DNA from: Pseudomonadota bacterium
Lineage (GTDB): Bacteria; Pseudomonadota; Alphaproteobacteria; Rhizobiales; Aestuariivirgaceae
Reading direction: 5' to 3'
Length of the DNA: 64,000 bases
Assembly (NCBI GenBank): GCA_963205315.1
Contig: CAUJIO010000030.1
Span: forward strand, 1 to 64,000
Shown here: positions 1 through 64,000 of the stretch, piece by piece
Position numbering within the stretch: position 1 is the first letter of the stretch
Layout: each line of letters starts with the position of its first letter
The notes under the pieces: generated by a model
Database searches by the model: none
What the model was told of the DNA's origin: nothing
The model's input: only the letters and a program-made list of their open reading frames with translations
Translations under genes and position numbers: made by a program

Positions 1-2275
1 TTTCACAATCGAGCCGCCGGACGACTTTACAGTCGCCGACGTCCGATCGCCATTGGCATTGTAGCCATATTCGATCTTCTCAGCCAGATTGTTGGTGACG
101 GAGGTTAACCGCCGCGCGTCACTCCAGGCATATTGTAGGTAGGAACCATCGGGGGCGGTGAGCTTGGTGACCTGGCCCACGGCGTCGTACTCCATCGCCG
201 TCACTGCCTGATTGGCGCCGGGATTGACGGTGACCGTCGTCAGGCGGTTGCGGGCGTCATAGGCGAGATTGGTGATGACGCCATTGGGGTCGGTGATCGA
301 GGTGGGCTGGCCCGCACTATTCCATGCCGTGATCTGAGTGACGTGGCCCACTTCATTGGTCACCGTCGAGAGGCGCGCCTGAGCGTCATAGGCATAGGTC
401 ACCGTGTCGCCCGTACCGGCCATGGTGCCGTCGACCGAGGTGAGCAGGCGGACGCTGGCAGAAGGCACGGCGCGCGGCACCAGGCGAAGGCTGACATTGG
501 TCAGACTGGCTTTTGAGGATGCGGCGTTGTTGATGCCCTTGGTGATATTGAACGTGACCCGCACCTTGCGGGCCAAGGCTGGAACATCGGAATAGGCAGC
601 GACATGTTGCCAGGTCTCGCCGGTGGCCAAGGCTGGCTGAGGCCGCGTGGCACTGGTCATCACCACATTGGCTGCGTCGAGGAAGGAAATGACCGGCTGT
701 ACCTTGTCGTCAAGGGTGTGCAGATTCCATCGGAGTTCCACGCCTCTCGCCAGGGCATCGATTTCGGTGAGCCGGTTGCTCGGGAGTGTTATGTCCTGGT
801 ACATCGTGACAGGACCGGTGCTGCTGTCCCGGAAGCAATTGAGAAACTGGCACGGCGCGTTGGTTCCGATCGCCACAGTCCCTGACGAAATCGTCCAACC
901 GGTTGTCGAGGTCAGAGCAGACGGGTTGGAGACAGTCACATAGGGACTTGCCGCAGCATTGCCGTCAGCCACCAATGACAGCGCGATGTCGTCGATATAG
1001 GCATCATTGTAGGCCTCTGAAACATGGCGCACCATATTCATCCGAACACGGATCGTGCGCGTCCCGGCAGGAACAGGCGCTGTGTAGGAGCGCAGGTTCC
1101 AGGCATTGAACGCGACGACTCCCAGTCCTGTCTTGCCAAGAACCGTTCCACCGGTATCCCTGAACTCTAGTTGCACGTCGCCAAAGTCGGAATAGGTCGT
1201 CTTGCTGGATTGGCGCCATGTGACCGTCGCCGCCCGCGATCCTGCATCCACTTCGGCCGTGTTGCCGGCCGGGATGGCGATATCCTGATAAGCATTGACC
1301 GGACTCGCACCATAGCCATCGCCCTGGAAACACCTGTTCGTCGTTGAACAGGCACCAGTCGTGCGAATGCCGAGCGCCTTCCATTGTGTCCCTGGCTCCT
1401 TGGTCCATCCGGTGATTGTTCCCGAAGTTGGGCCTGACTCGGCATCGCCGTTGACCACCGTCAGAACAACTGGCGAAAGTGGCGTGGTGATTGGTCCAAC
1501 GGCAGGTGGCTGAGGGAGATTGAACGTCGTGTATCCGTAGGTCGTCGTGCGCGTCTGGCCTGCTGTGGAATAGGGAACGGTCGTGGATGTCGTGTCTGTT
1601 TGCGTTAGCGAGGCAACCAGCCCATCCGTCGCATTGTCATAGGTGTAGGTCGTGGTGAGGCCAGGCACTGTGGTTTGCGTTGGCACCGGGCGAACGGCGT
1701 CCCAGGTTGATGTAGTGGTTCTCGCTTCGGGTGTTCCGAAGCCCTCCGTGGTGCTGGTCGGCAGTCCACGTGGATTCCGCACCCATTTGGTGATCCGGCC
1801 TTCGGCGTCTGTCACCTGAGAACGAAACCCATTCGTATCGTGGGCATAGACCGAGTTTGAGGCCGCACAATTGCTTGTCGCAATCCCGTCGACAGCCGTG
1901 AGCCGGCGCTCAAAGCCATTGACGTCAGTGAATGAATAGACCGTCTGGCGGCCCAACGGATTGGTTACGGTGACCTTGTTGTTGACGTCGTCGTAATTGA
2001 ACGTGGTCAGGTCGGCGCCACCGAAGTGCTGGCTGGTGATGGCGCGTCCTTTGGAGTCATAGGTCCATTCACCGTGCTTGATCCCTTTCTCGTCGGTGAT
2101 TGACGTTAGACTATAAGAGAATTGTTCGCTGTTCAGGTACTCGTAAGTGAGCTTGGGGTTGTCTGTGTCGGGCGTTGGTGTGTCATCAGGATAGATAACG
2201 GTTGCAAGCGCATACTCGTCGATCTTGGTGGGCAGAAATGCAGGATTGAAGCCGGGGGTGGAATCAATCTGCTGA
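1..2275 (-). CDS. RHS/YD-repeat protein, downstream part, runs off the left edge (separated from its N-terminus by a frameshift)
   Basis: The minus strand is open from about 2275 to base 1 without a stop and continues the RHS protein that starts at 3311, in a different frame. It reads as typical YD-repeats (for example YAYDAQARLSTVTNEVGHVT and ITDPNGVITNLAYDARNRL). Between about 420 and 1470 two non-YD modules of roughly 150 residues are inserted. Each has the look of a carbohydrate-binding-type beta-sandwich: one opens VVNGDAESG and ends with YNDAYIDDIALSL, and a second similar one follows. RHS proteins are large secreted or surface shells, often toxin carriers; the C-terminal payload would lie left of the window. 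There is no start codon of its own near 2275 because it is the second half of one gene. Confidence 0.8.
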
Positions 2276-3311
2276 CATAGGTGAATTTGAGGACTCTGCC
2301 GTCAGGCAAATATGCGACCTTGAGAAACGCCGGTTTGTTGGCGTCGGTCTCGTATTCGAATCGCATCGCCCGCCCGAGGCTATCGGTGACAGACGTATTG
2401 AGGTTGCCGGTATACTGGAAATACTGCGCGTAGCCATCCGGCTGGGTAATTTGTTGCAGCAGACCTGAATTGTCGTATTCATACCTTGTTCCGTCAGATG
2501 CCCTGAAACTGACACCGGATGCCGACACTGAAAGTGATCCGTTGTAGTTGGCGCGCGAAGCCCAGGTATTCGTTCCTGGCGTAGCGCCCCCGACGGGATA
2601 AACCATGCTCCAGGATCCGGCCGACGATTTCCTGAAGCTGAACTGTTCGGACGACGGCATCACGACATGCACGAGATCGTTGGTTGCCGCCAGTTCCGGC
2701 CTGATGGCACCGGATTTCAGGTCATAGGCAGCACTTGAATCAAAATCGGTCCGCCAACCTCTGCCGGTGCGGCTCTTGGCGGCAAAGCGGGCGCCATCGG
2801 TGAACAGATGATCGATGGAAGAATAGTGGCGCGCGAATCGAAATGTGCGCGGTTCGGCCGATTCCCAATCAACCGTGCTTTGGATCTTTTTCCCGTTGAT
2901 CAACTCAACGGGGTTGGCAAGTTTGAGGGGACAATTGGCGGTTTTTGGTATTGGTTCGCATAGCTTTTCGTCCGTTTGCCCATCGCCGATGGTGTTGCAT
3001 GAGTATGAAGCGTTTGTCCCCGACTCACCCAGAACACCGACCCGATTTGTGCAATAAGCCAGACGTGGATTATTTGACGATATGTCACAAATGTCAGGTC
3101 CTATGGAAGGAAACTCGCAGGCGTGCATGATCAAAGCGACGGTTATTCCGGTGCCGCTCCCGCCTGGATGGGGTATGTCCTGCACCCCGGTACAGGCACC
3201 TGAGACAGTATTGTTCCCGTCCCATGTGCCGGAAGCTTGGCTTTGCTGCAGTGACGCAGCAAGTGCAAACGGGGTAACGAGCAATGCCGCCAGGAGAGAG
3301 GAAAATTTCAT
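2133..3311 (-). CDS. RHS/YD-repeat protein, secreted N-terminal part, ending prematurely by frameshift
   Basis: The start at 3311 is chosen because it gives a clean signal peptide (MKFSSLLAALLVTPFALA) preceded by GAGAG about 12 bases upstream. The mature region has a Cys-containing segment, then an RHS entry domain (NPVELINGKK ... FRFARHYSS), then YD-repeats (YEYDNSGLLQQITQPDGYAQ). At about 2274 the reading frame leaves the repeat consensus after DGRVLKFTYV and runs through unrelated residues to a stop at 2133. Restoring one base in GTCAGCAG (expected GTCCAGCAG) would rejoin it to the open frame that continues to the window edge. Either the gene is a pseudogene or the base is a sequencing error. 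Confidence is high for the family and lower for whether the product is functional. Confidence 0.75.
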   Translation of the reverse strand: MKFSSLLAALLVTPFALAASLQQSQASGTWDGNNTVSGACTGVQDIPHPGGSGTGITVALIMHACEFPSIGPDICDISSNNPRLAYCTNRVGVLGESGTNASYSCNTIGDGQTDEKLCEPIPKTANCPLKLANPVELINGKKIQSTVDWESAEPRTFRFARHYSSIDHLFTDGARFAAKSRTGRGWRTDFDSSAAYDLKSGAIRPELAATNDLVHVVMPSSEQFSFRKSSAGSWSMVYPVGGATPGTNTWASRANYNGSLSVSASGVSFRASDGTRYEYDNSGLLQQITQPDGYAQYFQYTGNLNTSVTDSLGRAMRFEYETDANKPAFLKVAYLPDGRVLKFTYVSRLIPPPASILHFCPPRSTSMRLQPLSILMTHQRPTQTTPSSLTST

Positions 3312-3508
3312 CCAATTGACTCTCAAAAGATTGATATTGTCTCGTGATATTAGATCGATGGATAGCCAAGGCGCCTCACCAACCACGCCACTGGATCTGG
3401 CGATCACCATGGGTTTCGTAGCGTCAGGTTGAATTTCAATCGGCCGTAACGTCAAGTGACTGCCCATCGATATCCACGTGTTTCGGAAATCGTCTGGCGT
3501 CTTCGAGA

Positions 3509-4276
3509 GCAGGTGGTCTGTTCCGGCTGAAGGCGGGGGAATGGACCGATGACACCTCGATGGCTCTGACTCTGGGGGAGTCACTTCTTGCCAATGATCT
3601 ATTCGACGAGAAGGACCTCTTGCAGCGTTTCTGCGACTGGGCGGACAAGGGAGATTACTCGCACAATGGACGGTGCTTCGACATCGGCATGACGGTGCGT
3701 GGGGCGCTGGCGCGGTTCGACAAGACCGGAGATCCGGTGGCGGGCAGCACCGATCCGCAGTCGGCGGGGAATGGCTCCTTGATGCGGCTTGCCCCGGTTC
3801 CTATCCGTCTCCCCTTCGCGCCGGACAGGTTGGAAGAGGTCGCTCGCCGCCAGAGCCGCACCACCCATGGGGCGGAGGAGGCGGTCGAGGCATGTGCTGC
3901 CTATGCCGGGCTTATCGCCAAGGCCATCAGGGGTGAGAGCAAGGAAGTAGTCTTATCTTCTAGTTCACGCTATTGGCCAGCACGGGGGGCAGCCGCCATG
4001 CGGATGGAAACGATCCGCTGGCACCGGGGCCAAGTCCGGGGATCGGGCTATGTCATCCATAGCCTTGAAGCGGCACTCTGGGCGGTGGGCAATGCGGGCT
4101 CCTACCGCGAGGCGGTGCTGCTGGCCGCGAACCTCAGTGAGGATGCGGACACAACCGCCGCCATCGCCAGCCAGCTTGCCGGAGCCCTTTGGGGTGTCAC
4201 CGGCATACCTGGGGCGTGGCTCACCAGGCTTGCATGGCGCGAGCGCATCTCTGATCTCGCCGACAGGAGCCGCTGA
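3509..4276 (+). pseudogene. ADP-ribosylglycohydrolase (DraG-like), 5'-truncated
   Basis: The protein enters the family at AGGLFRLKAGEWTDDTSMAL, which carries the TDDT metal-binding motif. It continues through the substrate-pocket region and ends with SEDADTTAAIASQLAGA, the second metal motif, where intact enzymes usually read D-T-D-T-T. These enzymes hydrolyse ADP-ribose linkages on proteins or small molecules using two Mg ions. The usual first 40-50 residues, including the conserved GLAVGDALG segment, are missing. The frame is closed by a TAG at 3419-3421, and no start codon exists between it and ATG 3560, which lies downstream of the TDDT motif. It is therefore likely a decayed copy whose front was lost, perhaps when the neighbouring RHS gene arrived. 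Translation from ATG 3560 would give 238 residues lacking the first metal motif. Confidence 0.75.
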
Positions 4277-4278
4277 CC

Positions 4279-4350
4279 ATGACAGCACGTAACAGCCTCA
4301 CCCATCCGCTGCAGATCGCCGAGGTCACGGCACCCGGCATGATAGGCGGA
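4279..4350 (+). pseudogene. possible N-terminal stub of a tyrosine/dual-specificity phosphatase-like protein
   Basis: Two bases after the ADP-ribosylglycohydrolase stop an ATG opens MTARNSLTHPLQIAEVTAPG. From memory this resembles the first residues of small phosphatase-like proteins that often follow ADP-ribosylglycohydrolase genes. After about 24 residues the similarity ends, and the rest of the open frame (to 4719) is Arg/Cys/Ser-rich with no recognisable motif, in particular no CxxxxxR loop. I read it as a truncated relic. The call depends on a remembered N-terminal signature, so it is tentative. Confidence 0.35.
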
Positions 4351-4762
4351 ATCGGGGCGGACCTGTTCAAAATCCCTGTTCATTGCCGGAGACAAGTTCG
4401 CCGCAGACTGCCTCCACAGCCAATCATTTCCATGAGTGTTGCCACAACTCCTGTCGTCGGAAAAAGAAACGTTATTTCAAGGACTTGTCGGCAGGGATGC
4501 GTTCCTGTCTGTTCCAGAGGCAGGACGTTCCTTGGCTCTCTGGCAATCCGCTTGCTCTCGTTGTCGAAATGCGAACAAGTCGAGATGAGAACCTTCAGTT
4601 CTCTCAAGGATGGATCGCCAATGCTCCTGCCCCGTGCCGGTTCAGGCGACAAGAGTTGCTGTATCATTCGCCGGGGCGCCGAAAAGCCTGTTGCCCACCA
4701 GGATTCCAAACAAGGCTAATCTACCGCAAATCATTCCACGGGGAGCAACTGATCGAAACCTC
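4351..4762. other. about 400 bp with no recognisable gene
   Basis: This stretch separates the two truncated relics from the end of groEL. Several frames are open for 100-180 codons on both strands, but their translations are low in structure, rich in Arg/Ser/Cys, and match no family I recognise. No convincing hairpin-plus-T-run terminator for groEL was found here. It may be decayed remains of the phosphatase gene and whatever followed it. Confidence 0.5.
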
Positions 4763-6385
4763 TCACATGCCTTCTTCCATCACCCGCGGCCGATCCTTTT
4801 CCGTGTCTTCGACCTCTGTCATCGTGGCCTCGGTCAGCAGCAGGATGCTGGCGACGGACACGGCATTCTCAAGGGCGATACGCACCACCTTGGTCGGATC
4901 GATGATGCCCGCTTCCACCAGATCACAATAGGTCTTCCGGGCGGCATCAAAGCCGGTGCTGCCTGTGCTCTCCAGCATCTTGGAAATGACGACGCCGCCA
5001 TCGACAGCCGAGTTTTCGGCAATCTGCCGCGCGGGTGCGGAAAGTGCCCGCTTGAGGATCTGCACACCGGTCCGTTCGTCGCCTTCCGTCGCTTTCTCAA
5101 GTTCGGCCAATGCCTCCGTGCAGCGTAGCAGGGCGAGGCCGCCACCCGGCACGATGCCTTCAGCGACCGCAGCCTTGGTGGCGCTGATGGCATCGTCCAG
5201 TGCATCCTTGCGCGCCTTCATTTCGGACTCGACCGGCGCCCCGGCACGGATGACGGCGACGCCACCTGAAAGTTTGGCGAGGCGCTCTTGCAGCTTCTCC
5301 TTGTCATAGTCGCTGGTGGACTTGGCGATTTCCGACTTCAACTGGCCGATGCGCCCATCGATGGCCGGGCGCTCGCCGGCCCCGCCCACGATCGTCGTGT
5401 CGTCCTTGTTGACGACAACACGTTTGGCCCGGCCCAGTTGATCGAGTGTCACGGCTTCCAGCTTGAGGCCCAATTCCTCGGCGATCACCTGTCCGCCTGT
5501 CAGGATGGCGATGTCCTGCAGCATGGCCTTGCGGCGGTCGCCGAATCCCGGCGACTTCACCGCGCAACTCTTGAGGGTGCCGCGCAGATGATTGACGATA
5601 AGCGTGGCCAAGGCTTCGCCCTCCACGTCCTCGGCGATAACCACCACGGGCCTGCCGGATTTCGCGACCTGTTCCAGCAATGGTACGAGATCGTTCAGTA
5701 CACCGATCTTCTTGTCGCAGGTGAGGATATAGGGGTCCTCGAGTATGGCCTCCATGCGTTCGGCATTGGTGACGAAATAGGGAGAGATGAAGCCACGATC
5801 AAACTGCATGCCTTCGACGACTTCCAGCACGGTCTCGGTGGTCTTTGATTCTTCGACGGTGATGACGCCTTCGCTGCCGACACGCTCCATGGCATCGGCG
5901 ACAAGACTGCCGATGACCTCGTCATTGTGTGCCGAAAGTGCTGCGACCTGGGCCTTCTCCTTACGCGTTGTGACCGGGCGGGACAGCGCCTTCAGCGCTT
6001 TGACTGCAGCCTCCGTCGCACGTTCGAGACCGCGTTTCATGTCGATGGCGCTGGCGCCTGCAACGACATTGCGTGTGCCATCGGCAAATAGCGCATGAGC
6101 CAGAACGGCTGCCGTACTCGTGCCGTCACCCACCGCCTCACCCGTACGCTCCGAGGCCTGACGCAGCATCTGTGCGCCGAGATTTTCCTCCGGATCCTTG
6201 AGGCTGAATTCCTTGGCGATCGTGACGCCGTCGTTGCAGACGAGCGGCGCACCCCATTTCTTCTGGATGAGAACCGACTTCGACTTGGGACCGAGTGTGA
6301 CCCGGATTGCATCCGCAAGTTTTGCAGCGCCGCGGAGAACCTTTTCACGTGCCTCGGAATGAAACAGAACCTGCTTGTAGGCCAT
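4763..6385 (-). CDS. groEL: Chaperonin GroEL, orphan divergent paralogue
   Basis: The 540-residue protein covers the whole 60-kDa chaperonin family, which folds proteins in a double ring using ATP. Visible signatures are [35 protein letters not shown] with the ATPase Asp at residue 87, and [20 protein letters not shown] holding the second catalytic Asp. The start is set at 6385 (MAYKQV) rather than 6394, because GAGGAGGG at 6395-6402 touches the outer ATG but is 9 nt from the inner one. No groES lies nearby, and the C-terminus ends MEEGM without the usual long GGM tail, so this is probably a specialised second copy. It diverges from the HhH/Lon/UspA genes. An FNR-type box sits midway in the divergent promoter and no CIRCE element was seen, which suggests oxygen-linked rather than HrcA control. 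Confidence 0.93.
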
Positions 6386-6461
6386 GGCGAACATCCCTCC
6401 TCATGGCATGCGGATACGTCAGAACAGGCTTCCAATTACGATACGATGCCATGGGCCGGCG

Positions 6462-6475
6462 CTGATTCAGATCAA
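6462..6475. promoter_or_regulatory. FNR/FixK-type box in the groEL divergent promoter
   Basis: On the minus strand the site reads TTGATCTGAATCAG, one mismatch from the FNR/ANR/FixK consensus TTGAT-N4-ATCAA. It is 77 bp upstream of the groEL start (6385) and 81 bp upstream of the HhH gene start (6556), so it could serve either promoter. The match is seen directly; regulation by an Fnr/FixK protein is inferred. Confidence 0.6.
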
Positions 6476-6555
6476 CAAATCCGCGCCACAGTTGAGGTAT
6501 TTGTTTCAAATCCGATCGCCGTCCCGCGATGCGGCGAAGCTCAGGGACTTCAACG

Positions 6556-7416
6556 ATGATCAGTCGTCGCAAGATACCGGCAACCAATTTGGCCATCGCC
6601 GAATCCTTCCGCCAGGCGGCAGCTCTTCTCGAGCAGCAAGGCGCCAGCCCGTTCCGGGTTGCCGCTTATCGCAAGGGTGCCGATGCCATTGAGTCGCTGG
6701 ACGGCGACATTCGGAACATCGCGAGCCGTGGTTTGGAGGCACTTGAAGCTCTTCCGCATATTGGCCGGGGACTGGCGGCGGCCATCCTGGAAATTGTCGA
6801 CACTGGCCATTGGTCGCAACTCGACCGTCTGCGAGGGACATTGGAGCCCGAGGCATTGTTCCAGACGATCCCCGGGATCGGACAGTCAATTGCCCGCGAC
6901 ATACACGAGAATTTGCATGTTGATTCTCTGGAGGCCCTGGAAGTGGCTGCCCATGACGGGCGGCTGGCCTCCGTGCCCGGAATAGGCCCGCGGAGAGCGG
7001 CGGCGGTCAGGCACGCACTCTCCGCCATGCTGTCCCGCCGCCGGCCTGTGCCTGATGTGAACACCTCCGCGTCGGAGAGTGAGCCGCCCGTCGCCGTGCT
7101 GCTCGAGGTCGACCAGGAATACCGCAGCAAGGCAAGCGCCGGAGCGCTGCAGCTGATCGCACCCAAACGCTTCAATCCGGAGGGCAAGGCCTGGCTTCCA
7201 ATTCTCCACACGGAACGGTCACCCTGGCACTTCACCGCCTTGTTCTCGAATACGGCTAGGGCCCATGATCTCGGAAAGTCCTCCGACTGGGTGGTGATCT
7301 TCTATTCTTCGGATCACCATCACGATGGACAGTGCACGGTCGTCACGGAGACCAGTGGACCTCAGCGCGGCCTGCGTGTGGTGCGTGGCAGGGAGCGTGA
7401 AAGTGCGGTGGTATAA
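6556..7416 (+). CDS. Helix-hairpin-helix protein related to the N-terminus of family X DNA polymerases
   Basis: The start at 6556 (MISRRK) is preferred over 6529 because CAGGGAC lies about 9 bases upstream. Residues about 8-160 resemble the 8-kDa and HhH region of PolX/PolB-like proteins: SFRQAAALLEQQGASPFRVA, then LPHIGRGLAAAI, IPGIGQSIARDI and VPGIGPRRAAAV, which are three HhH-like motifs. There is no polymerase palm with Asp triad and no PHP domain. The C-terminal 110 residues form a separate unknown domain (SPWHFTALFSNTARAHDLG ... WVVIFYSSDHHHDGQC) ending in a basic tail. It probably binds DNA non-specifically. It stands 105 bp upstream of a Lon-type protease gene on the same strand, so a stress role is plausible. 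Confidence 0.75.
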   Translation: MISRRKIPATNLAIAESFRQAAALLEQQGASPFRVAAYRKGADAIESLDGDIRNIASRGLEALEALPHIGRGLAAAILEIVDTGHWSQLDRLRGTLEPEALFQTIPGIGQSIARDIHENLHVDSLEALEVAAHDGRLASVPGIGPRRAAAVRHALSAMLSRRRPVPDVNTSASESEPPVAVLLEVDQEYRSKASAGALQLIAPKRFNPEGKAWLPILHTERSPWHFTALFSNTARAHDLGKSSDWVVIFYSSDHHHDGQCTVVTETSGPQRGLRVVRGRERESAVV

Positions 7417-7521
7417 GTTCAACGGGACGGCCTACCATGGCCCGAAGAGCTTGACCGTTGTATGCAATTCAGACTTCCGGTTCCACTGCGGGCGGTGTCG
7501 CCCGGGCGAAGCGAGGTAGCG

Positions 7522-10002
7522 ATGACCACAGAGCCAAACCAGAACGGTGCCGCCGTACCGCTGCCGGCCGCGACACTGCGAAGGATCTGCGATGCCTCAC
7601 AGCTTGGCTTCAAGTCGACAGCCGAGCTGGATCCGGTCGATGATCTGATTGGTCAGGACAGAGCCCTTTCAGCCTTGGCCTTTGGCGCCAACATGCGGCA
7701 GGACGGCTTTAACGTCTTTGCACTTGGGCCTGCAAGGTCGGGCCGGCATGGCGCCATCCGGCGCTTTCTCGAGCGCCGGGCTGCCACGGAAGCGATTCCG
7801 GATGACTGGATCTATGTCAACAATTTCGCCGCTCCGGACAAACCAAAGGCCATCCGTTTGCCGCCAGGAACGGGTTCCAGACTCAAGGCGGCCATGACCG
7901 AGCTGGTTGACGATCTGAGTTCGGCCATTCCCGCCATGTTTGAATCGGAGGATTGCCGCAACCGGCGCAAGGGCATCGACGATGACTTCGAGGCGGCGCA
8001 GGAAAAAGCCTTCGAGGGATTGCGGCAAAAGGCCCAGGCCGAAAACATCGCCATTCTAAGGACGCCGATGGGTTTCGCCCTGGCCCCTTTGAGCGGCGGG
8101 CAGATCGTCAAGCCAGAAGCCTTCAATGCCTTGCCCCAGTCGCAGCGCGAAGAAATAGAACAGAACATCGAGAAGCTTCAGAAGGAACTCGAAACCACGC
8201 TGCGCGAGGTGCCTAAGCTGGAGAAGGACCGGCGCCAGAAGATTCGCAAACTGAATAGTGAATTGGCCGAATTGGTCGTCGGGCTGTCGATTAAGGACAT
8301 TGCCCGCCAGTTTGAAGGCAGTCCTGAAATCAGCACCTATCTTGGCGACGTCCGGACCGATCTGATTGCCAATGCCGAAATGTTCCTGCAGCCACATCAG
8401 CAGGATGAAGAAAGTGCCTTCGGCGGCGCGGCGCGTCTGCTGACAAAGCATCCGCTGTTCGCACGTTACTCACTCAATGTGCTGGTCTCGCATTGCCCGG
8501 ATGGTGCCCTGCCAAGTCCGCCCTGCGGCGCACCTGTGGTTTTCGAGGAACATCCGACACTGACCAACGTCTTTGGGCGCATCGACCACCGCGCAATGAT
8601 GGGCGCGCTTGTCACCGACTTCACGATGATCAAGCCGGGCGCGCTCCACAAGGCGAATGGCGGTTATCTGGTCATCGACGCCATGCGCGTGCTGACCGAA
8701 CCCCTGGTGTGGGATGCATTGAAACGCTGTCTGCGCAAGAAAACCATCGAGATCACATCGGCTGCCGAGGAGCTTGGCTTGTCAGCCACCGAAACGCTGA
8801 CCCCTGATCCGGTTCCATTGTCCATCAAGGTGGTGATGGTGGGCGAGCGCCGCATCTATTATCTCCTTGCCAGCCTCGACCCGGATTTTGAAGATCTGTT
8901 CAAGATCCAGGCCGACTTCGATGACGTGATGGAACGCACGCCCGGCGCCGTCTTGAGTCTTGCACGGTTGATTGCGACCATGGTCAGGCGGGAGGGTCTG
9001 CTGCATCTGACCGGAGCGGCGGTGGCGCGGCTGGTCGAGGAAGCATCGCGTGAGGCAGAAGATTCCGAGCGCCTTTCGCTACGGATCGGGAGCTTGGGCG
9101 ATGCCGTCCGGGAATCGCATTTCTGGGCCTCGCAGCGCAAGCAGCCCGAAATCAGTGTGGACGATATCGAACGCGCCATCAAAGAGCGCCGCTATCGCAG
9201 CGAGCGCATCCGTGACCGTTCTCTCGAAAGCATCTCCCGGAAGCTGCAACTTGTCGATACTGCCGGCGAGAAGGTGGGGCAGATCAACGGCCTTTCAGTC
9301 ATCAGCCTTGGAAGCCTCTCGTTCGGCAAGCCGTCGCGCATCACCGCACGGGTCCGCATGGGCAGCGGCAAGGTGATTGATATCGAGCGCGAAGTGGAAC
9401 TGGGCGGGCCCATCCATTCCAAGGGTGTGCTTATCCTGTCGAGTTATCTCGCGTCCCATTTCGCGCTCTCGGTTCCTGTATCCTTGTGGGCCTCTCTGGT
9501 ATTCGAGCAATCCTATGGTGGCGTTGAAGGCGACAGCGCCTCGTCGGCGGAGCTTTACGCTTTGCTCTCGGCGCTGGCCGAGGTTCCCATCCGGCAATCC
9601 ATTGCGGTGACCGGATCAGTGAATCAGTTCGGCGCGGTGCAGCCGATTGGCGGCGTCAACGAGAAGATCGAAGGCTTCTTCGACATCTGCAACGGCCGCG
9701 GCTTGACCGGGGAGCAGGGTGTTCTCATTCCGGCATCCAATGTCGTGCATCTGATGCTGCGGAAAGATGTGGTGGCAGCAGCAGAGGCGGGAAAGTTTCA
9801 CATTTACGCGGTCTCCTCAATTGACGAGGGGATATCAATCCTGACAGCAATGCCTGCCGGAGTGCGGGGAGCCGGTGGGGTATTTCCTCCGGAATCGATC
9901 AATGGTCGCGTTGAAGCGAAGCTGATCAGCTTCGCCATGGCCCGCCAGGCCTTCGGCCAGCATGACGGCGACGAAGACAGCAAGGCCAGGAAGAAGTCAT
10001 GA
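7522..10002 (+). CDS. Lon-family ATP-dependent protease (AAA_32/LonB-like, soluble)
   Basis: The start at 7522 (MTTEPN) follows GAGG at a good distance; an upstream ATG at 7462 adds 20 unlikely residues. The 826-residue protein has an N-terminal domain, an AAA module with a degenerate P-loop (GPARSGRHGA, Arg in place of the Walker Lys), a coiled coil near 200-260, and a C-terminal Lon protease domain. The catalytic dyad is visible as Ser672 in EGDSASSAELYALLSAL and Lys715 in GGVNEKIEGF. The 43-residue spacing equals that of classical Lon. Such proteases degrade damaged or specific proteins. Its stop overlaps the next start by ATGA, so it is translationally coupled to the UspA-like gene. The altered Walker A is, as I recall, common in this subfamily. 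Confidence 0.88.
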   Translation: MTTEPNQNGAAVPLPAATLRRICDASQLGFKSTAELDPVDDLIGQDRALSALAFGANMRQDGFNVFALGPARSGRHGAIRRFLERRAATEAIPDDWIYVNNFAAPDKPKAIRLPPGTGSRLKAAMTELVDDLSSAIPAMFESEDCRNRRKGIDDDFEAAQEKAFEGLRQKAQAENIAILRTPMGFALAPLSGGQIVKPEAFNALPQSQREEIEQNIEKLQKELETTLREVPKLEKDRRQKIRKLNSELAELVVGLSIKDIARQFEGSPEISTYLGDVRTDLIANAEMFLQPHQQDEESAFGGAARLLTKHPLFARYSLNVLVSHCPDGALPSPPCGAPVVFEEHPTLTNVFGRIDHRAMMGALVTDFTMIKPGALHKANGGYLVIDAMRVLTEPLVWDALKRCLRKKTIEITSAAEELGLSATETLTPDPVPLSIKVVMVGERRIYYLLASLDPDFEDLFKIQADFDDVMERTPGAVLSLARLIATMVRREGLLHLTGAAVARLVEEASREAEDSERLSLRIGSLGDAVRESHFWASQRKQPEISVDDIERAIKERRYRSERIRDRSLESISRKLQLVDTAGEKVGQINGLSVISLGSLSFGKPSRITARVRMGSGKVIDIEREVELGGPIHSKGVLILSSYLASHFALSVPVSLWASLVFEQSYGGVEGDSASSAELYALLSALAEVPIRQSIAVTGSVNQFGAVQPIGGVNEKIEGFFDICNGRGLTGEQGVLIPASNVVHLMLRKDVVAAAEAGKFHIYAVSSIDEGISILTAMPAGVRGAGGVFPPESINGRVEAKLISFAMARQAFGQHDGDEDSKARKKS

Positions 10003-10721
10003 CCGAGGCCCCACGACAACCACCACAGCGCATTCTCGTCGCCATCAGCGGCTCGCAGGAATTTCATATGACCATCGATGCGGCTGTCAACCTCGCTGCC
10101 GGATTCGGTACGGCTCTGCAATGCGTCATTGTCGAGCACGAAGATCTGATGGCGCTCACCGGCCTGCCCTTCGCGCGCACCTTCGGGCGGAGCGGAATGT
10201 CATCGGCAGTCACGCTGGAAGGCGTCACCGGTTATTTTCGGCGCCTGGCGCGGTCCGTCGAACATGAACTGGGCGAGCGGTGTACGCGCTTCAATGTGAG
10301 ATGGACGCTTGCGCGGCCGCAAGGCGACTATGTGCGTGAACTGGTGGCATCGGTGGAGTACGGAGATGTCGTCGTTGTCAGCCGCGGCGATGCCTCGGCC
10401 GGCCCGGGCCCACTGCTTGCCATGTTCAACACCATCCTCGAGAAGGCTGCAGCCGTGGTCATTCCGGCTGCGAAACCGCCGAAGGGGGGGCGTGTGCTGG
10501 CACTCTCAGGCGGAACAATGGATGGCAAGGCCAGAGCACTGGCGCATGACATCGCACTGGCAACAGGCCGTCAATTGGCCGTTGTGCCACCAACGGAATT
10601 CCTGACGTCTGGACCGCACGCTGCCATCGTCGTTGCGCCGATCGAATTCGCCGAAGTCATGGGGGCAACTCGCTTCCTGCACTCGATTGAAGCCATGGGC
10701 GCGGCTGCAGTTCTGGTTTAG
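9999..10721 (+). CDS. Universal stress protein (UspA)-like, 240 aa
   Basis: The gene overlaps the end of the Lon-type gene by 4 nt. Residues about 10-150 have the UspA alpha/beta layout: an opening strand ILVAISGS, a variable middle, then YGDVVVVSRGDASAGPGPL and a strand VVIPA. A second, shorter half follows from GGRVLALSGGTMDGKARAL and may be a degenerate repeat. Classical UspA ATP-binding residues (G-x2-G-x9-G-S/T) are only partly recognisable, so nucleotide binding is uncertain. Linkage to GroEL and a Lon protease suggests a stress-survival role. Confidence 0.6.
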   Translation: MTEAPRQPPQRILVAISGSQEFHMTIDAAVNLAAGFGTALQCVIVEHEDLMALTGLPFARTFGRSGMSSAVTLEGVTGYFRRLARSVEHELGERCTRFNVRWTLARPQGDYVRELVASVEYGDVVVVSRGDASAGPGPLLAMFNTILEKAAAVVIPAAKPPKGGRVLALSGGTMDGKARALAHDIALATGRQLAVVPPTEFLTSGPHAAIVVAPIEFAEVMGATRFLHSIEAMGAAAVLV

Positions 10722-10820
10722 AGCAACCGGCGCTCAATTTAGCGTCGATAGATGGCTCCAGCATTTTGCATCTGGCGCATCTTTCTTCTCACAAGTGGTT
10801 CCAGTTGCTTGTCCGATGCG

Positions 10821-11804
10821 TCAGGGCACAAGCACCGCAGCACCGGAAATGCTGCCATTGCGCAGCTGTGCAATGGCGTAATTGGCCTCCGCCAGGGGGA
10901 ACACCGTTGTCTGTGCGACCACCGGGATGGTCCGCGCCAGTGCCAAGAACTCGGTCGCATCCTGCCGCGTGAGGTTGGCCACGGACCTGATCACCCGCTC
11001 GCCCCACAGCAAGCTATAGTCAAAGGCCGGAATGGTACTCATGTGGATGCCGCCACACACCACGGTGCCGCCCTTGCGTAGCGACTTCAGGGCTTGTGGC
11101 ACGAGGTCCCCCACGGGTGCGAAAATGATCGCCGCATCGAGAAGTTCCGGTGGCGCTTCATCCGATCCGCCGGCCCAGGCGCAGTCAAGGCTCATGGCAA
11201 GAGTCTGGGCCGCCGTGTCGCCGGGGCGGGTGAAGGCGAAAATCTCACGATTGTCGAAATTCGCCACCTGGGTCAGAAGATGCGCCGCTGCGCCAAAACC
11301 GTAAATGCCGATACTGCCGGCTTCGCCTGCGAGTTTCAACGCGCGATAGCCGATCAGCCCGGCACAGAGGAGGGGCGCCAGCGTTGCGGCATTTGCCGAC
11401 TCATCGAGCGGGAAGCAGTAGCGCGCGTCAGCGGTGCAATACTCCGCATAGCCACCATTGATGTCATATCCGGTGAAGGCGGCGAAGTCGCACAGGGTCT
11501 CGTGGTTCTCGGCACAGTAATCGCAAACGCCGCATGTCGATCCCAGCCACGGCACACCGATGCGCATGCCAGGAACCAGACCCGTGACGCCTGCACCGGT
11601 GCTCACCACGCGTCCGACAATCTCATGTCCGGGAATGAGCGGCAGCTTCGGGTGCTTCAGATCGCCGTCGAGAATGTGGAGGTCCGTGCGGCAGATGCCG
11701 CAAGCCTCGACTCGGATCAGAACCTGACCGGGTGCCGGTTCGGGATCGGCGACGATTTCCTGGCGCAGTTCCTCTCCGGCGCGATGCAGAACCATGGCCT
11801 TCAT
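10821..11804 (-). CDS. Zinc-dependent alcohol dehydrogenase (MDR superfamily)
   Basis: The 327-residue protein is a medium-chain dehydrogenase that oxidises alcohols or reduces aldehydes with NAD(P). The catalytic zinc ligands appear in CGICRTDLH and GHEIVG. The structural zinc cluster is CGVCDYCAENHETLC. The Rossmann motif is IGIYGFGAAAHL. It is slightly short of the usual 340 residues. It is the last gene of the nine-gene operon, and its ATG overlaps the stop of the phosphoribosyltransferase gene (ATGA at 11801-11804). Being joined to acyl-CoA synthetase and a 2-oxoacid dehydrogenase suggests fermentative or redox-balancing metabolism, perhaps ethanol/acetaldehyde turnover. The substrate cannot be read from sequence. 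Confidence 0.9.
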   Translation of the reverse strand: MKAMVLHRAGEELRQEIVADPEPAPGQVLIRVEACGICRTDLHILDGDLKHPKLPLIPGHEIVGRVVSTGAGVTGLVPGMRIGVPWLGSTCGVCDYCAENHETLCDFAAFTGYDINGGYAEYCTADARYCFPLDESANAATLAPLLCAGLIGYRALKLAGEAGSIGIYGFGAAAHLLTQVANFDNREIFAFTRPGDTAAQTLAMSLDCAWAGGSDEAPPELLDAAIIFAPVGDLVPQALKSLRKGGTVVCGGIHMSTIPAFDYSLLWGERVIRSVANLTRQDATEFLALARTIPVVAQTTVFPLAEANYAIAQLRNGSISGAAVLVP

Positions 11805-12457
11805 GACGGTGTGGCGGCTGCCTTCATCAGTGCAATGACCTCATCGTCGGGAACCTGATGGAAGTCGGCATAGAACTGGCCGATGGCGTAGAAGGGGCTT
11901 GGACGCTGCAGGCACACGAGATCGTCAACCTCGGAGTTGAGTTCAGCCACAGTCATCTCTGAGCCGACCGGAACTGCGAGAATGAGGCGCTTCGGCTCGC
12001 GGCGGCGCAATGCGGCCAGTGCGGCACGCACTGTGGTTCCGGTTGCTATGCCGTCATCGACGACAATGGCGCTACGGCCTGCAATTTTCTCGGGCGTGCG
12101 GCCGCTCAGATAGAGTTTGCGCCGGCGTTCGATCTCCTCCAGCTGAACCTTCATCAAGTCTTCGATCTCGTCACGGTGAAGACCCACCATCGACATGACA
12201 TCGTCATTCAAAACAAGATCGGGCCGCTCGCCGTCGACCACGGCAGCGGCGGCAAGCTCGGGCTGCCATGGTACGCCGATCTTGCGGACCAGCAGAAGAT
12301 CGAGTGGTGCCTTCAGGGCCTTTGCAACTTCGGCCGCCACAGGCACGCCGCCGCGCGGCAGGGCCAGCACCACAGGGTGAACGATGTGCATCGCGGCAAG
12401 CCGCCGGCCGAGTTCCCTCCCTGCCTCTTCACGTGTCGCAAAACCCTCGAACCTCAT
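11801..12457 (-). CDS. Phosphoribosyltransferase-family protein
   Basis: The start at 12457 (MRFEGF) is fixed by a 4-nt ATGA overlap with the hydrolase stop; a longer version would add 12 residues. The PRPP-binding signature is AIVVDDGIATGTTVRAAL, and LPRGGVPVAAEVAKAL is the conserved first loop. The 218-residue length and the WQPELAAAAV segment match a subfamily often found beside stress-type hydrolases and alcohol dehydrogenases in proteobacteria. Its substrate base is unknown. Position: eighth gene of the operon. Confidence 0.85.
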   Translation of the reverse strand: MRFEGFATREEAGRELGRRLAAMHIVHPVVLALPRGGVPVAAEVAKALKAPLDLLLVRKIGVPWQPELAAAAVVDGERPDLVLNDDVMSMVGLHRDEIEDLMKVQLEEIERRRKLYLSGRTPEKIAGRSAIVVDDGIATGTTVRAALAALRRREPKRLILAVPVGSEMTVAELNSEVDDLVCLQRPSPFYAIGQFYADFHQVPDDEVIALMKAAATPS

Positions 12458-13080
12458 GCCGCACTCCGCTGCCCAAGGTATTGGCTGAACCATTGTACGG
12501 CCAATGATACCACCTGGTCGAGCGTTCCGGGTTCCTCAAAGAGATGGGTTGCCCCGGCCACGATCTCGAGGCGTTTGATGCTGTGCAGCTTGACAAGTGC
12601 TGCCTGGTTCATGGCGATGACCGGCTCATCGAAACCACCAACGATCAGCAGTGTCGGCGCCGTCACGCGGTCAAGGACGTCCATCGCGAGGTCGGGCCGG
12701 CCACCACGGGAAACGACTGCCGAAATGTCCTCGGCCCTGTCGGCTGCCGCATGGAGCGCAGCTGCCGCACCGGTGCTGGCCCCGAACAGGCCGATGGGCA
12801 GGTGCTTCAAACGGGCATCGCGGCGCACCGCATCGATCACTTCCAACATCCGCCCGGCCAGCAGCGGGATGTCAAACACGTTGCGTCGATCCGAAGCCTC
12901 TTCCTCGGTCAACAGGTCGAAAAGGATCGTCGCGAAACCATGCCCATTGAGTGCATCGGCAACCAGACGATTACGCGGACTGAGCCGGCTCGATCCGCTT
13001 CCATGAGCGAAGATGACAAGACCTGCTGCTTGATCCGGCAACTGCACGTCCGCTTCGAGCCGCTGGCCTCCGATTTTCAC
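12454..13080 (-). CDS. Alpha/beta hydrolase (dienelactone-hydrolase-like)
   Basis: The gene starts with GTG at 13080, overlapping the PAS gene stop as GTGA. The 208-residue protein shows an alpha/beta-hydrolase fold: FAHGSGSSRLSPRN oxyanion loop, nucleophile Ser in GLFGASTGAAAAL, Asp in GGFDEPV and His in GATHLFEEPG. It looks cytoplasmic, with no signal peptide. Homologues are often found next to the same phosphoribosyltransferase type. The ester or thioester substrate is unknown. Confidence 0.85.
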   Translation of the reverse strand: MKIGGQRLEADVQLPDQAAGLVIFAHGSGSSRLSPRNRLVADALNGHGFATILFDLLTEEEASDRRNVFDIPLLAGRMLEVIDAVRRDARLKHLPIGLFGASTGAAAALHAAADRAEDISAVVSRGGRPDLAMDVLDRVTAPTLLIVGGFDEPVIAMNQAALVKLHSIKRLEIVAGATHLFEEPGTLDQVVSLAVQWFSQYLGQRSAA

Positions 13081-13574
13081 CGGTGCGCCTCTGTGCGACG
13101 GGTCAACACTGCGATGACGTGATGTTCGGGCCTCTCTGGCGTGGCCAGCGGTGCAGCATAGACTTCGACAAGATGCCGCTTGCCCGGGTCTTCCTTCACC
13201 TCGAACATGACGGAATAGGGTTCGTCCTTGTGCGACACGAGATCGAAGAGATGGCGCAGCCGCACCGCGATGCGCTTGTCGGCCACTTCTCCGGGTTCAT
13301 GACCCTCGATGCCGAGCGCAAGACGGGCCACATTGCCGGCCCGGGAGACGATCCAACGCCGGTCACCGTTGATCGCCAGATGCGCCTCGAAGACGTGTGG
13401 CCGAATGAATTGCGGCAGTTGCGTCATGTCCTCTTCGGATGGCCTTACCTTGCCTTGGCGTTTCTTCAGCCAGAATTCGGCTGCGGCTCGCAGCACAGGA
13501 TCGGTGGGCATCGCCGCGTCAATGCGCAGGAAGAGATGAACCTGCTGCTCCGTCAGTGGATCGAGTTCGGTCAT
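13077..13574 (-). CDS. PAS-like domain protein of unknown function, 165 aa
   Basis: The protein overlaps its upstream neighbour by ATGA and its downstream one by GTGA. The segment from about 50 to 160 (MTQLPQFIRPHVFEAHLAIN to HHVIAVLTRR) resembles the single PAS-like sensor proteins common in alphaproteobacteria. It has no output domain, so it would have to act through a partner or bind a small ligand. The tight coupling to an acyl carrier protein and a hydrolase is unusual for a sensor. The family assignment is moderate and function is not inferable. Confidence 0.5.
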   Translation of the reverse strand: MTELDPLTEQQVHLFLRIDAAMPTDPVLRAAAEFWLKKRQGKVRPSEEDMTQLPQFIRPHVFEAHLAINGDRRWIVSRAGNVARLALGIEGHEPGEVADKRIAVRLRHLFDLVSHKDEPYSVMFEVKEDPGKRHLVEVYAAPLATPERPEHHVIAVLTRRTEAHR

Positions 13575-13837
13575 TGTCTCACCTTGCCTTGCTCTGTCAG
13601 TTTCTCGGTGAGGTAGTCGACCGCCGAGGCCAGCGTGGTCAGCCGCTGATAGTCTCTCTCTGGTAGTTCGAGCGCCGTCGCATGGTGAAGGCCGGCGATG
13701 AAATTCAGAAAGTCCATCGAGTCGAATTCGAACTGCTCATTGAATCGGATATCGGGATCAATCGCTTCACCCTCGAGATCAGGGGCTACATCATAGAGTG
13801 TCCGCTTCACGAGTTCGGCCAACGCTTGGGGAGTCAT
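13571..13837 (-). CDS. Acyl carrier protein
   Basis: The 88-residue acidic helical protein carries the phosphopantetheine attachment site as FDSMDFLNF, with the modified Ser at residue 40. A holo-ACP synthase or PPTase would have to act from elsewhere, since none is encoded in the window. The gene is locked between the E2 gene and the PAS gene by 4-nt overlaps on both sides. A dedicated ACP inside a 2-oxoacid dehydrogenase operon, with an acyl-CoA synthetase upstream, suggests that acyl groups are transferred to or held on this carrier, but no ketosynthase or acyltransferase is present. Confidence 0.88.
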   Translation of the reverse strand: MTPQALAELVKRTLYDVAPDLEGEAIDPDIRFNEQFEFDSMDFLNFIAGLHHATALELPERDYQRLTTLASAVDYLTEKLTEQGKVRQ

Positions 13838-14997
13838 AGGGCCTCCGGTTTCTTCAGGTATTGTTCGACGGCCTTGAGAAAGCGTAATGCCAGCCGCCCA
13901 TCATTGACGCGATGGTCTCCGGCCAAGGTGAAGGTGGCGATCTTTCGTGGTTCCAGCCTGCCATCGACGACCCATGGCCGCACGGCGATCTGTCCCACGC
14001 CGATGATCGCAACCTGCGGCGGGTAGATGATCGGCAACACCATATCTGCCGAGTCATCGCCAAGGTTCGAAATGGTAACCGTGGCTTCGCTCAGCTCGGA
14101 ACTGCGCAATCGGCCACCGCGCACGCGCGCCACGAGATCGGTGAGCCGCCGCATGATGTCGTCGAGCGGCAACATTTCCATCATGTCGATCGCGGGGGCG
14201 ATCAGCCCGCCGCCGCGAAGGGCTATGCCGATTCCCATCTTGATCGTCTGTCCGGGGAGGAACCTGCCATCGGTGAAATGCCCGTTGAATTCCGGCACCT
14301 TGCGCAGGGCCAGCGCGCAGGCCTTGATGATGGGAACGGCCGACAGGATCCGTTCAGGCACTGGCCGCTTGGCGTTCTCGGAACTCAGCCAGTCCGACAT
14401 CACCGTCACGTCGAGTGCCGAGCCAACATAGTAATGCGGAATCTCGCGCTTGCTGCGTGCCATTGCGGCGGCAATCGCCTTTCGCATCTCGTCGAGATCG
14501 ATACCAATCCTGTGTTTTGGAGGTTGTTGTGGCAGCTGCGCGATCTCGCGAAGTCCAATGATGCCATCGCTGCCGGGTAGAATATGTCCGGGATCGATGC
14601 CGGACCGGGCGGCAATGATGCGAGCCACCGGCGTGATACGGAACTGGCCAAGTACATCGATGCTGACCTTTGCCTGCGATGGCAAGGGCTGCGGCGGAAC
14701 CGCGGCGGCAGGCTGAAGAATTGGCTCGGGCACCGCTGAAACCTGCTCCGCGGGGACCTCACCCGGCATGCGGATGGTTGCGAGCAGTGAGCCAACTGGC
14801 AGAGTGGCGCCCAGCGCCGCATGAGTCTGTTCCAGCACGCCGTCGTGAAACACCTCGATCTCGATGGCGCCCTTCTGGGTCTCGACCACAGCGATAATAT
14901 CGCCGCGTCTGAGAAGGTCGCCAGGATGCTTCAGCCATTCGACAAGCGTGCCCTCGTCCATGTCGGCACCGAGCGAAGGCATGCGGAAATCGGTCAT
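13834..14997 (-). CDS. 2-oxoacid dehydrogenase E2 (dihydrolipoyl acyltransferase), single lipoyl domain
   Basis: The start at 14997 ([10 protein letters not shown]) overlaps the E1beta stop by ATGA. Domain order in the 387 residues: lipoyl domain (1-75) with the lipoylated Lys42 in [11 protein letters not shown]; linker rich in Pro/Ala; peripheral subunit-binding domain near 135-170 ([20 protein letters not shown]); catalytic domain ending with [13 protein letters not shown], where His362 is the acetyltransfer residue. It would move acyl groups from E1 to CoA. No E3 (lipoamide dehydrogenase) gene is in the operon, so E3 must be shared with another complex. Whether the substrate is pyruvate, acetoin or a branched oxoacid is open. 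Confidence 0.92.
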
Positions 14998-15977
14998 CGG
15001 CGCAACGCTCGCTTTACGGCCGCGATGATGTTCGGCACCTGCGGCGTCGCGGCGATTTCGAGATGGCGCGGATAGGGTATCGGCACCTCGGCGCTGCATA
15101 CCCGTTCGACAGGCCAATCCAGATCGAAGAACGCGGTCTCCATGATGCGCGCCGAAATTTCGGCTGCCAGACTCCCGCTGCGCCAGCCTTCGTCGACGAT
15201 GACGGCGCGGTGCGTCCTGGCGACCGAGGCCGCAATCGTCTTGTCGTCGAGCGGGCGGAGGGAGCGGAGATCGATGACCTCGCAGGCAATTCCTTCCCTG
15301 GCCAATTCATCCGCCGCGGCCAGCACCTTCTTCAGGCTGCCGCCATAGGTGATGAGGCTGACGTCGCTCCCGGCCCTGCGAATGGCGGCACCTTCTAGCG
15401 GTTGGGCGAGGGGGCCGGAGTCCTCGATCTCGCCCTCATCATTGTAGAGTGTTGCGTGCTCGAAGATGATGACGGGATCGGGGTCCTCGAGTGCCGTCCA
15501 CAACATGCCACGCGCATCGGCAACCGTGGCAGGCGCCACCACCTTGATGCCTGGCACATGAGCATACCAGTTCTCGAAACTATGCGAGTGCTGGGCCGCG
15601 AGTTGACGTCCGGCACCGGTCGCCATGCGGATCACCACAGGCACCGAAAATTGCCCGCCCGACATGTGGCGGAGGGTTGCTGCCGTGTTGACGATCTGGT
15701 CCAGGGCGAGGAGGCTGAAATTCACCGTCATGATTTCGACGATGGGCCGCATGCCGCCCAGCGCCGCGCCGATGCCGGCACCCGTGAAGCCGGCCTCGGA
15801 CAACGGCGTGTCGCGGATGCGGGCCTCGCCGAACTCCGTCAACAATCCCTTGGAACAGCCATAGGCACCGCCATAGCGGCCGACATCCTCGCCCATGAGG
15901 AAGACGCGCGGATCGCGCCGCAAGGCCTCCTGCAGTGCTTCCCGTATGGCCTCGCGATAGGTGATGCGGCGGCTCAT
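14994..15977 (-). CDS. 2-oxoacid dehydrogenase E1 beta subunit (pyruvate/acetoin-type)
   Basis: The 327-residue protein starts at 15977 ([10 protein letters not shown]), overlapping the E1alpha stop by ATGA. Family marks are [40 protein letters not shown], and [19 protein letters not shown], together with the C-terminal transketolase domain ([12 protein letters not shown]). It pairs with E1alpha to form the thiamine-diphosphate heterotetramer that decarboxylates a 2-oxoacid. The HSHSFE segment is of the pyruvate/acetoin type rather than the branched-chain type, which is a moderate inference. Confidence 0.92.
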
Positions 15978-16981
15978 GCGACACCTCGTGTTGCAGCGGG
16001 AGTCATCACGTCGGTCAGCAGATCGGCCTCGGGTTCCCACGGTGCCGCCTCTGCAAAGGCGACGGCCGCTTCGACCTCGCCTTCGATGTCGCGGTCCAAG
16101 GCCGCCACATCCACTTCATGCACGACTCCGGCAGCGATCAACCATGAGTGGAACCGGCGGATCGGGCAGCGCTCCTTCCACATCTCGACTTCCGCCTTTT
16201 CGCGATAGAGTTCGGCGTCGAACATCGAGTGGGCGCGGAAGCGATAGGTGCGGTTCTCCAGGAACTGCGGACCGCCGCCATTGCGGATCGCCTGCACGGC
16301 GCGCCGGGCAGCGGATTCGACGGCCACCACATCCATGCCGTCGACTGCTTCCGCCGGAATACGATAGCTGGTGGCGTGACGGCAGAAATCGGTCTCGGAT
16401 TCGGAGCGCTCCAGAGCGGTTCCCATGGCATAGCGATTGTTCTCGCAGACGAAGAGAACCGGCAACTTCCACAGGGACGCCAGATTGAGACTCTCATGGA
16501 ACTCGCCCTCGGCGGCGGCTCCTTCGCCGAAGAAACAACATGTGACGCGATTGCGCTGTTGCATTTGATCGGCGAGCGCCAGACCCACGGCAAGCGGCAG
16601 CCCGCCGCCAACGATGGCATTGCCGCCATAGAAGCGTTGCCCGGCGTCGAAAATATGCATGGAGCCACCACGGCCCCGGCTCGAGCCCGAGGCCTTGCCG
16701 TACATCTCCGCCATGACTTCTGTGGCGGGCAACCCACGCGCCAGGGCGTGCCCATGCTCGCGGTAGGTGGCGACGATGGCATCCTCGGGTGTCAACGCCT
16801 GCATCACGCCCACCGCATTGGCTTCCTCGCCGATGTAAAGATGCAGAAAGCCCCTGATCTTCTGCTCGCCGTAAAGTTCGGCGGAACGCTCCTCGAAGCG
16901 CCTGATAAGCTTCATCTGGCGCAGTAGCTTCAATGCATGTTCCCGGTCGAGGTGGACCCGGGTATCGCCCGCCGCACTCAT
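15974..16981 (-). CDS. 2-oxoacid dehydrogenase E1 alpha subunit (pyruvate/acetoin-type)
   Basis: The 335-residue protein holds the thiamine-diphosphate/Mg motif as [20 protein letters not shown] followed by ENN, and the activity loop [20 protein letters not shown], both typical of pyruvate or acetoin dehydrogenase E1alpha. The phosphorylation-type region [15 protein letters not shown] is of the normal form. Its ATG overlaps the stop of the acyl-CoA synthetase gene. It works with the next two genes as an E1-E2 complex. Confidence 0.93.
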
Positions 16982-18654
16982 TGCGAACTCTCCAATGTCG
17001 AGGTGTCGCCCTCGGGAAGCCCCAGTTCTCGGGCTTTCAGCAGCCGGCGCATGATTTTTCCGGATCGGGTGCGCGGCAGGCTGTCGGCGAAGGCGATGAC
17101 CCGCGGCGCAACGGCGGGACCGAGGCGCTTGCGGGCATGCCCCATGAGTTCCTTCAGCAGGTCATCGCTGGCGCTGAAACCGGGACGCAGGCTGACGAAG
17201 GCTTTCACGACATCACCGGCCACCGGGTCCGGAATGCCGATGGCAGCGGCCTCGGCGACGGCAGGATGCGACAGCAGGGCGCTTTCCACCTCGAAGGGTC
17301 CGATCAGGTGGCCCGCCGACTTGATTACATCGTCGGAGCGGCCGACGAACCAGAAATAGCCGTCGGCATCCCGCTTGGCCATGTCGCCGGTCATGTACCA
17401 GCCGTCGGCGAAGCACTTGGCGTAGCGCTCCTCCTCGTTGAGATAGCCCCGGAACATCGACGGCCAGCCGGGCCGCAATGCCAGTTCACCCTCGGCACCG
17501 GCCTCGCCGATGGGTTCAATTCCGGCAATGCCGCGCCGTACGATGGCGGCCTTAATACCCGGCAGCGGCTTGCCCATCGAGCCCGGTCTGATTTCCATTG
17601 CCGCGGTATTGGCGATCATGATGCCGCCCGTCTCGCTCTGCCACCAGTTGTCGTGGATCGCATGCGCCAGCACCCGCTCGCCCCAGACCACCGCCTCCGC
17701 ATGCAGGGGTTCGCCCACGCTGGCGATGAAGCGCAGGGCAGAAAGGTCAAAGCGCCTCGGCAGTTCATCGCCGGCCTTGATCAGCATGCGGATGGCGGTA
17801 GGCGCCGTGTACCAGACATTGACCTTGTGCTTCTCCAGTGTGGCATACCAGCGCTCGGCATCGAACTCCGCCTCGTCGAGAATGAGCGTTGCTCCAACCG
17901 CCAGCGGCGCGACAATCCCGTAGGATGTGCCGGTGACCCAGCCAGGATCGGCGGTGCACCAGTAGATATCGCCGGGCTTCAGATCGAGCGCATGGCGGGC
18001 CGTTGCCTTGTGGGCGATGATCGCGGCATGAACATGCATGGCGCCCTTGGGCTTGCCGGTTGTGCCGCTGGTGAAATGCAGGATGGCCAGATCCTCTGCC
18101 CCGGTTGCGGCAATCTCGAATTGGCTCGAGGCATTCTTCATGAGCACATCAAAGCTCAGGCCTCCCGGTCCGCCATCGGTCAGAATGACGTGCTTGAGGA
18201 AAGGCAGATCGGCGAGGATCGGAGCGATCTTGCGGGCAAAATGCCGGCTGTTGGTGAGGATGACCGCTGGCTTGGCGATCAGCATACGGGCCTTGACGGG
18301 CTCCGGGCCAAAAGCCGAGAACAACGGACAGAAGATGGCTCCCAGTTTCCACACACCCAACGCTGCGATGTGAAGTTCCGGCACGCGGCCCAGCAGCGAG
18401 AACACCCGTTCACCCTTGCCGACACCCAATGCCCGGAGCGCATTTGCGAAGCGATTGCTGGCAAGGCTCAATTCGCCATAGCTGAAATCCCGGCGGTCTC
18501 CGCCCGTCCCAATCCAGCGAATTGCCGTTTGGTCCGCCTTGCCCTCATGCACGTGGCGGTCGCAGGCCTCATAGGCGATATTGAGGCCCGCGCTGCCGGG
18601 GAGGCGCGCAACGTCCAAGCCTGCCTTAAGCCAGAACCCATCCGAGTCGACCAT
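16978..18654 (-). CDS. Acyl-CoA synthetase (AcsA-like acetate/short-chain acid:CoA ligase)
   Basis: First gene of the nine-gene operon, 558 residues. It belongs to the adenylate-forming family, activating a carboxylate to acyl-AMP and then acyl-CoA. Motifs: P-loop [16 protein letters not shown] near 195-210, NWWQSETGG, the hinge [20 protein letters not shown], and the C-terminal Lys533 in [10 protein letters not shown] that adenylates and is the usual acetylation switch. The length fits the shorter AcsA type rather than the 650-residue Acs. Acetate is the likeliest substrate but propionate or other short acids are possible. A TTGA-N6-TCAA palindrome lies 68 bp upstream. Confidence 0.88.
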
Positions 18655-18721
18655 GCGTCATCTCCCGGCAGCAACAGCTTCACTTGATGCTCTGTTTTTA
18701 GTCAACCACTCGCCATGCGCT

Positions 18722-18735
18722 TTGACTCATCTCAA
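18722..18735. promoter_or_regulatory. CRP/FNR-family palindrome upstream of the nine-gene operon
   Basis: The site reads TTGACTCATCTCAA: both TTGA/TCAA half-sites are perfect, and there are two outer mismatches from TTGAT-N4-ATCAA. It is 68 bp upstream of the acyl-CoA synthetase start. Together with the better box at 6462-6475 it suggests that the two sides of the stress island answer to the same FNR/FixK-type regulator. On its own a 14-bp site with two mismatches could be chance. Confidence 0.4.
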
Positions 18736-18902
18736 AACCGCGAGAATTGAAGAAGCATCAATCTCAATGCCGGTGTCTGTGCACTGGCCCCAAGTCCGGA
18801 CTGGCCACCCGGGAATTGAAGCGACATTCGGCATAGCCGCTGCCACTCAATCCCACGCACTGGATTGCCAGCTTCGGGAACCAAGCATCATGCAAGCACG
18901 GT

Positions 18903-19712
18903 CTACGGCCGCTCGTTGCTCCGCAACATCCACACGGAGAGAGCGATGAGGACGAGCGAGGCGGCGACGATGAGTGTGCCCACGGCATTGATCTCTGGCG
19001 TGATCCCGCGCCGCATGGTCGACCAGATGTACATGGGCAGCGTGTTGTCACGCCCCGTGAGGAAAAAGGTCACGGGGATTTCGTCGAACGACAGCGTGAA
19101 TGAAAGCAGTGCCGAACCAATGATCGCAGAACGGATGTTGGGCAGGACGATATAGAAGAACGTCTCCCAGGGCTTGGCGCCGAGGTCGGCCGCTGCCTCC
19201 TCCAGATTGCGATTGAGGCGTTGGAGGCGCGCAAACACCTGTGTCACGACGACGGATAGCAATGCGGTGGCGTGGCCAATGATGACGGTCTCGAGGCCGA
19301 GACGGAAGCCCATGAGTTTGAACAGGTTCAGCATCGCGATACCGGTGATGATGCCCGGCAGCACCAATGGCAGCAGCACCAGGCGGCGGAACAGCGTCTT
19401 GCCCGGAAAGTTCATGCGGTCGAGCGCGAATGCCGCTGGCACGCCAATGACGACGGTGAGGGCCGTGGCAAGCGTTGCCACATAGAAGCTGTTGAACAGC
19501 GCTTTCTTGAGATCGCTGTTGCCAAACAATTCCTCGTACCATTTGAGGGTGAAGCCCGACAGCGGCAGCGTCAGCGTGTTGGAGTCATTGAAGCTGAAGA
19601 TGATCAGAACGGCGACCGGAAGATAGAGATAGGCAAGAATTGCGGCGATGGCCGCCCCGAAGACTCCGTCACCGATCCGGCTTGCCGTATAGTTCTGGGA
19701 GGTTTCCGCCAT
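18903..19712 (-). CDS. ABC transporter permease, PotC-like
   Basis: The 269-residue inner-membrane protein has about six predicted hydrophobic segments (the first is IAAILAYLYLPVAVLIIF) and the EAA loop LEEAAADLGAKPWETFFYIVLP that docks the ATPase. It is of the spermidine/putrescine PotC family. It is last in the minus-strand operon; 2 nt separate it from the PotB-like gene. The ligand is not known, because the Pot family also carries other amines, amino acids and phosphonates. Confidence 0.9.
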   Translation of the reverse strand: MAETSQNYTASRIGDGVFGAAIAAILAYLYLPVAVLIIFSFNDSNTLTLPLSGFTLKWYEELFGNSDLKKALFNSFYVATLATALTVVIGVPAAFALDRMNFPGKTLFRRLVLLPLVLPGIITGIAMLNLFKLMGFRLGLETVIIGHATALLSVVVTQVFARLQRLNRNLEEAAADLGAKPWETFFYIVLPNIRSAIIGSALLSFTLSFDEIPVTFFLTGRDNTLPMYIWSTMRRGITPEINAVGTLIVAASLVLIALSVWMLRSNERP

Positions 19713-19714
19713 GG

Positions 19715-20587
19715 CTAGCCTGTTGCAATCCGTTCTGCTTTTTGCAGCCGGTCGGAAAGCTCGATGATCGCCAGCACGATGACAAGCATCAATATGGCGA
19801 GTGCGGACCCCAGCGGCCAGTTGAGCGCGGTTCCATACTGCGAGGTGATGACATTCGAGATCATGCTTCCATCAGGCCCCCCGACGAGAATGGGTGCGAT
19901 GAAGTCGCCGAAAGTGAGGCAGAAGGTGATGGTGGCGCCGGCAAGCACACCCGGCAGTGACAGGGGCCATATCACCTTGGTCAGCACGCCGAGGGGTGGA
20001 ACGCCGAGGTCGCTTGCCGCCTCCACGAGATTGCGTGGAATCTTCTCAAGCGAAGTGTAGATCGGCATCACCATGAAGGGAATGAAGATATAGGTGAGAG
20101 TGAGCACCATCGAGAACTGATTGTAGAGCAGTACGTCGGTGGGCGCGCTGAGCAAGCCCGACCAGACGAGGAAAGAGTTGAGCACACCCTGGCTCCCAAG
20201 GATCGTCTTCCAGGTGTAGGCCCTGAGCAGGTAGGAAACCCACAGGGGAAGGATGACCGCCATATAGAGAAACAGCCGCACCCGTGCCGATCGCACCTTG
20301 AAGACAAGGTAGTAGGCAAAAGGATAGGCAATCAGCAAAGAGAAAAAAGTCACCAGTAACGCAATGCGCATCGTGCGCAGCAGAACCTGATAGTATTGCG
20401 GATCGGCAAAGATCTGCACATAGTTGCCGAACTGGAAGGCTGGTTCGAAGGTGGGATATTTCTTGATCCAGAAACTGTATGTGAGAATGATCATGTACGG
20501 AACGAACATGAACACGATGGCCCACACGAGCGGCGCGGAGAGCACCGCCAGCCCGAGATAATTGACGGGAAGCTTGCGCTCTTTCAC
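19715..20587 (-). CDS. ABC transporter permease, PotB-like
   Basis: The start is GTG at 20587 (VKERKL), overlapping the ATPase stop as GTGA; an ATG at 20701 would lie inside the ATPase gene and give an Arg/Cys-rich nonsense leader. The 290 residues contain six membrane segments and the EAA motif LVEAASDLGVPPLGVLTKVIWP. With the PotC-like protein it forms the membrane channel. Confidence 0.9.
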   Translation of the reverse strand: MKERKLPVNYLGLAVLSAPLVWAIVFMFVPYMIILTYSFWIKKYPTFEPAFQFGNYVQIFADPQYYQVLLRTMRIALLVTFFSLLIAYPFAYYLVFKVRSARVRLFLYMAVILPLWVSYLLRAYTWKTILGSQGVLNSFLVWSGLLSAPTDVLLYNQFSMVLTLTYIFIPFMVMPIYTSLEKIPRNLVEAASDLGVPPLGVLTKVIWPLSLPGVLAGATITFCLTFGDFIAPILVGGPDGSMISNVITSQYGTALNWPLGSALAILMLVIVLAIIELSDRLQKAERIATG

Positions 20588-21675
20588 CGGCTGTCCTCCC
20601 GGAAAAGGGCGATGCTGTCGGGGTCGGCGGCAAAATGCACCGGCTGTCCGGCATCCGGCAAGGCACCGAGGTCCCGCGAGGCATTCAGCTGCCGGTCGCA
20701 CAGAAACACTTCGCCGGAGGCGAGGCGGCAGCGAAGCCTGACGCTGTTGCCATGGAAAAGGCGCTCTTCGACGGTGCAGGCGATGACGTTGGCCTCTTTC
20801 GCTCCGGCATTAACGATCCTCAGTCGCTCGGGCCGGATGGCAGCGAGTGCGCGCTGGCCCGGTGAAAATCCTGGAAGCGGCAGACAGCGCAGCCTCAGTC
20901 CCTGCCGCTCGAATGCTATGCCGTCCGCAACAGAAACGATGGTGCCTTCGACGATGTTGGATGTGCCGACGAAACTCGCCACATAAGTGGAGGCTGGCCG
21001 GTCGTAGAGATCGCTCGGCGTTCCGGCCTGCGCGATGCGGCCTCGATGCATCACGACAATGCGGTCCGACATGACCAGAGCCTCTGTCTGGTCATGCGTG
21101 ACCATGATGAAGGTAATGCCAAGCTTGTTGTGAAGATGTTTCAGTTCGACTTGCATCGCCTCCCGCAGGTTTGCGTCGAGAGCCGAGAGCGGCTCGTCGA
21201 GGAGGAGCACGCGCGGGCGCCTGACGATGGCGCGGGCGAGCGCCACCCGCTGGCGCTGACCGCCCGACAGTTGATGCGGCATGCGGTCGGCCATTGCGGA
21301 AAGCCCGACCAGTTGCAGGGCGCTTTCGACTCGCTTGCCGATTTCTGCGCGGTCGAGCTTCTGGCGCTCGAGCCCGAAGCCGACATTCTTTGCGGCAGTG
21401 AGGTGAGGAAACAGCGCATAATCCTGAAAGACCATGTTCACATCGCGCCGATAGGGCGGGAGAAAGGTCACGTCCTTTCCATCCAGACGGACTGATCCAC
21501 TGTCTGGCATCTCGAATCCGGCCAGCATGCGGAGGAGTGTCGTCTTTCCGCAGCCCGATGGCCCGAGGAGCGTGACGAATTCGCCTTCTGCGACATGGAG
21601 CTGAACATTGTCCACGGCAACCACCTTGCCGCCGAAAGTCCGCGACACACCGTCGATCTCGATGATGGATTTCAT
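20584..21675 (-). CDS. ABC transporter ATP-binding protein, PotA-like
   Basis: The 363-residue ATPase has Walker A GPSGCGKTTLL, signature LSGGQRQRVALARAI, Walker B VLLLDEPLSALD and the H-loop MVTHDQTEAL. It also has a C-terminal TOBE domain (from about 290) typical of Pot/Mal ATPases. GGGAGAG precedes the ATG. It lies 118 bp downstream of the racemase-family gene, in the same direction. Confidence 0.93.
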   Translation of the reverse strand: MKSIIEIDGVSRTFGGKVVAVDNVQLHVAEGEFVTLLGPSGCGKTTLLRMLAGFEMPDSGSVRLDGKDVTFLPPYRRDVNMVFQDYALFPHLTAAKNVGFGLERQKLDRAEIGKRVESALQLVGLSAMADRMPHQLSGGQRQRVALARAIVRRPRVLLLDEPLSALDANLREAMQVELKHLHNKLGITFIMVTHDQTEALVMSDRIVVMHRGRIAQAGTPSDLYDRPASTYVASFVGTSNIVEGTIVSVADGIAFERQGLRLRCLPLPGFSPGQRALAAIRPERLRIVNAGAKEANVIACTVEERLFHGNSVRLRCRLASGEVFLCDRQLNASRDLGALPDAGQPVHFAADPDSIALFREDSR

Positions 21676-21793
21676 CGCTTCTCTCCCGCACTGCCATGGT
21701 GTGGCCGTGCCGTTCTGCTTGTCATGACCACCTCCTGCTTCAATCTTGCCTGGCGCACCACGGGCGACATGCGAGCGCCTGCGCAGTCTCCTG

Positions 21794-22483
21794 TCAAGCC
21801 GGCCTCCCCGGATTGACCAGATCCTTCATGGCTGCAACTGCTGCTCCGGGCGTCGTGATGACACGGCCTTCAAAGCCTGACGCTTCTAGCGTCGATGCCG
21901 CCCGCGCGAGCGAGAATTGTCCCAGTACGACTGCATCGCTTCCAGCGAGTGAACTGGCTGCCTCGGCAACCAGCCGGTCATGTTCGGCACCGTTACCACT
22001 TTTCAAGGCGGCGAGCGCGCCGTGTGCAATCACCGTCTGGATTGCGACAGACATATTTCGGACTTCCGCCATGTCCAGCAATTCGCGCTCGAGTGCCAAG
22101 GCCGAGGGCGCGAAACTGACAACCAGACCCAACCGCCTTCCGCGCATGAGTGCCGCCGCGAAAGCCGATTCATTGGGCCGCAATACGGGGACTGATAGCT
22201 GCGGCTTTACGGCGTCGATTGCCGGTCCAAAAGCCGAGCAGGTAAACAATAGGCCTGCAGTCTTGCCGTTCCGCCCGCAAGTGGCGGCGGCATAGTTGGC
22301 TAGTGTCTGGAAGCGCTCCATCATCGGCGCGTCGAGACGGCCCGCCGCCTCGCGGTCGACCGCAAGCGAGGTGTCGAGGAGGTCAAAGGCGTAAGCCTCG
22401 GGCCAATGCTCCGCAAAGGCCGCATGCGACGGCAGAACCGAATCCGATAGGGCATGGATCAGCGCAATGCGGGCCGCAGTCAT
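21794..22483 (-). CDS. Aspartate/glutamate racemase-superfamily protein
   Basis: The start at 22483 (MTAARIALIHAL) overlaps the dehydrogenase stop by ATGA. In 229 residues two Cys-type catalytic positions of the Asp/Glu/hydantoin racemase and arylmalonate decarboxylase superfamily are expected. The first is visible in GLLFTCSAFGPAID. The second half-site has GSDAVVLGQFSLARA, with Gly-Gln in place of the second Cys. A one-Cys form argues against simple racemisation and towards decarboxylase- or isomerase-type chemistry. The enzyme presumably acts on the compound imported by the linked transporter. Confidence 0.75.
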   Translation of the reverse strand: MTAARIALIHALSDSVLPSHAAFAEHWPEAYAFDLLDTSLAVDREAAGRLDAPMMERFQTLANYAAATCGRNGKTAGLLFTCSAFGPAIDAVKPQLSVPVLRPNESAFAAALMRGRRLGLVVSFAPSALALERELLDMAEVRNMSVAIQTVIAHGALAALKSGNGAEHDRLVAEAASSLAGSDAVVLGQFSLARAASTLEASGFEGRVITTPGAAVAAMKDLVNPGRPA

Positions 22484-23415
22484 GTCTCTGCCTTCTGCCT
22501 GGCGCCAAGCACCGCGATGAGGCCGCGGTCGCGCCGCAACTCGAGCTCGGCGACGGAAAGCCCCTGCGACTCCTGCCGGATGCCGTCCACGAGTTTTGCG
22601 CAAACTTCCGGCGTGAGACTGGGCGAGCCAAGCGTGGCCCAACGGCGCTCCTGGCTTGGGCCCAGGTGCTTGAGATAATGATCGATTCCGCCAGGGCCGC
22701 CCCCCAGGTGATAGGCCATGTGCGCGCCGACCACCGACCAGCGCAAGCCGGGACCGTTCACCAGTGCCGCATCGACCTCCGGGACATCTGCGATCCCTTC
22801 GGCCACGATGCTGACCGCCTCGCGCCACAGCGCCGAAGCCAACCGGTTGGCGATATGGCCCACGGCTTCCTTCTTGAGCATCACTGGCACGCGGCCGAGC
22901 GAACGGTAAAATTCCGCCACGCGAGTGAGAAGCGCAATATCAGGGCCGAAGATCTCGACCAGCGGCATCAGGTGCGGCGGGTTGAAGGGATGCGCCGTGA
23001 CGAGCCGCTCCGGCCGCTTCATGCCAAGGCTGAGTTCGGACCACACCAACGACGACGTGCTGCTGCTGATCACCAGATGATCCGCCGCCACGCTTTCGAT
23101 CTCGGCGTAGAGTGCCCGCTTCAGCGGCACATTCTCGGGTGCGTTCTCCTGAATGAGGGAGGCGGCCGACGCAACGTCCCTTACATCGGCGACAACCGAC
23201 AAATGCCCTTTCGCATTTTGCCCTGAGCGTCCGATTGCATCGAGCTGTTCCACCACCCGCGCCACGCCGTCCGCAAACCGATCCCGCGCCGGTGCCGCAG
23301 GATCCCATGCGATCACATCATGCCCGCTTGCGAGGAACAGGCCTGCCCAGCTGATGCCGATGAGGCCACAGCCTGCGATGCCGACCACCGGGAACAGGTC
23401 AGGCTTCGTCATCAT
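22480..23415 (-). CDS. 3-hydroxyacyl-CoA dehydrogenase-family NAD-dependent dehydrogenase (carnitine/gulonate dehydrogenase-like)
   Basis: The 311-residue protein (start ATGATG at 23415/23412, overlapping the regulator gene by about 15 nt) has the Rossmann motif VVGIAGCGLIGISWAGLF and the catalytic region SSTSSLVWSEL ... RLVTAHPFNPPHLMPLVEI, where His is the family's catalytic base. The HPFNPPH form and the size match L-carnitine or L-gulonate dehydrogenases and other single-module members that act on free 3-hydroxy acids rather than CoA esters. This, with the racemase-family neighbour, points to catabolism of a hydroxylated amine or acid. Confidence 0.8.
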   Translation of the reverse strand: MMTKPDLFPVVGIAGCGLIGISWAGLFLASGHDVIAWDPAAPARDRFADGVARVVEQLDAIGRSGQNAKGHLSVVADVRDVASAASLIQENAPENVPLKRALYAEIESVAADHLVISSSTSSLVWSELSLGMKRPERLVTAHPFNPPHLMPLVEIFGPDIALLTRVAEFYRSLGRVPVMLKKEAVGHIANRLASALWREAVSIVAEGIADVPEVDAALVNGPGLRWSVVGAHMAYHLGGGPGGIDHYLKHLGPSQERRWATLGSPSLTPEVCAKLVDGIRQESQGLSVAELELRRDRGLIAVLGARQKAET

Positions 23416-24094
23416 CGTAGAACCGCGCATGAGCGAGAAGGAAATCCATGCCAGCGAGAATGTCACGTGCGATGGCGCTGCGGCTCGCCTCGCCATTGCC
23501 GGAAGCAATCGCCGAGAGTGCCTCGTCATGATAATTGATGGCGATCAGCCCTTCGAGATCGCGGGCCAGATAGCGCAGGAATGGCCCCGCCCTCAGCCAC
23601 AGCGTTTCGATGAGGCCGAGCAGCACACCCGAGCCGCATTGGGCATATATTCCAAACTTCATCGACTGGTTCAGCTTCAGGTAGTGCAGAATGTCGCCCG
23701 TGTGGGTCGCGGCATTGAGATCTTGGGCGAGGCGCTCGAGGCGGGGCAATTCGGATTTTGGCATGCGTGTTGCGGCACGCGCCGCGGCTTCGCCTTCGTT
23801 GACGGCGCGCGCTTCCATAAGCTCCTGAAAGAGCTGCCGGGTAATGAATGGCACCGAAACCTGGCCGGAGCCGGTTTGTTGAAGGGCCTGCTCGGCAACG
23901 AGCCGCCCCAGCGAGTCACGAACCGGCATGGGGCTGGTCCCAAGAGCTGCCGCAAGGTCGCGAAGCTTCAGCCGCTGGCCTGGTTCGAACTGTCCGGTCA
24001 TGACGGCAAGCTTCAATTCTTCATAGACGATCTCATGCTTGCGCAAGAACCGGATATGCTTGAGCGGCTGTGCCGCGGCTCCTGCTTGCTTCAT
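23399..24094 (-). CDS. GntR-family transcriptional regulator, FCD (FadR) type
   Basis: The 231-residue protein starts at 24094 (MKQAGAAAQ). An N-terminal winged helix (EIVYEELKLAVMTGQFEPG, then LAAALGTSPMPVRDSLGRL) is followed by an all-helical FCD ligand domain with the expected acidic and His metal ligands. As first gene of the transporter/enzyme operon, and divergent from the binding-protein gene, it is most likely the local repressor. A FadR-type inverted repeat is in the intergenic region. Confidence 0.88.
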   Translation of the reverse strand: MKQAGAAAQPLKHIRFLRKHEIVYEELKLAVMTGQFEPGQRLKLRDLAAALGTSPMPVRDSLGRLVAEQALQQTGSGQVSVPFITRQLFQELMEARAVNEGEAAARAATRMPKSELPRLERLAQDLNAATHTGDILHYLKLNQSMKFGIYAQCGSGVLLGLIETLWLRAGPFLRYLARDLEGLIAINYHDEALSAIASGNGEASRSAIARDILAGMDFLLAHARFYDDDEA

Positions 24095-24149
24095 GGTCCG
24101 GCGTCCGTTTCTTTTCCGATTGACGGTGGCCCGCTTGTCCGAATAGGTT

Positions 24150-24161
24150 TTGTGATAACAA
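24150..24161. promoter_or_regulatory. Candidate GntR operator
   Basis: TTGTGATAACAA is an inverted repeat of the TNGT-N3/4-ACNA type bound by FadR/FCD-class GntR regulators. It sits between the divergent starts of the regulator operon (24094) and the binding-protein gene (24228), where one site could control both. The palindrome is seen; the binding is inferred. Confidence 0.45.
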
Positions 24162-24227
24162 ATTACAACTAACAAGAACGGTTTTGCCGTTCAACAGGGA
24201 AACGCCAATCATGAGGAGGAGAATGCC

Positions 24228-25301
24228 ATGACAAACCATGCAACGAATGCGCGCCGCGCCATTGCCACGGGATTGGCGATATTGCTCGCCACCTCGGCAC
24301 TGGTACCCGCCGCCCATGCGGAGGGCGAGCTCGGCCTCCTGGTCTGGGAAGGCTACGCCGACCAAAGTTTTGTGAAGGACTTCGAGGCGGAAAGCGGCTG
24401 CAAGGTTCAGGCAACCTATGTCGGCTCGAACGACGACTTCGTGCCCAAGATGCAGGCGGGCGGAGGCGGTGTCTATGATCTGCTCTCGGTATCCGCCGAT
24501 GCCTCCGAAGTGGTGATCCGTTCAGGCTTTGCCGAACCGATCGACACCGCCAGGATTCCCGAGTGGAACAATATCTACGAGAGCTTCCGCACCGTCCCGT
24601 CGCTCAATATCGATGGCCAGGTGTGGGGCGTGCCGTTTACCTGGGGCGCTAATCCCTTCATTTACCGGACCGACAAGATCGCCACCCCGCCCACCTCCAT
24701 CGGCGACCTGTGGAAGCCCGAATTCAAGGGCAAGGTTGGCATGTGGGACGACAAGAGCATGCTCTACAACGCGGCGCGCCTGCTCGGTATTGCCGAACCT
24801 TTCAAGATGACCGACGAGGAATTGGAGAAGGCCAAGAACAAGCTGATCGAACAGAAGCCTCTCGTCCGCAAGTACTGGACCACGGCGGGTGAGCTGACAC
24901 AGCTTATGGCCTCGGACGAAGTCTGGATCTCCTATACCTGGGGTGGCCTCATGCTGAACGAGGCGAAGAAGCTCAACCTGCCCGTTGCCGAATTCATGCC
25001 CAAGGAAGGTGCTGACGGCTGGGTCGACAATTGGATGATCGTGAAGGATTCGCCCAACCAGGAATGCGCCTACAAGTACATCAATTTCATGATGTCACCC
25101 AAGGGCCAGTGCGGCGTGTCGACGGTTACAGGCTATTCCGCATCGAACCCGGTCGCCGCGAAAACCTGCATGTCCGCCGAAGAATTTGCCGCCAAGCACC
25201 AGGACGACGTCGCGTATGTGAAGCAGCTTCACATGTGGCAGACGCCAGAGCGGATCGAAGTATATACAAACGTGTGGAACGCCGTGAAGGCCGCACCCTG
25301 A
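24228..25301 (+). CDS. Periplasmic substrate-binding protein, PotD/PotF-like
   Basis: The 357-residue protein follows a strong AGGAGGAG site. It has a Sec signal peptide (cleavage near LVPAAHA, residue 31) and a PotD-type body beginning LGLLVWEGYADQSFVKDFEA, with TFTWGANPFIYRTDKI-like hinge segments. It would bind the ligand in the periplasm and deliver it to the PotABC-like proteins of the divergent operon. Ligand residues cannot be assigned reliably by eye. Confidence 0.88.
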   Translation: MTNHATNARRAIATGLAILLATSALVPAAHAEGELGLLVWEGYADQSFVKDFEAESGCKVQATYVGSNDDFVPKMQAGGGGVYDLLSVSADASEVVIRSGFAEPIDTARIPEWNNIYESFRTVPSLNIDGQVWGVPFTWGANPFIYRTDKIATPPTSIGDLWKPEFKGKVGMWDDKSMLYNAARLLGIAEPFKMTDEELEKAKNKLIEQKPLVRKYWTTAGELTQLMASDEVWISYTWGGLMLNEAKKLNLPVAEFMPKEGADGWVDNWMIVKDSPNQECAYKYINFMMSPKGQCGVSTVTGYSASNPVAAKTCMSAEEFAAKHQDDVAYVKQLHMWQTPERIEVYTNVWNAVKAAP

Positions 25302-25510
25302 TCTCGCGGATATAGACCAGGCGGCCGGGTGATTGCGCGGCCATCGGATCTGAGGTGACCGGCGCTTCCAGCCCTCGCCTCAATCCGAGCATGTCGTTTA
25401 GACTGGTCCCGAAGGCATCTCTCGGACTCATGCCGATCATGAGCCCGAGGGAACGCGGCGGCATGGTCCGGCGTTGTCCGGGTGGGACGGCTTAACTGGT
25501 GGAGGGTTTC

Positions 25511-25699
25511 ATGCCAGCCAAATCAAAAGCCCAACAGAAAGCAGCCGGCACCGCACTGGCGGCCAAGCGCGGCGAAACGCCGGTGAGTGCGCTCAAGGGC
25601 GCATCACGCCAGATGTATGAGTCAATGAGCGAAAAGCAACTGGAGGAATTTGCCGAGACCAGCCGCGCTAGGCTCCCCGACCATGTCGACGGTGATTGA
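25511..25699 (+). CDS. DUF3008 family small protein
   Basis: The 62-residue protein starts at 25511 (MPAKSKAQQKAAGTAL) after GGAGGG, in preference to an ATG 12 nt earlier. The pattern PAKSKAQQ ... LKGASRQMYESMSEKQLEEFA is the DUF3008 signature, widespread in proteobacteria and of unknown function, and highly charged. A strong hairpin terminator follows 36 bp later. Confidence 0.85.
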   Translation: MPAKSKAQQKAAGTALAAKRGETPVSALKGASRQMYESMSEKQLEEFAETSRARLPDHVDGD

Positions 25700-25735
25700 A
25701 GTGGAGTCGTCATCACCTCATGTTGAATGAAGACC

Positions 25736-25763
25736 GGCCCTGTCTCACTGCTGAGACAGGGCC
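25736..25763. terminator. Hairpin terminator between convergent genes
   Basis: A perfect 12-bp stem (GGCCCTGTCTCA paired with TGAGACAGGGCC) closes a 4-base loop. It lies between the DUF3008 gene and the convergent Pro-rich membrane protein gene. There is no long T run on either side, so termination efficiency is uncertain, but the position suits both genes. Confidence 0.7.
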
Positions 25764-25794
25764 CATCGGACGGCGGTTGTCCGTTGATCGTCTT

Positions 25795-26163
25795 CTACTG
25801 GTTTGTGGTTCCACTACCTTGCTGTGTTGAAGGCGTCGCGGGCTCCGAGGCCGGAGGTTGCGGGGCAGGAGCCGCGGGTTCCGGCGGAGCAACCTGTGGC
25901 GTTGCCGGCTCATTGCTCTGCGTTGTGTTCGTCCCGGCCGGCGCCGTAACGGGTCCCGGATTGCTGAACATCACGGCGATAAAAATGGCAATGACCGCCA
26001 CGATGCCGAGGATGATGAGGCCGCTCATCAACCCGAGCGGCGAACTCGACTTAGGGGTGTATGAGGTGCTGGGGCGCGGCGGCGGAATGGTTGCGTCCTC
26101 TGCCGTTTCAATGCGCTCGTTGTAAAGATCGGGGTTTGGCTTTCGCGCTGTGGACTGTGCCAT
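25795..26163 (-). CDS. Small single-pass membrane protein with Pro/Ala-rich tail
   Basis: The start at 26163 (MAQSTARKPN) is set by AAGGAG about 8 bases upstream. The 122 residues consist of a polar N-terminus, one membrane helix (about 45-67, LMSGLIILGIVAVIAIFIAV) and a Pro/Ala/Thr/Gln-rich tail that would face the periplasm. No family was recognised. Such architecture suits an envelope-anchored linker. It is transcribed in the same direction as dapF, 170 bp downstream of it. Confidence 0.7.
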   Translation of the reverse strand: MAQSTARKPNPDLYNERIETAEDATIPPPRPSTSYTPKSSSPLGLMSGLIILGIVAVIAIFIAVMFSNPGPVTAPAGTNTTQSNEPATPQVAPPEPAAPAPQPPASEPATPSTQQGSGTTNQ

Positions 26164-26333
26164 GTGCAAACTCCTTCCAGATGTTGACCTGGAAGCTAAA
26201 CCCTGTGGCCGAAGTTTGGTTCCAGGCAGGGCGGATGTCGTTTGGGAATGGAGTTTGCGCGGCGGCCGCGGCGGCAACCTCCGATGCCCTGCCAGCACGA
26301 GCCCTGCGGGCGCCCGGCCTTCACAGGCAGGGC

Positions 26334-27209
26334 TTACACATACCCGCAACAGCAGAAGGCGACCGGTCCCGTCTTGATAGCCCGGCCATCGGCAAGGAGG
26401 TCGATGCGCAAGGTACCGCCGGGGAGATTGACGGTTACGGTGTCACTCGTGAGATAGCCCCGCTTCCGCGCCGCAAACGAGGCCGCACAAGCACCCGTAC
26501 CGCAGGCTTCCGTCAGGATGCCCGGCCGTTCCCACACCTGCAGGCGAAGGGTATGCCCGTCGATCACCTGCGCCACGCCCACGTTCGCTCCTTCGGTCAA
26601 CAGAGGATCAGCGGCAATCACCGGCGCAACCGCGGGAATATCAATGGCGTCGAAGTCCGGCACGAAAAATACCACATGCGGATTGCCGAGACTCAGCGCC
26701 ACGCCGTCCTTCAGTGGTCCACAGGAGATGGGCAGATGCGCCGTATCAGCGTCATGTGCCAGCGGTACCGATTGCCAGTCTGTTCTGATCGGCCCCAGCG
26801 TCACGCTCACTTGGCCGCGATCGCCTTTGGCACATTGCAGGAGTCCGCCGAGCGTCTCGATCAGCAACGTGTCGCGGCCTGATTCCTCGAACATCAGATG
26901 CGCCATGCAGCGTGTGGCATTGCCACAGGCCTCGGCTTCGGTTCCGTCGATATTGTGGATTCGCATGAAGGCATAGGCGCCGTGCCGAAGCCCTTCTGCC
27001 GACGGGGCTTCGATCGCGATCACCTGTTCCGCGCCAACGCCTTCGTGCGCGTCGCAGATTCGGATGATCTCCGCGGGCGGCAACGAGAGATTGCCGTACC
27101 TCTGTTCAATGAATACGAAATAATTGCGCAGCCCATGCATCTTGATGAAGGGCCTGCGTCCCGGAACGCCCCGCGGCACCGGCATCGACAGAAAATCGGT
27201 CAGTGGCAT
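26334..27209 (-). CDS. dapF: Diaminopimelate epimerase
   Basis: DapF converts LL- to meso-diaminopimelate for lysine and peptidoglycan synthesis. The 291-residue protein has the two catalytic Cys segments EACGNATRC and EACGTGACA and the usual N-terminal FIKMHGL. The start (MPLTDF, 27209) is a compromise, since no strong ribosome site is present. Some conserved positions differ from the textbook form: the segment normally read MHGLGNDF is MHGLRNYF, and the second active-site loop is ERPGILTEACG instead of ERGAGET-ACG. Both Cys and the Glu before the second motif remain, so it is probably active, but it could be a divergent second copy acting on a related amino acid. Confidence 0.85.
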   Translation of the reverse strand: MPLTDFLSMPVPRGVPGRRPFIKMHGLRNYFVFIEQRYGNLSLPPAEIIRICDAHEGVGAEQVIAIEAPSAEGLRHGAYAFMRIHNIDGTEAEACGNATRCMAHLMFEESGRDTLLIETLGGLLQCAKGDRGQVSVTLGPIRTDWQSVPLAHDADTAHLPISCGPLKDGVALSLGNPHVVFFVPDFDAIDIPAVAPVIAADPLLTEGANVGVAQVIDGHTLRLQVWERPGILTEACGTGACAASFAARKRGYLTSDTVTVNLPGGTLRIDLLADGRAIKTGPVAFCCCGYV

Positions 27210-27409
27210 GGGATGCAACTGAAACCGCCGCGTTCTCGAAGTCAATGTCTGCAATGCATGCCCCGGCCTCACTGGCCGCAGGGAAACGAGTTCTGTGGTT
27301 GTTGACAGCGTCACGCAAAAACCACAGCATGACGAAAAAGGTGATCCTTGATCGTGACTTGTCGTGTGCCCGCTCCATTGTTTGTTTGCCGTTCAGTTCT
27401 GGGCTTGGC

Positions 27410-28291
27410 ATGAGCGGAGCGGTCTTGTCTTCAGCCGACCGCCGCCGCCCGTGGCTTTTGCTTGCGCCGGCGCTGGTGACTCTGGTCGTGCTGATGATCC
27501 TGCCCATCGGCATCATGACGGTCTTCTCGTTCTATCAGTTCGAGACTGCCGGCGTTGAGAAGGAAGTCTTCACCACCGAAAATTGGCGGGAATTCTTCAC
27601 CGACGGCTTCTATCACATGTTCCTGTGGAAGACCGCGCGGGTTGCTGCGATCACGGCAATCCTCTGTGCGCTTCTCGGATATCCGCCAGCCTATTTTATC
27701 GCCATGACCGGCTACAAGCACAAGTGGCTGTTGCTGCTGCTGCTCATCGTGCCGTTCTGGATCAGCTTCACCATCCGGACATTCTCATGGATTCATATTC
27801 TCGGCGAGCAGGGCGTCATCAATGTGCTGCTGATGAAGGCCGGAATCATCAGCGAGCCCTTGCGCATGCTCTATACCGAGGGCGCCGTGATCATGGGCAT
27901 GATTCATTTCCTGCTGCCCTATATGATCCTGAACGTCTATGTCTCGATCGAAGGCATTGATCGCAATTTGATCTCTGCCGCTAGGACACTCGGCTGCACC
28001 GCGGGCCAGGCCTTCTACGAAGTGGTGCTCCCGCTATCGCTGCCGGGCCTCATGGCGGGCCTGCTGCTCTGTTTCGTTCTGGCGGCGGGAAGTTACGTGA
28101 CGCCTGAAATTCTCGGATCGACGCGCGATGCGCTGTTCGGCAACATCATCTTTGACACCATCATGGGGCAGCTCAACTGGCCGCTCGGATCGACGCTGTC
28201 GCTCGTCCTGCTTGTCATGCTGGGTGTGATCGCCGCCATCTACAGCCGCTACATGGGTCTCTCACGGGTCTTCAAGGGGCTTGGCGCATGA
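27410..28291 (+). CDS. ABC transporter permease, PotB-like (second system)
   Basis: The start at 27410 (MSGAVLSS) is chosen because the first membrane helix begins soon after (PWLLLAPALVTLVVLMILP); upstream ATGs give an unlikely long leader. The 293 residues include six membrane spans and the EAA loop LISAARTLGCTAGQAFYEVVLP. It is the first gene of a permease-permease-binding protein-ATPase operon. Confidence 0.9.
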   Translation: MSGAVLSSADRRRPWLLLAPALVTLVVLMILPIGIMTVFSFYQFETAGVEKEVFTTENWREFFTDGFYHMFLWKTARVAAITAILCALLGYPPAYFIAMTGYKHKWLLLLLLIVPFWISFTIRTFSWIHILGEQGVINVLLMKAGIISEPLRMLYTEGAVIMGMIHFLLPYMILNVYVSIEGIDRNLISAARTLGCTAGQAFYEVVLPLSLPGLMAGLLLCFVLAAGSYVTPEILGSTRDALFGNIIFDTIMGQLNWPLGSTLSLVLLVMLGVIAAIYSRYMGLSRVFKGLGA

Positions 28292-29097
28292 ACGCGACCA
28301 ACGACAACCGCGGGCTTGGCTGGCGCGCAGTCCAGCTCGTCACGGTGCTGGTCTATATCTTCATGTTCGCGCCGATCCTCGTGGTCATCGTGCTGTCGTT
28401 CAACGACTCGCAGTTTGGCGGCTTCCCGATGACCGGATTCAGTTTCCGCTGGTACGCGAAGCTCATGGAGAACGAAGCCGTGCTCAGCGCCTTCCAGACA
28501 TCGATCTGGGTGGCGGTGCTCACCGCCGTGATCTGCTCGGTGTTGGGTGTCGCCGCCGCCATCGCCCTTGTCCGCTATGAGTTTCCGGGCAAGGAACTGG
28601 TCAACACCATCCTGATTGCTCCGGCCCTGGTGCCAGAGACCGTGCTCGGTGTCGGGCTGTTGCTGCTCATGCGCTGGGCGCATCAGCCGCGCACGCTGTG
28701 GCTGCTCGTTCTGGGCCACATCATGCTGGCACTGCCGTATGTTGTGCTTGTCGTGCAGGCCCGTCTCATCGGCGTCAGGCGCGTCTATGAAGAGGCGGCG
28801 ATGTCGCTTGGCGCCAACCGCTTCCAGACCTTTCGCGAAGTCACGCTGCCGCTATTGATGCCCGCCATTGTCGCCAGCCTGCTCCTCGTCTTCACGATAT
28901 CTTTCGACAATATCACCGCGAGCATGTTCTGGCGCCCATCGGGCGTCGAGACCATGCCGACGCAGATCCTGTCGATGCTGAAAGTCTCCATCAGCCCGGA
29001 AATCAACGCCCTGGGCACCTTGATGATTGTCGTAACCGTGGGGCTGCCGCTCCTGGGAGGCGGGCTTGCCCGCTACCTGGCGCGCAGCGGGCGTTGA
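28288..29097 (+). CDS. ABC transporter permease, PotC-like (second system)
   Basis: This 269-residue permease overlaps the preceding gene by ATGA. It has the EAA motif YEEAAMSLGANRFQTFREVTLP and the PotC C-terminal helix. It forms the channel with the PotB-like partner. Confidence 0.92.
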   Translation: MNATNDNRGLGWRAVQLVTVLVYIFMFAPILVVIVLSFNDSQFGGFPMTGFSFRWYAKLMENEAVLSAFQTSIWVAVLTAVICSVLGVAAAIALVRYEFPGKELVNTILIAPALVPETVLGVGLLLLMRWAHQPRTLWLLVLGHIMLALPYVVLVVQARLIGVRRVYEEAAMSLGANRFQTFREVTLPLLMPAIVASLLLVFTISFDNITASMFWRPSGVETMPTQILSMLKVSISPEINALGTLMIVVTVGLPLLGGGLARYLARSGR

Positions 29098-29119
29098 ACC
29101 ACCAGAGGAGGAAAGACCA

Positions 29120-30262
29120 ATGAAAATTTCGACGACCAGACGCCTGGAGCGCCTGACCGAACGCTACATGAATGGCGGCCTTGACCGCCGCAGTTTCCTC
29201 GGCCTGACAGCCGCCGCGGCAGCGACCGCCGGCATCGGCATGCGCTGGGCGCCGCAGGCCATGGCCGCCGTTTCCGAAGTTCGTTTCGATGGCTGGGGCG
29301 GTGTCGTGCAGGAGGCGATCGACAAGTATGCCTTCCAGCCTTACACGGCAAAAACCGGCATCAAAGTCACGCAGGGTACCTTCGGCGATGAGAGCGAAAT
29401 CGTCACCAAGGTGAAGACGGCCAACCCGGGCGATTTCCAGATCGTCCATTCCTCGGGCGTCGAATATTACAAGCGCTATGTCGACGGCGGTTTCGTCAGC
29501 GAGATCAACGAAGCCAACATCCCCAACATGCAATACGTCATGGAAGCGATGATCGCGCCCTTCCGCAAGATGACGCCGAAGCTGTCCTGCGTCCCTTACG
29601 ATTATGGCACGACCGGCATTGCCTACAACACCAAGGTCATCTCGGAGGCGGAAGCCAAGGAGAAGGGGGCCAAGCTGCTGATCGATGCGAAATATCAGGG
29701 CAAGATCGGCGGCTACGGCGACATGGTCACGAGGGTTTGGTATGGCGCGCTGACCACCGGCCAGAACCCGAACGACATCAAGGATATGGATGCCGTGTGG
29801 GCGGCCATCCGGCAGAACCGCGACCTGGTCAAGAAATACTGGTCGTCGGGTGCCGAACTGATGGATCTCCTGGCCAAGGAAGAAATCGTCGTGACCGAGG
29901 CCTGGTCTGGCCGTGTCGCCGCTCTCCAGGCGCAGGGCGCTCCCATTGCCTATCTGGATCCGCCCGGCTCCTATGCCTGGATGGAGGACATGCTGATCCT
30001 CAAGGGCTCGCCGATGCAGGAATGCGAGGAACTCGTCAACTTCATGCTGGCGCCGGAAACCGCCATCGCCGTGGCTGAAGGTCAGAACTATCCGCCGTCG
30101 CTGGATCCGACCAAGGTGAAGTTGACCGACAAGATCGCCAAGATGCCGGCCTTCGATCCGACCGGTACGATGACTGCACTGACCTTCGCTGATCCGAATT
30201 ACTGGTCGGCCAACCTTGATGATTGGACCAAGCAGTGGGACCGCATTTCGAAGGGCGGCTGA
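29120..30262 (+). CDS. Substrate-binding protein of Pot-type ABC transporter, Tat-exported
   Basis: The start at 29120 follows AGAGGAGG. The N-terminus has a twin-arginine motif (DRRSFLGLTAAAAATAG, Arg23-Arg24) after a 22-residue n-region, with a likely cut near AMA (residue about 49), so it is probably exported folded by Tat rather than Sec. The 380-residue body is of the PotD type (VRFDGWGGVVQEAIDKYAFQ ... VPYDYGTTGIAYNTKVI). The ligand is unknown. The linked sugar-isomerase-like gene suggests it need not be a polyamine. Confidence 0.88.
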   Translation: MKISTTRRLERLTERYMNGGLDRRSFLGLTAAAAATAGIGMRWAPQAMAAVSEVRFDGWGGVVQEAIDKYAFQPYTAKTGIKVTQGTFGDESEIVTKVKTANPGDFQIVHSSGVEYYKRYVDGGFVSEINEANIPNMQYVMEAMIAPFRKMTPKLSCVPYDYGTTGIAYNTKVISEAEAKEKGAKLLIDAKYQGKIGGYGDMVTRVWYGALTTGQNPNDIKDMDAVWAAIRQNRDLVKKYWSSGAELMDLLAKEEIVVTEAWSGRVAALQAQGAPIAYLDPPGSYAWMEDMLILKGSPMQECEELVNFMLAPETAIAVAEGQNYPPSLDPTKVKLTDKIAKMPAFDPTGTMTALTFADPNYWSANLDDWTKQWDRISKGG

Positions 30263-30282
30263 TACCAGCCTGATCGCATGAA

Positions 30283-30314
30283 CCTCTCCCCATCCGGTGC
30301 TTCGGGTGGGGAGG
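30283..30314 (+). terminator. Imperfect intercistronic hairpin after the binding-protein gene
   Basis: CCTCTCCCCATCCG pairs, with one or two bulges, with the following CGGGTGGGGAGG around a short loop. It lies between the binding-protein stop and the ATPase start. With no T run it is more likely an mRNA-stabilising or attenuating hairpin, which would leave more binding-protein than ATPase transcript. Confidence 0.35.
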
Positions 30315-30338
30315 CCACCGTTGAAGAAAGCCTGCGCA

Positions 30339-31415
30339 ATGACCGCCGAGACCGCCGTCCAACTCCGCAACGTGACACTCTCCTACGGCGAGTTCGTCGC
30401 AGTGAACAATGTGAGCCTGTCGATCGGCAGGGGCGAATTCGTGACGCTGCTTGGGCCTTCTGGCTGCGGCAAGACCACGATCCTGCGTTCCATTGCGGGG
30501 CTCGTGCAGCCAACCGGTGGGGAGATCGAAGTCGCCGGCCGGCGCATCGACAACATTCCGATTCACAAGCGCAACATTGGCCTCGTCTTCCAGAACTATG
30601 CGCTGTTTCCTCACAAGTCGGTGTTCGATAACATCGCCTTCGGTCTCAAGTACCGCAACGTCGAGAAATCGGTGATCGCGCAGAAAGTGAAGCGGGCGCT
30701 CGATATGGTGCGGCTGCCGGGCGTCGAGAAGAAGCTCCCCTCCGAAATGTCGGGCGGCCAGCAGCAACGCATCGCACTGGCGCGCGCCATCGTCATCGAA
30801 CCCGATGTGCTGCTGCTGGATGAGCCTTTGTCCGCCCTCGATGCAAACCTGCGCGAAGAGATGCGAACCGAACTCAAGACCATTCAACGCGAGGTCGGAA
30901 TCACAACCATTTTCGTGACCCACGATCAGGAAGAGGCGCTCGCCATGTCGGACCGCGTGGTGGTCATGAACAAGGGCGTCATTGAACAACAGGGCTCGCC
31001 GGAAGATGTCTATCGGCGCCCGGAGACTCGCTTTGTTGCAACCTTCCTCGGCCAGTCGAATCTGTTGCCGGGCCGCATCGCCTCGGTTGGCAATGGCCTT
31101 GCTACAGTAAGCCTCGACAATGGACAGCAGATCGAGGCAGCAGCACCGTCTGCGGCGAAGGCCGGCATGGCCGTCACGGGAGTCGTTCGCGCACAGAAGG
31201 TGGTCGTCGGCAAAACCGGTCCCATTCAGGGCAAGATCATCTCGGTCTCCTATCTCGGCGGGACGGCAGCCTATTTCATCGACGCCGCTGGAATCCGCCT
31301 TCAATCCATCTCGACCATAGAAGAGCGGATCTGGCGAGAGGGAGAGGCGGTTGCGATATCCATCGCACCCGCCGACTGCCAGCTCCTCGACGAAACGGGC
31401 CACCGTCTGCAGTAG
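30339..31415 (+). CDS. ABC transporter ATP-binding protein, PotA-like (second system)
   Basis: The start is placed at ATG 30339 (MTAETAVQLRNV); a GTG at 30297 would add 14 residues and overlap the hairpin. Walker A is GPSGCGKTTIL, signature MSGGQQQRIALARAI, Walker B VLLLDEPLSALD, followed by a TOBE regulatory domain. The 358 residues complete the second Pot-type transporter. Confidence 0.92.
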   Translation: MTAETAVQLRNVTLSYGEFVAVNNVSLSIGRGEFVTLLGPSGCGKTTILRSIAGLVQPTGGEIEVAGRRIDNIPIHKRNIGLVFQNYALFPHKSVFDNIAFGLKYRNVEKSVIAQKVKRALDMVRLPGVEKKLPSEMSGGQQQRIALARAIVIEPDVLLLDEPLSALDANLREEMRTELKTIQREVGITTIFVTHDQEEALAMSDRVVVMNKGVIEQQGSPEDVYRRPETRFVATFLGQSNLLPGRIASVGNGLATVSLDNGQQIEAAAPSAAKAGMAVTGVVRAQKVVVGKTGPIQGKIISVSYLGGTAAYFIDAAGIRLQSISTIEERIWREGEAVAISIAPADCQLLDETGHRLQ

Positions 31416-31550
31416 GATCACAAGGACGGCAGTGCCGGCGCGGGGTGATCTTGAGGCCGGGATTGAGGCGCGCGCTGCTCCCTGTTATGCCCTTCGAAGA
31501 TTTGCATCGATTGCTCGCCATCTCGCCCAACGCCAAAGGAGAACATCGTC

Positions 31551-32330
31551 ATGCCCTCACCGTTTTCTCTCGCCGCATGCGCCGAAATGCTCTGGCGCGA
31601 CAAGCCAATCGAGTGGCGGGCCAGCCGCCTGAAGGAGTTGGGCTTCGGCGTCGGCCTGTGGAACTGGCCGGCCCATGACCTGGCCAAACTCGAGAAGTCG
31701 GGCGCCACCTTTACCATCATGAATGGCTATCTCGAAGGCCGGCTGGCCGATGATGAGGGTGCTGACATGTTGTTGAAATCAGCCCGCGAGACCGCGCAGG
31801 TTGGTAAGCGCCTTGGCGTCGCGCGGCTGAATCTGCACGGCACGGGCCTCGGCGACGGCGGAATACCGATTGCCCAGACCGATGTGGTAAGCGGGGCGAT
31901 GTGGCTCAAGGCGAAGGACACGTTGAATCGCATTTGCGACATGGCCGAGCAAGAGGGCGTGACCTTCACGCTTGAAAATCTCAATCCGCTCGATCACCCC
32001 CGATGCCCGTTCGGCTCGACTGCCGATGTCCTGGCTCTTGTCTCGTCGGTCAACCGGCCGCAGCTGCGCATGAATCTCGATCTCTACCACACGCAGATCG
32101 GCGAGGGCGACCTCATCCGCTGGTGCAGGAAATGCCTGCCCTGGATCGGTGAAGTTCAGGTGGCCGATAATCCCGGCCGCTTCGAGCCGGGCACCGGCGA
32201 GATCAACTACAGTGGCGTCGCACGAGCGCTCAAGGACATGGGATATCGTGGGCCTGTCGCAATGGAAGCCTTTGCAGAATCTGATGCAGATCGCGCTGTT
32301 GAGGCATTCAGGACGGCATTTACGCTCTAG
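31551..32330 (+). CDS. Sugar phosphate isomerase/epimerase family (hydroxypyruvate isomerase-like TIM barrel)
   Basis: AAAGGAG precedes the ATG. The 259-residue protein has the Xyl-isomerase-like TIM-barrel metal site: Glu in FTLENLNP, Asp/His in MNLDLYHTQ, and the C-terminal VADNPGRFEPGTGEI, as in hydroxypyruvate isomerases (Hyi). No signal peptide. It is 135 bp behind the ATPase gene and could process a breakdown product of the imported compound. Confidence 0.85.
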   Translation: MPSPFSLAACAEMLWRDKPIEWRASRLKELGFGVGLWNWPAHDLAKLEKSGATFTIMNGYLEGRLADDEGADMLLKSARETAQVGKRLGVARLNLHGTGLGDGGIPIAQTDVVSGAMWLKAKDTLNRICDMAEQEGVTFTLENLNPLDHPRCPFGSTADVLALVSSVNRPQLRMNLDLYHTQIGEGDLIRWCRKCLPWIGEVQVADNPGRFEPGTGEINYSGVARALKDMGYRGPVAMEAFAESDADRAVEAFRTAFTL

Positions 32331-32443
32331 CCGCTCTGCTTGATCCGGACTGATCGCTCTCCGCCCCCGTGTGGCGCTGACGGAAAATTAGTGTCTCTGC
32401 GAGAGGTTGTGCGCGGATTCCGGGGCAGGGAGGGCAGAGGCAG

Positions 32444-33427
32444 ATGGGCAGGTTTCTGGTGACGGGCGGTGCTGGCTATATTGGCAGCCATACGGCCAAG
32501 ATGCTGGCGAAGACCGGTCACGAGGTGCTGGTCTATGACAACCTGTCGCGCGGCCACCGCGATCTGGTGAAATGGGGCCATCTGGTCGAGGCCGACATCC
32601 GCGATACCACAACGCTTCGCGAGGCGATGCGCTGGTTCAGGCCGGAGGCCGTCATCCATTTTGCCGCGTTCGCCTATGTCGGCGAGTCCGTGACCAATCC
32701 GCATATGTACTATGACAACAATGTCGGCGGCACCCTGTCGATCCTCAAGGCCATGACCGATGCGAAGGTGTCGAATCTCATCGTCTCATCAACCTGTGCG
32801 ACCTATGGCCAGCCGGACCGCATGCCGATCACCGAGGACACACCGCAGGCGCCGATCAATCCCTATGGCCGCTCGAAGCTCATGATGGAACACGTCTGCC
32901 GCGACTTCGACCACGCCCACGGCATCCGCCACATGGCGCTTCGCTACTTCAATGCCTGCGGTTGCGATCCTGACGGTGAAACGGGCGAACGCCACGACCC
33001 CGAACCGCATCTCATTCCGCGCGCCCTCATGGCGGCAGCCGGAGAAATTGACGCTCTCGATATTTTTGGCAGCGATTATCCGACACCCGACGGCACCTGC
33101 ATCCGCGACTATATCCACGTCAACGACCTCGCCACCGCGCATATCGCCGGGGCGCTCTATTTGATGGATGGCGGCGCTTCGGATGCCGTCAACCTCGGCA
33201 CCGGACATGGCGCCAGCGTGAAGGATGTTCTCGATGCCGCAGGCCGCGTCGCTGGAAAGCCGGTGCCGCATCGCATGTCGCCGCGCCGCCCCGGCGATCC
33301 CGCCGAACTCGTCGCGGCGGTGGCCAAGGCACGCCGCGTGCTCAACTGGCAAGCCGGCAACTCCGATCTTGATCAGGTCATCTCGTCGGCCTGGAACTGG
33401 TATGTGAAGGACCGGGGCCGCACTTGA
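32444..33427 (+). CDS. galE: UDP-glucose 4-epimerase
   Basis: The 327-residue short-chain dehydrogenase-type epimerase has the NAD motif VTGGAGYIGSHTAKML, the catalytic Ser/Thr in SSTCATYGQ and YGRSK, and the family C-terminus with CIRDYIHVNDLATAHI. It interconverts UDP-glucose and UDP-galactose for envelope polysaccharides. It stands alone, convergent with the small secreted protein gene that ends only 10 nt away. Confidence 0.9.
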   Translation: MGRFLVTGGAGYIGSHTAKMLAKTGHEVLVYDNLSRGHRDLVKWGHLVEADIRDTTTLREAMRWFRPEAVIHFAAFAYVGESVTNPHMYYDNNVGGTLSILKAMTDAKVSNLIVSSTCATYGQPDRMPITEDTPQAPINPYGRSKLMMEHVCRDFDHAHGIRHMALRYFNACGCDPDGETGERHDPEPHLIPRALMAAAGEIDALDIFGSDYPTPDGTCIRDYIHVNDLATAHIAGALYLMDGGASDAVNLGTGHGASVKDVLDAAGRVAGKPVPHRMSPRRPGDPAELVAAVAKARRVLNWQAGNSDLDQVISSAWNWYVKDRGRT

Positions 33428-33437
33428 CGTTCTGCAT

Positions 33438-33950
33438 CTATTCGGCGCAGGACTTGGCCCAGTTCCTGACGTCCTGATTGACCGGAAGTGTCAGTTTGCG
33501 CTTGTTCAGGACGGCGTCGAACGTCTTCGCCGTGCCGATGGCCTTGTAGAACGCCAGCTGATCGTCCTCGAGCCTGGCAGTGACGTTCCAGGCACCGGTC
33601 AACTCGACGAAAGAGAACTGCTGGAGTGACAGGGCAAAGCGCCTGCCGGCGACTTTCAGGCTGGTCTTGCCATCGTCCGATGTCATCAGCGCGGCGGCCT
33701 CAGTGCCCGGCAAATCGTTGAGCATGAACGACGCGCTGCGAGAGGACTCGCAGCTCAGATCGGCCACGGCGCACTCTTCCTCACAGCTGCCGCCAGTACT
33801 GAAATTGACCGACCACCCGCCTTCAGGAGTCTCATTCTTGTTGAGCGTGGTGTCGATCTGATCTGCAAATGCAACACCGGCCGCCATGACAAACACGGTC
33901 AGCGCCAGCGTGAAGGAGCGGACCGATTCAGACCGGATCTGCAATTCCAT
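33438..33950 (-). CDS. Small secreted protein of unknown function, 170 aa
   Basis: The protein has a Sec-type signal peptide (FTLALTVFVMAAGVAFA, cut about residue 29). The mature part is acidic with a Cys cluster (GSCEEECAVADLSCES), which probably forms disulphides in the periplasm, and a second Cys near the C-terminus. It is loosely reminiscent of IalB-type periplasmic proteins, but I cannot confirm this. It lies 63 bp downstream of the PP2C-like gene in the same direction. Confidence 0.65.
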   Translation of the reverse strand: MELQIRSESVRSFTLALTVFVMAAGVAFADQIDTTLNKNETPEGGWSVNFSTGGSCEEECAVADLSCESSRSASFMLNDLPGTEAAALMTSDDGKTSLKVAGRRFALSLQQFSFVELTGAWNVTARLEDDQLAFYKAIGTAKTFDAVLNKRKLTLPVNQDVRNWAKSCAE

Positions 33951-34012
33951 GAAGCGATCCTCGCAAAAGTGTGAGGCCGCAGGCTAAGTCGAAACGCGAT
34001 AGAGCGGCAAGT

Positions 34013-34861
34013 TCAATCAACAGTCAGCATCACCGCCGTCGCATCATCCGAAGGCTTGAAGCGCAAGTAGCGCTGGCAATCCGGATCACTCGCCTCCACG
34101 GCGCGCAGGGCGCGCAGAACGCCGTGGACGTCGCGTCTGCTGGCGTCGAGAATACCTTCGTCATCATGCATGTCGTAGTGGTCGACTGCCCGGTAATAGC
34201 CATCCGTACACAGAAGAAGTTCTGCAGGACGCCCGAGATCGAGATACTCCGGCATGGCAAGCGCGGTGGAACTGCACTCGAGAATACTGTAGCCGTCAGG
34301 CTGGTTGCGCTTGGCGCGCCCTGCTTGCAATTGCGGGCGGAACTCGGCCAGCAGCGCCTTGATATCGAGTATGCCAGCATCGCGCCGCTTGCGGGCCTCG
34401 GCTGAAAGCCAGTGATCGAAGGCATTGTTGGGCGATGCCGCGTGAATACGGTGACGGCGGTCCGCATCGCGCGCCAGGAGGCATGAATCGCCAAGCCGCA
34501 GCGCCTGCCATGATGCGCCGTAACGCTTGGCCAGGATGAGGCAGGCCGCCGGTGGATCATAGGAATCCGGAAGATCGACGGCGCCACGTATCTCTTCCCA
34601 ATCGACGATCAGTCGTGACACGAGATCGCCGAGTATATCCGGCAGCGCCATGTCGCTCGCCGCGAGATGGAGCAGATGATCATGAGCCTTAGCCACCAGC
34701 CACTGCGCATCGCTGGCCCCACCCAGATAGTTGCGGCCATTGATTCCTGTAACACCATCGAAGATCCAGGCCGCTGAAACATCGCCATCCCTGGCGACAA
34801 CGCCATAGCCATCCTCGTTGACCGCACCGCTGGCCTGGCTGACGGCACCGGCCAGCTTCAC
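34013..34861 (-). CDS. PP2C-like serine/threonine phosphatase
   Basis: The start is GTG 34861, overlapping the Gfo/Idh stop as GTGA. The 282 residues carry the PP2C metal-binding Asp motifs: VNEDGYGVV, AWIFDGVTG, ELLLCTDGYYRAVD and PSDDATAVMLTV. A cytoplasmic soluble phosphatase is predicted. It is the last gene of the amino-sugar operon. Coupling of a PP2C enzyme to nagA and a deaminase is unusual, and the target may be a phosphoprotein or phosphosugar of that pathway. Confidence 0.8.
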   Translation of the reverse strand: MKLAGAVSQASGAVNEDGYGVVARDGDVSAAWIFDGVTGINGRNYLGGASDAQWLVAKAHDHLLHLAASDMALPDILGDLVSRLIVDWEEIRGAVDLPDSYDPPAACLILAKRYGASWQALRLGDSCLLARDADRRHRIHAASPNNAFDHWLSAEARKRRDAGILDIKALLAEFRPQLQAGRAKRNQPDGYSILECSSTALAMPEYLDLGRPAELLLCTDGYYRAVDHYDMHDDEGILDASRRDVHGVLRALRAVEASDPDCQRYLRFKPSDDATAVMLTVD

Positions 34862-35922
34862 AGTTTCACCACGTCGCCGGTGCGCACACTCTCGTCCGCT
34901 GCCAGCACGATGCCGAGCGACATGATGGCATCGCGCACGTGGCTGCTCATATCGCGGTTGTTGCGAATGGAGTCGAGGAACAGCAATTGCTCGCGATTGC
35001 ACAGCTCCTGGTGGCCCGGCTCGTCGTCCATGCGGATAATTTCGTCCGCTGTGACGAACTGGCCTTGGGGATTGAGCGTTCCATGGTGAATGCGCAGCGC
35101 ATTGGTGCGGGTGTGGCTGTCGACATCGGATGATCCCGATTGCGTCTGGTCCATCGCGATCGACACCGATCCCTTTGGACCGATCATGTCCTTCACGAAA
35201 AACGCCGTCTCGCTCATCATCGGGCCCCAGCCCGCCTCATACCAGCCAACCGAGCCGTCATCGAAAGCGACATGCAGATGACCGTAGTTATACATGTGCA
35301 TGTCGACCTCGTCGGAGAGCCGCGCGCCCACAGCATGCACGCGGACTGGCTTCGCGCCGGTGACCTGACACATCACGTCGACATAATGCACGCCGCAATC
35401 GACGATGGGACTGATCGAATTCATCAGATGCTTGTGCACCTCCCATTGCGCGCCGGAAGATTGCTGATTGAGGTTCATTCGCATGACGAGGGGTTTGCCG
35501 AGCGTGCGGCCGACTTCGACGAATTTCATCCACGATGGATGGACGCGGAGGATATAGCCGATGACCAGTTTCAGGTTCTTGGCCTCGGCCAGGGCTGCGA
35601 TCTCTTCCGCCTCGGCTACCGTATCGGCCAGCGGCTTCTCGATAAAGACATGGGCGCCGGCATTGAGTGCCATCTTTGCGTAAGCCGCATGTGTGTCGGG
35701 CCAGGTGTTGATCGACACGGCGTCGGGCTTCAATGCCACAAGGGCTTCCGCGTAGTCGTCAAATCGCGCGGCATCCGGAAATTCTTGCGCCAGATCTTGC
35801 CGCGTGCTGATCCCCCGGCTGCAGAGCCCGGCAATCTCGAAACCTTCGATCGCCTGATAGGCACGGGCATGGCTCAATCCCATGTTGCCCAGACCGACGA
35901 CGAGTACCCGGATATTTTTCAT
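34858..35922 (-). CDS. Gfo/Idh/MocA-family oxidoreductase
   Basis: The 354-residue NAD(P)-dependent dehydrogenase has the Rossmann motif VLVVGLGNMGLSHARAY and the family catalytic EKPLADTVAEAEE, followed by VDCGVHYVDVM. It overlaps nagA by ATGA and the PP2C-like gene by GTGA. In this operon it may oxidise or rearrange an amino sugar or its anhydro derivative; the substrate is unknown. Confidence 0.85.
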   Translation of the reverse strand: MKNIRVLVVGLGNMGLSHARAYQAIEGFEIAGLCSRGISTRQDLAQEFPDAARFDDYAEALVALKPDAVSINTWPDTHAAYAKMALNAGAHVFIEKPLADTVAEAEEIAALAEAKNLKLVIGYILRVHPSWMKFVEVGRTLGKPLVMRMNLNQQSSGAQWEVHKHLMNSISPIVDCGVHYVDVMCQVTGAKPVRVHAVGARLSDEVDMHMYNYGHLHVAFDDGSVGWYEAGWGPMMSETAFFVKDMIGPKGSVSIAMDQTQSGSSDVDSHTRTNALRIHHGTLNPQGQFVTADEIIRMDDEPGHQELCNREQLLFLDSIRNNRDMSSHVRDAIMSLGIVLAADESVRTGDVVKL

Positions 35923-37046
35923 GTGCCCTCAATCCAAGTTTCACGCACCTCGAGCGCATCGTCGAGATGCACCAGTGAGGCGAGGTGGCCGGGAACGATC
36001 TTCCCCAGCAGGTGATCCATGCGCAGGAAACTGGCGGGCGTCAGCGATGCCATGCGCAAGGCGTCCGCGAGTTCGACGTTCAGATGCTGCACGCAATGAC
36101 GCACAGCTGCATCCATGGTGAGGTTGGAACCTGCCAATGTTCCGTCTTCGAGTTGCAGCCGGCCATTTTCCAGCGTGGCCCTGCGGCCCTGAAGATCAAA
36201 GCCCGGCGGACCGCCTGCTGCCGGCGGCATGGCATCGGTGATCAACATCAGTCGGTCGCGTGACTTGGCTGCGATGGCGGCTATGAGGGCGGCATCATGC
36301 ACATGGAAGCCATCGGCGATGAGGCCGGCATAGCTCGCATGATCGGCGAGTGCGGCACCCACCATTCCGGGCTCGCGTCCGCTCATCTGACTCATGGCGT
36401 TGAAGAGATGCGTGAAGGCGCGCGCACCGGAGCCAAGTGCGGCCATGGCCTCGTTGTAGCTCGCCTCGGCATGGCCGAGACTTACCAGAACACCGTGCGC
36501 CGCAAGTCTGGAGATCTGCTCGGGCCTCACCTTGTTGGGCGCCAGCGTTACCATCACGGCCCCGCAGTCGAGCTTTTCGAGCCATGCCACATCATCCTCC
36601 GTCATCTCGCGGATAAAGCGGACGGCATGTGCCCCCTTGCGCTCGACGTCCAGAAACGGGCCTTCGATATGAATGCCAAGTATGCCGGGAACATTGCTTT
36701 GCCGCGCCGACCGCACCGCCTCGATGGCCTTGGCCAAGACGCTCGGCGCATCGGTGATCACGGTGGGCAACAGCCCGACGGTGCCGAATTTTCGGTGAGA
36801 GGCAGCGATGGTCCTGACCGTCTCGAGCGTCGGTGCGTCGTTCAGCAATGCACCGCCGCCACCATTCACCTGCACGTCGATGAAGCCCGGAGCCAGCAAC
36901 CCGCCGCCAAGATCTGTTGTACGCAACGCGCCAATGGCATGGCGAGGTACGACCTGCGCAATGCGGCCTCCGGCGATGACAACCGCATGATCATCCAGAA
37001 AACGATCGCCTGTGAAGATTCGGGCGCCAGTCAGTGCAAAGGCCAT
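35919..37046 (-). CDS. nagA: N-acetylglucosamine-6-phosphate deacetylase
   Basis: The 375-residue amidohydrolase has the metal and catalytic segments GIHIEGPFLD, VSLGHAEASYNEAM, HLFNAMSQM, GLIADGFHVH and LITDAMPPAAG. It converts GlcNAc-6-phosphate to GlcN-6-phosphate plus acetate. Its start codon overlaps the deaminase stop by one base (TGATG). Confidence 0.93.
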   Translation of the reverse strand: MAFALTGARIFTGDRFLDDHAVVIAGGRIAQVVPRHAIGALRTTDLGGGLLAPGFIDVQVNGGGGALLNDAPTLETVRTIAASHRKFGTVGLLPTVITDAPSVLAKAIEAVRSARQSNVPGILGIHIEGPFLDVERKGAHAVRFIREMTEDDVAWLEKLDCGAVMVTLAPNKVRPEQISRLAAHGVLVSLGHAEASYNEAMAALGSGARAFTHLFNAMSQMSGREPGMVGAALADHASYAGLIADGFHVHDAALIAAIAAKSRDRLMLITDAMPPAAGGPPGFDLQGRRATLENGRLQLEDGTLAGSNLTMDAAVRHCVQHLNVELADALRMASLTPASFLRMDHLLGKIVPGHLASLVHLDDALEVRETWIEGT

Positions 37047-38050
37047 CAGGTCGTCTCCGTCACCTTCTTGAGAAGCCGCGGCCGGTCCGGATCGCGGCCC
37101 TTGGCTTCAGCCACCTTCTCGATGGCAAGATAGGCGGTCTGAATCATCGAAATGGGGTCGAGCAGAGGATCCCCGGCTGCGGCATAGTCCAGTCCGCCGC
37201 GACCCACCACCTGCACGGTGGCCCCGGCTTGGCGCATTTTTGTAACGGCATCTTGCGTCAGGCTGAAGGCGGCATCGTCGGGCGCATAGGCCAGTACCGG
37301 AAAACCGTCCTGCATCAGTTCCCATGGTCCATGCATCACTTCGGCCACCGAATAAGCCTCGGCATGAATGGCCGAGGTCTCCTTGAGCTTCAAGGCAGTC
37401 TCCGCGGCGATCGGCAGGGATGGTCCCCGCCCGAGCACGTAGAGCGACGAGGCCTGGGCGGCGAATGATGTGAAAGCGGGCCATTCAATGCGTGCGGCCT
37501 TTTCGAGTGTTGCGGGCAGTTGCTGCACGGCATCGAGCAAGGCAGGGCGGTCGAGCCAGTGGGCAACGATGGCCGCACCCGCAGCGCAAGAGGTAATGAA
37601 AGACTTCGTGGCCGCCACGCTCAATTCCGCACCCGCATGCAGCGGCAGGCATATATCCGCGTTCTCGGCGGCCGGGGAGTCCGCCTCATTCACCAGCGCG
37701 ACGGTGACAGCGCCAGCGCGTTTCGCCGCATTCTGCAGGGCAACGATATCGGGACTTTTGCCGGATTGCGAAATGGTGATGCAGACTGCCCCCTTGGCCT
37801 GCAGGGACGCGTTGTAAACCGAGACGACCGATGAACCGATGGACGCGCACGGCACACCCAGAAGAATCTCGGTGACATACTTGAAATAGCCGGCCGCATT
37901 GTCGGAACTGCCGCGTGCGCAGGTAAGGACAACTGGCGGAGGCGCGGCGCGCAGGCGGCGTCCCAGTTCGGCAAGCGGTCTCGCATTGCGATCCAGGAAT
38001 CGCGCCACCGCCTCCGGTGCTTCGGCGGCTTCGCGCGCCATGTGACTCAT
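37046..38050 (-). CDS. SIS-domain GlmS-like aminosugar deaminase/isomerase (NagB-II type)
   Basis: The 334 residues hold two SIS sugar-phosphate-isomerase domains and no glutaminase domain: LTCARGSSDNAAGYFKYV, then TISQSGKSPDIV in the first, and YVLGRGPSLPIAAETALKL in the second, followed by EVMHGPWEL. This is the layout of NagB-II/AgaS-type enzymes that deaminate GlcN-6-phosphate to fructose-6-phosphate. It overlaps the regulator gene by ATGA. Confidence 0.87.
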   Translation of the reverse strand: MSHMAREAAEAPEAVARFLDRNARPLAELGRRLRAAPPPVVLTCARGSSDNAAGYFKYVTEILLGVPCASIGSSVVSVYNASLQAKGAVCITISQSGKSPDIVALQNAAKRAGAVTVALVNEADSPAAENADICLPLHAGAELSVAATKSFITSCAAGAAIVAHWLDRPALLDAVQQLPATLEKAARIEWPAFTSFAAQASSLYVLGRGPSLPIAAETALKLKETSAIHAEAYSVAEVMHGPWELMQDGFPVLAYAPDDAAFSLTQDAVTKMRQAGATVQVVGRGGLDYAAAGDPLLDPISMIQTAYLAIEKVAEAKGRDPDRPRLLKKVTETT

Positions 38051-38817
38051 GATCTTGGCTCCGGCGCGAGAGTGAGTTCGGCGACAAAGTCATAAGTGTC
38101 GCCACGATAATGCGAGCGTGTGTATTCGACGATGCGGCCGTCGGACAAATAGGAAATGCGTTCGATGAAGAGCGCGGGACTTCCGGCGGGCTGGCCCAGC
38201 AGTTCCGCTTCCTGCGCGGTGAGTGCTGTCGCGCGCAGCCGCTGCAATGCCCGCACTGGCTTTGCACCACGCGCGCCCAGGGCCTCATAGAGTGAACCGC
38301 TCACGCTCATCGGGTCGGGCAGAAAATGATGGGGAATCACCGCAAGCTCGATCGCCAGCGGCACGCCGTCCGCGCGGCGTAGGCGGTGAAAGCGCGACAC
38401 ATGCTCGTTGGGCGAGATCGACAGCATGAGCGATTCTTCCGGCGTCGGCAGTCCGCTTGACCGGTCGAGCCAGTCGGCGTCGGTCTTGATGCCTCTGAGC
38501 TGCATGTCCTCGCTGAAACTGGTGAGCCTTGACAGTGGCTGCTCGATCCGCCGCACCGGTCCATTGACATAGGTACCAGAACCGCGGCGCTGCACCAGCA
38601 CGCCCTCGGCCACCAGATCAGAGAAAGCCTTGCGCACGGTGACCCGCGAGACCTGAAGCGTTTCGGCGACATCGCGTTCGCTGGGGATGGAATCGCCCCG
38701 CCGCAACTCGCCGGCTGCCACTGCCTCCTGCACCAGCTTCTTGATGCGCGCGTAAAGCGGCGCCCCGGCCGATCGGCCGAAGCGTTCAGGTTCGAAGATG
38801 CGTGATGACAGGGTCAT
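38047..38817 (-). CDS. GntR-family (HutC/UTRA) regulator, probable NagQ-type repressor of amino-sugar genes
   Basis: The 256-residue protein combines an N-terminal winged helix (RGDSIPSERDVAETLQVSRV then VTVRKAF) with a C-terminal UTRA effector domain (SYLSDGRIVEYTRSHYRGDT), as in NagR/NagQ/DasR regulators that sense GlcN-6-P or GlcNAc-6-P. It overlaps both neighbours. Two TGGTATT-N4-TGGTATT operators flank the divergent promoter region upstream of its operon and of murQ. Confidence 0.9.
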   Translation of the reverse strand: MTLSSRIFEPERFGRSAGAPLYARIKKLVQEAVAAGELRRGDSIPSERDVAETLQVSRVTVRKAFSDLVAEGVLVQRRGSGTYVNGPVRRIEQPLSRLTSFSEDMQLRGIKTDADWLDRSSGLPTPEESLMLSISPNEHVSRFHRLRRADGVPLAIELAVIPHHFLPDPMSVSGSLYEALGARGAKPVRALQRLRATALTAQEAELLGQPAGSPALFIERISYLSDGRIVEYTRSHYRGDTYDFVAELTLAPEPRS

Positions 38818-39698
38818 GCCCAGCGCTCTGGCAGGCCGCGCGCCCGCCGTGCCATCATGATGGCGCCGTCCATGGCATCGGCCTGCGGTTCAACCAGGGC
38901 ACGCTTCACATCGGCATCGAGATAGGGCGGATAGACTTTCGACAATCCCCCCAGCAGGCAAATGGTCTTCGTGCCGCGCGCCAGCAGCGCCCGGCCGAGA
39001 TTGGAAATGGCGGCGGCACCCTCAATGACGATCATCATCCCCTGCACATCGCCGCTGGCCGCGCATTCGAAGACAATGGGCGCAAACTGCGCATAGTCCT
39101 TGGGCGCCGCCTGCTCCGACCAGCGCGACAGGTCGAAGCGGGTGCGTCCGGCGCGCGACAGGATGTTTTCGACAAGGCGTGTCGGCTGCAGCAAGCCGTC
39201 GATGGCCAATGCCGCGCGCCTGACCGCGTGGTGGCCGACCCAGGCGCCCGACCCATGATCGCCCAGCTGAAATCCCCAGCCACCAACCATGTGCCGCGTG
39301 CCGCCGACAAGACCAAAGCCGATGGATCCGGTGCCGGCGATGACGATGCCGCCGTCTTCACCTGAAAACGCCCCCATGCAGGCGGCGTAGGCGTCGTTGT
39401 CAGCGATGACCGACGCGAAGGGCAGGTTGGCGGCTTCGATCTTCTCGGCGCCAACCGAAGTGACGATGCCGGCAAGCCCCATGCCCGCATGCAGCCATGC
39501 CATGTCGAGGCCGGCATAGGCAGCAGCGTCGGAAGCCGTGGCGACGATGGTCGCAATGGCCCCGGAAAAATCCTGATAGATATTCGAAGCACCGCCTACG
39601 GATTCGCCCAGGATGCGGCCTTGCGCATCGCGAATTCGCACCCGGCACTTGCTGCCACCGCCATCAACGCCAAGAAAATACAGGGGATCACTGCTCAT
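38814..39698 (-). CDS. BadF/BadG/BcrA-type kinase, probable GlcNAc/MurNAc kinase
   Basis: The start at 39698 (MSSDPLYFLGVDGGGSKCR) puts the ATPase phosphate-1 motif (FLGVDGGGSK) at the N-terminus; an outer GTG-type start would overlap the operator. The 294 residues include IVIAGTGSIGFGL and LGDHGSGAWVG, marks of this ASKHA kinase family. Members phosphorylate N-acetylglucosamine and, in MurK, also MurNAc. First gene of the operon. Confidence 0.87.
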   Translation of the reverse strand: MSSDPLYFLGVDGGGSKCRVRIRDAQGRILGESVGGASNIYQDFSGAIATIVATASDAAAYAGLDMAWLHAGMGLAGIVTSVGAEKIEAANLPFASVIADNDAYAACMGAFSGEDGGIVIAGTGSIGFGLVGGTRHMVGGWGFQLGDHGSGAWVGHHAVRRAALAIDGLLQPTRLVENILSRAGRTRFDLSRWSEQAAPKDYAQFAPIVFECAASGDVQGMMIVIEGAAAISNLGRALLARGTKTICLLGGLSKVYPPYLDADVKRALVEPQADAMDGAIMMARRARGLPERWA

Positions 39699-39707
39699 AC
39701 TTGGGAT

Positions 39708-39725
39708 AATACCAAACAAATACCA
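39708..39725 (-). promoter_or_regulatory. NagQ-type operator upstream of the kinase operon
   Basis: Minus strand: TGGTATT-TGTT-TGGTATT, a perfect 7-bp direct repeat at 11-bp spacing. The arrangement equals the NagQ box (TGGTATT-N4-TGGTATT) that I recall from Xanthomonas GlcNAc genes. It lies 10 bp upstream of the start codon, a repressor position. Confidence 0.75.
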
Positions 39726-39872
39726 AATGGGAAGGGTTTTGTTAATCCGGGTCTACGGTTTCCGCCGCCGAGTGAATGACTCACAAATCAATGCGAGTCC
39801 TTGTTTGCGCTAGGAGTGGCTAGGGTGGCGCAGCGCTGATCCTCCCGTCATAAATAAATTCCTCTGGACAAG

Positions 39873-39890
39873 TGGTAGTATTTTGGTATT
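39873..39890 (+). promoter_or_regulatory. NagQ-type operator upstream of murQ
   Basis: Plus strand: TGGTAGT-ATTT-TGGTATT, the same direct repeat with one mismatch and the same 4-base spacer. It ends 9 bp before the murQ start codon. With the site at 39708 it puts both divergent operons under one regulator. Confidence 0.72.
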
Positions 39891-39899
39891 CATGAATCC

Positions 39900-40799
39900 A
39901 TGGGAATGGAACGCCTGATAACGGAAGCCGCGATCGCCGGCGTGGTCGGAATCGATACGTGGGATGATGACCGCATCCTGTCGGCAATGCTTGAAGGCCA
40001 GCAACGCGCCATAGCGGCCGTTGGCGCTGCGGGCCCGCAGATCGCGCGGGCTGCAACCTTGATTGCCGGGCTGATCGCCAAGGGCGGACGTCTCATTTAC
40101 GCGGGTGCGGGAACCTCGATCCGGATCGGTGTTCAGGATGGCTCGGAGCTTCCCGCGACGTTCGGCATGGCCGAGGACCGTATTCTCTACTGCATTGCGG
40201 GTGGCCGCGATGCGATGTTCGACACTCTGGCCGACGCCGAGGATGATGCTGCCGCTGGTGCCGCCGATGCCGCGATATGCAGGCGCGGCGATGTGATGAT
40301 CGCCGTCGCCGCGTCAGGCGCCACGCCCTATACAGTGGCCGCCGCCAGCGCGGCGAAGCGGAATGGCGCTGCCCTCATCTCCGTCGTCAACAATGCCGGC
40401 TCGCCGCTGGGGGCGCTGGCCGACATTGAAGTCCTGTTGAACTCGGGCCCCGAAATCATTTCCGGCTCGACCCGCATGGGTGCGGGCACGGCACAGAAGG
40501 CGGCGCTCAATCTTATGTCCACTCTTGCCCACATCAGGCTTGGCGCGGTGCATGACGGGATGATGGTGAACGTGCAGGCCGGCAATGCCAAGCTGAGGCG
40601 CCGTGCCGCCGGGATTGTTTCGCGCATCACGGGGGCTGACGAAACATCGGCAAATGCAGCGCTCGATCAAGCCGCCGGCCATGTGAAGTCTGCGATACTG
40701 ATGTGTGCCGGTGCCAAGTCGCCGGAAGAAGCCCAACGCATTCTGGCTGACGCAAACGGAAATTTGCGTCTGGCCTTACAACGCCTGTCTGCGCCATAG
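39900..40799 (+). CDS. murQ: N-acetylmuramic acid 6-phosphate etherase
   Basis: The 299-residue SIS-domain lyase splits the lactyl ether of MurNAc-6-phosphate, giving GlcNAc-6-phosphate and D-lactate. Family marks: LIYAGAGTSIRIGVQDGSEL (usually AGAGTSGRLG-LDASE), DAEDDAAAGA with the acidic catalytic region, and NSGPEIISGSTRMGAGTAQK. Its product feeds nagA in the divergent operon. The ABC transporter genes follow 40 bp later. Confidence 0.92.
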   Translation: MGMERLITEAAIAGVVGIDTWDDDRILSAMLEGQQRAIAAVGAAGPQIARAATLIAGLIAKGGRLIYAGAGTSIRIGVQDGSELPATFGMAEDRILYCIAGGRDAMFDTLADAEDDAAAGAADAAICRRGDVMIAVAASGATPYTVAAASAAKRNGAALISVVNNAGSPLGALADIEVLLNSGPEIISGSTRMGAGTAQKAALNLMSTLAHIRLGAVHDGMMVNVQAGNAKLRRRAAGIVSRITGADETSANAALDQAAGHVKSAILMCAGAKSPEEAQRILADANGNLRLALQRLSAP

Positions 40800-40838
40800 T
40801 AGAAACGACAAGAACACCAACGGGAGGAGAAAAGACCC

Positions 40839-42092
40839 ATGCTGAAGACTGCCCTGAAATCCATGCTGCTTGCCGCCGTGGCGAGTGTTGCCCTCGCGGG
40901 TTCCGCCTCGGCCGGCAAGATCACCATCGAGAGCTGGCGCAATGATGACGCCACCATCTGGAAGGAAAAGATCATTCCCGCCTTCCAGGCCAAGCATCCG
41001 GACATCACCGTCGAATTCAATCCGACCGCGCCCGCCGAATACAATGCCGCGTTGAATGCCCGCCTCGAAGGCGGCACCGCCGGCGACATCATCACCTGCC
41101 GTCCGTTCGATGCCTCGCTCGATCTGTTCAACAAGGGTCATCTGGCGTCGCTGAACGACTTGCCCTCGATGGCCTCGTTCTCGGACGTCGCCAAGAGTGC
41201 CTGGACGACCGATGATGGCAAGACCACGTTCTGCGTGCCGATGGCCTCGGTCATCCACGGCTTCATCTACAACAAGGACATCTTCAAGGAACTGGGCCTC
41301 GAACCGCCGAAGACCGAGGAAGAGTTCCTGGCCCTGCTCGAGAAGATCAAGGCCAACGGGACTTATACGCCGCTGGTCCTCGGCACCAACGACCAGTGGG
41401 AAGCTGCCACCATGGGCTTCCAGAACATCGGTCCCAACTACTGGAAGGGCGAAGAGGGCCGCAAGGCTCTGATCGACGGTAGCCAGAAATTCACCGACGC
41501 GCCCTACATCGATACATTCAAGGCGCTGGCCAAGTGGGCGCCCTATCTGGGCGATGGCTACAAGGCACAGAAGTATCCCGACAGCCAGAATCTCTTTGGC
41601 CTCGGCCGTGGCGCCGTATACGCCGCGGGCTCCTGGGACATTTCGACGTTCCGTGGCCAGAACGTCAACATGGGCGCTTTCAAGGCTCCGCCGCCGGCCG
41701 GTTCCGAATGCTATATCTCGGATCACACCGACATCGGCATCGGCATGAATGCCAAGACCGCCAATGCGGCGGACGCCAAGGTGTTCCTCGACTGGGTCGG
41801 CTCGGAAGAATTTGCCAACATCTTCGCCAATGCGCTGCCGGGCTTCTTCCCCCTGTCGAGCGCCAAGGTGACGATCTCGGACGACGTCGCCCAGAGCTTC
41901 GTCTCGTGGCGCGGCGAGTGCAAGTCGACCATTCGCAATTCTTACCAGATCCTGTCGCGTGGCACGCCCAACCTCGAGAACGAGCTGTGGAACGTCTCGG
42001 CCCAGGTGCTCAACGGCACCATGACGCCGGAGGCCGCCGGAGCCCAGCTCGAGGACGGCCTGAAGAAGTGGTACGCCCCGCATCAGAAGTAG
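40839..42092 (+). CDS. Sugar ABC transporter substrate-binding protein
   Basis: A GGGAGGAG site precedes the ATG. The 417-residue protein has a Sec signal peptide (cut at ASA, residue 26) and the extracellular solute-binding family 1 body (KITIESWRNDDATIWKEKII). It lies between murQ and the permeases, so an amino sugar (MurNAc, GlcNAc or a muropeptide-derived disaccharide) is the probable ligand. Confidence 0.9.
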   Translation: MLKTALKSMLLAAVASVALAGSASAGKITIESWRNDDATIWKEKIIPAFQAKHPDITVEFNPTAPAEYNAALNARLEGGTAGDIITCRPFDASLDLFNKGHLASLNDLPSMASFSDVAKSAWTTDDGKTTFCVPMASVIHGFIYNKDIFKELGLEPPKTEEEFLALLEKIKANGTYTPLVLGTNDQWEAATMGFQNIGPNYWKGEEGRKALIDGSQKFTDAPYIDTFKALAKWAPYLGDGYKAQKYPDSQNLFGLGRGAVYAAGSWDISTFRGQNVNMGAFKAPPPAGSECYISDHTDIGIGMNAKTANAADAKVFLDWVGSEEFANIFANALPGFFPLSSAKVTISDDVAQSFVSWRGECKSTIRNSYQILSRGTPNLENELWNVSAQVLNGTMTPEAAGAQLEDGLKKWYAPHQK

Positions 42093-42118
42093 TTGCGGGC
42101 CAGTACAGCCAGATGATT

Positions 42119-42215
42119 GTCATCCCCGGGACTCGTCCCGGGGATCCATACACTCCGGACGTCCAGGCGTTTCGTCTGGTGAGGGATGGGTCGCCGCACC
42201 AAGTCCGGCGATGAC
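42119..42215. repeat. REP-like palindromic intergenic element
   Basis: The element opens with GTCATCCCCGGGACTCGTCC and closes with CCGGCGATGAC, i.e. inverted GTCAT...ATGAC ends, and contains a perfect 8-bp stem CCCCGGGA/TCCCGGGG at 42124-42143. Elements with this layout are scattered in alphaproteobacterial intergenic spaces. Here it separates the binding-protein gene from the permease genes and may protect the upstream mRNA. Confidence 0.65.
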
Positions 42216-42253
42216 ATAGCTTTGTAACCGTCACCGCAGCGGGCCAGACATCA

Positions 42254-43207
42254 ATGTCATCAGCATCATCAAGCGCCGGCCTCGTCGGCATGAGCAGAAC
42301 GGCCTACCTTCTGTTGCTGGCGGTCTTTCTGGCGCCTGCCGTCATCATCTACTCGACCTTCTCGATCTATCCGCTGCTAGCGACGATCTTCAATTCTTTC
42401 TACGACCGGCAGGACGATGGCACCTCGCTCTTCGTCGGCCTGTCGAACTTCACCACATTGCTATCCGATCCGACGTGGTCGGCGCCCTTCTGGAATGCGT
42501 TCCGCAACAACTGCCTGTTCTTCCTCATCCACATGTGCGTGCAAAATCCGATCGGCCTCGTGCTCGCAGCCTTGCTCAGCCTTCCCCGCCTGAATTTGCG
42601 CGCAACATACCGGACGCTGATCTTCATGCCGACCATGCTGTCTGTCGTCGTCATCGGCTTCAGCTGGCAGCTGATCCTCTCGCCGTTGTGGGGTGTGGCC
42701 AAGATGTTCCTGTCATTCTTCGGTCTGGGCTTCCTGTTCGGACCGTGGCTTGGCGAAGAGTCGACAGCACTCCTGACGATCTCGCTGATCTCGGTGTGGC
42801 AGTTCGTCGGCATTCCAATGATCCTGATCTACACGGCGCTCCTTGCCATTCCTGATGAATTGATCGACGCGGCGACGGTCGACGGCCTCAACCAGTTCCA
42901 GGCCTTCATCTGGGTGAAGCTGCCGCTGATCCTGCCGACCCTGGGACTCGTCTCGGTGCTGACCTTCGTCAACAACTTCAACGCCTTTGATCTGATCTAC
43001 GCGATGAAGGGAGCGCTCGCCGGACCGAACTTCTCTGCCGACATCATGGGCACGCTGTTCTATCGCGTCTTCTTCGGCAATCAGCTGCAGCTGGGCGATA
43101 CGTCCATGGGCTCGGCCATCGCCACCATGATGTTCCTCATCATCCTCACCGGCGTGATGATCTATCTCTTCGTCATCCAGCGCCGCATGCACCGGTACAG
43201 CTTCTGA
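42254..43207 (+). CDS. Sugar ABC transporter permease, MalF/UgpA-like
   Basis: The 317-residue permease has six membrane spans (first: AYLLLLAVFLAPAVIIYSTF) and the EAA motif LIDAATVDGLNQFQAFIWVKLP. Its stop shares one base with the next start. Confidence 0.92.
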   Translation: MSSASSSAGLVGMSRTAYLLLLAVFLAPAVIIYSTFSIYPLLATIFNSFYDRQDDGTSLFVGLSNFTTLLSDPTWSAPFWNAFRNNCLFFLIHMCVQNPIGLVLAALLSLPRLNLRATYRTLIFMPTMLSVVVIGFSWQLILSPLWGVAKMFLSFFGLGFLFGPWLGEESTALLTISLISVWQFVGIPMILIYTALLAIPDELIDAATVDGLNQFQAFIWVKLPLILPTLGLVSVLTFVNNFNAFDLIYAMKGALAGPNFSADIMGTLFYRVFFGNQLQLGDTSMGSAIATMMFLIILTGVMIYLFVIQRRMHRYSF

Positions 43208-44034
43208 TGCGCAAGCCTGCATCAGCCATCGCCGTTCACGCCATCCTGGGACTCTACACGGTCCTTGCGCTGTTCCCCATCGTGCTGGTGGTGATGAACT
43301 CGTTCAAGGCCAAGCGCGCCATCTTCAACACGCCGCTGCAACCGCCGATGCCCTGGAATTTCGATCCCATCGGCTATGCCAAGGTGTTCGGGGACAGCGC
43401 CATCACCAGTTACTATCTGAATTCACTTGTAGTGACCACCGGCACCATCTTCATGACGCTTCTCTTCGGCGCCATGGCCGCCTGGGCCTTGACCGAATAC
43501 AAGTTCCGCTGGAACACGCTGCTGGCGCTATACTTGTCGATCGGCATCATGGTGCCGATCCGGCTCGGTTCCGTGGCCATCATCCAGCTGGTGTCCGACC
43601 TCAACATGATCAACACCCTTTCCGCGCTGGTCCTCGTCTACACCGCGCAGAGTCTGCCGCTGTCGATCTTCATTCTTTCCGAATTCATTGCCCAGATTCC
43701 GAAAGACCTTCGCGAGGCCGGGCGCTGTGATGGGCTGACGGAATTTCACATCTTCTTCTACATCGTGTTGCCGCTGATCCGCCCGGCCATGGCAACCGTG
43801 GCCGTCTTCACCATGATTCCGGTGTGGAACGACCTTTGGTTTCCGTTGCTGCTGGCGCCCACCAATGGCAAGCAGACCATCACATTGGGCGTTCAGCAGT
43901 TTCTCGGGCAATACATCACCGACTGGAACGCCGTGCTGGCCGCTCTATCCACCGCGATCATTCCGGTTCTCATCCTCTATGTCATTTTTTCCCGACAGCT
44001 GATCCGGGGCCTGACCTCGGGCGCGGTGAAGTGA
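43207..44034 (+). CDS. Sugar ABC transporter permease, MalG/UgpE-like
   Basis: The 275-residue second permease has the EAA motif LREAGRCDGLTEFHIFFYIVLP split over its cytoplasmic loop (key residues EAG...G........LP) and five to six spans. It partners the MalF-like protein. Confidence 0.92.
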   Translation: MRKPASAIAVHAILGLYTVLALFPIVLVVMNSFKAKRAIFNTPLQPPMPWNFDPIGYAKVFGDSAITSYYLNSLVVTTGTIFMTLLFGAMAAWALTEYKFRWNTLLALYLSIGIMVPIRLGSVAIIQLVSDLNMINTLSALVLVYTAQSLPLSIFILSEFIAQIPKDLREAGRCDGLTEFHIFFYIVLPLIRPAMATVAVFTMIPVWNDLWFPLLLAPTNGKQTITLGVQQFLGQYITDWNAVLAALSTAIIPVLILYVIFSRQLIRGLTSGAVK

Positions 44035-44041
44035 GCGCAAC

Positions 44042-45106
44042 ATGGCCGAAGTCCTCATCGACAAGCTCTGCAAGTCCTACGGTTCCGCCGAGATTCTGAA
44101 GGATATCGACCTCAAGGTTGAGGATGGCTCCTTTGTGGTTCTTGTCGGACCGTCGGGTTGCGGCAAGTCCACGCTGCTCCGCTGCATCGCCGGCCTTGAA
44201 CCGATCAGTGCCGGCGGCATGACCATCGGCGGACGGCAGGTGAAGAATCTGCCTCCGGCCAAGCGCGAGATCGCCATGGTCTTCCAGTCCTACGCGCTCT
44301 ACCCGCACATGGATGTCAAGGGCAACATGGCCTTCGGCCTGCGCTTTGCGGGGACACCGAAGGCCGAGATCGAGGCGCGCGTGGCCGAGGCCGCCCGCAT
44401 CCTGCAACTTGAACCGTTGCTGAAGCGCCGCCCGCGCGAACTCTCGGGCGGCCAGCGCCAGCGCGTGGCGATCGGCAGGGCCATCGTCAGGAAGCCGCAA
44501 GTCTTTCTGTTTGACGAACCCTTGTCGAACCTTGACGCCGCGCTCCGCATCAACACGCGCGTCGAAATCGCCAAGCTGCACAAGTTGCTCAACGCCACCA
44601 TCGTCTATGTGACCCACGATCAGGTCGAGGCGATGACGCTGGCCGACAAGATCGTTGTCATGAACAAGGGCCGCATCGAGCAGGCGGGCAAGCCTCTCGA
44701 TCTCTACTACAAGCCGGCCAATCTGTTCGTCGCCGGTTTTATCGGATCGCCAGCCATGAATTTTCTCGAAGGCCATGTCACCGGCAGCGGCCGGGTTGAA
44801 GCTGCGGGGAGTGGCCTCACACTGCGGCTGCCATCCTCCTGCAAGCCCGGTGACAAGGTGACCCTGGGTGTGAGGCCGGAGCATATGAATCTCGGCGCGG
44901 CACCGGGACCGTTGCTCCAGGCCCAGGTTGATCTCATCGAGCGGCTTGGTGAAACAGGCTATGCCCATCTCCGTTTGCCAACAGGCCAGGTGGTGATCAG
45001 CGAAGTGCGGGGCGAGCCCGGCCATGTGACGGGAGACAGCATCAGCGTCGGGTTTGATCCAGTCCGCTGCCACATATTCGACGCCGCTGGCCGCCGCATC
45101 GAATAG
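44042..45106 (+). CDS. Sugar ABC transporter ATP-binding protein, UgpC/MsmK-like
   Basis: The 354-residue ATPase has Walker A GPSGCGKSTLL, signature LSGGQRQRVAIGRAI, Walker B VFLFDEPLSNLDA and the C-terminal regulatory OB fold of MalK type. It closes the murQ-transporter operon and is convergent with the YdcF-like gene, 6 nt apart. Confidence 0.93.
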   Translation: MAEVLIDKLCKSYGSAEILKDIDLKVEDGSFVVLVGPSGCGKSTLLRCIAGLEPISAGGMTIGGRQVKNLPPAKREIAMVFQSYALYPHMDVKGNMAFGLRFAGTPKAEIEARVAEAARILQLEPLLKRRPRELSGGQRQRVAIGRAIVRKPQVFLFDEPLSNLDAALRINTRVEIAKLHKLLNATIVYVTHDQVEAMTLADKIVVMNKGRIEQAGKPLDLYYKPANLFVAGFIGSPAMNFLEGHVTGSGRVEAAGSGLTLRLPSSCKPGDKVTLGVRPEHMNLGAAPGPLLQAQVDLIERLGETGYAHLRLPTGQVVISEVRGEPGHVTGDSISVGFDPVRCHIFDAAGRRIE

Positions 45107-45112
45107 ACTGGG

Positions 45113-45889
45113 CTAGGCCCAACCACGCCAGCGATAGACATAAAGGCCCAGCCATTCCTTCAGCGCCTTGGTCGATAGCATCAAACTGGCCGCATCCGGC
45201 AGCACGGGCAAGGGAAACGGCAATCCCCCGGCTCTGCCTCCTGCATCGGTCGAGGCCGGCACAACCGCCATGCCGGCCTTGTGGAAGATCGCCACAGAAC
45301 GCGGCATGTGCAGGGCGGACGTCACCAGCAACCCGCTGCTGAAGCCTTTCTGCTTCCAGATGTCACGCGAGAAGATTGCATTCTCGTAGGTGTTGCGGCT
45401 CCGGGGTTCGACAAGGATGGCGCTGCGGTCGATGCCGAGCGACACAAGCAGATCAGCCATTGCCTCTGCCTCGACCTGGCCTGTTCCGCTGCCGAACGTT
45501 GCGCCTCCGGACAGCAGCAGCATCTTCGCCTTCCCGGCCTTGAAGATCCGATACGCATGCAGGACACGATCGCCCGCCTCGCTGAGATCCGGGTAGGGAT
45601 TGACATCGCCTGGAGGTCCCATGGCACCGCCGAGAACAATCGCCACATCGGAATCGGGATAGGTTTCAACCCTCAATGCCGGAAACTGATCCTCCAGACT
45701 GGCTGTCAGATAGCCCGCAACATAGGGTGTCGAAAGGCTCCACAGCACGAGGGTCAGCACCATGCTGAGAATGGCAGTTGGACGCGGGTGCCGCCAGAGC
45801 GATGCTATCGTCACGATCAACAGTGTCAACAGCACCAGTCCAAGGGGAAAGGCCAGTACGGAGAGAACCTTGTCGGCAAGAATGGACAT
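45113..45889 (-). CDS. YdcF/SanA/ElyC-family (DUF218) membrane protein
   Basis: Two N-terminal membrane helices (VLSVLAFPLGLVLLTLLIVT and AILSMVLTLVLWSLSTPYVA) precede a DUF218 domain with VAIVLGGAM, AKMLLLSGGATFG and VEPRSRNTYENAIFSRDI. Relatives (ElyC, SanA) affect envelope integrity and peptidoglycan or carrier-lipid metabolism. Its place next to a MurNAc recycling locus fits, but it has its own promoter direction. Confidence 0.85.
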   Translation of the reverse strand: MSILADKVLSVLAFPLGLVLLTLLIVTIASLWRHPRPTAILSMVLTLVLWSLSTPYVAGYLTASLEDQFPALRVETYPDSDVAIVLGGAMGPPGDVNPYPDLSEAGDRVLHAYRIFKAGKAKMLLLSGGATFGSGTGQVEAEAMADLLVSLGIDRSAILVEPRSRNTYENAIFSRDIWKQKGFSSGLLVTSALHMPRSVAIFHKAGMAVVPASTDAGGRAGGLPFPLPVLPDAASLMLSTKALKEWLGLYVYRWRGWA

Positions 45890-45924
45890 GCATTTCTCCC
45901 GTCTGAAGCGTTCAGCGCTGCAAG

Positions 45925-46746
45925 TCAGTCGACCGTCGACAGGAACGTGCAGGTGTCCCCGGCAATCACCGCGGTACTCAACCGTCCCGTCGCGAAGGCC
46001 TTCGTATCGACATTGATGCGATTGACCCGAATGTCTGGCAGAGTAACCGGCGTATGGCCGTGCACGATGCGCTTTCCGAAATTTTTCCTCGACGACAGGA
46101 ACGGCTCACGGATCCACATCAGTTCTTCGGGATGTTGATGCTCCAGATCGAAGGCCGGATTGACACCGGCGTGGGCGAAGAAAAAATCATCGGTCTCATG
46201 ACTGTATCGCGTCGCGATCAGGAATGACTTGTGTGATGGCGGCAGCACACGCAGCAGCTCGCGGCGCAGATGTTCGCGCCCCTCCGGCGACAACGGCAGC
46301 CGGGGACGCAGGCCATAGGAAACAAGCGTCTCGATGCCGCCAAATTTCGCCCACGCGTCCAGCATGTCCGCAGAGCCCAGGAGGTCGATCATCACCTGCT
46401 CGTGATTGCCGCGCAGGAAGACATGTTGGTCGCACGGACTTGCACCTGCCGCGAGATGCGTGAGCACTTCGCGGCTCTCCGGCCCCCTGTCGACATAGTC
46501 TCCGAGAAACACCAGAAGCGACGGTGGCGAGCCACGTTCCGCAAGATCGCGGCTGATGCGATCCTCGAGCTCGATCAGCAGGTCGTAGCGGCCGTGAATA
46601 TCGCCGACCGCATAGACCACGCGCTTCTCCGCCGGCACAGGGGCAGGATGCAGTTTGTCAGGTTGCGATTTCCGCCGGAACGGCGTGAAAGAGCGTAACC
46701 TGTCTCTGATCGAGACCGGGGGGGCGGGAGGATTGTTGCCTGTCAT
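45925..46746 (-). CDS. PPP-family metallophosphoesterase (serine/threonine phosphatase-like)
   Basis: The 273 residues carry the full PPP signature: YAVGDIHGRYDLL, LGDYVDRGPESREVL, LRGNHEQVM and VHGHTPV. The substrate may be a phosphoprotein or a dinucleotide polyphosphate; it is not the ApaH length or type with certainty. No signal peptide. Confidence 0.88.
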   Translation of the reverse strand: MTGNNPPAPPVSIRDRLRSFTPFRRKSQPDKLHPAPVPAEKRVVYAVGDIHGRYDLLIELEDRISRDLAERGSPPSLLVFLGDYVDRGPESREVLTHLAAGASPCDQHVFLRGNHEQVMIDLLGSADMLDAWAKFGGIETLVSYGLRPRLPLSPEGREHLRRELLRVLPPSHKSFLIATRYSHETDDFFFAHAGVNPAFDLEHQHPEELMWIREPFLSSRKNFGKRIVHGHTPVTLPDIRVNRINVDTKAFATGRLSTAVIAGDTCTFLSTVD

Positions 46747-46980
46747 GTGCTGTGTAGGCCGGTATCTTCAATCGTCATGAACCCGGATGAATCATACACG
46801 GATCGTGAATGCAAGCCTGAGATGGTGAACACAGAAACGTTAAATTTGACGGTTATTTTTACTACATTGCCAAGTTTTCGGCCCGCAAGTGGCGGTGGAG
46901 CGTGCCCTCGTCACGAAAAGCCACTATATTCGCAACCAACAGGCATTGTGAAATTTGACGACGGGAAAGCGGTAACCATC

Positions 46981-48345
46981 ATGAAATTGACAGTCATCGG
47001 GGCGGGATATGTTGGCCTCGTATCGGCAGCGTGCTTTGCGGACTTCGGTTATGAAGTGACATGTGTCGACAAGGATCCACGCAAGATTGCGGCCCTCGAG
47101 AATGGCCGCATTCCGATTTATGAGCAGGGCCTCGAACCCATCGTTGCCAGCAACCGCCAGGCGGGCCGGCTGGTGTTTACCGAAAATCTTAAAGATGCCG
47201 TTGCCAGCGCCGATGTGGTGCTGATCGCAGTCGGAACCCCGACGCGCGAAGGCGAGGATGCCGCCGACCTTTCCTATGTCTATGCCGCCGGCGAAGAGAT
47301 CGCCCGTGCCATGCAGGGCTTTACCGTCATCGTGACAAAGTCGACCGTGCCGGTGGGCACGGCCGCCAAGCTTCGTGCCATCATCGCCAAGGCCAGGCCG
47401 GATGGCGATTTCGAAGTTGCCTCGAACCCGGAATTCATGCGCGAAGGCTCGGCCGTCGAGGATTTCCTGCGGCCTGATCGCGTGGTGATCGGCGTCAACT
47501 CGGAGCGCGCCGAACTGGCATTGCGCCAGCTCTATCGGCCGCTCGCCGCCAAGGATGTGCCGATTGTCGCCACGTCTTGCGAGGCGGCCGAGATCATCAA
47601 ATATGCCGCCAATACATTTCTCGCCACCCGTATCGCCTTCGTGAACCAGCTCGCCGATCTGTGCGAGCGCGTCGGCGCCGACATCCAGGACGTTGCCCGC
47701 GGCATGGGCCTCGACAAGCGCATTGGCCTGCAGTTCCTCAACCCTGGACCAGGCTTCGGCGGCTCCTGCTTCCCGAAGGATACGCGTGCCCTCGCCGCGA
47801 CGGCCCGCACGTATGGCGGTCCTTTCAGCATCGTCGAGAATGTCATCGCCGCCAACGAAGCTCGCAAGAAGGCGCTGGCCGACCGGATCCAGAATGCCAT
47901 CGGCGGCAGCCTGCAAGGCAAAAAGATCGCCATCCTCGGCATCGCCTTCAAGGCGGAAACCGACGACATCCGCGATGCCGCAGCCCTGACCGTTATCCCC
48001 GAACTGCAAAAGCGCGGCGCATCGGTCGCCGCCTTCGACCCGGTCGCCATGGACAATGGCCGCAACGCCTTCGAGTCGGTGCAGTGGTGCGCCGACGCCT
48101 ATTCAGCGTCGATCGGAGCTGATGCCGTTGTCGTCCTGACGGAGTGGAACGTGTTCCGTGGTCTGAATCTGACGCGCCTCGCCAAGGACATGCGCCAGAA
48201 GATCCTGATCGATTTCCGCAACCTCTTTGCGCTTCATGATCTCAGGGGCTCAGGGCTCACCTATCATTCCATCGGCCGCAACAAGGTCACGCCTCCCGTG
48301 TCCGACACGTCGGTCATTCCATTCAAGACCGGCCATTCGGCCTGA
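46981..48345 (+). CDS. ugd: UDP-glucose 6-dehydrogenase
   Basis: The start at 46981 (MKLTVIGAGYVGLVS) places the NAD motif at the N-terminus and follows GGGAAAG at a usable distance; upstream starts add about 78 unlikely residues. The catalytic Cys263 is in GFGGSCFPKDTRAL. The enzyme oxidises UDP-glucose to UDP-glucuronate. It is followed 9 bp later by UDP-glucuronate decarboxylase, so the pair should supply UDP-GlcA and UDP-xylose for surface polysaccharide. An AT-rich 230-bp leader upstream probably holds the promoter. Confidence 0.95.
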   Translation: MKLTVIGAGYVGLVSAACFADFGYEVTCVDKDPRKIAALENGRIPIYEQGLEPIVASNRQAGRLVFTENLKDAVASADVVLIAVGTPTREGEDAADLSYVYAAGEEIARAMQGFTVIVTKSTVPVGTAAKLRAIIAKARPDGDFEVASNPEFMREGSAVEDFLRPDRVVIGVNSERAELALRQLYRPLAAKDVPIVATSCEAAEIIKYAANTFLATRIAFVNQLADLCERVGADIQDVARGMGLDKRIGLQFLNPGPGFGGSCFPKDTRALAATARTYGGPFSIVENVIAANEARKKALADRIQNAIGGSLQGKKIAILGIAFKAETDDIRDAAALTVIPELQKRGASVAAFDPVAMDNGRNAFESVQWCADAYSASIGADAVVVLTEWNVFRGLNLTRLAKDMRQKILIDFRNLFALHDLRGSGLTYHSIGRNKVTPPVSDTSVIPFKTGHSA

Positions 48346-48354
48346 GGATAAAGC

Positions 48355-49308
48355 ATGCCCAGATTGTATGAGAGCCGGAAGCGGATTCTGGTGACGGGTG
48401 GTGCGGGCTTTCTGGGTTCGCACCTGATTGACCGGCTGATCGCGCAGGGCCACGAAGTCGTTTGCGCCGACAACCTGTTTACCGGCACCAAACGCAACAT
48501 CGAGCACCTTCATGCTCATCCGCGCTTCGAATTCCTGCGCCATGATGTGTGTAACGCACTCAAAGTGGAGGTGGACGAGATATTCAATCTGGCCTGTCCC
48601 GCATCGCCAGTACACTACCAGCACAACCCGGTGCAGACGACGAAGACATCGGTCCTCGGCGCCCTCAACATGCTGGGCCTTGCCAAGCGGCTGAAGTGCC
48701 GCATTTTCCAGGCTTCGACCAGTGAAGTCTATGGCGACCCGGCGGTTCATCCGCAGACGGAAGACTATTGGGGCAACGTCAATCCCATCGGTACGCGCTC
48801 CTGCTATGATGAAGGCAAGCGCTGCGCCGAAACCCTGTTCTTTGACTATCACCGTCAGCATGGCGTCGAGATCAAGGTCGCCCGCATCTTCAATACCTAT
48901 GGCCCCCGCATGCATCCGCGCGATGGCCGCGTGGTCTCGAATTTTATCACGCAGGCGCTCAATGGCGAGGATATCACCATCTATGGCGACGGTTCGCAGA
49001 CGCGATCCTTTTGCTATATGGATGACCTCATTGAGGGGTTCCTTCGGCTGATGGAGTCGGATGCGTCGGTGACGGGCCCCGTCAATCTCGGTAATCCCGG
49101 CGAATTCACCATGTTGGAACTGGCTCAGAAAGTTCTGGCCATCACCGGCTCCAAATCAAAGCTCATCCATATGCCGCTGCCATCAGATGACCCCAAGCAG
49201 CGCCGGCCCGATATCACCTTGGCCCGGACAAAACTTGGCTGGGAACCGAAAATCGCGCTGACCGAAGGCCTGGCCCGCACAGTCGAATACTTCAGCCGAT
49301 TGGATTGA
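48355..49308 (+). CDS. UDP-glucuronate decarboxylase (UDP-xylose synthase)
   Basis: The 317-residue SDR enzyme shows [38 protein letters not shown], the catalytic Tyr/Lys in [22 protein letters not shown] and RRPDITLAR. Together these identify UXS rather than GalE or RmlB. It turns UDP-glucuronate into UDP-xylose. Confidence 0.93.
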
Positions 49309-49360
49309 TAAGGCCAAGCTGCGAGCTTGATCTCCATCAACGACGCAATTCGAACTGCTC

Positions 49361-49390
49361 TTTACACTTCAATCGAACCTTGTGCTATGG
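49361..49390 (+). promoter_or_regulatory. Possible sigma70-type promoter upstream of the repeat-protein gene
   Basis: TTTACA (49361-49366), an 18-bp spacer and CTATGG (49385-49390) with a TG-like extension sit 74 bp upstream of the repeat-protein start. This would allow expression independent of the ugd/UXS genes. The match is moderate. Confidence 0.3.
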
Positions 49391-49463
49391 TCCGATGCGA
49401 TGCGGCGGGGAGCGGTTGAAGAACCCCTTTCCGCAGGCAGCCGGGCAAAGGGAGATAGTGACC

Positions 49464-52340
49464 ATGCGGCTCACCCGACAGTCTTCAATCCGTTCGCTTC
49501 TGGCGGCCTCGATGCTGACAGCCCTTGCGGCGGTGATGCCCGGTGGTGGAGCGATGCTGCTTGGAACCAGCCAGGCATTTGCCGATGAGGAGCCACCGCC
49601 GCCTCCGCCCCTGCCGGACGATGAGATCACCGCAACACCGGATGATGCCACCCCTTCGGAGGGATCCACTGAGGGAGACAAGGACGCCGCGCCGCCAACG
49701 GGTGATGGCGCGGAGTTTTCGCCTCTGCAACCCGGTGAAGCCGTTGTCACCCGCTTTTCCCATACGGTCGCGGAACCCGACGCTGAGGGCCAGCCCGTCA
49801 CGCTGATCGACGTCGAAGGCATCAGCGCCTCGATCCTGGATATTCGCAGGCCCGGTGAGCCGCCGTCCGGGCAACACTGGATTGATGAACCGCAGCGCCT
49901 CATGATCACCGCAGGCGAGGTCGGGCAGGTATTCGGCGTGGCGCTCAGGCCCCGCGAGGACAGCAAGTCGCCCGACATCTTCCTGTCAGCCACCTCGGCC
50001 TTCGGCCTGCATCGCACCGGCAAGGCTCCTGGCAACACCGAGTGGATGCCTGGCATGTGGGGACCCGATTCCGGCCCCGGCAGCATTTTCCGCGTTAGCG
50101 ACGAAACTGGATATCTGGCCGAGAAATTTACCGACGTGAAACTCGACGGCCGCGCCAACACCGGAGCGGCGCTCGGCAACATCGCCTATGACCAATGGCA
50201 CAGTAGGCTTGTCGTGTCGGATCTCGAAACCGGCATGATCCACGTCCTGAGTGCGACCACCGGCGAGGATTTCGGCCATTTCGATCATGGCACGGCTGGC
50301 CGCACCAGCTTTGTCGACGCCGCGACCGGGCAATCCATGTCGCTGCCGCCGGTCGCCTTCGATCCGAAGAGCGCGGCGGATATCGAGGAATGCGCCGGCG
50401 ACTTCGCCACCACGCCAGAGTGCTGGAACATCGCCGATTTCCGCCGCCGCGTCTGGGGCCTGAATGTTCGCAAGGATGCCAGCGGCGAGGTCCGTCTCTA
50501 TTATTCTGTCTGGAGCAGCGATGCTTTCGGCAATACGGCCTGGGCTCAGGCCGGCGATGAACGCCGCAATTCCGTCTGGTCGGTGGCCATCACCGGTGAC
50601 GGGATGTTCGATGAAGCCACCGTCCGGCGCGAATTTGTCATGCCGGGATTCTGGCCCACAACGCCCGACATGGGCGACAAGGCCGGTCGTAGCAATGCCG
50701 TCTCGGATATTGCCTTCCCGGACTGCGGCCCGCAGGACGTCATGCTGGTGTCCGAACGCGGTGGAATGCGTAATCTCGGGCTCGACAAAGTTGAGGCATT
50801 TTCCAGGCCCTATGAATCGCGCGTGCTGCGCTACGAACGTGGGACCGACGGCATCTGGCGTGCAAAAGGCCGCTACGATGTCGGCTTCCATGACCGCAGC
50901 AAGGACGGTGAGCCCATTGTTTTTGCCAGTGCCGCAGGCGGAGCCGCTTTTGGCTACGGCGTGACGGAGGATGGCCTCATCGATACGTCGAAGCCGTCGG
51001 AGTCGGTGTGGATGACCGGTGACGGCTTGTGCTCTCCCGCTGGCCCTTGCACCAGTCTGGCGACCGGCGAACATGATGACGACAGCGAAGTGCATGGCCT
51101 GCAGGGCACGCCCGCGGATGCGCTGGTTGCGGTCGAACCCGACTCAAAGCCCGATACCGCAGCACTCGATCGCTCCTATATGATCGACACGGACATAAAC
51201 ATCGGCACCGATGGCGCGCCGATTGCCGAAGAACGCACCCGTAACGATGCTACGCGCATCGGCGACGTGGCGATCTATCAGGTCTGCGGCGGCGGACCTT
51301 TGACTGAAGATGCGGGCGATGAACTGCCTCCCGGTCAACCGCCTGAAGACTGGCCGGTTCATAACCTGAAGATGAGCCATGAGAAATGGGCATCCTCGGG
51401 CCATCGCGTGCAGCGTTCGTGGCATCGCCGTGAAGGGTCCTGGCATGCGGTCGATCGTTCCTGGCACTGGAAGCGGCAGTCCTACCACTCGCGCAACGAG
51501 TCTTGGCACTGGCGCGGCGTCTCGGCCCATGGCCGCGACCGCAGCTGGCACAAGAAGGGTTTGTCCTCTCATGACAAACGCTATTCCTGGCACTCGCGTG
51601 ACCGCTCATGGCATCTGCGCAGCCGCAGCTTCCACAATAAGGAGCGCAGCTGGGACAATGGCCATGCGAAGGGCAAATCCTACCATGTCAAGACACGCAG
51701 CTGGAGCGGCGATCACAAGAAGGGTCAGTCCTATCACGTGAAGCCGCGCAGCTGGACAGGCGAACATGTGCGCAGCCGCAGCTATCACAACAAGAACCGC
51801 TCATGGGGCGACAACAACCCGAACCACGTCAAGGCCCGGTCGTACCACAAGCGTGACAAGACCTGGAGTGACGGCAGGCCCGATCACAACAAGGATCGCA
51901 GCCGCAATGATGACGGCGGTGGCGGCAAGCACGTGAAGGGCCGCAGCCAGCATGACAAAGGCAAGACCTGGGGTGGTGACGATAGGCCGGGGCATGTGAA
52001 GGCGAGAAGCGACGCCGACAACAAGCCGAAGCACACCAAGCAGAAGAGCGCTGCCGACGACAGGCCCAAGCATTCGAAACAGAAGAGTGCTGCCGACGAC
52101 AGGCCCAAGCATTCGAAGCAGAAGAGCGCTGCTGATGACAGGCCCAAGCATTCGAAGCAGAAGAGCGCTGCCGACGACAGGCCCAAGCATTCGAAGCAAA
52201 AGAGCAAGGCCGACGACAAGCCGAAGCACACCAAACAGAAGAGCAAGGCCGACGACAAGCCGAAGCATGGCAAGGACAGGAACGACAGCAAGAAAAAGCT
52301 CAAGCACAAGAAGAAGACCAGTGAAACAGTGCCGGCCTAG
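49464..52340 (+). CDS. Secreted protein with beta-propeller-like body and a long His/Trp/Ser/Arg/Lys repeat tail; unknown function
   Basis: The start at 49464 (MRLTRQSSIR) follows GGGAG and gives a Sec signal peptide cut after SQAFA (residue 40). Of 958 residues, 41-95 are an acidic Pro-rich linker (DEEPPPPPPLPDDE). Residues about 100-640 form a non-repetitive extracellular body with strand-turn patterns such as YDQWHSRLVVSDLETGMIHV that suggest a beta-propeller, and several Cys (ECAGDFATTPECW). From residue 644 to 938 the protein is one continuous array: twelve heptads of type RSWHxxx, then alternating 10- and 7-residue units, then 13-residue units such as KSAADDRPKHSKQ. The end is Lys-rich. 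The tail is strongly basic and could bind acidic polysaccharide, nucleic acid or metal. No family was recognised. It follows the UDP-GlcA/UDP-Xyl genes, which hints at an exopolysaccharide link. Confidence 0.8.
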   Translation: MRLTRQSSIRSLLAASMLTALAAVMPGGGAMLLGTSQAFADEEPPPPPPLPDDEITATPDDATPSEGSTEGDKDAAPPTGDGAEFSPLQPGEAVVTRFSHTVAEPDAEGQPVTLIDVEGISASILDIRRPGEPPSGQHWIDEPQRLMITAGEVGQVFGVALRPREDSKSPDIFLSATSAFGLHRTGKAPGNTEWMPGMWGPDSGPGSIFRVSDETGYLAEKFTDVKLDGRANTGAALGNIAYDQWHSRLVVSDLETGMIHVLSATTGEDFGHFDHGTAGRTSFVDAATGQSMSLPPVAFDPKSAADIEECAGDFATTPECWNIADFRRRVWGLNVRKDASGEVRLYYSVWSSDAFGNTAWAQAGDERRNSVWSVAITGDGMFDEATVRREFVMPGFWPTTPDMGDKAGRSNAVSDIAFPDCGPQDVMLVSERGGMRNLGLDKVEAFSRPYESRVLRYERGTDGIWRAKGRYDVGFHDRSKDGEPIVFASAAGGAAFGYGVTEDGLIDTSKPSESVWMTGDGLCSPAGPCTSLATGEHDDDSEVHGLQGTPADALVAVEPDSKPDTAALDRSYMIDTDINIGTDGAPIAEERTRNDATRIGDVAIYQVCGGGPLTEDAGDELPPGQPPEDWPVHNLKMSHEKWASSGHRVQRSWHRREGSWHAVDRSWHWKRQSYHSRNESWHWRGVSAHGRDRSWHKKGLSSHDKRYSWHSRDRSWHLRSRSFHNKERSWDNGHAKGKSYHVKTRSWSGDHKKGQSYHVKPRSWTGEHVRSRSYHNKNRSWGDNNPNHVKARSYHKRDKTWSDGRPDHNKDRSRNDDGGGGKHVKGRSQHDKGKTWGGDDRPGHVKARSDADNKPKHTKQKSAADDRPKHSKQKSAADDRPKHSKQKSAADDRPKHSKQKSAADDRPKHSKQKSKADDKPKHTKQKSKADDKPKHGKDRNDSKKKLKHKKKTSETVPA
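51393..52277 (+). repeat. Coding repeat array with growing unit length (7, 10, 13 residues)
   Basis: Twelve consecutive 21-bp units (51393-51644) encode heptads xS(W/Y/F)Hxxx. Then 30-bp units (RSWDNGHAKG, RSWSGDHKKG, RSWTGEHVRS) alternate with 21-bp units (KSYHVKT, QSYHVKP, RSYHNKN). Then come units of 13-15 residues (RSWGDNNPNHVKA). The array ends in seven 39-bp units. Confidence 0.9.
52005..52277 (+). repeat. Seven tandem 39-bp units
   Basis: Units start at 52005, 52044, 52083, 52122, 52161, 52200 and 52239. The middle four encode the identical peptide KSAADDRPKHSKQ with only a few silent changes, so they arose by recent tandem duplication. The flanking units are diverged (RSDADNKPKHTKQ, KSKADDKPKHTKQ). 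Confidence 0.93.
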
Positions 52341-52369
52341 TGCACCAACGCCAATCGAATAGAATCTCG

Positions 52370-52400
52370 ATGCGGCAGGCAACTGCCGCATTTCTTCTTT
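52370..52400 (+). terminator. Rho-independent terminator after the repeat-protein gene
   Basis: ATGCGGCAG and CTGCCGCAT form a perfect 9-bp stem around the loop GCAA, followed by TTCTTCTTT. It is 30 bp past the stop of the repeat protein and 26 bp before the next start (52426), so it probably limits read-through to the second secreted protein. Confidence 0.82.
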
Positions 52401-52425
52401 GCTGCGAACAGGGAGCGTGCGGACC

Positions 52426-53478
52426 ATGAGCCAGTCACCGATGCAATTGATCCGTACTCTGACCATGGCGCTTATGGTCTTTGCGTCGGCCGGTGCCTGG
52501 GCCGGAACGACCGTGATCCATACCAATGAAGCCTATCTCGACGAGGCGCGGAATACGCCGGACTTCAGCATTGACGACAAGCTTGCCGTCTTCCGGCTGG
52601 TGCTGGACGCCCTGCCTCCAACGGTCAAGGTCTATCCGACCGAAAATTACTATTACTTCTGGTTTCACCACAACGGCATCAAGTATGCGGGCAACATCCG
52701 CTTCGACGCCGAGGACCGCGACCAGGGTCTTGTACATTTCAACTACTTCAAGGACTTCACTCCATGGCAGCGGGACGAGGCGGATTTCAGCGCTGTCTTG
52801 GGCGTGAAGGATGGTGTGAAGGTCAGCAAGGCTGGCAAGCTCAGCTATGATGTGTCCTTCGGCAGCAAGTCCGTCCGCTTCAATCTGAATGACTTGTCCG
52901 GCGTGAAGCCGCCGCCAGGAGCCATCGGCAAGGGCGAGACCTATATTGGTCCGGTGTTCGATGAATCGGGAATCCGCTTCTTCCTCGTATTCCACGAAGA
53001 GCTGAAGATTTTCATGTTCATCCTCGATGAATCGGCCCCCGCCGCTGATCAGTATGATGTGCCGCCTCAGTCGGACCGGCTGACCATTGGCATCCGCTCA
53101 GGCTTCGCCTTCTATGCCGACCGCTATGCCGATCGCAAAATTCTCGTCGGCGTGAACCAGATCAACACGTCGGTGAATAACTACTTCGACGGGCCCTTCG
53201 ACCAGTTACCCGACAATTTTATTGAGGGCGAAGCGTTGCGGCGCGCCATCCTTGCCGCCAGCCCGGAGATGAAGGGCGGGATCGACCGCTTCGGAAATTC
53301 GCCCGACAACGAAACGCGCTATCTCATCGCGCCCTATTTGCAATATGAGGATGTGAGTGAGCTCGGCGTCATTGCACAATGTGCGGCAACCGAAAAGCTC
53401 CCCGCCTACTACAATTGCTTTTCCTTCACCGGAGGCGACGAGGGCGATGACCCACCGCCCGATGGCGGCAATCCTTGA
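52426..53478 (+). CDS. Secreted protein of unknown function, 350 aa
   Basis: The start at 52426 (MSQSPMQLIRTL) follows AGGGAG and precedes a Sec signal peptide (cut after AGAWA, residue 26). The mature protein is rich in aromatic residues and beta-strand patterns (PTENYYYFWFHHNGIKYAGN), has a pair of Cys near the C-terminus (IAQCAATEKLPAYYNCFSF) and ends in an acidic Gly/Pro tail. I do not recognise a family. It lies directly behind the repeat protein with a terminator in between, so the two may be functionally paired but unequally expressed. Confidence 0.75.
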   Translation: MSQSPMQLIRTLTMALMVFASAGAWAGTTVIHTNEAYLDEARNTPDFSIDDKLAVFRLVLDALPPTVKVYPTENYYYFWFHHNGIKYAGNIRFDAEDRDQGLVHFNYFKDFTPWQRDEADFSAVLGVKDGVKVSKAGKLSYDVSFGSKSVRFNLNDLSGVKPPPGAIGKGETYIGPVFDESGIRFFLVFHEELKIFMFILDESAPAADQYDVPPQSDRLTIGIRSGFAFYADRYADRKILVGVNQINTSVNNYFDGPFDQLPDNFIEGEALRRAILAASPEMKGGIDRFGNSPDNETRYLIAPYLQYEDVSELGVIAQCAATEKLPAYYNCFSFTGGDEGDDPPPDGGNP

Positions 53479-53487
53479 CGCTGATGT

Positions 53488-55365
53488 CTAGGCTCCGCGC
53501 GCTGCGCGCAGCACCACTTGCCAGCGTGGGTCGGCATGCAATGGATCGAGATCGGAGTCGCTCATGATCCAGTCCATCATGTCGGCATTGCTCAGCGGCA
53601 GCAGCCGCATCAGCATCGCAAAGGCTGAGTCAAAATCGCCGCTGACGCTGTAGAAACAGACAATGTTATATTGCGTGAGATAATCGTCCGGGGCGATGGC
53701 GAGTGCGGTTTTCGCCCACTCCTTTGCACGCTCAATTTCGCCCATCTTGGCCAGCGTCGTCGCAATGAAATAGGCGGGCCGGGCATTGTCCGGGTGCCGG
53801 GCAAATTCCCGCTCGGCGCGCTCGACGCCACGTTGGCCGGCGCGGTTCGCATTCTCCATCTGTCCGAGTGAGGCATACACCTGGTTCAGGAGGATCAGGG
53901 ACTGGTAGTCGTCTGGCTTGATTTCCGCAGCGCGCTCCCAATGCACTGCGGTCTGTTCCAGCTTGCCCTGAGCATAGCAGGACCGGCCAAAGAAGAACCG
54001 CGCTTCAAACTGGTTGGGTTCCAGCGCAATGGCGAGAGCGAACTCGCGCTCGGCCTCTTCGTAGCGGCGTGCAACCGACAGGGCCATGCCGCGTGATGCA
54101 TGGGCTTCGACCAGGTCGTCCTGCAGGGCCAGTGCCTTTTCGCTGTTCGTCAGCACCGCCGCGGCGGTATCCTCGCTGTAGTCCATGAACAGGAAGGAGT
54201 CGCAGTCGGCTAGTCCCGCATAGGCGCGGGCATAGTTCGGATCGAGTGCGATGGCTCTGTCGAACATCGATTTGGCCAGCTCGTAATTCTTCCGCGAGCC
54301 GCGATGAAAGAATTCCCGGCCGCGCAAATAGAACGTATAGGCCTCGACGCTGCTGGTCGGTGCCTGTTCGATCGCCTTCTGCTCGCGCGGCAGCAGCTTG
54401 ACCTTGAGCTGGTCGACGATGGTCTTCGTAATTTCATCCTGCAGGTCGAAGATGTCCGTGAGATTGCGGTCATAGCGTTCCGCCCACAGATGGCCGCCGC
54501 TGGCGCCCTCGATCAGCTGCGCCGTGATGCGCACCCTGGAACCGGCCTTGCGCACGCTGCCGTCGACCAGATAGGCAACGCCAAGCTCGTTCGCAATCTT
54601 CTCCAGCTCGACGGCCTTGCCCTTGTGCATGAACACAGTATTGCGGCTGAGGACGAACAGCTCCGAGACCTTGGAAAGATCGGTGATGATGTCTTCTGTC
54701 ATGCCATCGGAAAAATAATCCTGTTCCGGATCGCCGCTCATGTTGGCAAAGGGCAGGACGGCGACGGATGGCTTGTCGGGTCGATAATGCGCCGTTCCGG
54801 AAGGCGGCCGTTGCGCTCTTGCGTCAATCGCAGGGGCATCGACGTGAACGAGAAAGACCCGCACCGGCTGTGCGATGTTCTTCAGCGATTTCTGCCCCTG
54901 ATCGGAGAACACGATTTCCAGCTTACTGCCGATCCGGTCATGGATCTGTGCCGAACAGGCGATGCCTCCGGGTGGCGCCAGCGTGACGAGGCGTGAGGCA
55001 ATATTGACGTCGTCGCCGAATAGATCCTCGCCGCGGACGATGACGTCACCAAGGTTGATGCCGATGCGAAGCCTGATATGCCGGTCGTCCGGAATACCGG
55101 CGTTCCGCTCGGCCAGGCCGCGCTGGATGGCGATGGCACAGCGGACCGCCTCGGTGGCGCTAGTGAATTCCACGAGGAAGCCGTAGCCCATGGACTTGAA
55201 GATACGTCCGTCATGCCGGGTTACGGCAGGTTCGATCAGGGTCTCGCGATGCCGGGCGAGTGCGCTCAGCGTACCCTCGTCATTGGCCTCCATCAGCCGG
55301 CTGAAGCCGACGACGTCCGCTGCCAGTATGACAGCGAGCCGGCGCTTTACCCGCTGATCGTTCAT
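53488..55365 (-). CDS. Class III adenylate/guanylate cyclase-TPR protein with a disrupted metal site
   Basis: The start at 55365 (MNDQRVKRRL) has GGAG upstream. Of 625 residues, about 1-170 are a class III cyclase domain: the first metal Asp17 is in AVILAADVVGFSRLM, and DDVNIASRLVTL has the usual Arg. The second metal Asp, normally in a GDGFLVEF segment, is Tyr61 here (SMGYGFLVEF; codon TAC at 55183-55185, one base from GAC). Residues 195-330 resemble the TolB/FlgO-like domain often paired with such cyclases (KPSVAVLPFANMSGDPEQDY). TPR repeats fill the C-terminal half. Loss of the metal Asp predicts little cyclase activity, so it may be a regulatory pseudo-cyclase or a recent mutant. It is convergent with the second secreted-protein gene. 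Confidence 0.88.
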   Translation of the reverse strand: MNDQRVKRRLAVILAADVVGFSRLMEANDEGTLSALARHRETLIEPAVTRHDGRIFKSMGYGFLVEFTSATEAVRCAIAIQRGLAERNAGIPDDRHIRLRIGINLGDVIVRGEDLFGDDVNIASRLVTLAPPGGIACSAQIHDRIGSKLEIVFSDQGQKSLKNIAQPVRVFLVHVDAPAIDARAQRPPSGTAHYRPDKPSVAVLPFANMSGDPEQDYFSDGMTEDIITDLSKVSELFVLSRNTVFMHKGKAVELEKIANELGVAYLVDGSVRKAGSRVRITAQLIEGASGGHLWAERYDRNLTDIFDLQDEITKTIVDQLKVKLLPREQKAIEQAPTSSVEAYTFYLRGREFFHRGSRKNYELAKSMFDRAIALDPNYARAYAGLADCDSFLFMDYSEDTAAAVLTNSEKALALQDDLVEAHASRGMALSVARRYEEAEREFALAIALEPNQFEARFFFGRSCYAQGKLEQTAVHWERAAEIKPDDYQSLILLNQVYASLGQMENANRAGQRGVERAEREFARHPDNARPAYFIATTLAKMGEIERAKEWAKTALAIAPDDYLTQYNIVCFYSVSGDFDSAFAMLMRLLPLSNADMMDWIMSDSDLDPLHADPRWQVVLRAARGA

Positions 55366-55471
55366 ACACGTCACTCCACGGCTTAATCGGCCCTCACTAT
55401 GTGATTCCAGCTAGGAAATGCAACGCGTTCCAGTTGGTCGTGGTATATGCCGCAGAATTGTGCAGCGGCGG

Positions 55472-57094
55472 CTACACGCGCTGGTATGCGACCTTGCCAT
55501 CGCAGATGGTGAGGTCGATCCGCGTGTCGTGCAGGATCTCATCCGGACTGGCCTCGAAGAGATTACGTGAGAAGACCGCGACATCCGCCAGCTGTCCGGC
55601 GACGAGGCGGCCCTTGCGCGCCTCCTGTTTCTGCGAGAACGCGCCGTGCTCGGTATAGGCCTGCAGTGCCTCGGGCAGCGTAATCTTCTGGCCGGCATCC
55701 ATGACGGTGCCCTTCCAGGTCTTCCGCGTGAGCATCGAGTAGATATTCGGAAACGGGTTCGGATCGCACACCGGTGCATCGCTGCCCGTGGACGGCTTGA
55801 GTCCGAGATCCAGCCAGGTCTTCATCGGATAGCTGGAAAGTCCGCGTTCTTCGCCCAGCACCGAAAGATAGGCATCGCCGAAATCATAGATGAACACCTG
55901 CTGCGGACATGGGTAGATCCCGGCCTTCAGCATGCGTTGATGCTGTGCAGCGGTCGAGAAGCCGCAATGCTCGATGCGGTGGCGGCGGCCGGCATCTGGC
56001 ATGGCGTCGAGCGCTTGTTCATAGGCGCCGATCAGTTGCTCGATCGCCGCATCGCCAATGGCATGGCAGGCCAGTTGATAGCCTTTCCCATGATAATCCA
56101 TGACGAGATCCGACAGCTCGTTGCCGCCGAGCATCTGCACTCCGGTGACATTGCCGTCGCCCAGATAGGGTTTGGTCATCCACGCGGTGCGTCCACCCGC
56201 CGATCCATCGAGGAAGATCTTGACGGCCCCGACCATCAGCATGTCGTCACCGGTCCCCGAGATGAGGCCGGCGGCGTGGCATTGCGGTACGATGGAACGG
56301 CTGGGATCGCCCAGTAGTGTGAGCCAGGTTCGCACCGGCAGCCGTCCTTCGCGCTTGGCCCGGTGATAGGCGGCAATCTCGCTGTAGCCGGCGCGAATGC
56401 CGGTGGCGGCATCCATGCACGAGGTGATGCCATAGGACAGCAGCAGCTTGCCACCCTGTTCGATGGCCGCCACCAGATCGTCTTCGCTTGCCTGTGGATG
56501 CGCGGCATAGACGGGTTCCATCGCATTCTCGGCCAGAAGGCCGGTCAACCGGCCGTTTTGTTGCTCGATCACACTGCCGGGCGGCACATGGGTCGCCTCG
56601 TCGATGCCGGCGAGCGCCAGCGCCTTCGAGTTGCATATCGCCACATGTCCGCAGGTGCGGACCAGCATCACAGGGTGGTCTGGCGCGGCCTGATCGAGCT
56701 CCTCGCGGAACGGATGGCGCTTCACATCGAGCTTGGTCTGGTCGTAGCCGCGCGCCAGAACCCATTCGCCCGGCGGCAGGCTTTGGGCGCGCTGCCGGAT
56801 GGCGGCGAGCAGGCTCTGCAGTGTCGGAGCAGCAGCCGGTGTTGCATCGACCCAGGCGGCATTGAGCCCGAGTGAAATCAGATGCAGATGGCTGTCGTTG
56901 AGCCCCGGCGTGGCCAGCCTGCCGTCGAGGTCGATGACATTCGTCGAGGGGCCAATCAGGGTATCGATGTCGGCAACGCGTCCCGTCGCCAGCACGCGGC
57001 CTTGCCAGATGGCCATTGCCTCAGCAAATCCGTCATGACGGCCGCACCAGATTGGGCCGTTGCGCAGCACGAGATCGGCATGAATGGGTGACAT
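55472..57094 (-). CDS. Metal-dependent amidohydrolase, YtcJ-like
   Basis: The 540-residue protein is of the amidohydrolase superfamily: DLDGRLATPGLNDSHLHLI carries the HxH metal pair, ACHAIGDAAIEQ and RIEHCGF the further His ligands, and GSDAPVCDPNPF the catalytic Asp. YtcJ-like enzymes hydrolyse amides or carbamates of unknown physiological nature. It is monocistronic and the last gene before the restriction-modification island. Confidence 0.88.
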   Translation of the reverse strand: MSPIHADLVLRNGPIWCGRHDGFAEAMAIWQGRVLATGRVADIDTLIGPSTNVIDLDGRLATPGLNDSHLHLISLGLNAAWVDATPAAAPTLQSLLAAIRQRAQSLPPGEWVLARGYDQTKLDVKRHPFREELDQAAPDHPVMLVRTCGHVAICNSKALALAGIDEATHVPPGSVIEQQNGRLTGLLAENAMEPVYAAHPQASEDDLVAAIEQGGKLLLSYGITSCMDAATGIRAGYSEIAAYHRAKREGRLPVRTWLTLLGDPSRSIVPQCHAAGLISGTGDDMLMVGAVKIFLDGSAGGRTAWMTKPYLGDGNVTGVQMLGGNELSDLVMDYHGKGYQLACHAIGDAAIEQLIGAYEQALDAMPDAGRRHRIEHCGFSTAAQHQRMLKAGIYPCPQQVFIYDFGDAYLSVLGEERGLSSYPMKTWLDLGLKPSTGSDAPVCDPNPFPNIYSMLTRKTWKGTVMDAGQKITLPEALQAYTEHGAFSQKQEARKGRLVAGQLADVAVFSRNLFEASPDEILHDTRIDLTICDGKVAYQRV

Positions 57095-57127
57095 GGAAAA
57101 CTCCGGATAACCGGCCTGAGCACAAAC

Positions 57128-57150
57128 TGGTGCGCTTGCAGGACTCGAAC
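57128..57150 (-). other. tRNA 3'-end-like sequence, possible attachment site of the island
   Basis: The minus strand contains GTTCGAGTCCTGC followed by AAGCGCACCA, which reads like a T-loop, 3' T-stem, acceptor strand and CCA of a tRNA, one base short in the acceptor stem and without the 5' T-stem or body. Such 3'-end copies typically mark the far end of elements inserted in tRNA genes. It lies in a 269-bp AT-richer gap (57095-57363) that holds no gene. The surrounding GTGCGC...GCGCAC inverted repeat could also explain part of the pattern. Confidence 0.35.
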
Positions 57151-57363
57151 TTTGCGCACAAGCTATTGTTTAGGCTGGAAACTTACAGACTTGTTTCAAT
57201 AAATACCGTCAAATATACCGACAACTATTGTCAGCTGGCGTTATACCTTTCGGTCATAAAAGGCTAACCTGCGTCAAATCGACTCAAGTAAACCTAATGG
57301 GTGTTAGCTTCCCTTGTTCAGGGGATGCCGTCAATCTCTTGCCGACCTTGATGCTGGATTCGT

Positions 57364-59688
57364 CTAACTCGCATACAACTCCCGCTGAACCTCGATGAAA
57401 GCGGTCTTGATGTCGCCGATGTCTCCCAGCTTGGCTTTGGCGTCGGCGATGGTGCCATAGCGGGCGGTCAGGAACGAACCGAGCTTGGCCAGTGCCAGCT
57501 CGCTCTCGCCATGGGCGGCATAGGCTTCGAGGATGCCCAGCAGGAAATCGCGCATTTCGCCTTGCGCCGCCTGCAGGCCGCCGTCTTCCACCGCGTCGGC
57601 GCGTTGCTCGCGGGTCTTCGGCGGATTGGAAAAGCGGATATAGGCCAGCACGTCGAACAGGTCGCTGTCGGGCGCGTCGATCAGGCGGCGCATGTCGGCG
57701 AGCTTGTCGCTGTCATAGCCCTTCTGTTGCAGCAGTGCGATGAAATGTTCGCGCTGGTCCGGGTCGCTCCATTGCTTGCGCAACTGGTCTTCGTCGAGGA
57801 TCAGGGATGACAGGTCGCCATAGAGCCTCTCCAGGAACTGTTGCGCCGTCATCGGCTTGCCGTCCGGTCCCCAATAGCTTGTCGTGGAAATATACTGGAT
57901 GGATCGTGCCTTGCCGTCCGCCAGCATGACGATCAGCTTGGGTGGCGGAAGTTCGTCGCCCCCTTCGATGTCGTCGCCACCGCCTTCCCCATTATCCGTA
58001 GGTTCAGGCGGAGGCAGTCCTGGCCCTTTCGGTGGCGGCTGCACCGGGTCTTCCGGCTCGCCATCCCACTCGGGGTCGTTGAAGTGCTCATAAGCCTTCA
58101 CGAAATCATAGATCGTGAAATAATCCTTGCCGTCGAAGGTGCGGGTGCCGCGCCCGATGATCTGCTTGAACTCGATCATCGAGCGGATGGGGCGCATCAG
58201 CACGATGTTGCGAATGTTGCGGGCGTCAACCCCGGTTGAAAGCTTCTGCGACGTTGTCAGGATCGTGGGGATGGTCTTGTCATTGTCCTGGAAGGTGCGG
58301 AGGTATTCCTCGCCCAGCTTGCCGTCATCCGCCGTTACCCGGTGGCAATAGTTCGGGTTGGAGATTGTCTTGATCTGGTTGACATGGTCGCGCACCCGCG
58401 CGGCATGGTCCTGTGTGGCGCAGAACACCAGGGTCTTCTGCTTCTGGTCGATCTGGCCCATGAACTCGGCAACCCGGCTCTTCTCGCGCGCCTCGATGAT
58501 GATCCGGGTGTTGAAGTCGGCCTCGGTATAGGTCTTGTCCTCTTCCACGTCCCCGGCGATCACCTGGTCATTCGGGTCATAGACATACTCGTCGATGGTG
58601 CTTGCCATCTGCCGCACCTTGAAGGGCGTCAGGTAGCCATCTTCGATCCCCTCGCGCAGCGAGTAGGTGTAGATCGGCTCGCCGAAATAGGCATAGGTGT
58701 CGGCATTGTGCTTGCGCTTCGGCGTGGCGGTCAGGCCCAGCTGCACGGCCGGCGCGAAATATTCCAGAATGCCGCGCCACTGGCTTTCGTCCTTGGCGCC
58801 GCCCCTGTGGCATTCGTCCACGATGATGAAGTCGAAGAAATCCGGCGCATAGCCTTCGAAGCTGGGCTTCTCGTCACCGGTCATGAAGGTCTGGAAGATG
58901 GTGAAGAACACGCTGGCATTCTTCGGCACGCCACCTTTCTTGCGGATGGCGTCGGGATCGATCCGTGTGATGGCGTTGGCATCGAAGGCGGCAAAGGCAT
59001 TGTAGGCCTGATCGGCCAGAATGTTGCGGTCGGCAAGGAACAGGATGCGCGGGCGGCGCGTCGGCTCTCCGGAGAGGTTCCAGCGGGCGTGGAACAGCTT
59101 CCAGGCGATCTGGAAAGCAATCGAGGTCTTGCCGGTGCCGGTGGCGAGTGTGAGCAGGATGCGGCTCTTGCCAGCGCCGATGGCCTCCAGCGCGGCGTTG
59201 ATGGCATTGTGCTGGTAATAGCGCAGCTCCCACTTGCTACCCGCCGTCTCGAAAGGCACCGCGCCGAAGCGGTCGCGCCAGTCGCTGTGAACCGGAAAGC
59301 AGCGGTCCCATAGCTCTTGAGGAGTGGGAAAGGGCGTGATGTCGCCCTCGGTGCCGGAGTGCATGTCGGCTTCGTACCAGCCGATCCCGTTGGTGCAGTA
59401 GGCAAAGCGCAGCTTCAGCCTGCCGGAATAGTCCTTGGCCTGCCCAAGTCCGGAGGTATGGCCCAGTCCGGCGCGCTTGGCCTCGATCACCGCCAGCTTT
59501 TGGTCGCGATATATCAACACATAATCGGCGGACAGCGGATTGCCGCGCTTGCCCCCCGGCATGATGCGGCCCGGACAGATCACCTCGCGCCGGACCTTGG
59601 TGCCTTCAACCATGCCCCAGCCCGACGCCTTCAGAACCGGGTCAATCCGTTCGGCGCGGGTGTCGGCTTCGGTCTCGTTGTCATACAT
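57364..59688 (-). CDS. hsdR: Type I restriction enzyme, R subunit (HsdR)
   Basis: The 774-residue subunit has the nuclease core (SADYVLIYRDQKLAVIEAKR, with the D...ExK pattern), the SF2 translocase with Walker A LATGTGKTSIAFQ, the DECHRGG box and later motifs (GLTATPKRKHNAD, QIIGRGTRTFDGKD), and a helical C-terminus binding the methylase. It cuts DNA lacking the cognate methylation. Last gene of hsdM-hsdS-hsdR, 14 bp after hsdS. Confidence 0.94.
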   Translation of the reverse strand: MYDNETEADTRAERIDPVLKASGWGMVEGTKVRREVICPGRIMPGGKRGNPLSADYVLIYRDQKLAVIEAKRAGLGHTSGLGQAKDYSGRLKLRFAYCTNGIGWYEADMHSGTEGDITPFPTPQELWDRCFPVHSDWRDRFGAVPFETAGSKWELRYYQHNAINAALEAIGAGKSRILLTLATGTGKTSIAFQIAWKLFHARWNLSGEPTRRPRILFLADRNILADQAYNAFAAFDANAITRIDPDAIRKKGGVPKNASVFFTIFQTFMTGDEKPSFEGYAPDFFDFIIVDECHRGGAKDESQWRGILEYFAPAVQLGLTATPKRKHNADTYAYFGEPIYTYSLREGIEDGYLTPFKVRQMASTIDEYVYDPNDQVIAGDVEEDKTYTEADFNTRIIIEAREKSRVAEFMGQIDQKQKTLVFCATQDHAARVRDHVNQIKTISNPNYCHRVTADDGKLGEEYLRTFQDNDKTIPTILTTSQKLSTGVDARNIRNIVLMRPIRSMIEFKQIIGRGTRTFDGKDYFTIYDFVKAYEHFNDPEWDGEPEDPVQPPPKGPGLPPPEPTDNGEGGGDDIEGGDELPPPKLIVMLADGKARSIQYISTTSYWGPDGKPMTAQQFLERLYGDLSSLILDEDQLRKQWSDPDQREHFIALLQQKGYDSDKLADMRRLIDAPDSDLFDVLAYIRFSNPPKTREQRADAVEDGGLQAAQGEMRDFLLGILEAYAAHGESELALAKLGSFLTARYGTIADAKAKLGDIGDIKTAFIEVQRELYAS

Positions 59689-59702
59689 TGCCGAAGGATA
59701 CG

Positions 59703-60899
59703 TTAGGTCAGTTCGCCTGAGAAGGCCTTTTGCAGTAGGGACTGGCGGAGGATGTCAATATCGTCAACTGACTGCTTGTAAGCATTGGCTAAGTTTTCTG
59801 TCGAAACTGCCAAGTCGTTTAAGCTTTCCACTACGCATCTTTGAACGTCATATTCCGGCATAGGAAAGAGTCTATCAGTGAAGGTAGCTAGATTGATATT
59901 GTCCCGGGCACTTCCCTTTCCCGCTTCCTTGAGCTGAGGCTTATAGTACTGAAGAAGATAGTAGATGTATTCCGGATCGGCCTTTCGCACATCTGGGTTC
60001 ATTCCGATGACGCTATCAGGAAAACATGCCTCAAAATCAAGTATAGCTGACTCGCCGATGGTCGCGCCTACAATCGCTATGCAGACAGTTCCCCTTGGCC
60101 ACTTCTTGCTCTGTGCCAATCCAAACTGTGAGTATGTCTGCTCACATGTGTTTATAAAGTGACCGGCTCGGCTTATTTCACCAGTCTGAATGAAGGGAAC
60201 TGTCCCGCCATAGAGTTTGGGATCGTTGCGAGGTCTGTGTTGCGATTTACCCCGGCCAAAATCCGCACAGACCTCGGGCAGTCTTACTTGAGGCCAACTC
60301 CTTGCCTGGACCTTGAAAACAGTATCCAAACCAGCCCAGTATAGTCGCGATGAATCTTGAGTATTAGACTCTGCATACGTGCGGGCGCGGGCCAGGCCCT
60401 CGAAGGCTTCATCCAGAATCGCAACGATCCGCTTTTGTTCTGCCAACGATGGATATGAAAATGGCACTTTTCGAAGAAGACTTGCTTTGATACCTGAAAC
60501 CGTCGCGCCGGTGGCACGCAGTCGAATCTGTTCTTGCATTTGAGGCGAAAGCAGAGCGTATTTCAGAAAGGCTGAATCGACAGTCTCTGGATTTACCTTC
60601 ATGGTAATCAGGCGCTGTCCTATAACGACTGTCTCATCGGTATCGAGTTGGGCGACGTTGCCAAGTGGCGCCTCAGTGGTGAACAATACGTCACCTCGTC
60701 GTGGATAGCCACGAGTCATCCAGGTGTCGTACACGGCTGGGTCAATGAACTCTAATGGTTCACGTTGTATGTAACCCATTTTCACATTTTTGGCTGTAAT
60801 CAGGCGGATACCAAGTTCAACCTTGGGCGGCGTTTTTCCACGATAGTCAACGAATTGAACAGTTTCACCTAATTGATTTGACTTCCACCCCGCCTTCAC
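59703..60899 (-). CDS. hsdS: Type I restriction-modification specificity subunit (HsdS)
   Basis: The start is GTG at 60899, overlapping the hsdM stop as GTGA. The 398 residues contain two target-recognition domains, each followed by a conserved helix: first TRD about 1-150 then SLAEQKRIVAILDEAFEGLA; second TRD about 205-345 then ESLNDLAVSTENLANAY and SLLQKAFSGELT. Base composition is visibly more AT-rich than hsdM and hsdR, as usual for exchanged specificity genes. Confidence 0.94.
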   Translation of the reverse strand: MKAGWKSNQLGETVQFVDYRGKTPPKVELGIRLITAKNVKMGYIQREPLEFIDPAVYDTWMTRGYPRRGDVLFTTEAPLGNVAQLDTDETVVIGQRLITMKVNPETVDSAFLKYALLSPQMQEQIRLRATGATVSGIKASLLRKVPFSYPSLAEQKRIVAILDEAFEGLARARTYAESNTQDSSRLYWAGLDTVFKVQARSWPQVRLPEVCADFGRGKSQHRPRNDPKLYGGTVPFIQTGEISRAGHFINTCEQTYSQFGLAQSKKWPRGTVCIAIVGATIGESAILDFEACFPDSVIGMNPDVRKADPEYIYYLLQYYKPQLKEAGKGSARDNINLATFTDRLFPMPEYDVQRCVVESLNDLAVSTENLANAYKQSVDDIDILRQSLLQKAFSGELT

Positions 60900-62347
60900 A
60901 GCAACCCCCTGATCCGCTCCAGAATCTCTGCAGTTTCAGCATCACGCGTGAGAATGTCGTCGATGATTGCTTGCGGCGAGCGCAGGGGCTCGGCCTCGGG
61001 CGCATTGGGATTTTTCGGCGATAGATCGCAGGTATCTTCGTCCACGTCCTTCAGATCGACGAGCCATGACTTCGGCCCGGTGGCGAAGCCTTTCTGCAAG
61101 GCAACGAACTCCGCTAGATCGTCGTCATTCAGCGCATTGGTCTTGCCCATGCTGCGGCCCGGATCGAGCTGGTAATACCAGATGCGGCTGGTGGGCGCGC
61201 CCTTCTCGAAGAACAGAACAACGGTCTTGACGCCCGCCCCCTGAAACGTGCCTTGCGGGCAATCGAGGATCGTATGCAGCGTGCAGCTCTCCAGCAGCTC
61301 GCGCCGCAGTGACACGGAGGCATTGTCAGTATTGCTCAGGAAGGTGTTCTTGATGACGATGGCGCCACGCCCGCCCGCCTTCATCTTGCGGATGAAATGC
61401 TGCAGGAACAGATAGGCCGTCTCGCCCGACTTGATGGGAAAGTTCTGTTGCACCTCGCGCCGCTCGCCACCGCCAAACGGAGGATTGGCCAGCACGATGT
61501 CGTGACGGTCCTTCTCCTGGATATCCATGACGTTTTCATTCAGCGAATTGGCATGGACGATGTTCGGTGCCTCGATGCCGTGCAGCACCATGTTCATGAT
61601 GCCGATGACATAGGCCAGCGACTTCTTCTCCTGCCCATAGAAAGTGCGCTTCTGCAGTGTCTCGAAATCCTGCGCGCTGATGCCGGGCTTCCGCATGTAG
61701 TCATAGGCCTCGCAAAGAAAGCCTGCGGAGCCGACCGCGCCATCATAGATCGTTTCGCCGATCTTCGGGTCCGTCACCTTGATCATGGCGCGGATCAGCG
61801 GACGCGGCGTGTAATATTCGCCGCCGTTCCGGCCGGCATTGCCCATGCGCCGGATCCGGGTTTCATAAAGCTGCGACAGCTCATGCTTGTCGGCCTGGCT
61901 GTTGAAGCGCAGGCCATCGACGATCTCCAGCACGTCGCGCAGGATATAACCCGACCGGAACTTGGAGCGCAGCTCGGTGAAGACCTCGCCGACCTTGTAT
62001 TCGATGGTGTCCGGCCCCGTGGCGCGGTCATGAAACTTGGCGAGAAAAGGGAACAGCTCGCGGTCCACGAAATTGACTAGATCGTCGCCGGTCAAGGCCG
62101 TGTTGTGATCGAAGCTGCCGTCCTTCAGCTTCGGCGCCGCCCAGCGGTCCCAGCGGTATTTGCCGTCGATGATCGGCTTGTAGTCCAGTCCTTCCAGCTC
62201 CGCCCGGTCCTTCCGCTCGCTTTCGAGGTCATGCAGGTAGCGCAGGAACAGCACCCATGAGGTCTGTTCCACGTAGTCCAGCTCATTGGCGATGCCCTCT
62301 TCGGCGCGCAGCGCCTTTTCGATGGCATTGAAGGCGTTCTCGTACAT
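60896..62347 (-). CDS. hsdM: Type I restriction-modification DNA methyltransferase (HsdM)
   Basis: The start at 62347 (MYENAFNAIEKAL) matches the usual N-terminus; longer starts run into the recombinase gene. The 483 residues have the HsdM N-terminal helical domain, the SAM-binding motif I as YDGAVGSAGFLCEA (Ala-Val in place of the common Pro-Ala/Thr) and the adenine-methylase motif NPPFGG. With HsdS it methylates adenine at the target. It begins 34 bp after the recombinase stop. Confidence 0.93.
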   Translation of the reverse strand: MYENAFNAIEKALRAEEGIANELDYVEQTSWVLFLRYLHDLESERKDRAELEGLDYKPIIDGKYRWDRWAAPKLKDGSFDHNTALTGDDLVNFVDRELFPFLAKFHDRATGPDTIEYKVGEVFTELRSKFRSGYILRDVLEIVDGLRFNSQADKHELSQLYETRIRRMGNAGRNGGEYYTPRPLIRAMIKVTDPKIGETIYDGAVGSAGFLCEAYDYMRKPGISAQDFETLQKRTFYGQEKKSLAYVIGIMNMVLHGIEAPNIVHANSLNENVMDIQEKDRHDIVLANPPFGGGERREVQQNFPIKSGETAYLFLQHFIRKMKAGGRGAIVIKNTFLSNTDNASVSLRRELLESCTLHTILDCPQGTFQGAGVKTVVLFFEKGAPTSRIWYYQLDPGRSMGKTNALNDDDLAEFVALQKGFATGPKSWLVDLKDVDEDTCDLSPKNPNAPEAEPLRSPQAIIDDILTRDAETAEILERIRGLL

Positions 62348-62381
62348 GGCGTCCCGAATCTGCGATGTCTTGCTGCGGCAA

Positions 62382-63533
62382 CTATGATGCGGTGCGCTGG
62401 AGATAGGCAAGCACTTGTGTGATGGCTTCCGGGCTGGGAACATTTCCGCCGCTCAATGCCGCAATGGCCTTTCCGGCGATTCGGCTTGCCAGCGTACCCA
62501 TGACGGTTTCCCGTTCATTGCTGGTCATCGGGCCATAGCTGGAAAACGAGGTCGTCACGTTCTCATGGCCCAGGTTCAGGCTCCAAGCCTTGGCTTCCGC
62601 ACCATTGGCGCAGACTTTCTCGCCCAGTTTCCAGATCGTCTTCCGGAATGAATGCGGATTGAAATACGGCAGGCCCGACATTGTGAATGCCTCCCTGAAG
62701 ATGGCTCTGATTGGTCCGGCATCGCTCCAGAACTGCCGGGTGATCCCGCTGGCATAGAATTGCTGGTTCTCATCCAGCCCGCGTGCTGTGGAGGGAAAGA
62801 GCGGATCATCCGGTCCGAAGAGATGCAGGGTGGCGAGTTCGGTGATCCAGTCTTTGACAATCGTCTCGATGTCATCGCCCACCGGAAAGAACCAGGACGT
62901 GAAGGTCTTCCGGTTCTTGGTTTTCACTTCGCGGGCGTCCTGGAACACGGTTCTCCGCTCGATATCCACATGCTTCAGGCACATGGAGGCGATGGCGGCA
63001 TCCCGCGCGCCACTGAGAATTGTGAAGGCGATCAGGGCGCGGTTTCGGCGTTCGATCACCGTGCCAGTTGGCATGGAGGCCAGAACATGACGGATTTGCT
63101 CCAGGCTGGGGACGGGTCTTTCTCGCACCGCGCCCGCAATCCGGCCGTCATTGTTCGACGGGTTGAAATATTCCATATCGGAGTATGTGAGCTTGCGGCT
63201 GTATCCCGGCCTGCCGGACAGCCACTGGAAGAAAGCCTTCACCGCGCGCAACCGTGAAACCTTGGTTGCAATGGCCAGCGGCCTGCCGGTCTTTGCTACG
63301 ACATGGGTTTCGAGATCGCGCTTGAATTTCCGGGCTTGCTCGATATGAAAAAGCCTGAAGTCCTTCCAGTTCGTGGAGGCTTCGAAGGCTGCAATTGCCG
63401 CCGCCACCTGATCGACGGTTTCGGCCTTCATGCGCTTCGCGTCCTCCAGAAAACGGAGGTATTCCCACTTGATTTTCTCGTTTTCGGGATGGTGCTTTTT
63501 CACGGTGCTGGAATTCCTTGCTGAAGTGAACAT
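62382..63533 (-). CDS. Tyrosine recombinase/integrase
   Basis: The 383-residue protein has a SAM-like N-terminal core-binding domain and a catalytic domain with Arg in TILSGARDAAIASM, the HxxR box NPHSFRKTIW, the second His in NLGHENVTTSF and the Tyr nucleophile in SSYGPM. It probably integrates or excises the island, or it may act within the RM locus. It is transcribed towards hsdM and starts 10 bp after the HTH gene. Confidence 0.88.
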   Translation of the reverse strand: MFTSARNSSTVKKHHPENEKIKWEYLRFLEDAKRMKAETVDQVAAAIAAFEASTNWKDFRLFHIEQARKFKRDLETHVVAKTGRPLAIATKVSRLRAVKAFFQWLSGRPGYSRKLTYSDMEYFNPSNNDGRIAGAVRERPVPSLEQIRHVLASMPTGTVIERRNRALIAFTILSGARDAAIASMCLKHVDIERRTVFQDAREVKTKNRKTFTSWFFPVGDDIETIVKDWITELATLHLFGPDDPLFPSTARGLDENQQFYASGITRQFWSDAGPIRAIFREAFTMSGLPYFNPHSFRKTIWKLGEKVCANGAEAKAWSLNLGHENVTTSFSSYGPMTSNERETVMGTLASRIAGKAIAALSGGNVPSPEAITQVLAYLQRTAS

Positions 63534-63543
63534 GGAGACAGGA

Positions 63544-63945
63544 TCAGCGGCTCTCTTCTAAGTGCTTCTGGCGTTCCATGACCGTCACATCCAGTTCGCG
63601 CCGGATGTCTTCCAGGAGGATCAGATTGATGCGCTTGTGCATGAGGTTGCCGCATGCATCGCAGATCGCCCTGAGATTCCCGCCGGTCGGTGTCATGGGG
63701 ATGAAATCCGCCATGCCGAGTGCGGGTCGGCGCGGCGCCCTGCACCTGAAACAGAAGCACTCCGCCGGTTGACATCTCTGGCGGTGGGCATGCCGTTCCA
63801 TGAACCGGATCAGCTCCTCTCCCAGAATGAGGGTGGGACGCGTTCCTGCCACTGTCGGCAATCCGGCCTTGATCCACCGCCGGATCGTCGCCTTGCATGC
63901 TCCGGTGGTCCGGGAGGCCTCGTCGATCCGATAGGAACGGTGCAT
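63544..63945 (-). CDS. HTH/excisionase-like protein with a Cys4 zinc-ribbon-like segment
   Basis: The 133 residues (start 63945, MHRSYRIDEASRTTG; an ATG at 63999 would give 151 and the true start may lie beyond the window) begin with a MerR/excisionase-like helix-turn-helix (IDEASRTTGACKATIRRWIK). This is followed by a probable zinc site of CFCFRC and CDACGN. A DNA-binding role is likely, perhaps as directionality factor or regulator for the adjacent recombinase and RM genes. Confidence 0.7.
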   Translation of the reverse strand: MHRSYRIDEASRTTGACKATIRRWIKAGLPTVAGTRPTLILGEELIRFMERHAHRQRCQPAECFCFRCRAPRRPALGMADFIPMTPTGGNLRAICDACGNLMHKRINLILLEDIRRELDVTVMERQKHLEESR

Positions 63946-64000
63946 CTTCACAAGCCTGCCGCTGGGCCTTTGCCGCTTGGTGGCGAGCGGCGGGCGCATG

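Follow-up and report, generated by a model that had tools for sequence, protein, structure and literature searches.

H-x4-[ST] motif arrays and their putatively exported partner: a probable two-gene cell-envelope system in Hyphomicrobiales

Repeat tail and body of the array protein

The stretch of DNA analysed, here called the window, comprises 64,000 nucleotides of contig CAUJIO010000030.1 (assembly GCA_963205315.1; Alphaproteobacteria, Rhizobiales, Aestuariivirgaceae). It encodes a 958-residue protein whose tail carries an array of the motif H-x4-[ST], i.e. His with Ser or Thr five residues on, directly followed on the same strand by the gene of a second protein, designated the partner. Both products are probably exported, as signal sequences can be read from the translations. 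The following features were located:

49464-52340, + strand: open reading frame of the array protein, 958 residues, in three parts (probable signal peptide, body, tail)
49464-49586, + strand: N-terminal segment MRLTRQ...SQAFA of the array protein, from the translation a probable Sec signal peptide
49716-51293, + strand: body, residues about 85-610, a predicted beta-propeller domain (AlphaFold2 model, VIA-align)
51360-52322, + strand: H-x4-[ST] array with 33 motifs and 34 His (predicted disordered chain)
52014-52268, + strand: DNA tandem repeat inside the array, 39 bp in 6.5 copies with 87% matches (Tandem Repeats Finder)
52426-53478, + strand: partner gene, predicted exported protein of about 350 aa, signal peptide at about 52426-52506 and mature part at 52507-53475

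The earlier note, made from the sequence alone, had described an exported protein of an unannotated family, and in agreement with this no match was obtained in Pfam, NCBIfam or PADLOC, the body family likewise being without a Pfam or NCBIfam match. On the basis of its AlphaFold2 model the body is a beta-propeller, which in VIA-align was superposed on nidogen (1npe) with a Z of 24.6 and an rmsd of 2.7 over 262 of 263 residues, and which also aligned with the propellers of LRP6, LRP4 and NHL proteins. The likeness to the YWTD and NHL propellers (nidogen, LRP6, TRIM NHL) lies in the predicted fold, whereas identity is about 10% and the body has no Pfam membership; what is shared is the fold only.

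The repeat tail had been placed at 51393-52277 and was found there, the H-x4-[ST] motifs spanning slightly more (51360-52322). Twelve heptads are followed by 10-residue units alternating with 7-residue units and then by mostly 13-residue units, as had been read, together with one 14-residue and one 15-residue unit. All twelve heptads of the proposed form xS-W/Y/F-H-xxx were present, two of them lacking the aromatic (VSAH, LSSH). The spacer from Ser to the next His was 2 (16 times), 5 (three times) or 8 (eight times), and also 1, 3, 9 and 10, and the proposed lengthening in steps of three therefore holds only loosely, for the 2/5/8 series. Tandem repetition at the DNA level was limited to the last part of the array, where the near-identical DNA of the last units, already pointed out in the earlier note, corresponds to the 39-bp repeat. 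With one genome per species, this repeat is evidence of recent duplication and not of ongoing polymorphism.

In the window tail the His-to-Ser/Thr distance of five was counted 32 times (z = 13.5 versus shuffles), the second-highest distance being 12, i.e. one heptad further, and the pattern is not due to chance. The tail is predicted to be disordered, appearing in the full-length AlphaFold2 model as coil throughout, without secondary structure and with a pLDDT of about 30-40, a low confidence that makes the model uninformative on motif structure. A search of the window genome returned no second array.

The H-x4-[ST] motif in related arrays

Over 32 arrays, the window included, 1042 of 1103 His (94%) were followed by Ser or Thr at distance five, versus 23 of 221 His in the remainder of the same reading frames, the arrays for these counts having been delimited using the motif. 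The shuffle test on the first seven tails is the less biased figure, because these were cut by eye and not by motif; the distance was there kept by 32/33, 16/17, 44/45, 31/31, 35/41, 60/60 and 34/34 His (z versus shuffles between 7 and 18), and five was the sole enriched distance common to all seven, barring the harmonics of each tail's own unit period. Among the 61 exceptional His of the 32 arrays, 32 sit within another motif copy, and the 29 outside any copy lack the hydroxyl residue, which is otherwise Ser (960) or Thr (82).

The motif consensus was [hydrophobic or Ser]-H-x-[K/R/P]-x-x-[S/T]. With loci weighted equally, position +2 was K/R in 43%, P in 27% and D/E in 1%; Pro was absent from position +1, Gly was frequent at position +4, and position -1 was usually hydrophobic or aromatic, or else the Ser of the preceding copy. 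The arrays contain 7 to 60 copies each and 835 distinct motif contexts in all. The spacer from Ser to the next His is free, ranging from 1 to 30: L080 and L019 have a spacer of 1, L022 has 2 and 3, the window 2/5/8 and the period-27 group 3/6, and in L023 the spacer reaches 30. Accordingly diverse are the tails themselves, consisting of hexads in L019 (SHNRWR SHSRTL), of heptads and octads in L022 (SFHRPPKSPHLPRG, GSKVHIPR), and of 27-residue super-units in L023, L024 and others. The steps of three fail as a rule in L020, L022, L023 and other arrays, and the frame (R/K)S...HxK of the earlier note turned out to be a local form of the invariant H-x4-[ST]. The reading frame was open at 31 other loci, i.e. 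the interruption in relatives that the earlier note had named as counter-evidence was not encountered there.

On a quick tree of the partner, with spacing classes assigned by hand, the dominant spacer class switches at least eight times while the motif is kept. The Ser codons of the window motifs belong to both families (17 AGY, 14 TCN), and the pattern is therefore kept at the protein level. In the translations compared, a single short motif stays constant while every other feature of the chain varies. A text search of the literature for the motif returned no paper.

Among the 32 arrays, Pro content varied from 0 to 21% and net charge from -5 to +92. Since the charge spans this range, basic polyanion binding was rejected as a shared function, and with it the general role in binding acidic polymers that had been suggested for the basic tail, similar arrays being found at net -5 (L095), 0 (L097) and +2 (L090).

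The 27-residue super-unit consists of three Hx4S motifs (e.g. HLKWKSKFHKKWKSVQHNKATSKPFP) and was observed in L023, L024, L103-L105, L107, L109 and L138, in several families.

Array genes and the partner gene

In all 32 array loci, the window included, the array gene lies directly upstream of the partner gene on the same strand, the array stop and the mature partner being 72-434 bp apart in the 31 besides the window. The partner was present in 44 of 397 genomes of the order. When the flanks of the partner were inspected in these 44 genomes, 30 had a long same-strand Hx4S array ending immediately upstream of it; nine had small exported proteins beside it with 2 to 8 HxRxxS-type motifs (e.g. HWRWGS...HNRARS, HNKWKS, HYRRRS), a class of weaker evidence with few motifs per protein; one flank was cut by the contig end (G218); and no array was found near the partner in four (G042, G129, G098, G062), nor in G656 outside the order.

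A first array profile, built from the period-27 arrays of ten genomes, matched 18 of the 397 genomes, of which 17 were partner-positive (Fisher 3.8e-17), and without its ten source genomes 7 of 8 (p = 1.7e-7), p-values that overstate independence because the genomes are related. The single partner-negative match (G404, E 8.6e-4) had no array on inspection. A hexad profile, of different spacing, matched 6 of 266 genomes, all six partner-positive and one having supplied a row of the profile. Among 385 genomes at class level, the partner was present in two, the window genome included, and the array profile produced two weak matches, in ORFs 33 and 76 residues long.

Propeller homologues in genomes lacking the partner had no Hx4S array in the assessable cases (G016, G019, G038, G040, G045, G047, G052) and ended in other C-termini, some of them Cys-rich. 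The arrays of L078, L081 and L107 are without a propeller, yet still lie beside the partner, and several homologues have DUF11 and PG_binding_1 modules inserted between body and array; the linkage of arrays to the partner is stricter than to any anchor domain. Strict gene order, genome-wide co-occurrence and joint absence in the genomes compared show that arrays and partner go together. The earlier note had regarded the neighbouring ugd and UDP-xylose synthase genes as informative, and neither has a homologue at any other locus; the most informative part is the conserved downstream partner gene, which that reading had missed.

The partner was modelled by AlphaFold2 with a mean pLDDT of 91 and a pTM of 0.88. 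No domain or family was recognised in Pfam, NCBIfam, PHROGs, PADLOC or PDB sequences, and Foldseek gave no match against the PDB at E 0.001, nor a convincing one against BFVD; against PDB and BFVD together it gave mainly sliding-clamp matches (E>0.003, TM about 0.1), and the best VIA-align hit reached a Z of 4.3 over 74 residues. The modelled fold, being without a convincing match, is possibly new, which the searches do not prove. Residues invariant among 52 partner sequences include R65, D152, R197, R210, the stretch D228-G-P-F-D-Q233 (with D228, D232 and Q233) and two Cys, and no His, Ser or Lys is invariant. The partner was not found in plasmids. As judged from these sequence comparisons, the partner family is previously undescribed.

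A contig search for relatives yielded two metagenome bins, one of Bradyrhizobiaceae and one of Rhizobiaceae, on which the assignment of the window's order to Hyphomicrobiales is based. None of 36 other genomes of the window's genus carried the partner, whereas distant families have it, and in four of the 36 the propeller was present without the Hx4S tail. Transfer may have brought in the array-partner pair, or it may often have been lost. Two partner genes lie in tandem in G048 (L036/L042), and G073 (L107/L138) encodes two array proteins close to each other and carries the partner twice.

The same propeller family also bears another kind of tail, observed in L026, L027 and L028, where Cys-rich units (e.g. 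CPKGWRKVGGKC or CPKARRKSNGGCCPKGTKADGNQCF) follow DUF11-like modules in genomes without the partner. In L130 (G050 C47), a second protein of an array genome, Cys-rich modules alternate with short Hx4S runs (PVHAPALSRFHQTGASRAHNPANS).

Known systems and interpretation of the pair

The closest known system is His-Xaa-Ser. According to Haft and Basu, as cited in PMC9062424, the envelope protein HxsA has a PG_binding_1 domain, a His/Ser repeat tail and dedicated companion genes, of which HxsB and HxsC are the putative maturases. The two systems are alike in the His/Ser repeats, PG_binding_1 and the dedicated companion genes, but the repeat there is H-x-S, whereas distance five is invariant here and distance two mostly depleted (z of -2.7 in the window, -2.8 in L022). 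The window array protein had no NCBIfam match, TIGR03979 (HxsA) included, and L107 scored 36.4 with this model against a cut-off of 121.65, in the peptidoglycan-binding part only. The radical-SAM proteins HxsB (TIGR03978) and HxsC (TIGR03977) exceeded their cut-offs in none of 15 array or partner genomes, with sub-threshold matches also in 14 of 14 control genomes, and unlike them the partner is no radical-SAM protein. Identity with the His-Xaa-Ser radical-SAM system was rejected on repeat, curated model and maturases alike.

Bacillus spore coats contain the Ser-repeat tails of CotB and CotG together with the kinase CotH (PMC7821199). Basic Ser-repeat regions, a small cluster and a dedicated protein acting on many copies are points of likeness; the difference is that this set belongs to the spore coat of Bacillus, and no CotH kinase domain appeared among the Pfam matches (E<=1) of 52 partner proteins. 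In EPYC1 and CsoS2, which act with Rubisco, a disordered chain carries many copies of a short motif with free spacers and meets one globular partner, inside the cell or a microcompartment; they differ from the Hx4S arrays in that motif, partner and organism group are unrelated. By analogy, the array-partner pair perhaps works like CotB/CotG-CotH or like the intracellular motif scaffolds, and belongs to neither. Motif arrays that work with a reader are a familiar concept in general; here, motif and partner matched no family searched and the defining features of the His-Xaa-Ser system were not found.

We tentatively favour the view, at somewhat less than even chances, that the array is a multivalent docking scaffold in the envelope whose motif is recognised by the partner. 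The tail is in this view an array of linear motifs strung on a disordered chain with free spacers, and the exported partner encoded downstream would read the motif by physical binding. The propeller, or in other species DUF11 and the peptidoglycan-binding module, would place the array in the cell envelope, where up to 60 copies could gather many partner molecules along the chain.

It is somewhat unlikely that the array serves instead as a multi-site substrate, its Ser/Thr being covalently modified or crosslinked by the partner or by an enzyme that the partner helps, with His taking part either in recognition or in the bond, in analogy to the poly-modified Ser-repeat tails of spore coats. The strict need for a hydroxyl is explained at least as well by a modified Ser/Thr, and modification therefore stays a serious rival, to which the preferences at +2 and +1, resembling those of a substrate site, and the many invariant charged or polar residues of the partner also point. 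ATP and nucleotide sugars are lacking outside the cytoplasm, and an exported partner would be away from both; it matches no enzyme family or fold, it lacks an invariant His, Ser or Lys, and HxsB and HxsC over cut-off were missing from the 15 array genomes searched. Because the partner is unlike any enzyme in these respects and would work outside the cytoplasm, we infer docking rather than catalysis.

Adjacency and co-occurrence do not show contact, and the partner might act as chaperone, export factor or regulator for a tail that itself binds a third thing, such as metal, acidic polysaccharide, nucleic acid or cell wall. The His-rich, mostly basic chains would be plausible metal or polyanion binders, and PG_binding_1 modules adjoin the array in several homologues, but charge is not conserved, simple charge or His binding leaves the exact distance of five unexplained, and the linkage to the partner exceeds that to any anchor domain; this reading is distinctly unlikely. 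Most improbable of all is a functionless product of slippage whose regularity is a by-product of tandem duplication. The near-identical DNA of the terminal 13-residue units fits such drift, but the distance recurs in otherwise unlike arrays with changed spacing, which already refutes it, and both Ser codon families, the many distinct motif contexts and the strict partner linkage also stand against it.

With docking as the favoured mode of action, array and partner very probably form a new cell-envelope system, as judged from gene and protein sequences, in line with the earlier note, where the protein with the unusual tail of repeats was taken as possibly a new matrix component. In its full form the proposal, which we consider probable, is an undescribed two-gene envelope system in Hyphomicrobiales, in which disordered arrays of 7-60 copies of H-x-[KRP]-x-x-[ST] are displayed on varied carriers (propeller, DUF11 with a peptidoglycan-binding module, or small exported proteins) and a dedicated exported protein, possibly with a new fold, binds or modifies each copy. 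An odd repeat tail thereby becomes a testable pair of a one-line motif and a single accompanying protein. Should each copy indeed be bound or modified by the partner, this would be a new bacterial way to order envelope proteins by a motif array, and two sets of unannotated proteins would become open to functional tests; a further possible use of motif and partner is as a tag-and-reader couple.

Two kinds of small, putatively exported proteins were observed beside the partner. Those in L086, L088, L091, L092 and L099 are divergently oriented and carry HWRWGS or HNRARS motifs; one of these proteins matched HxsA4 weakly (E 0.003), scoring far below the cut-off. Those in L071, L077, L079 and L108 are extremely rich in Arg and Tyr, and combine a twin-arginine-like leader (GRRMLLAGG) with HxRRxS motifs.
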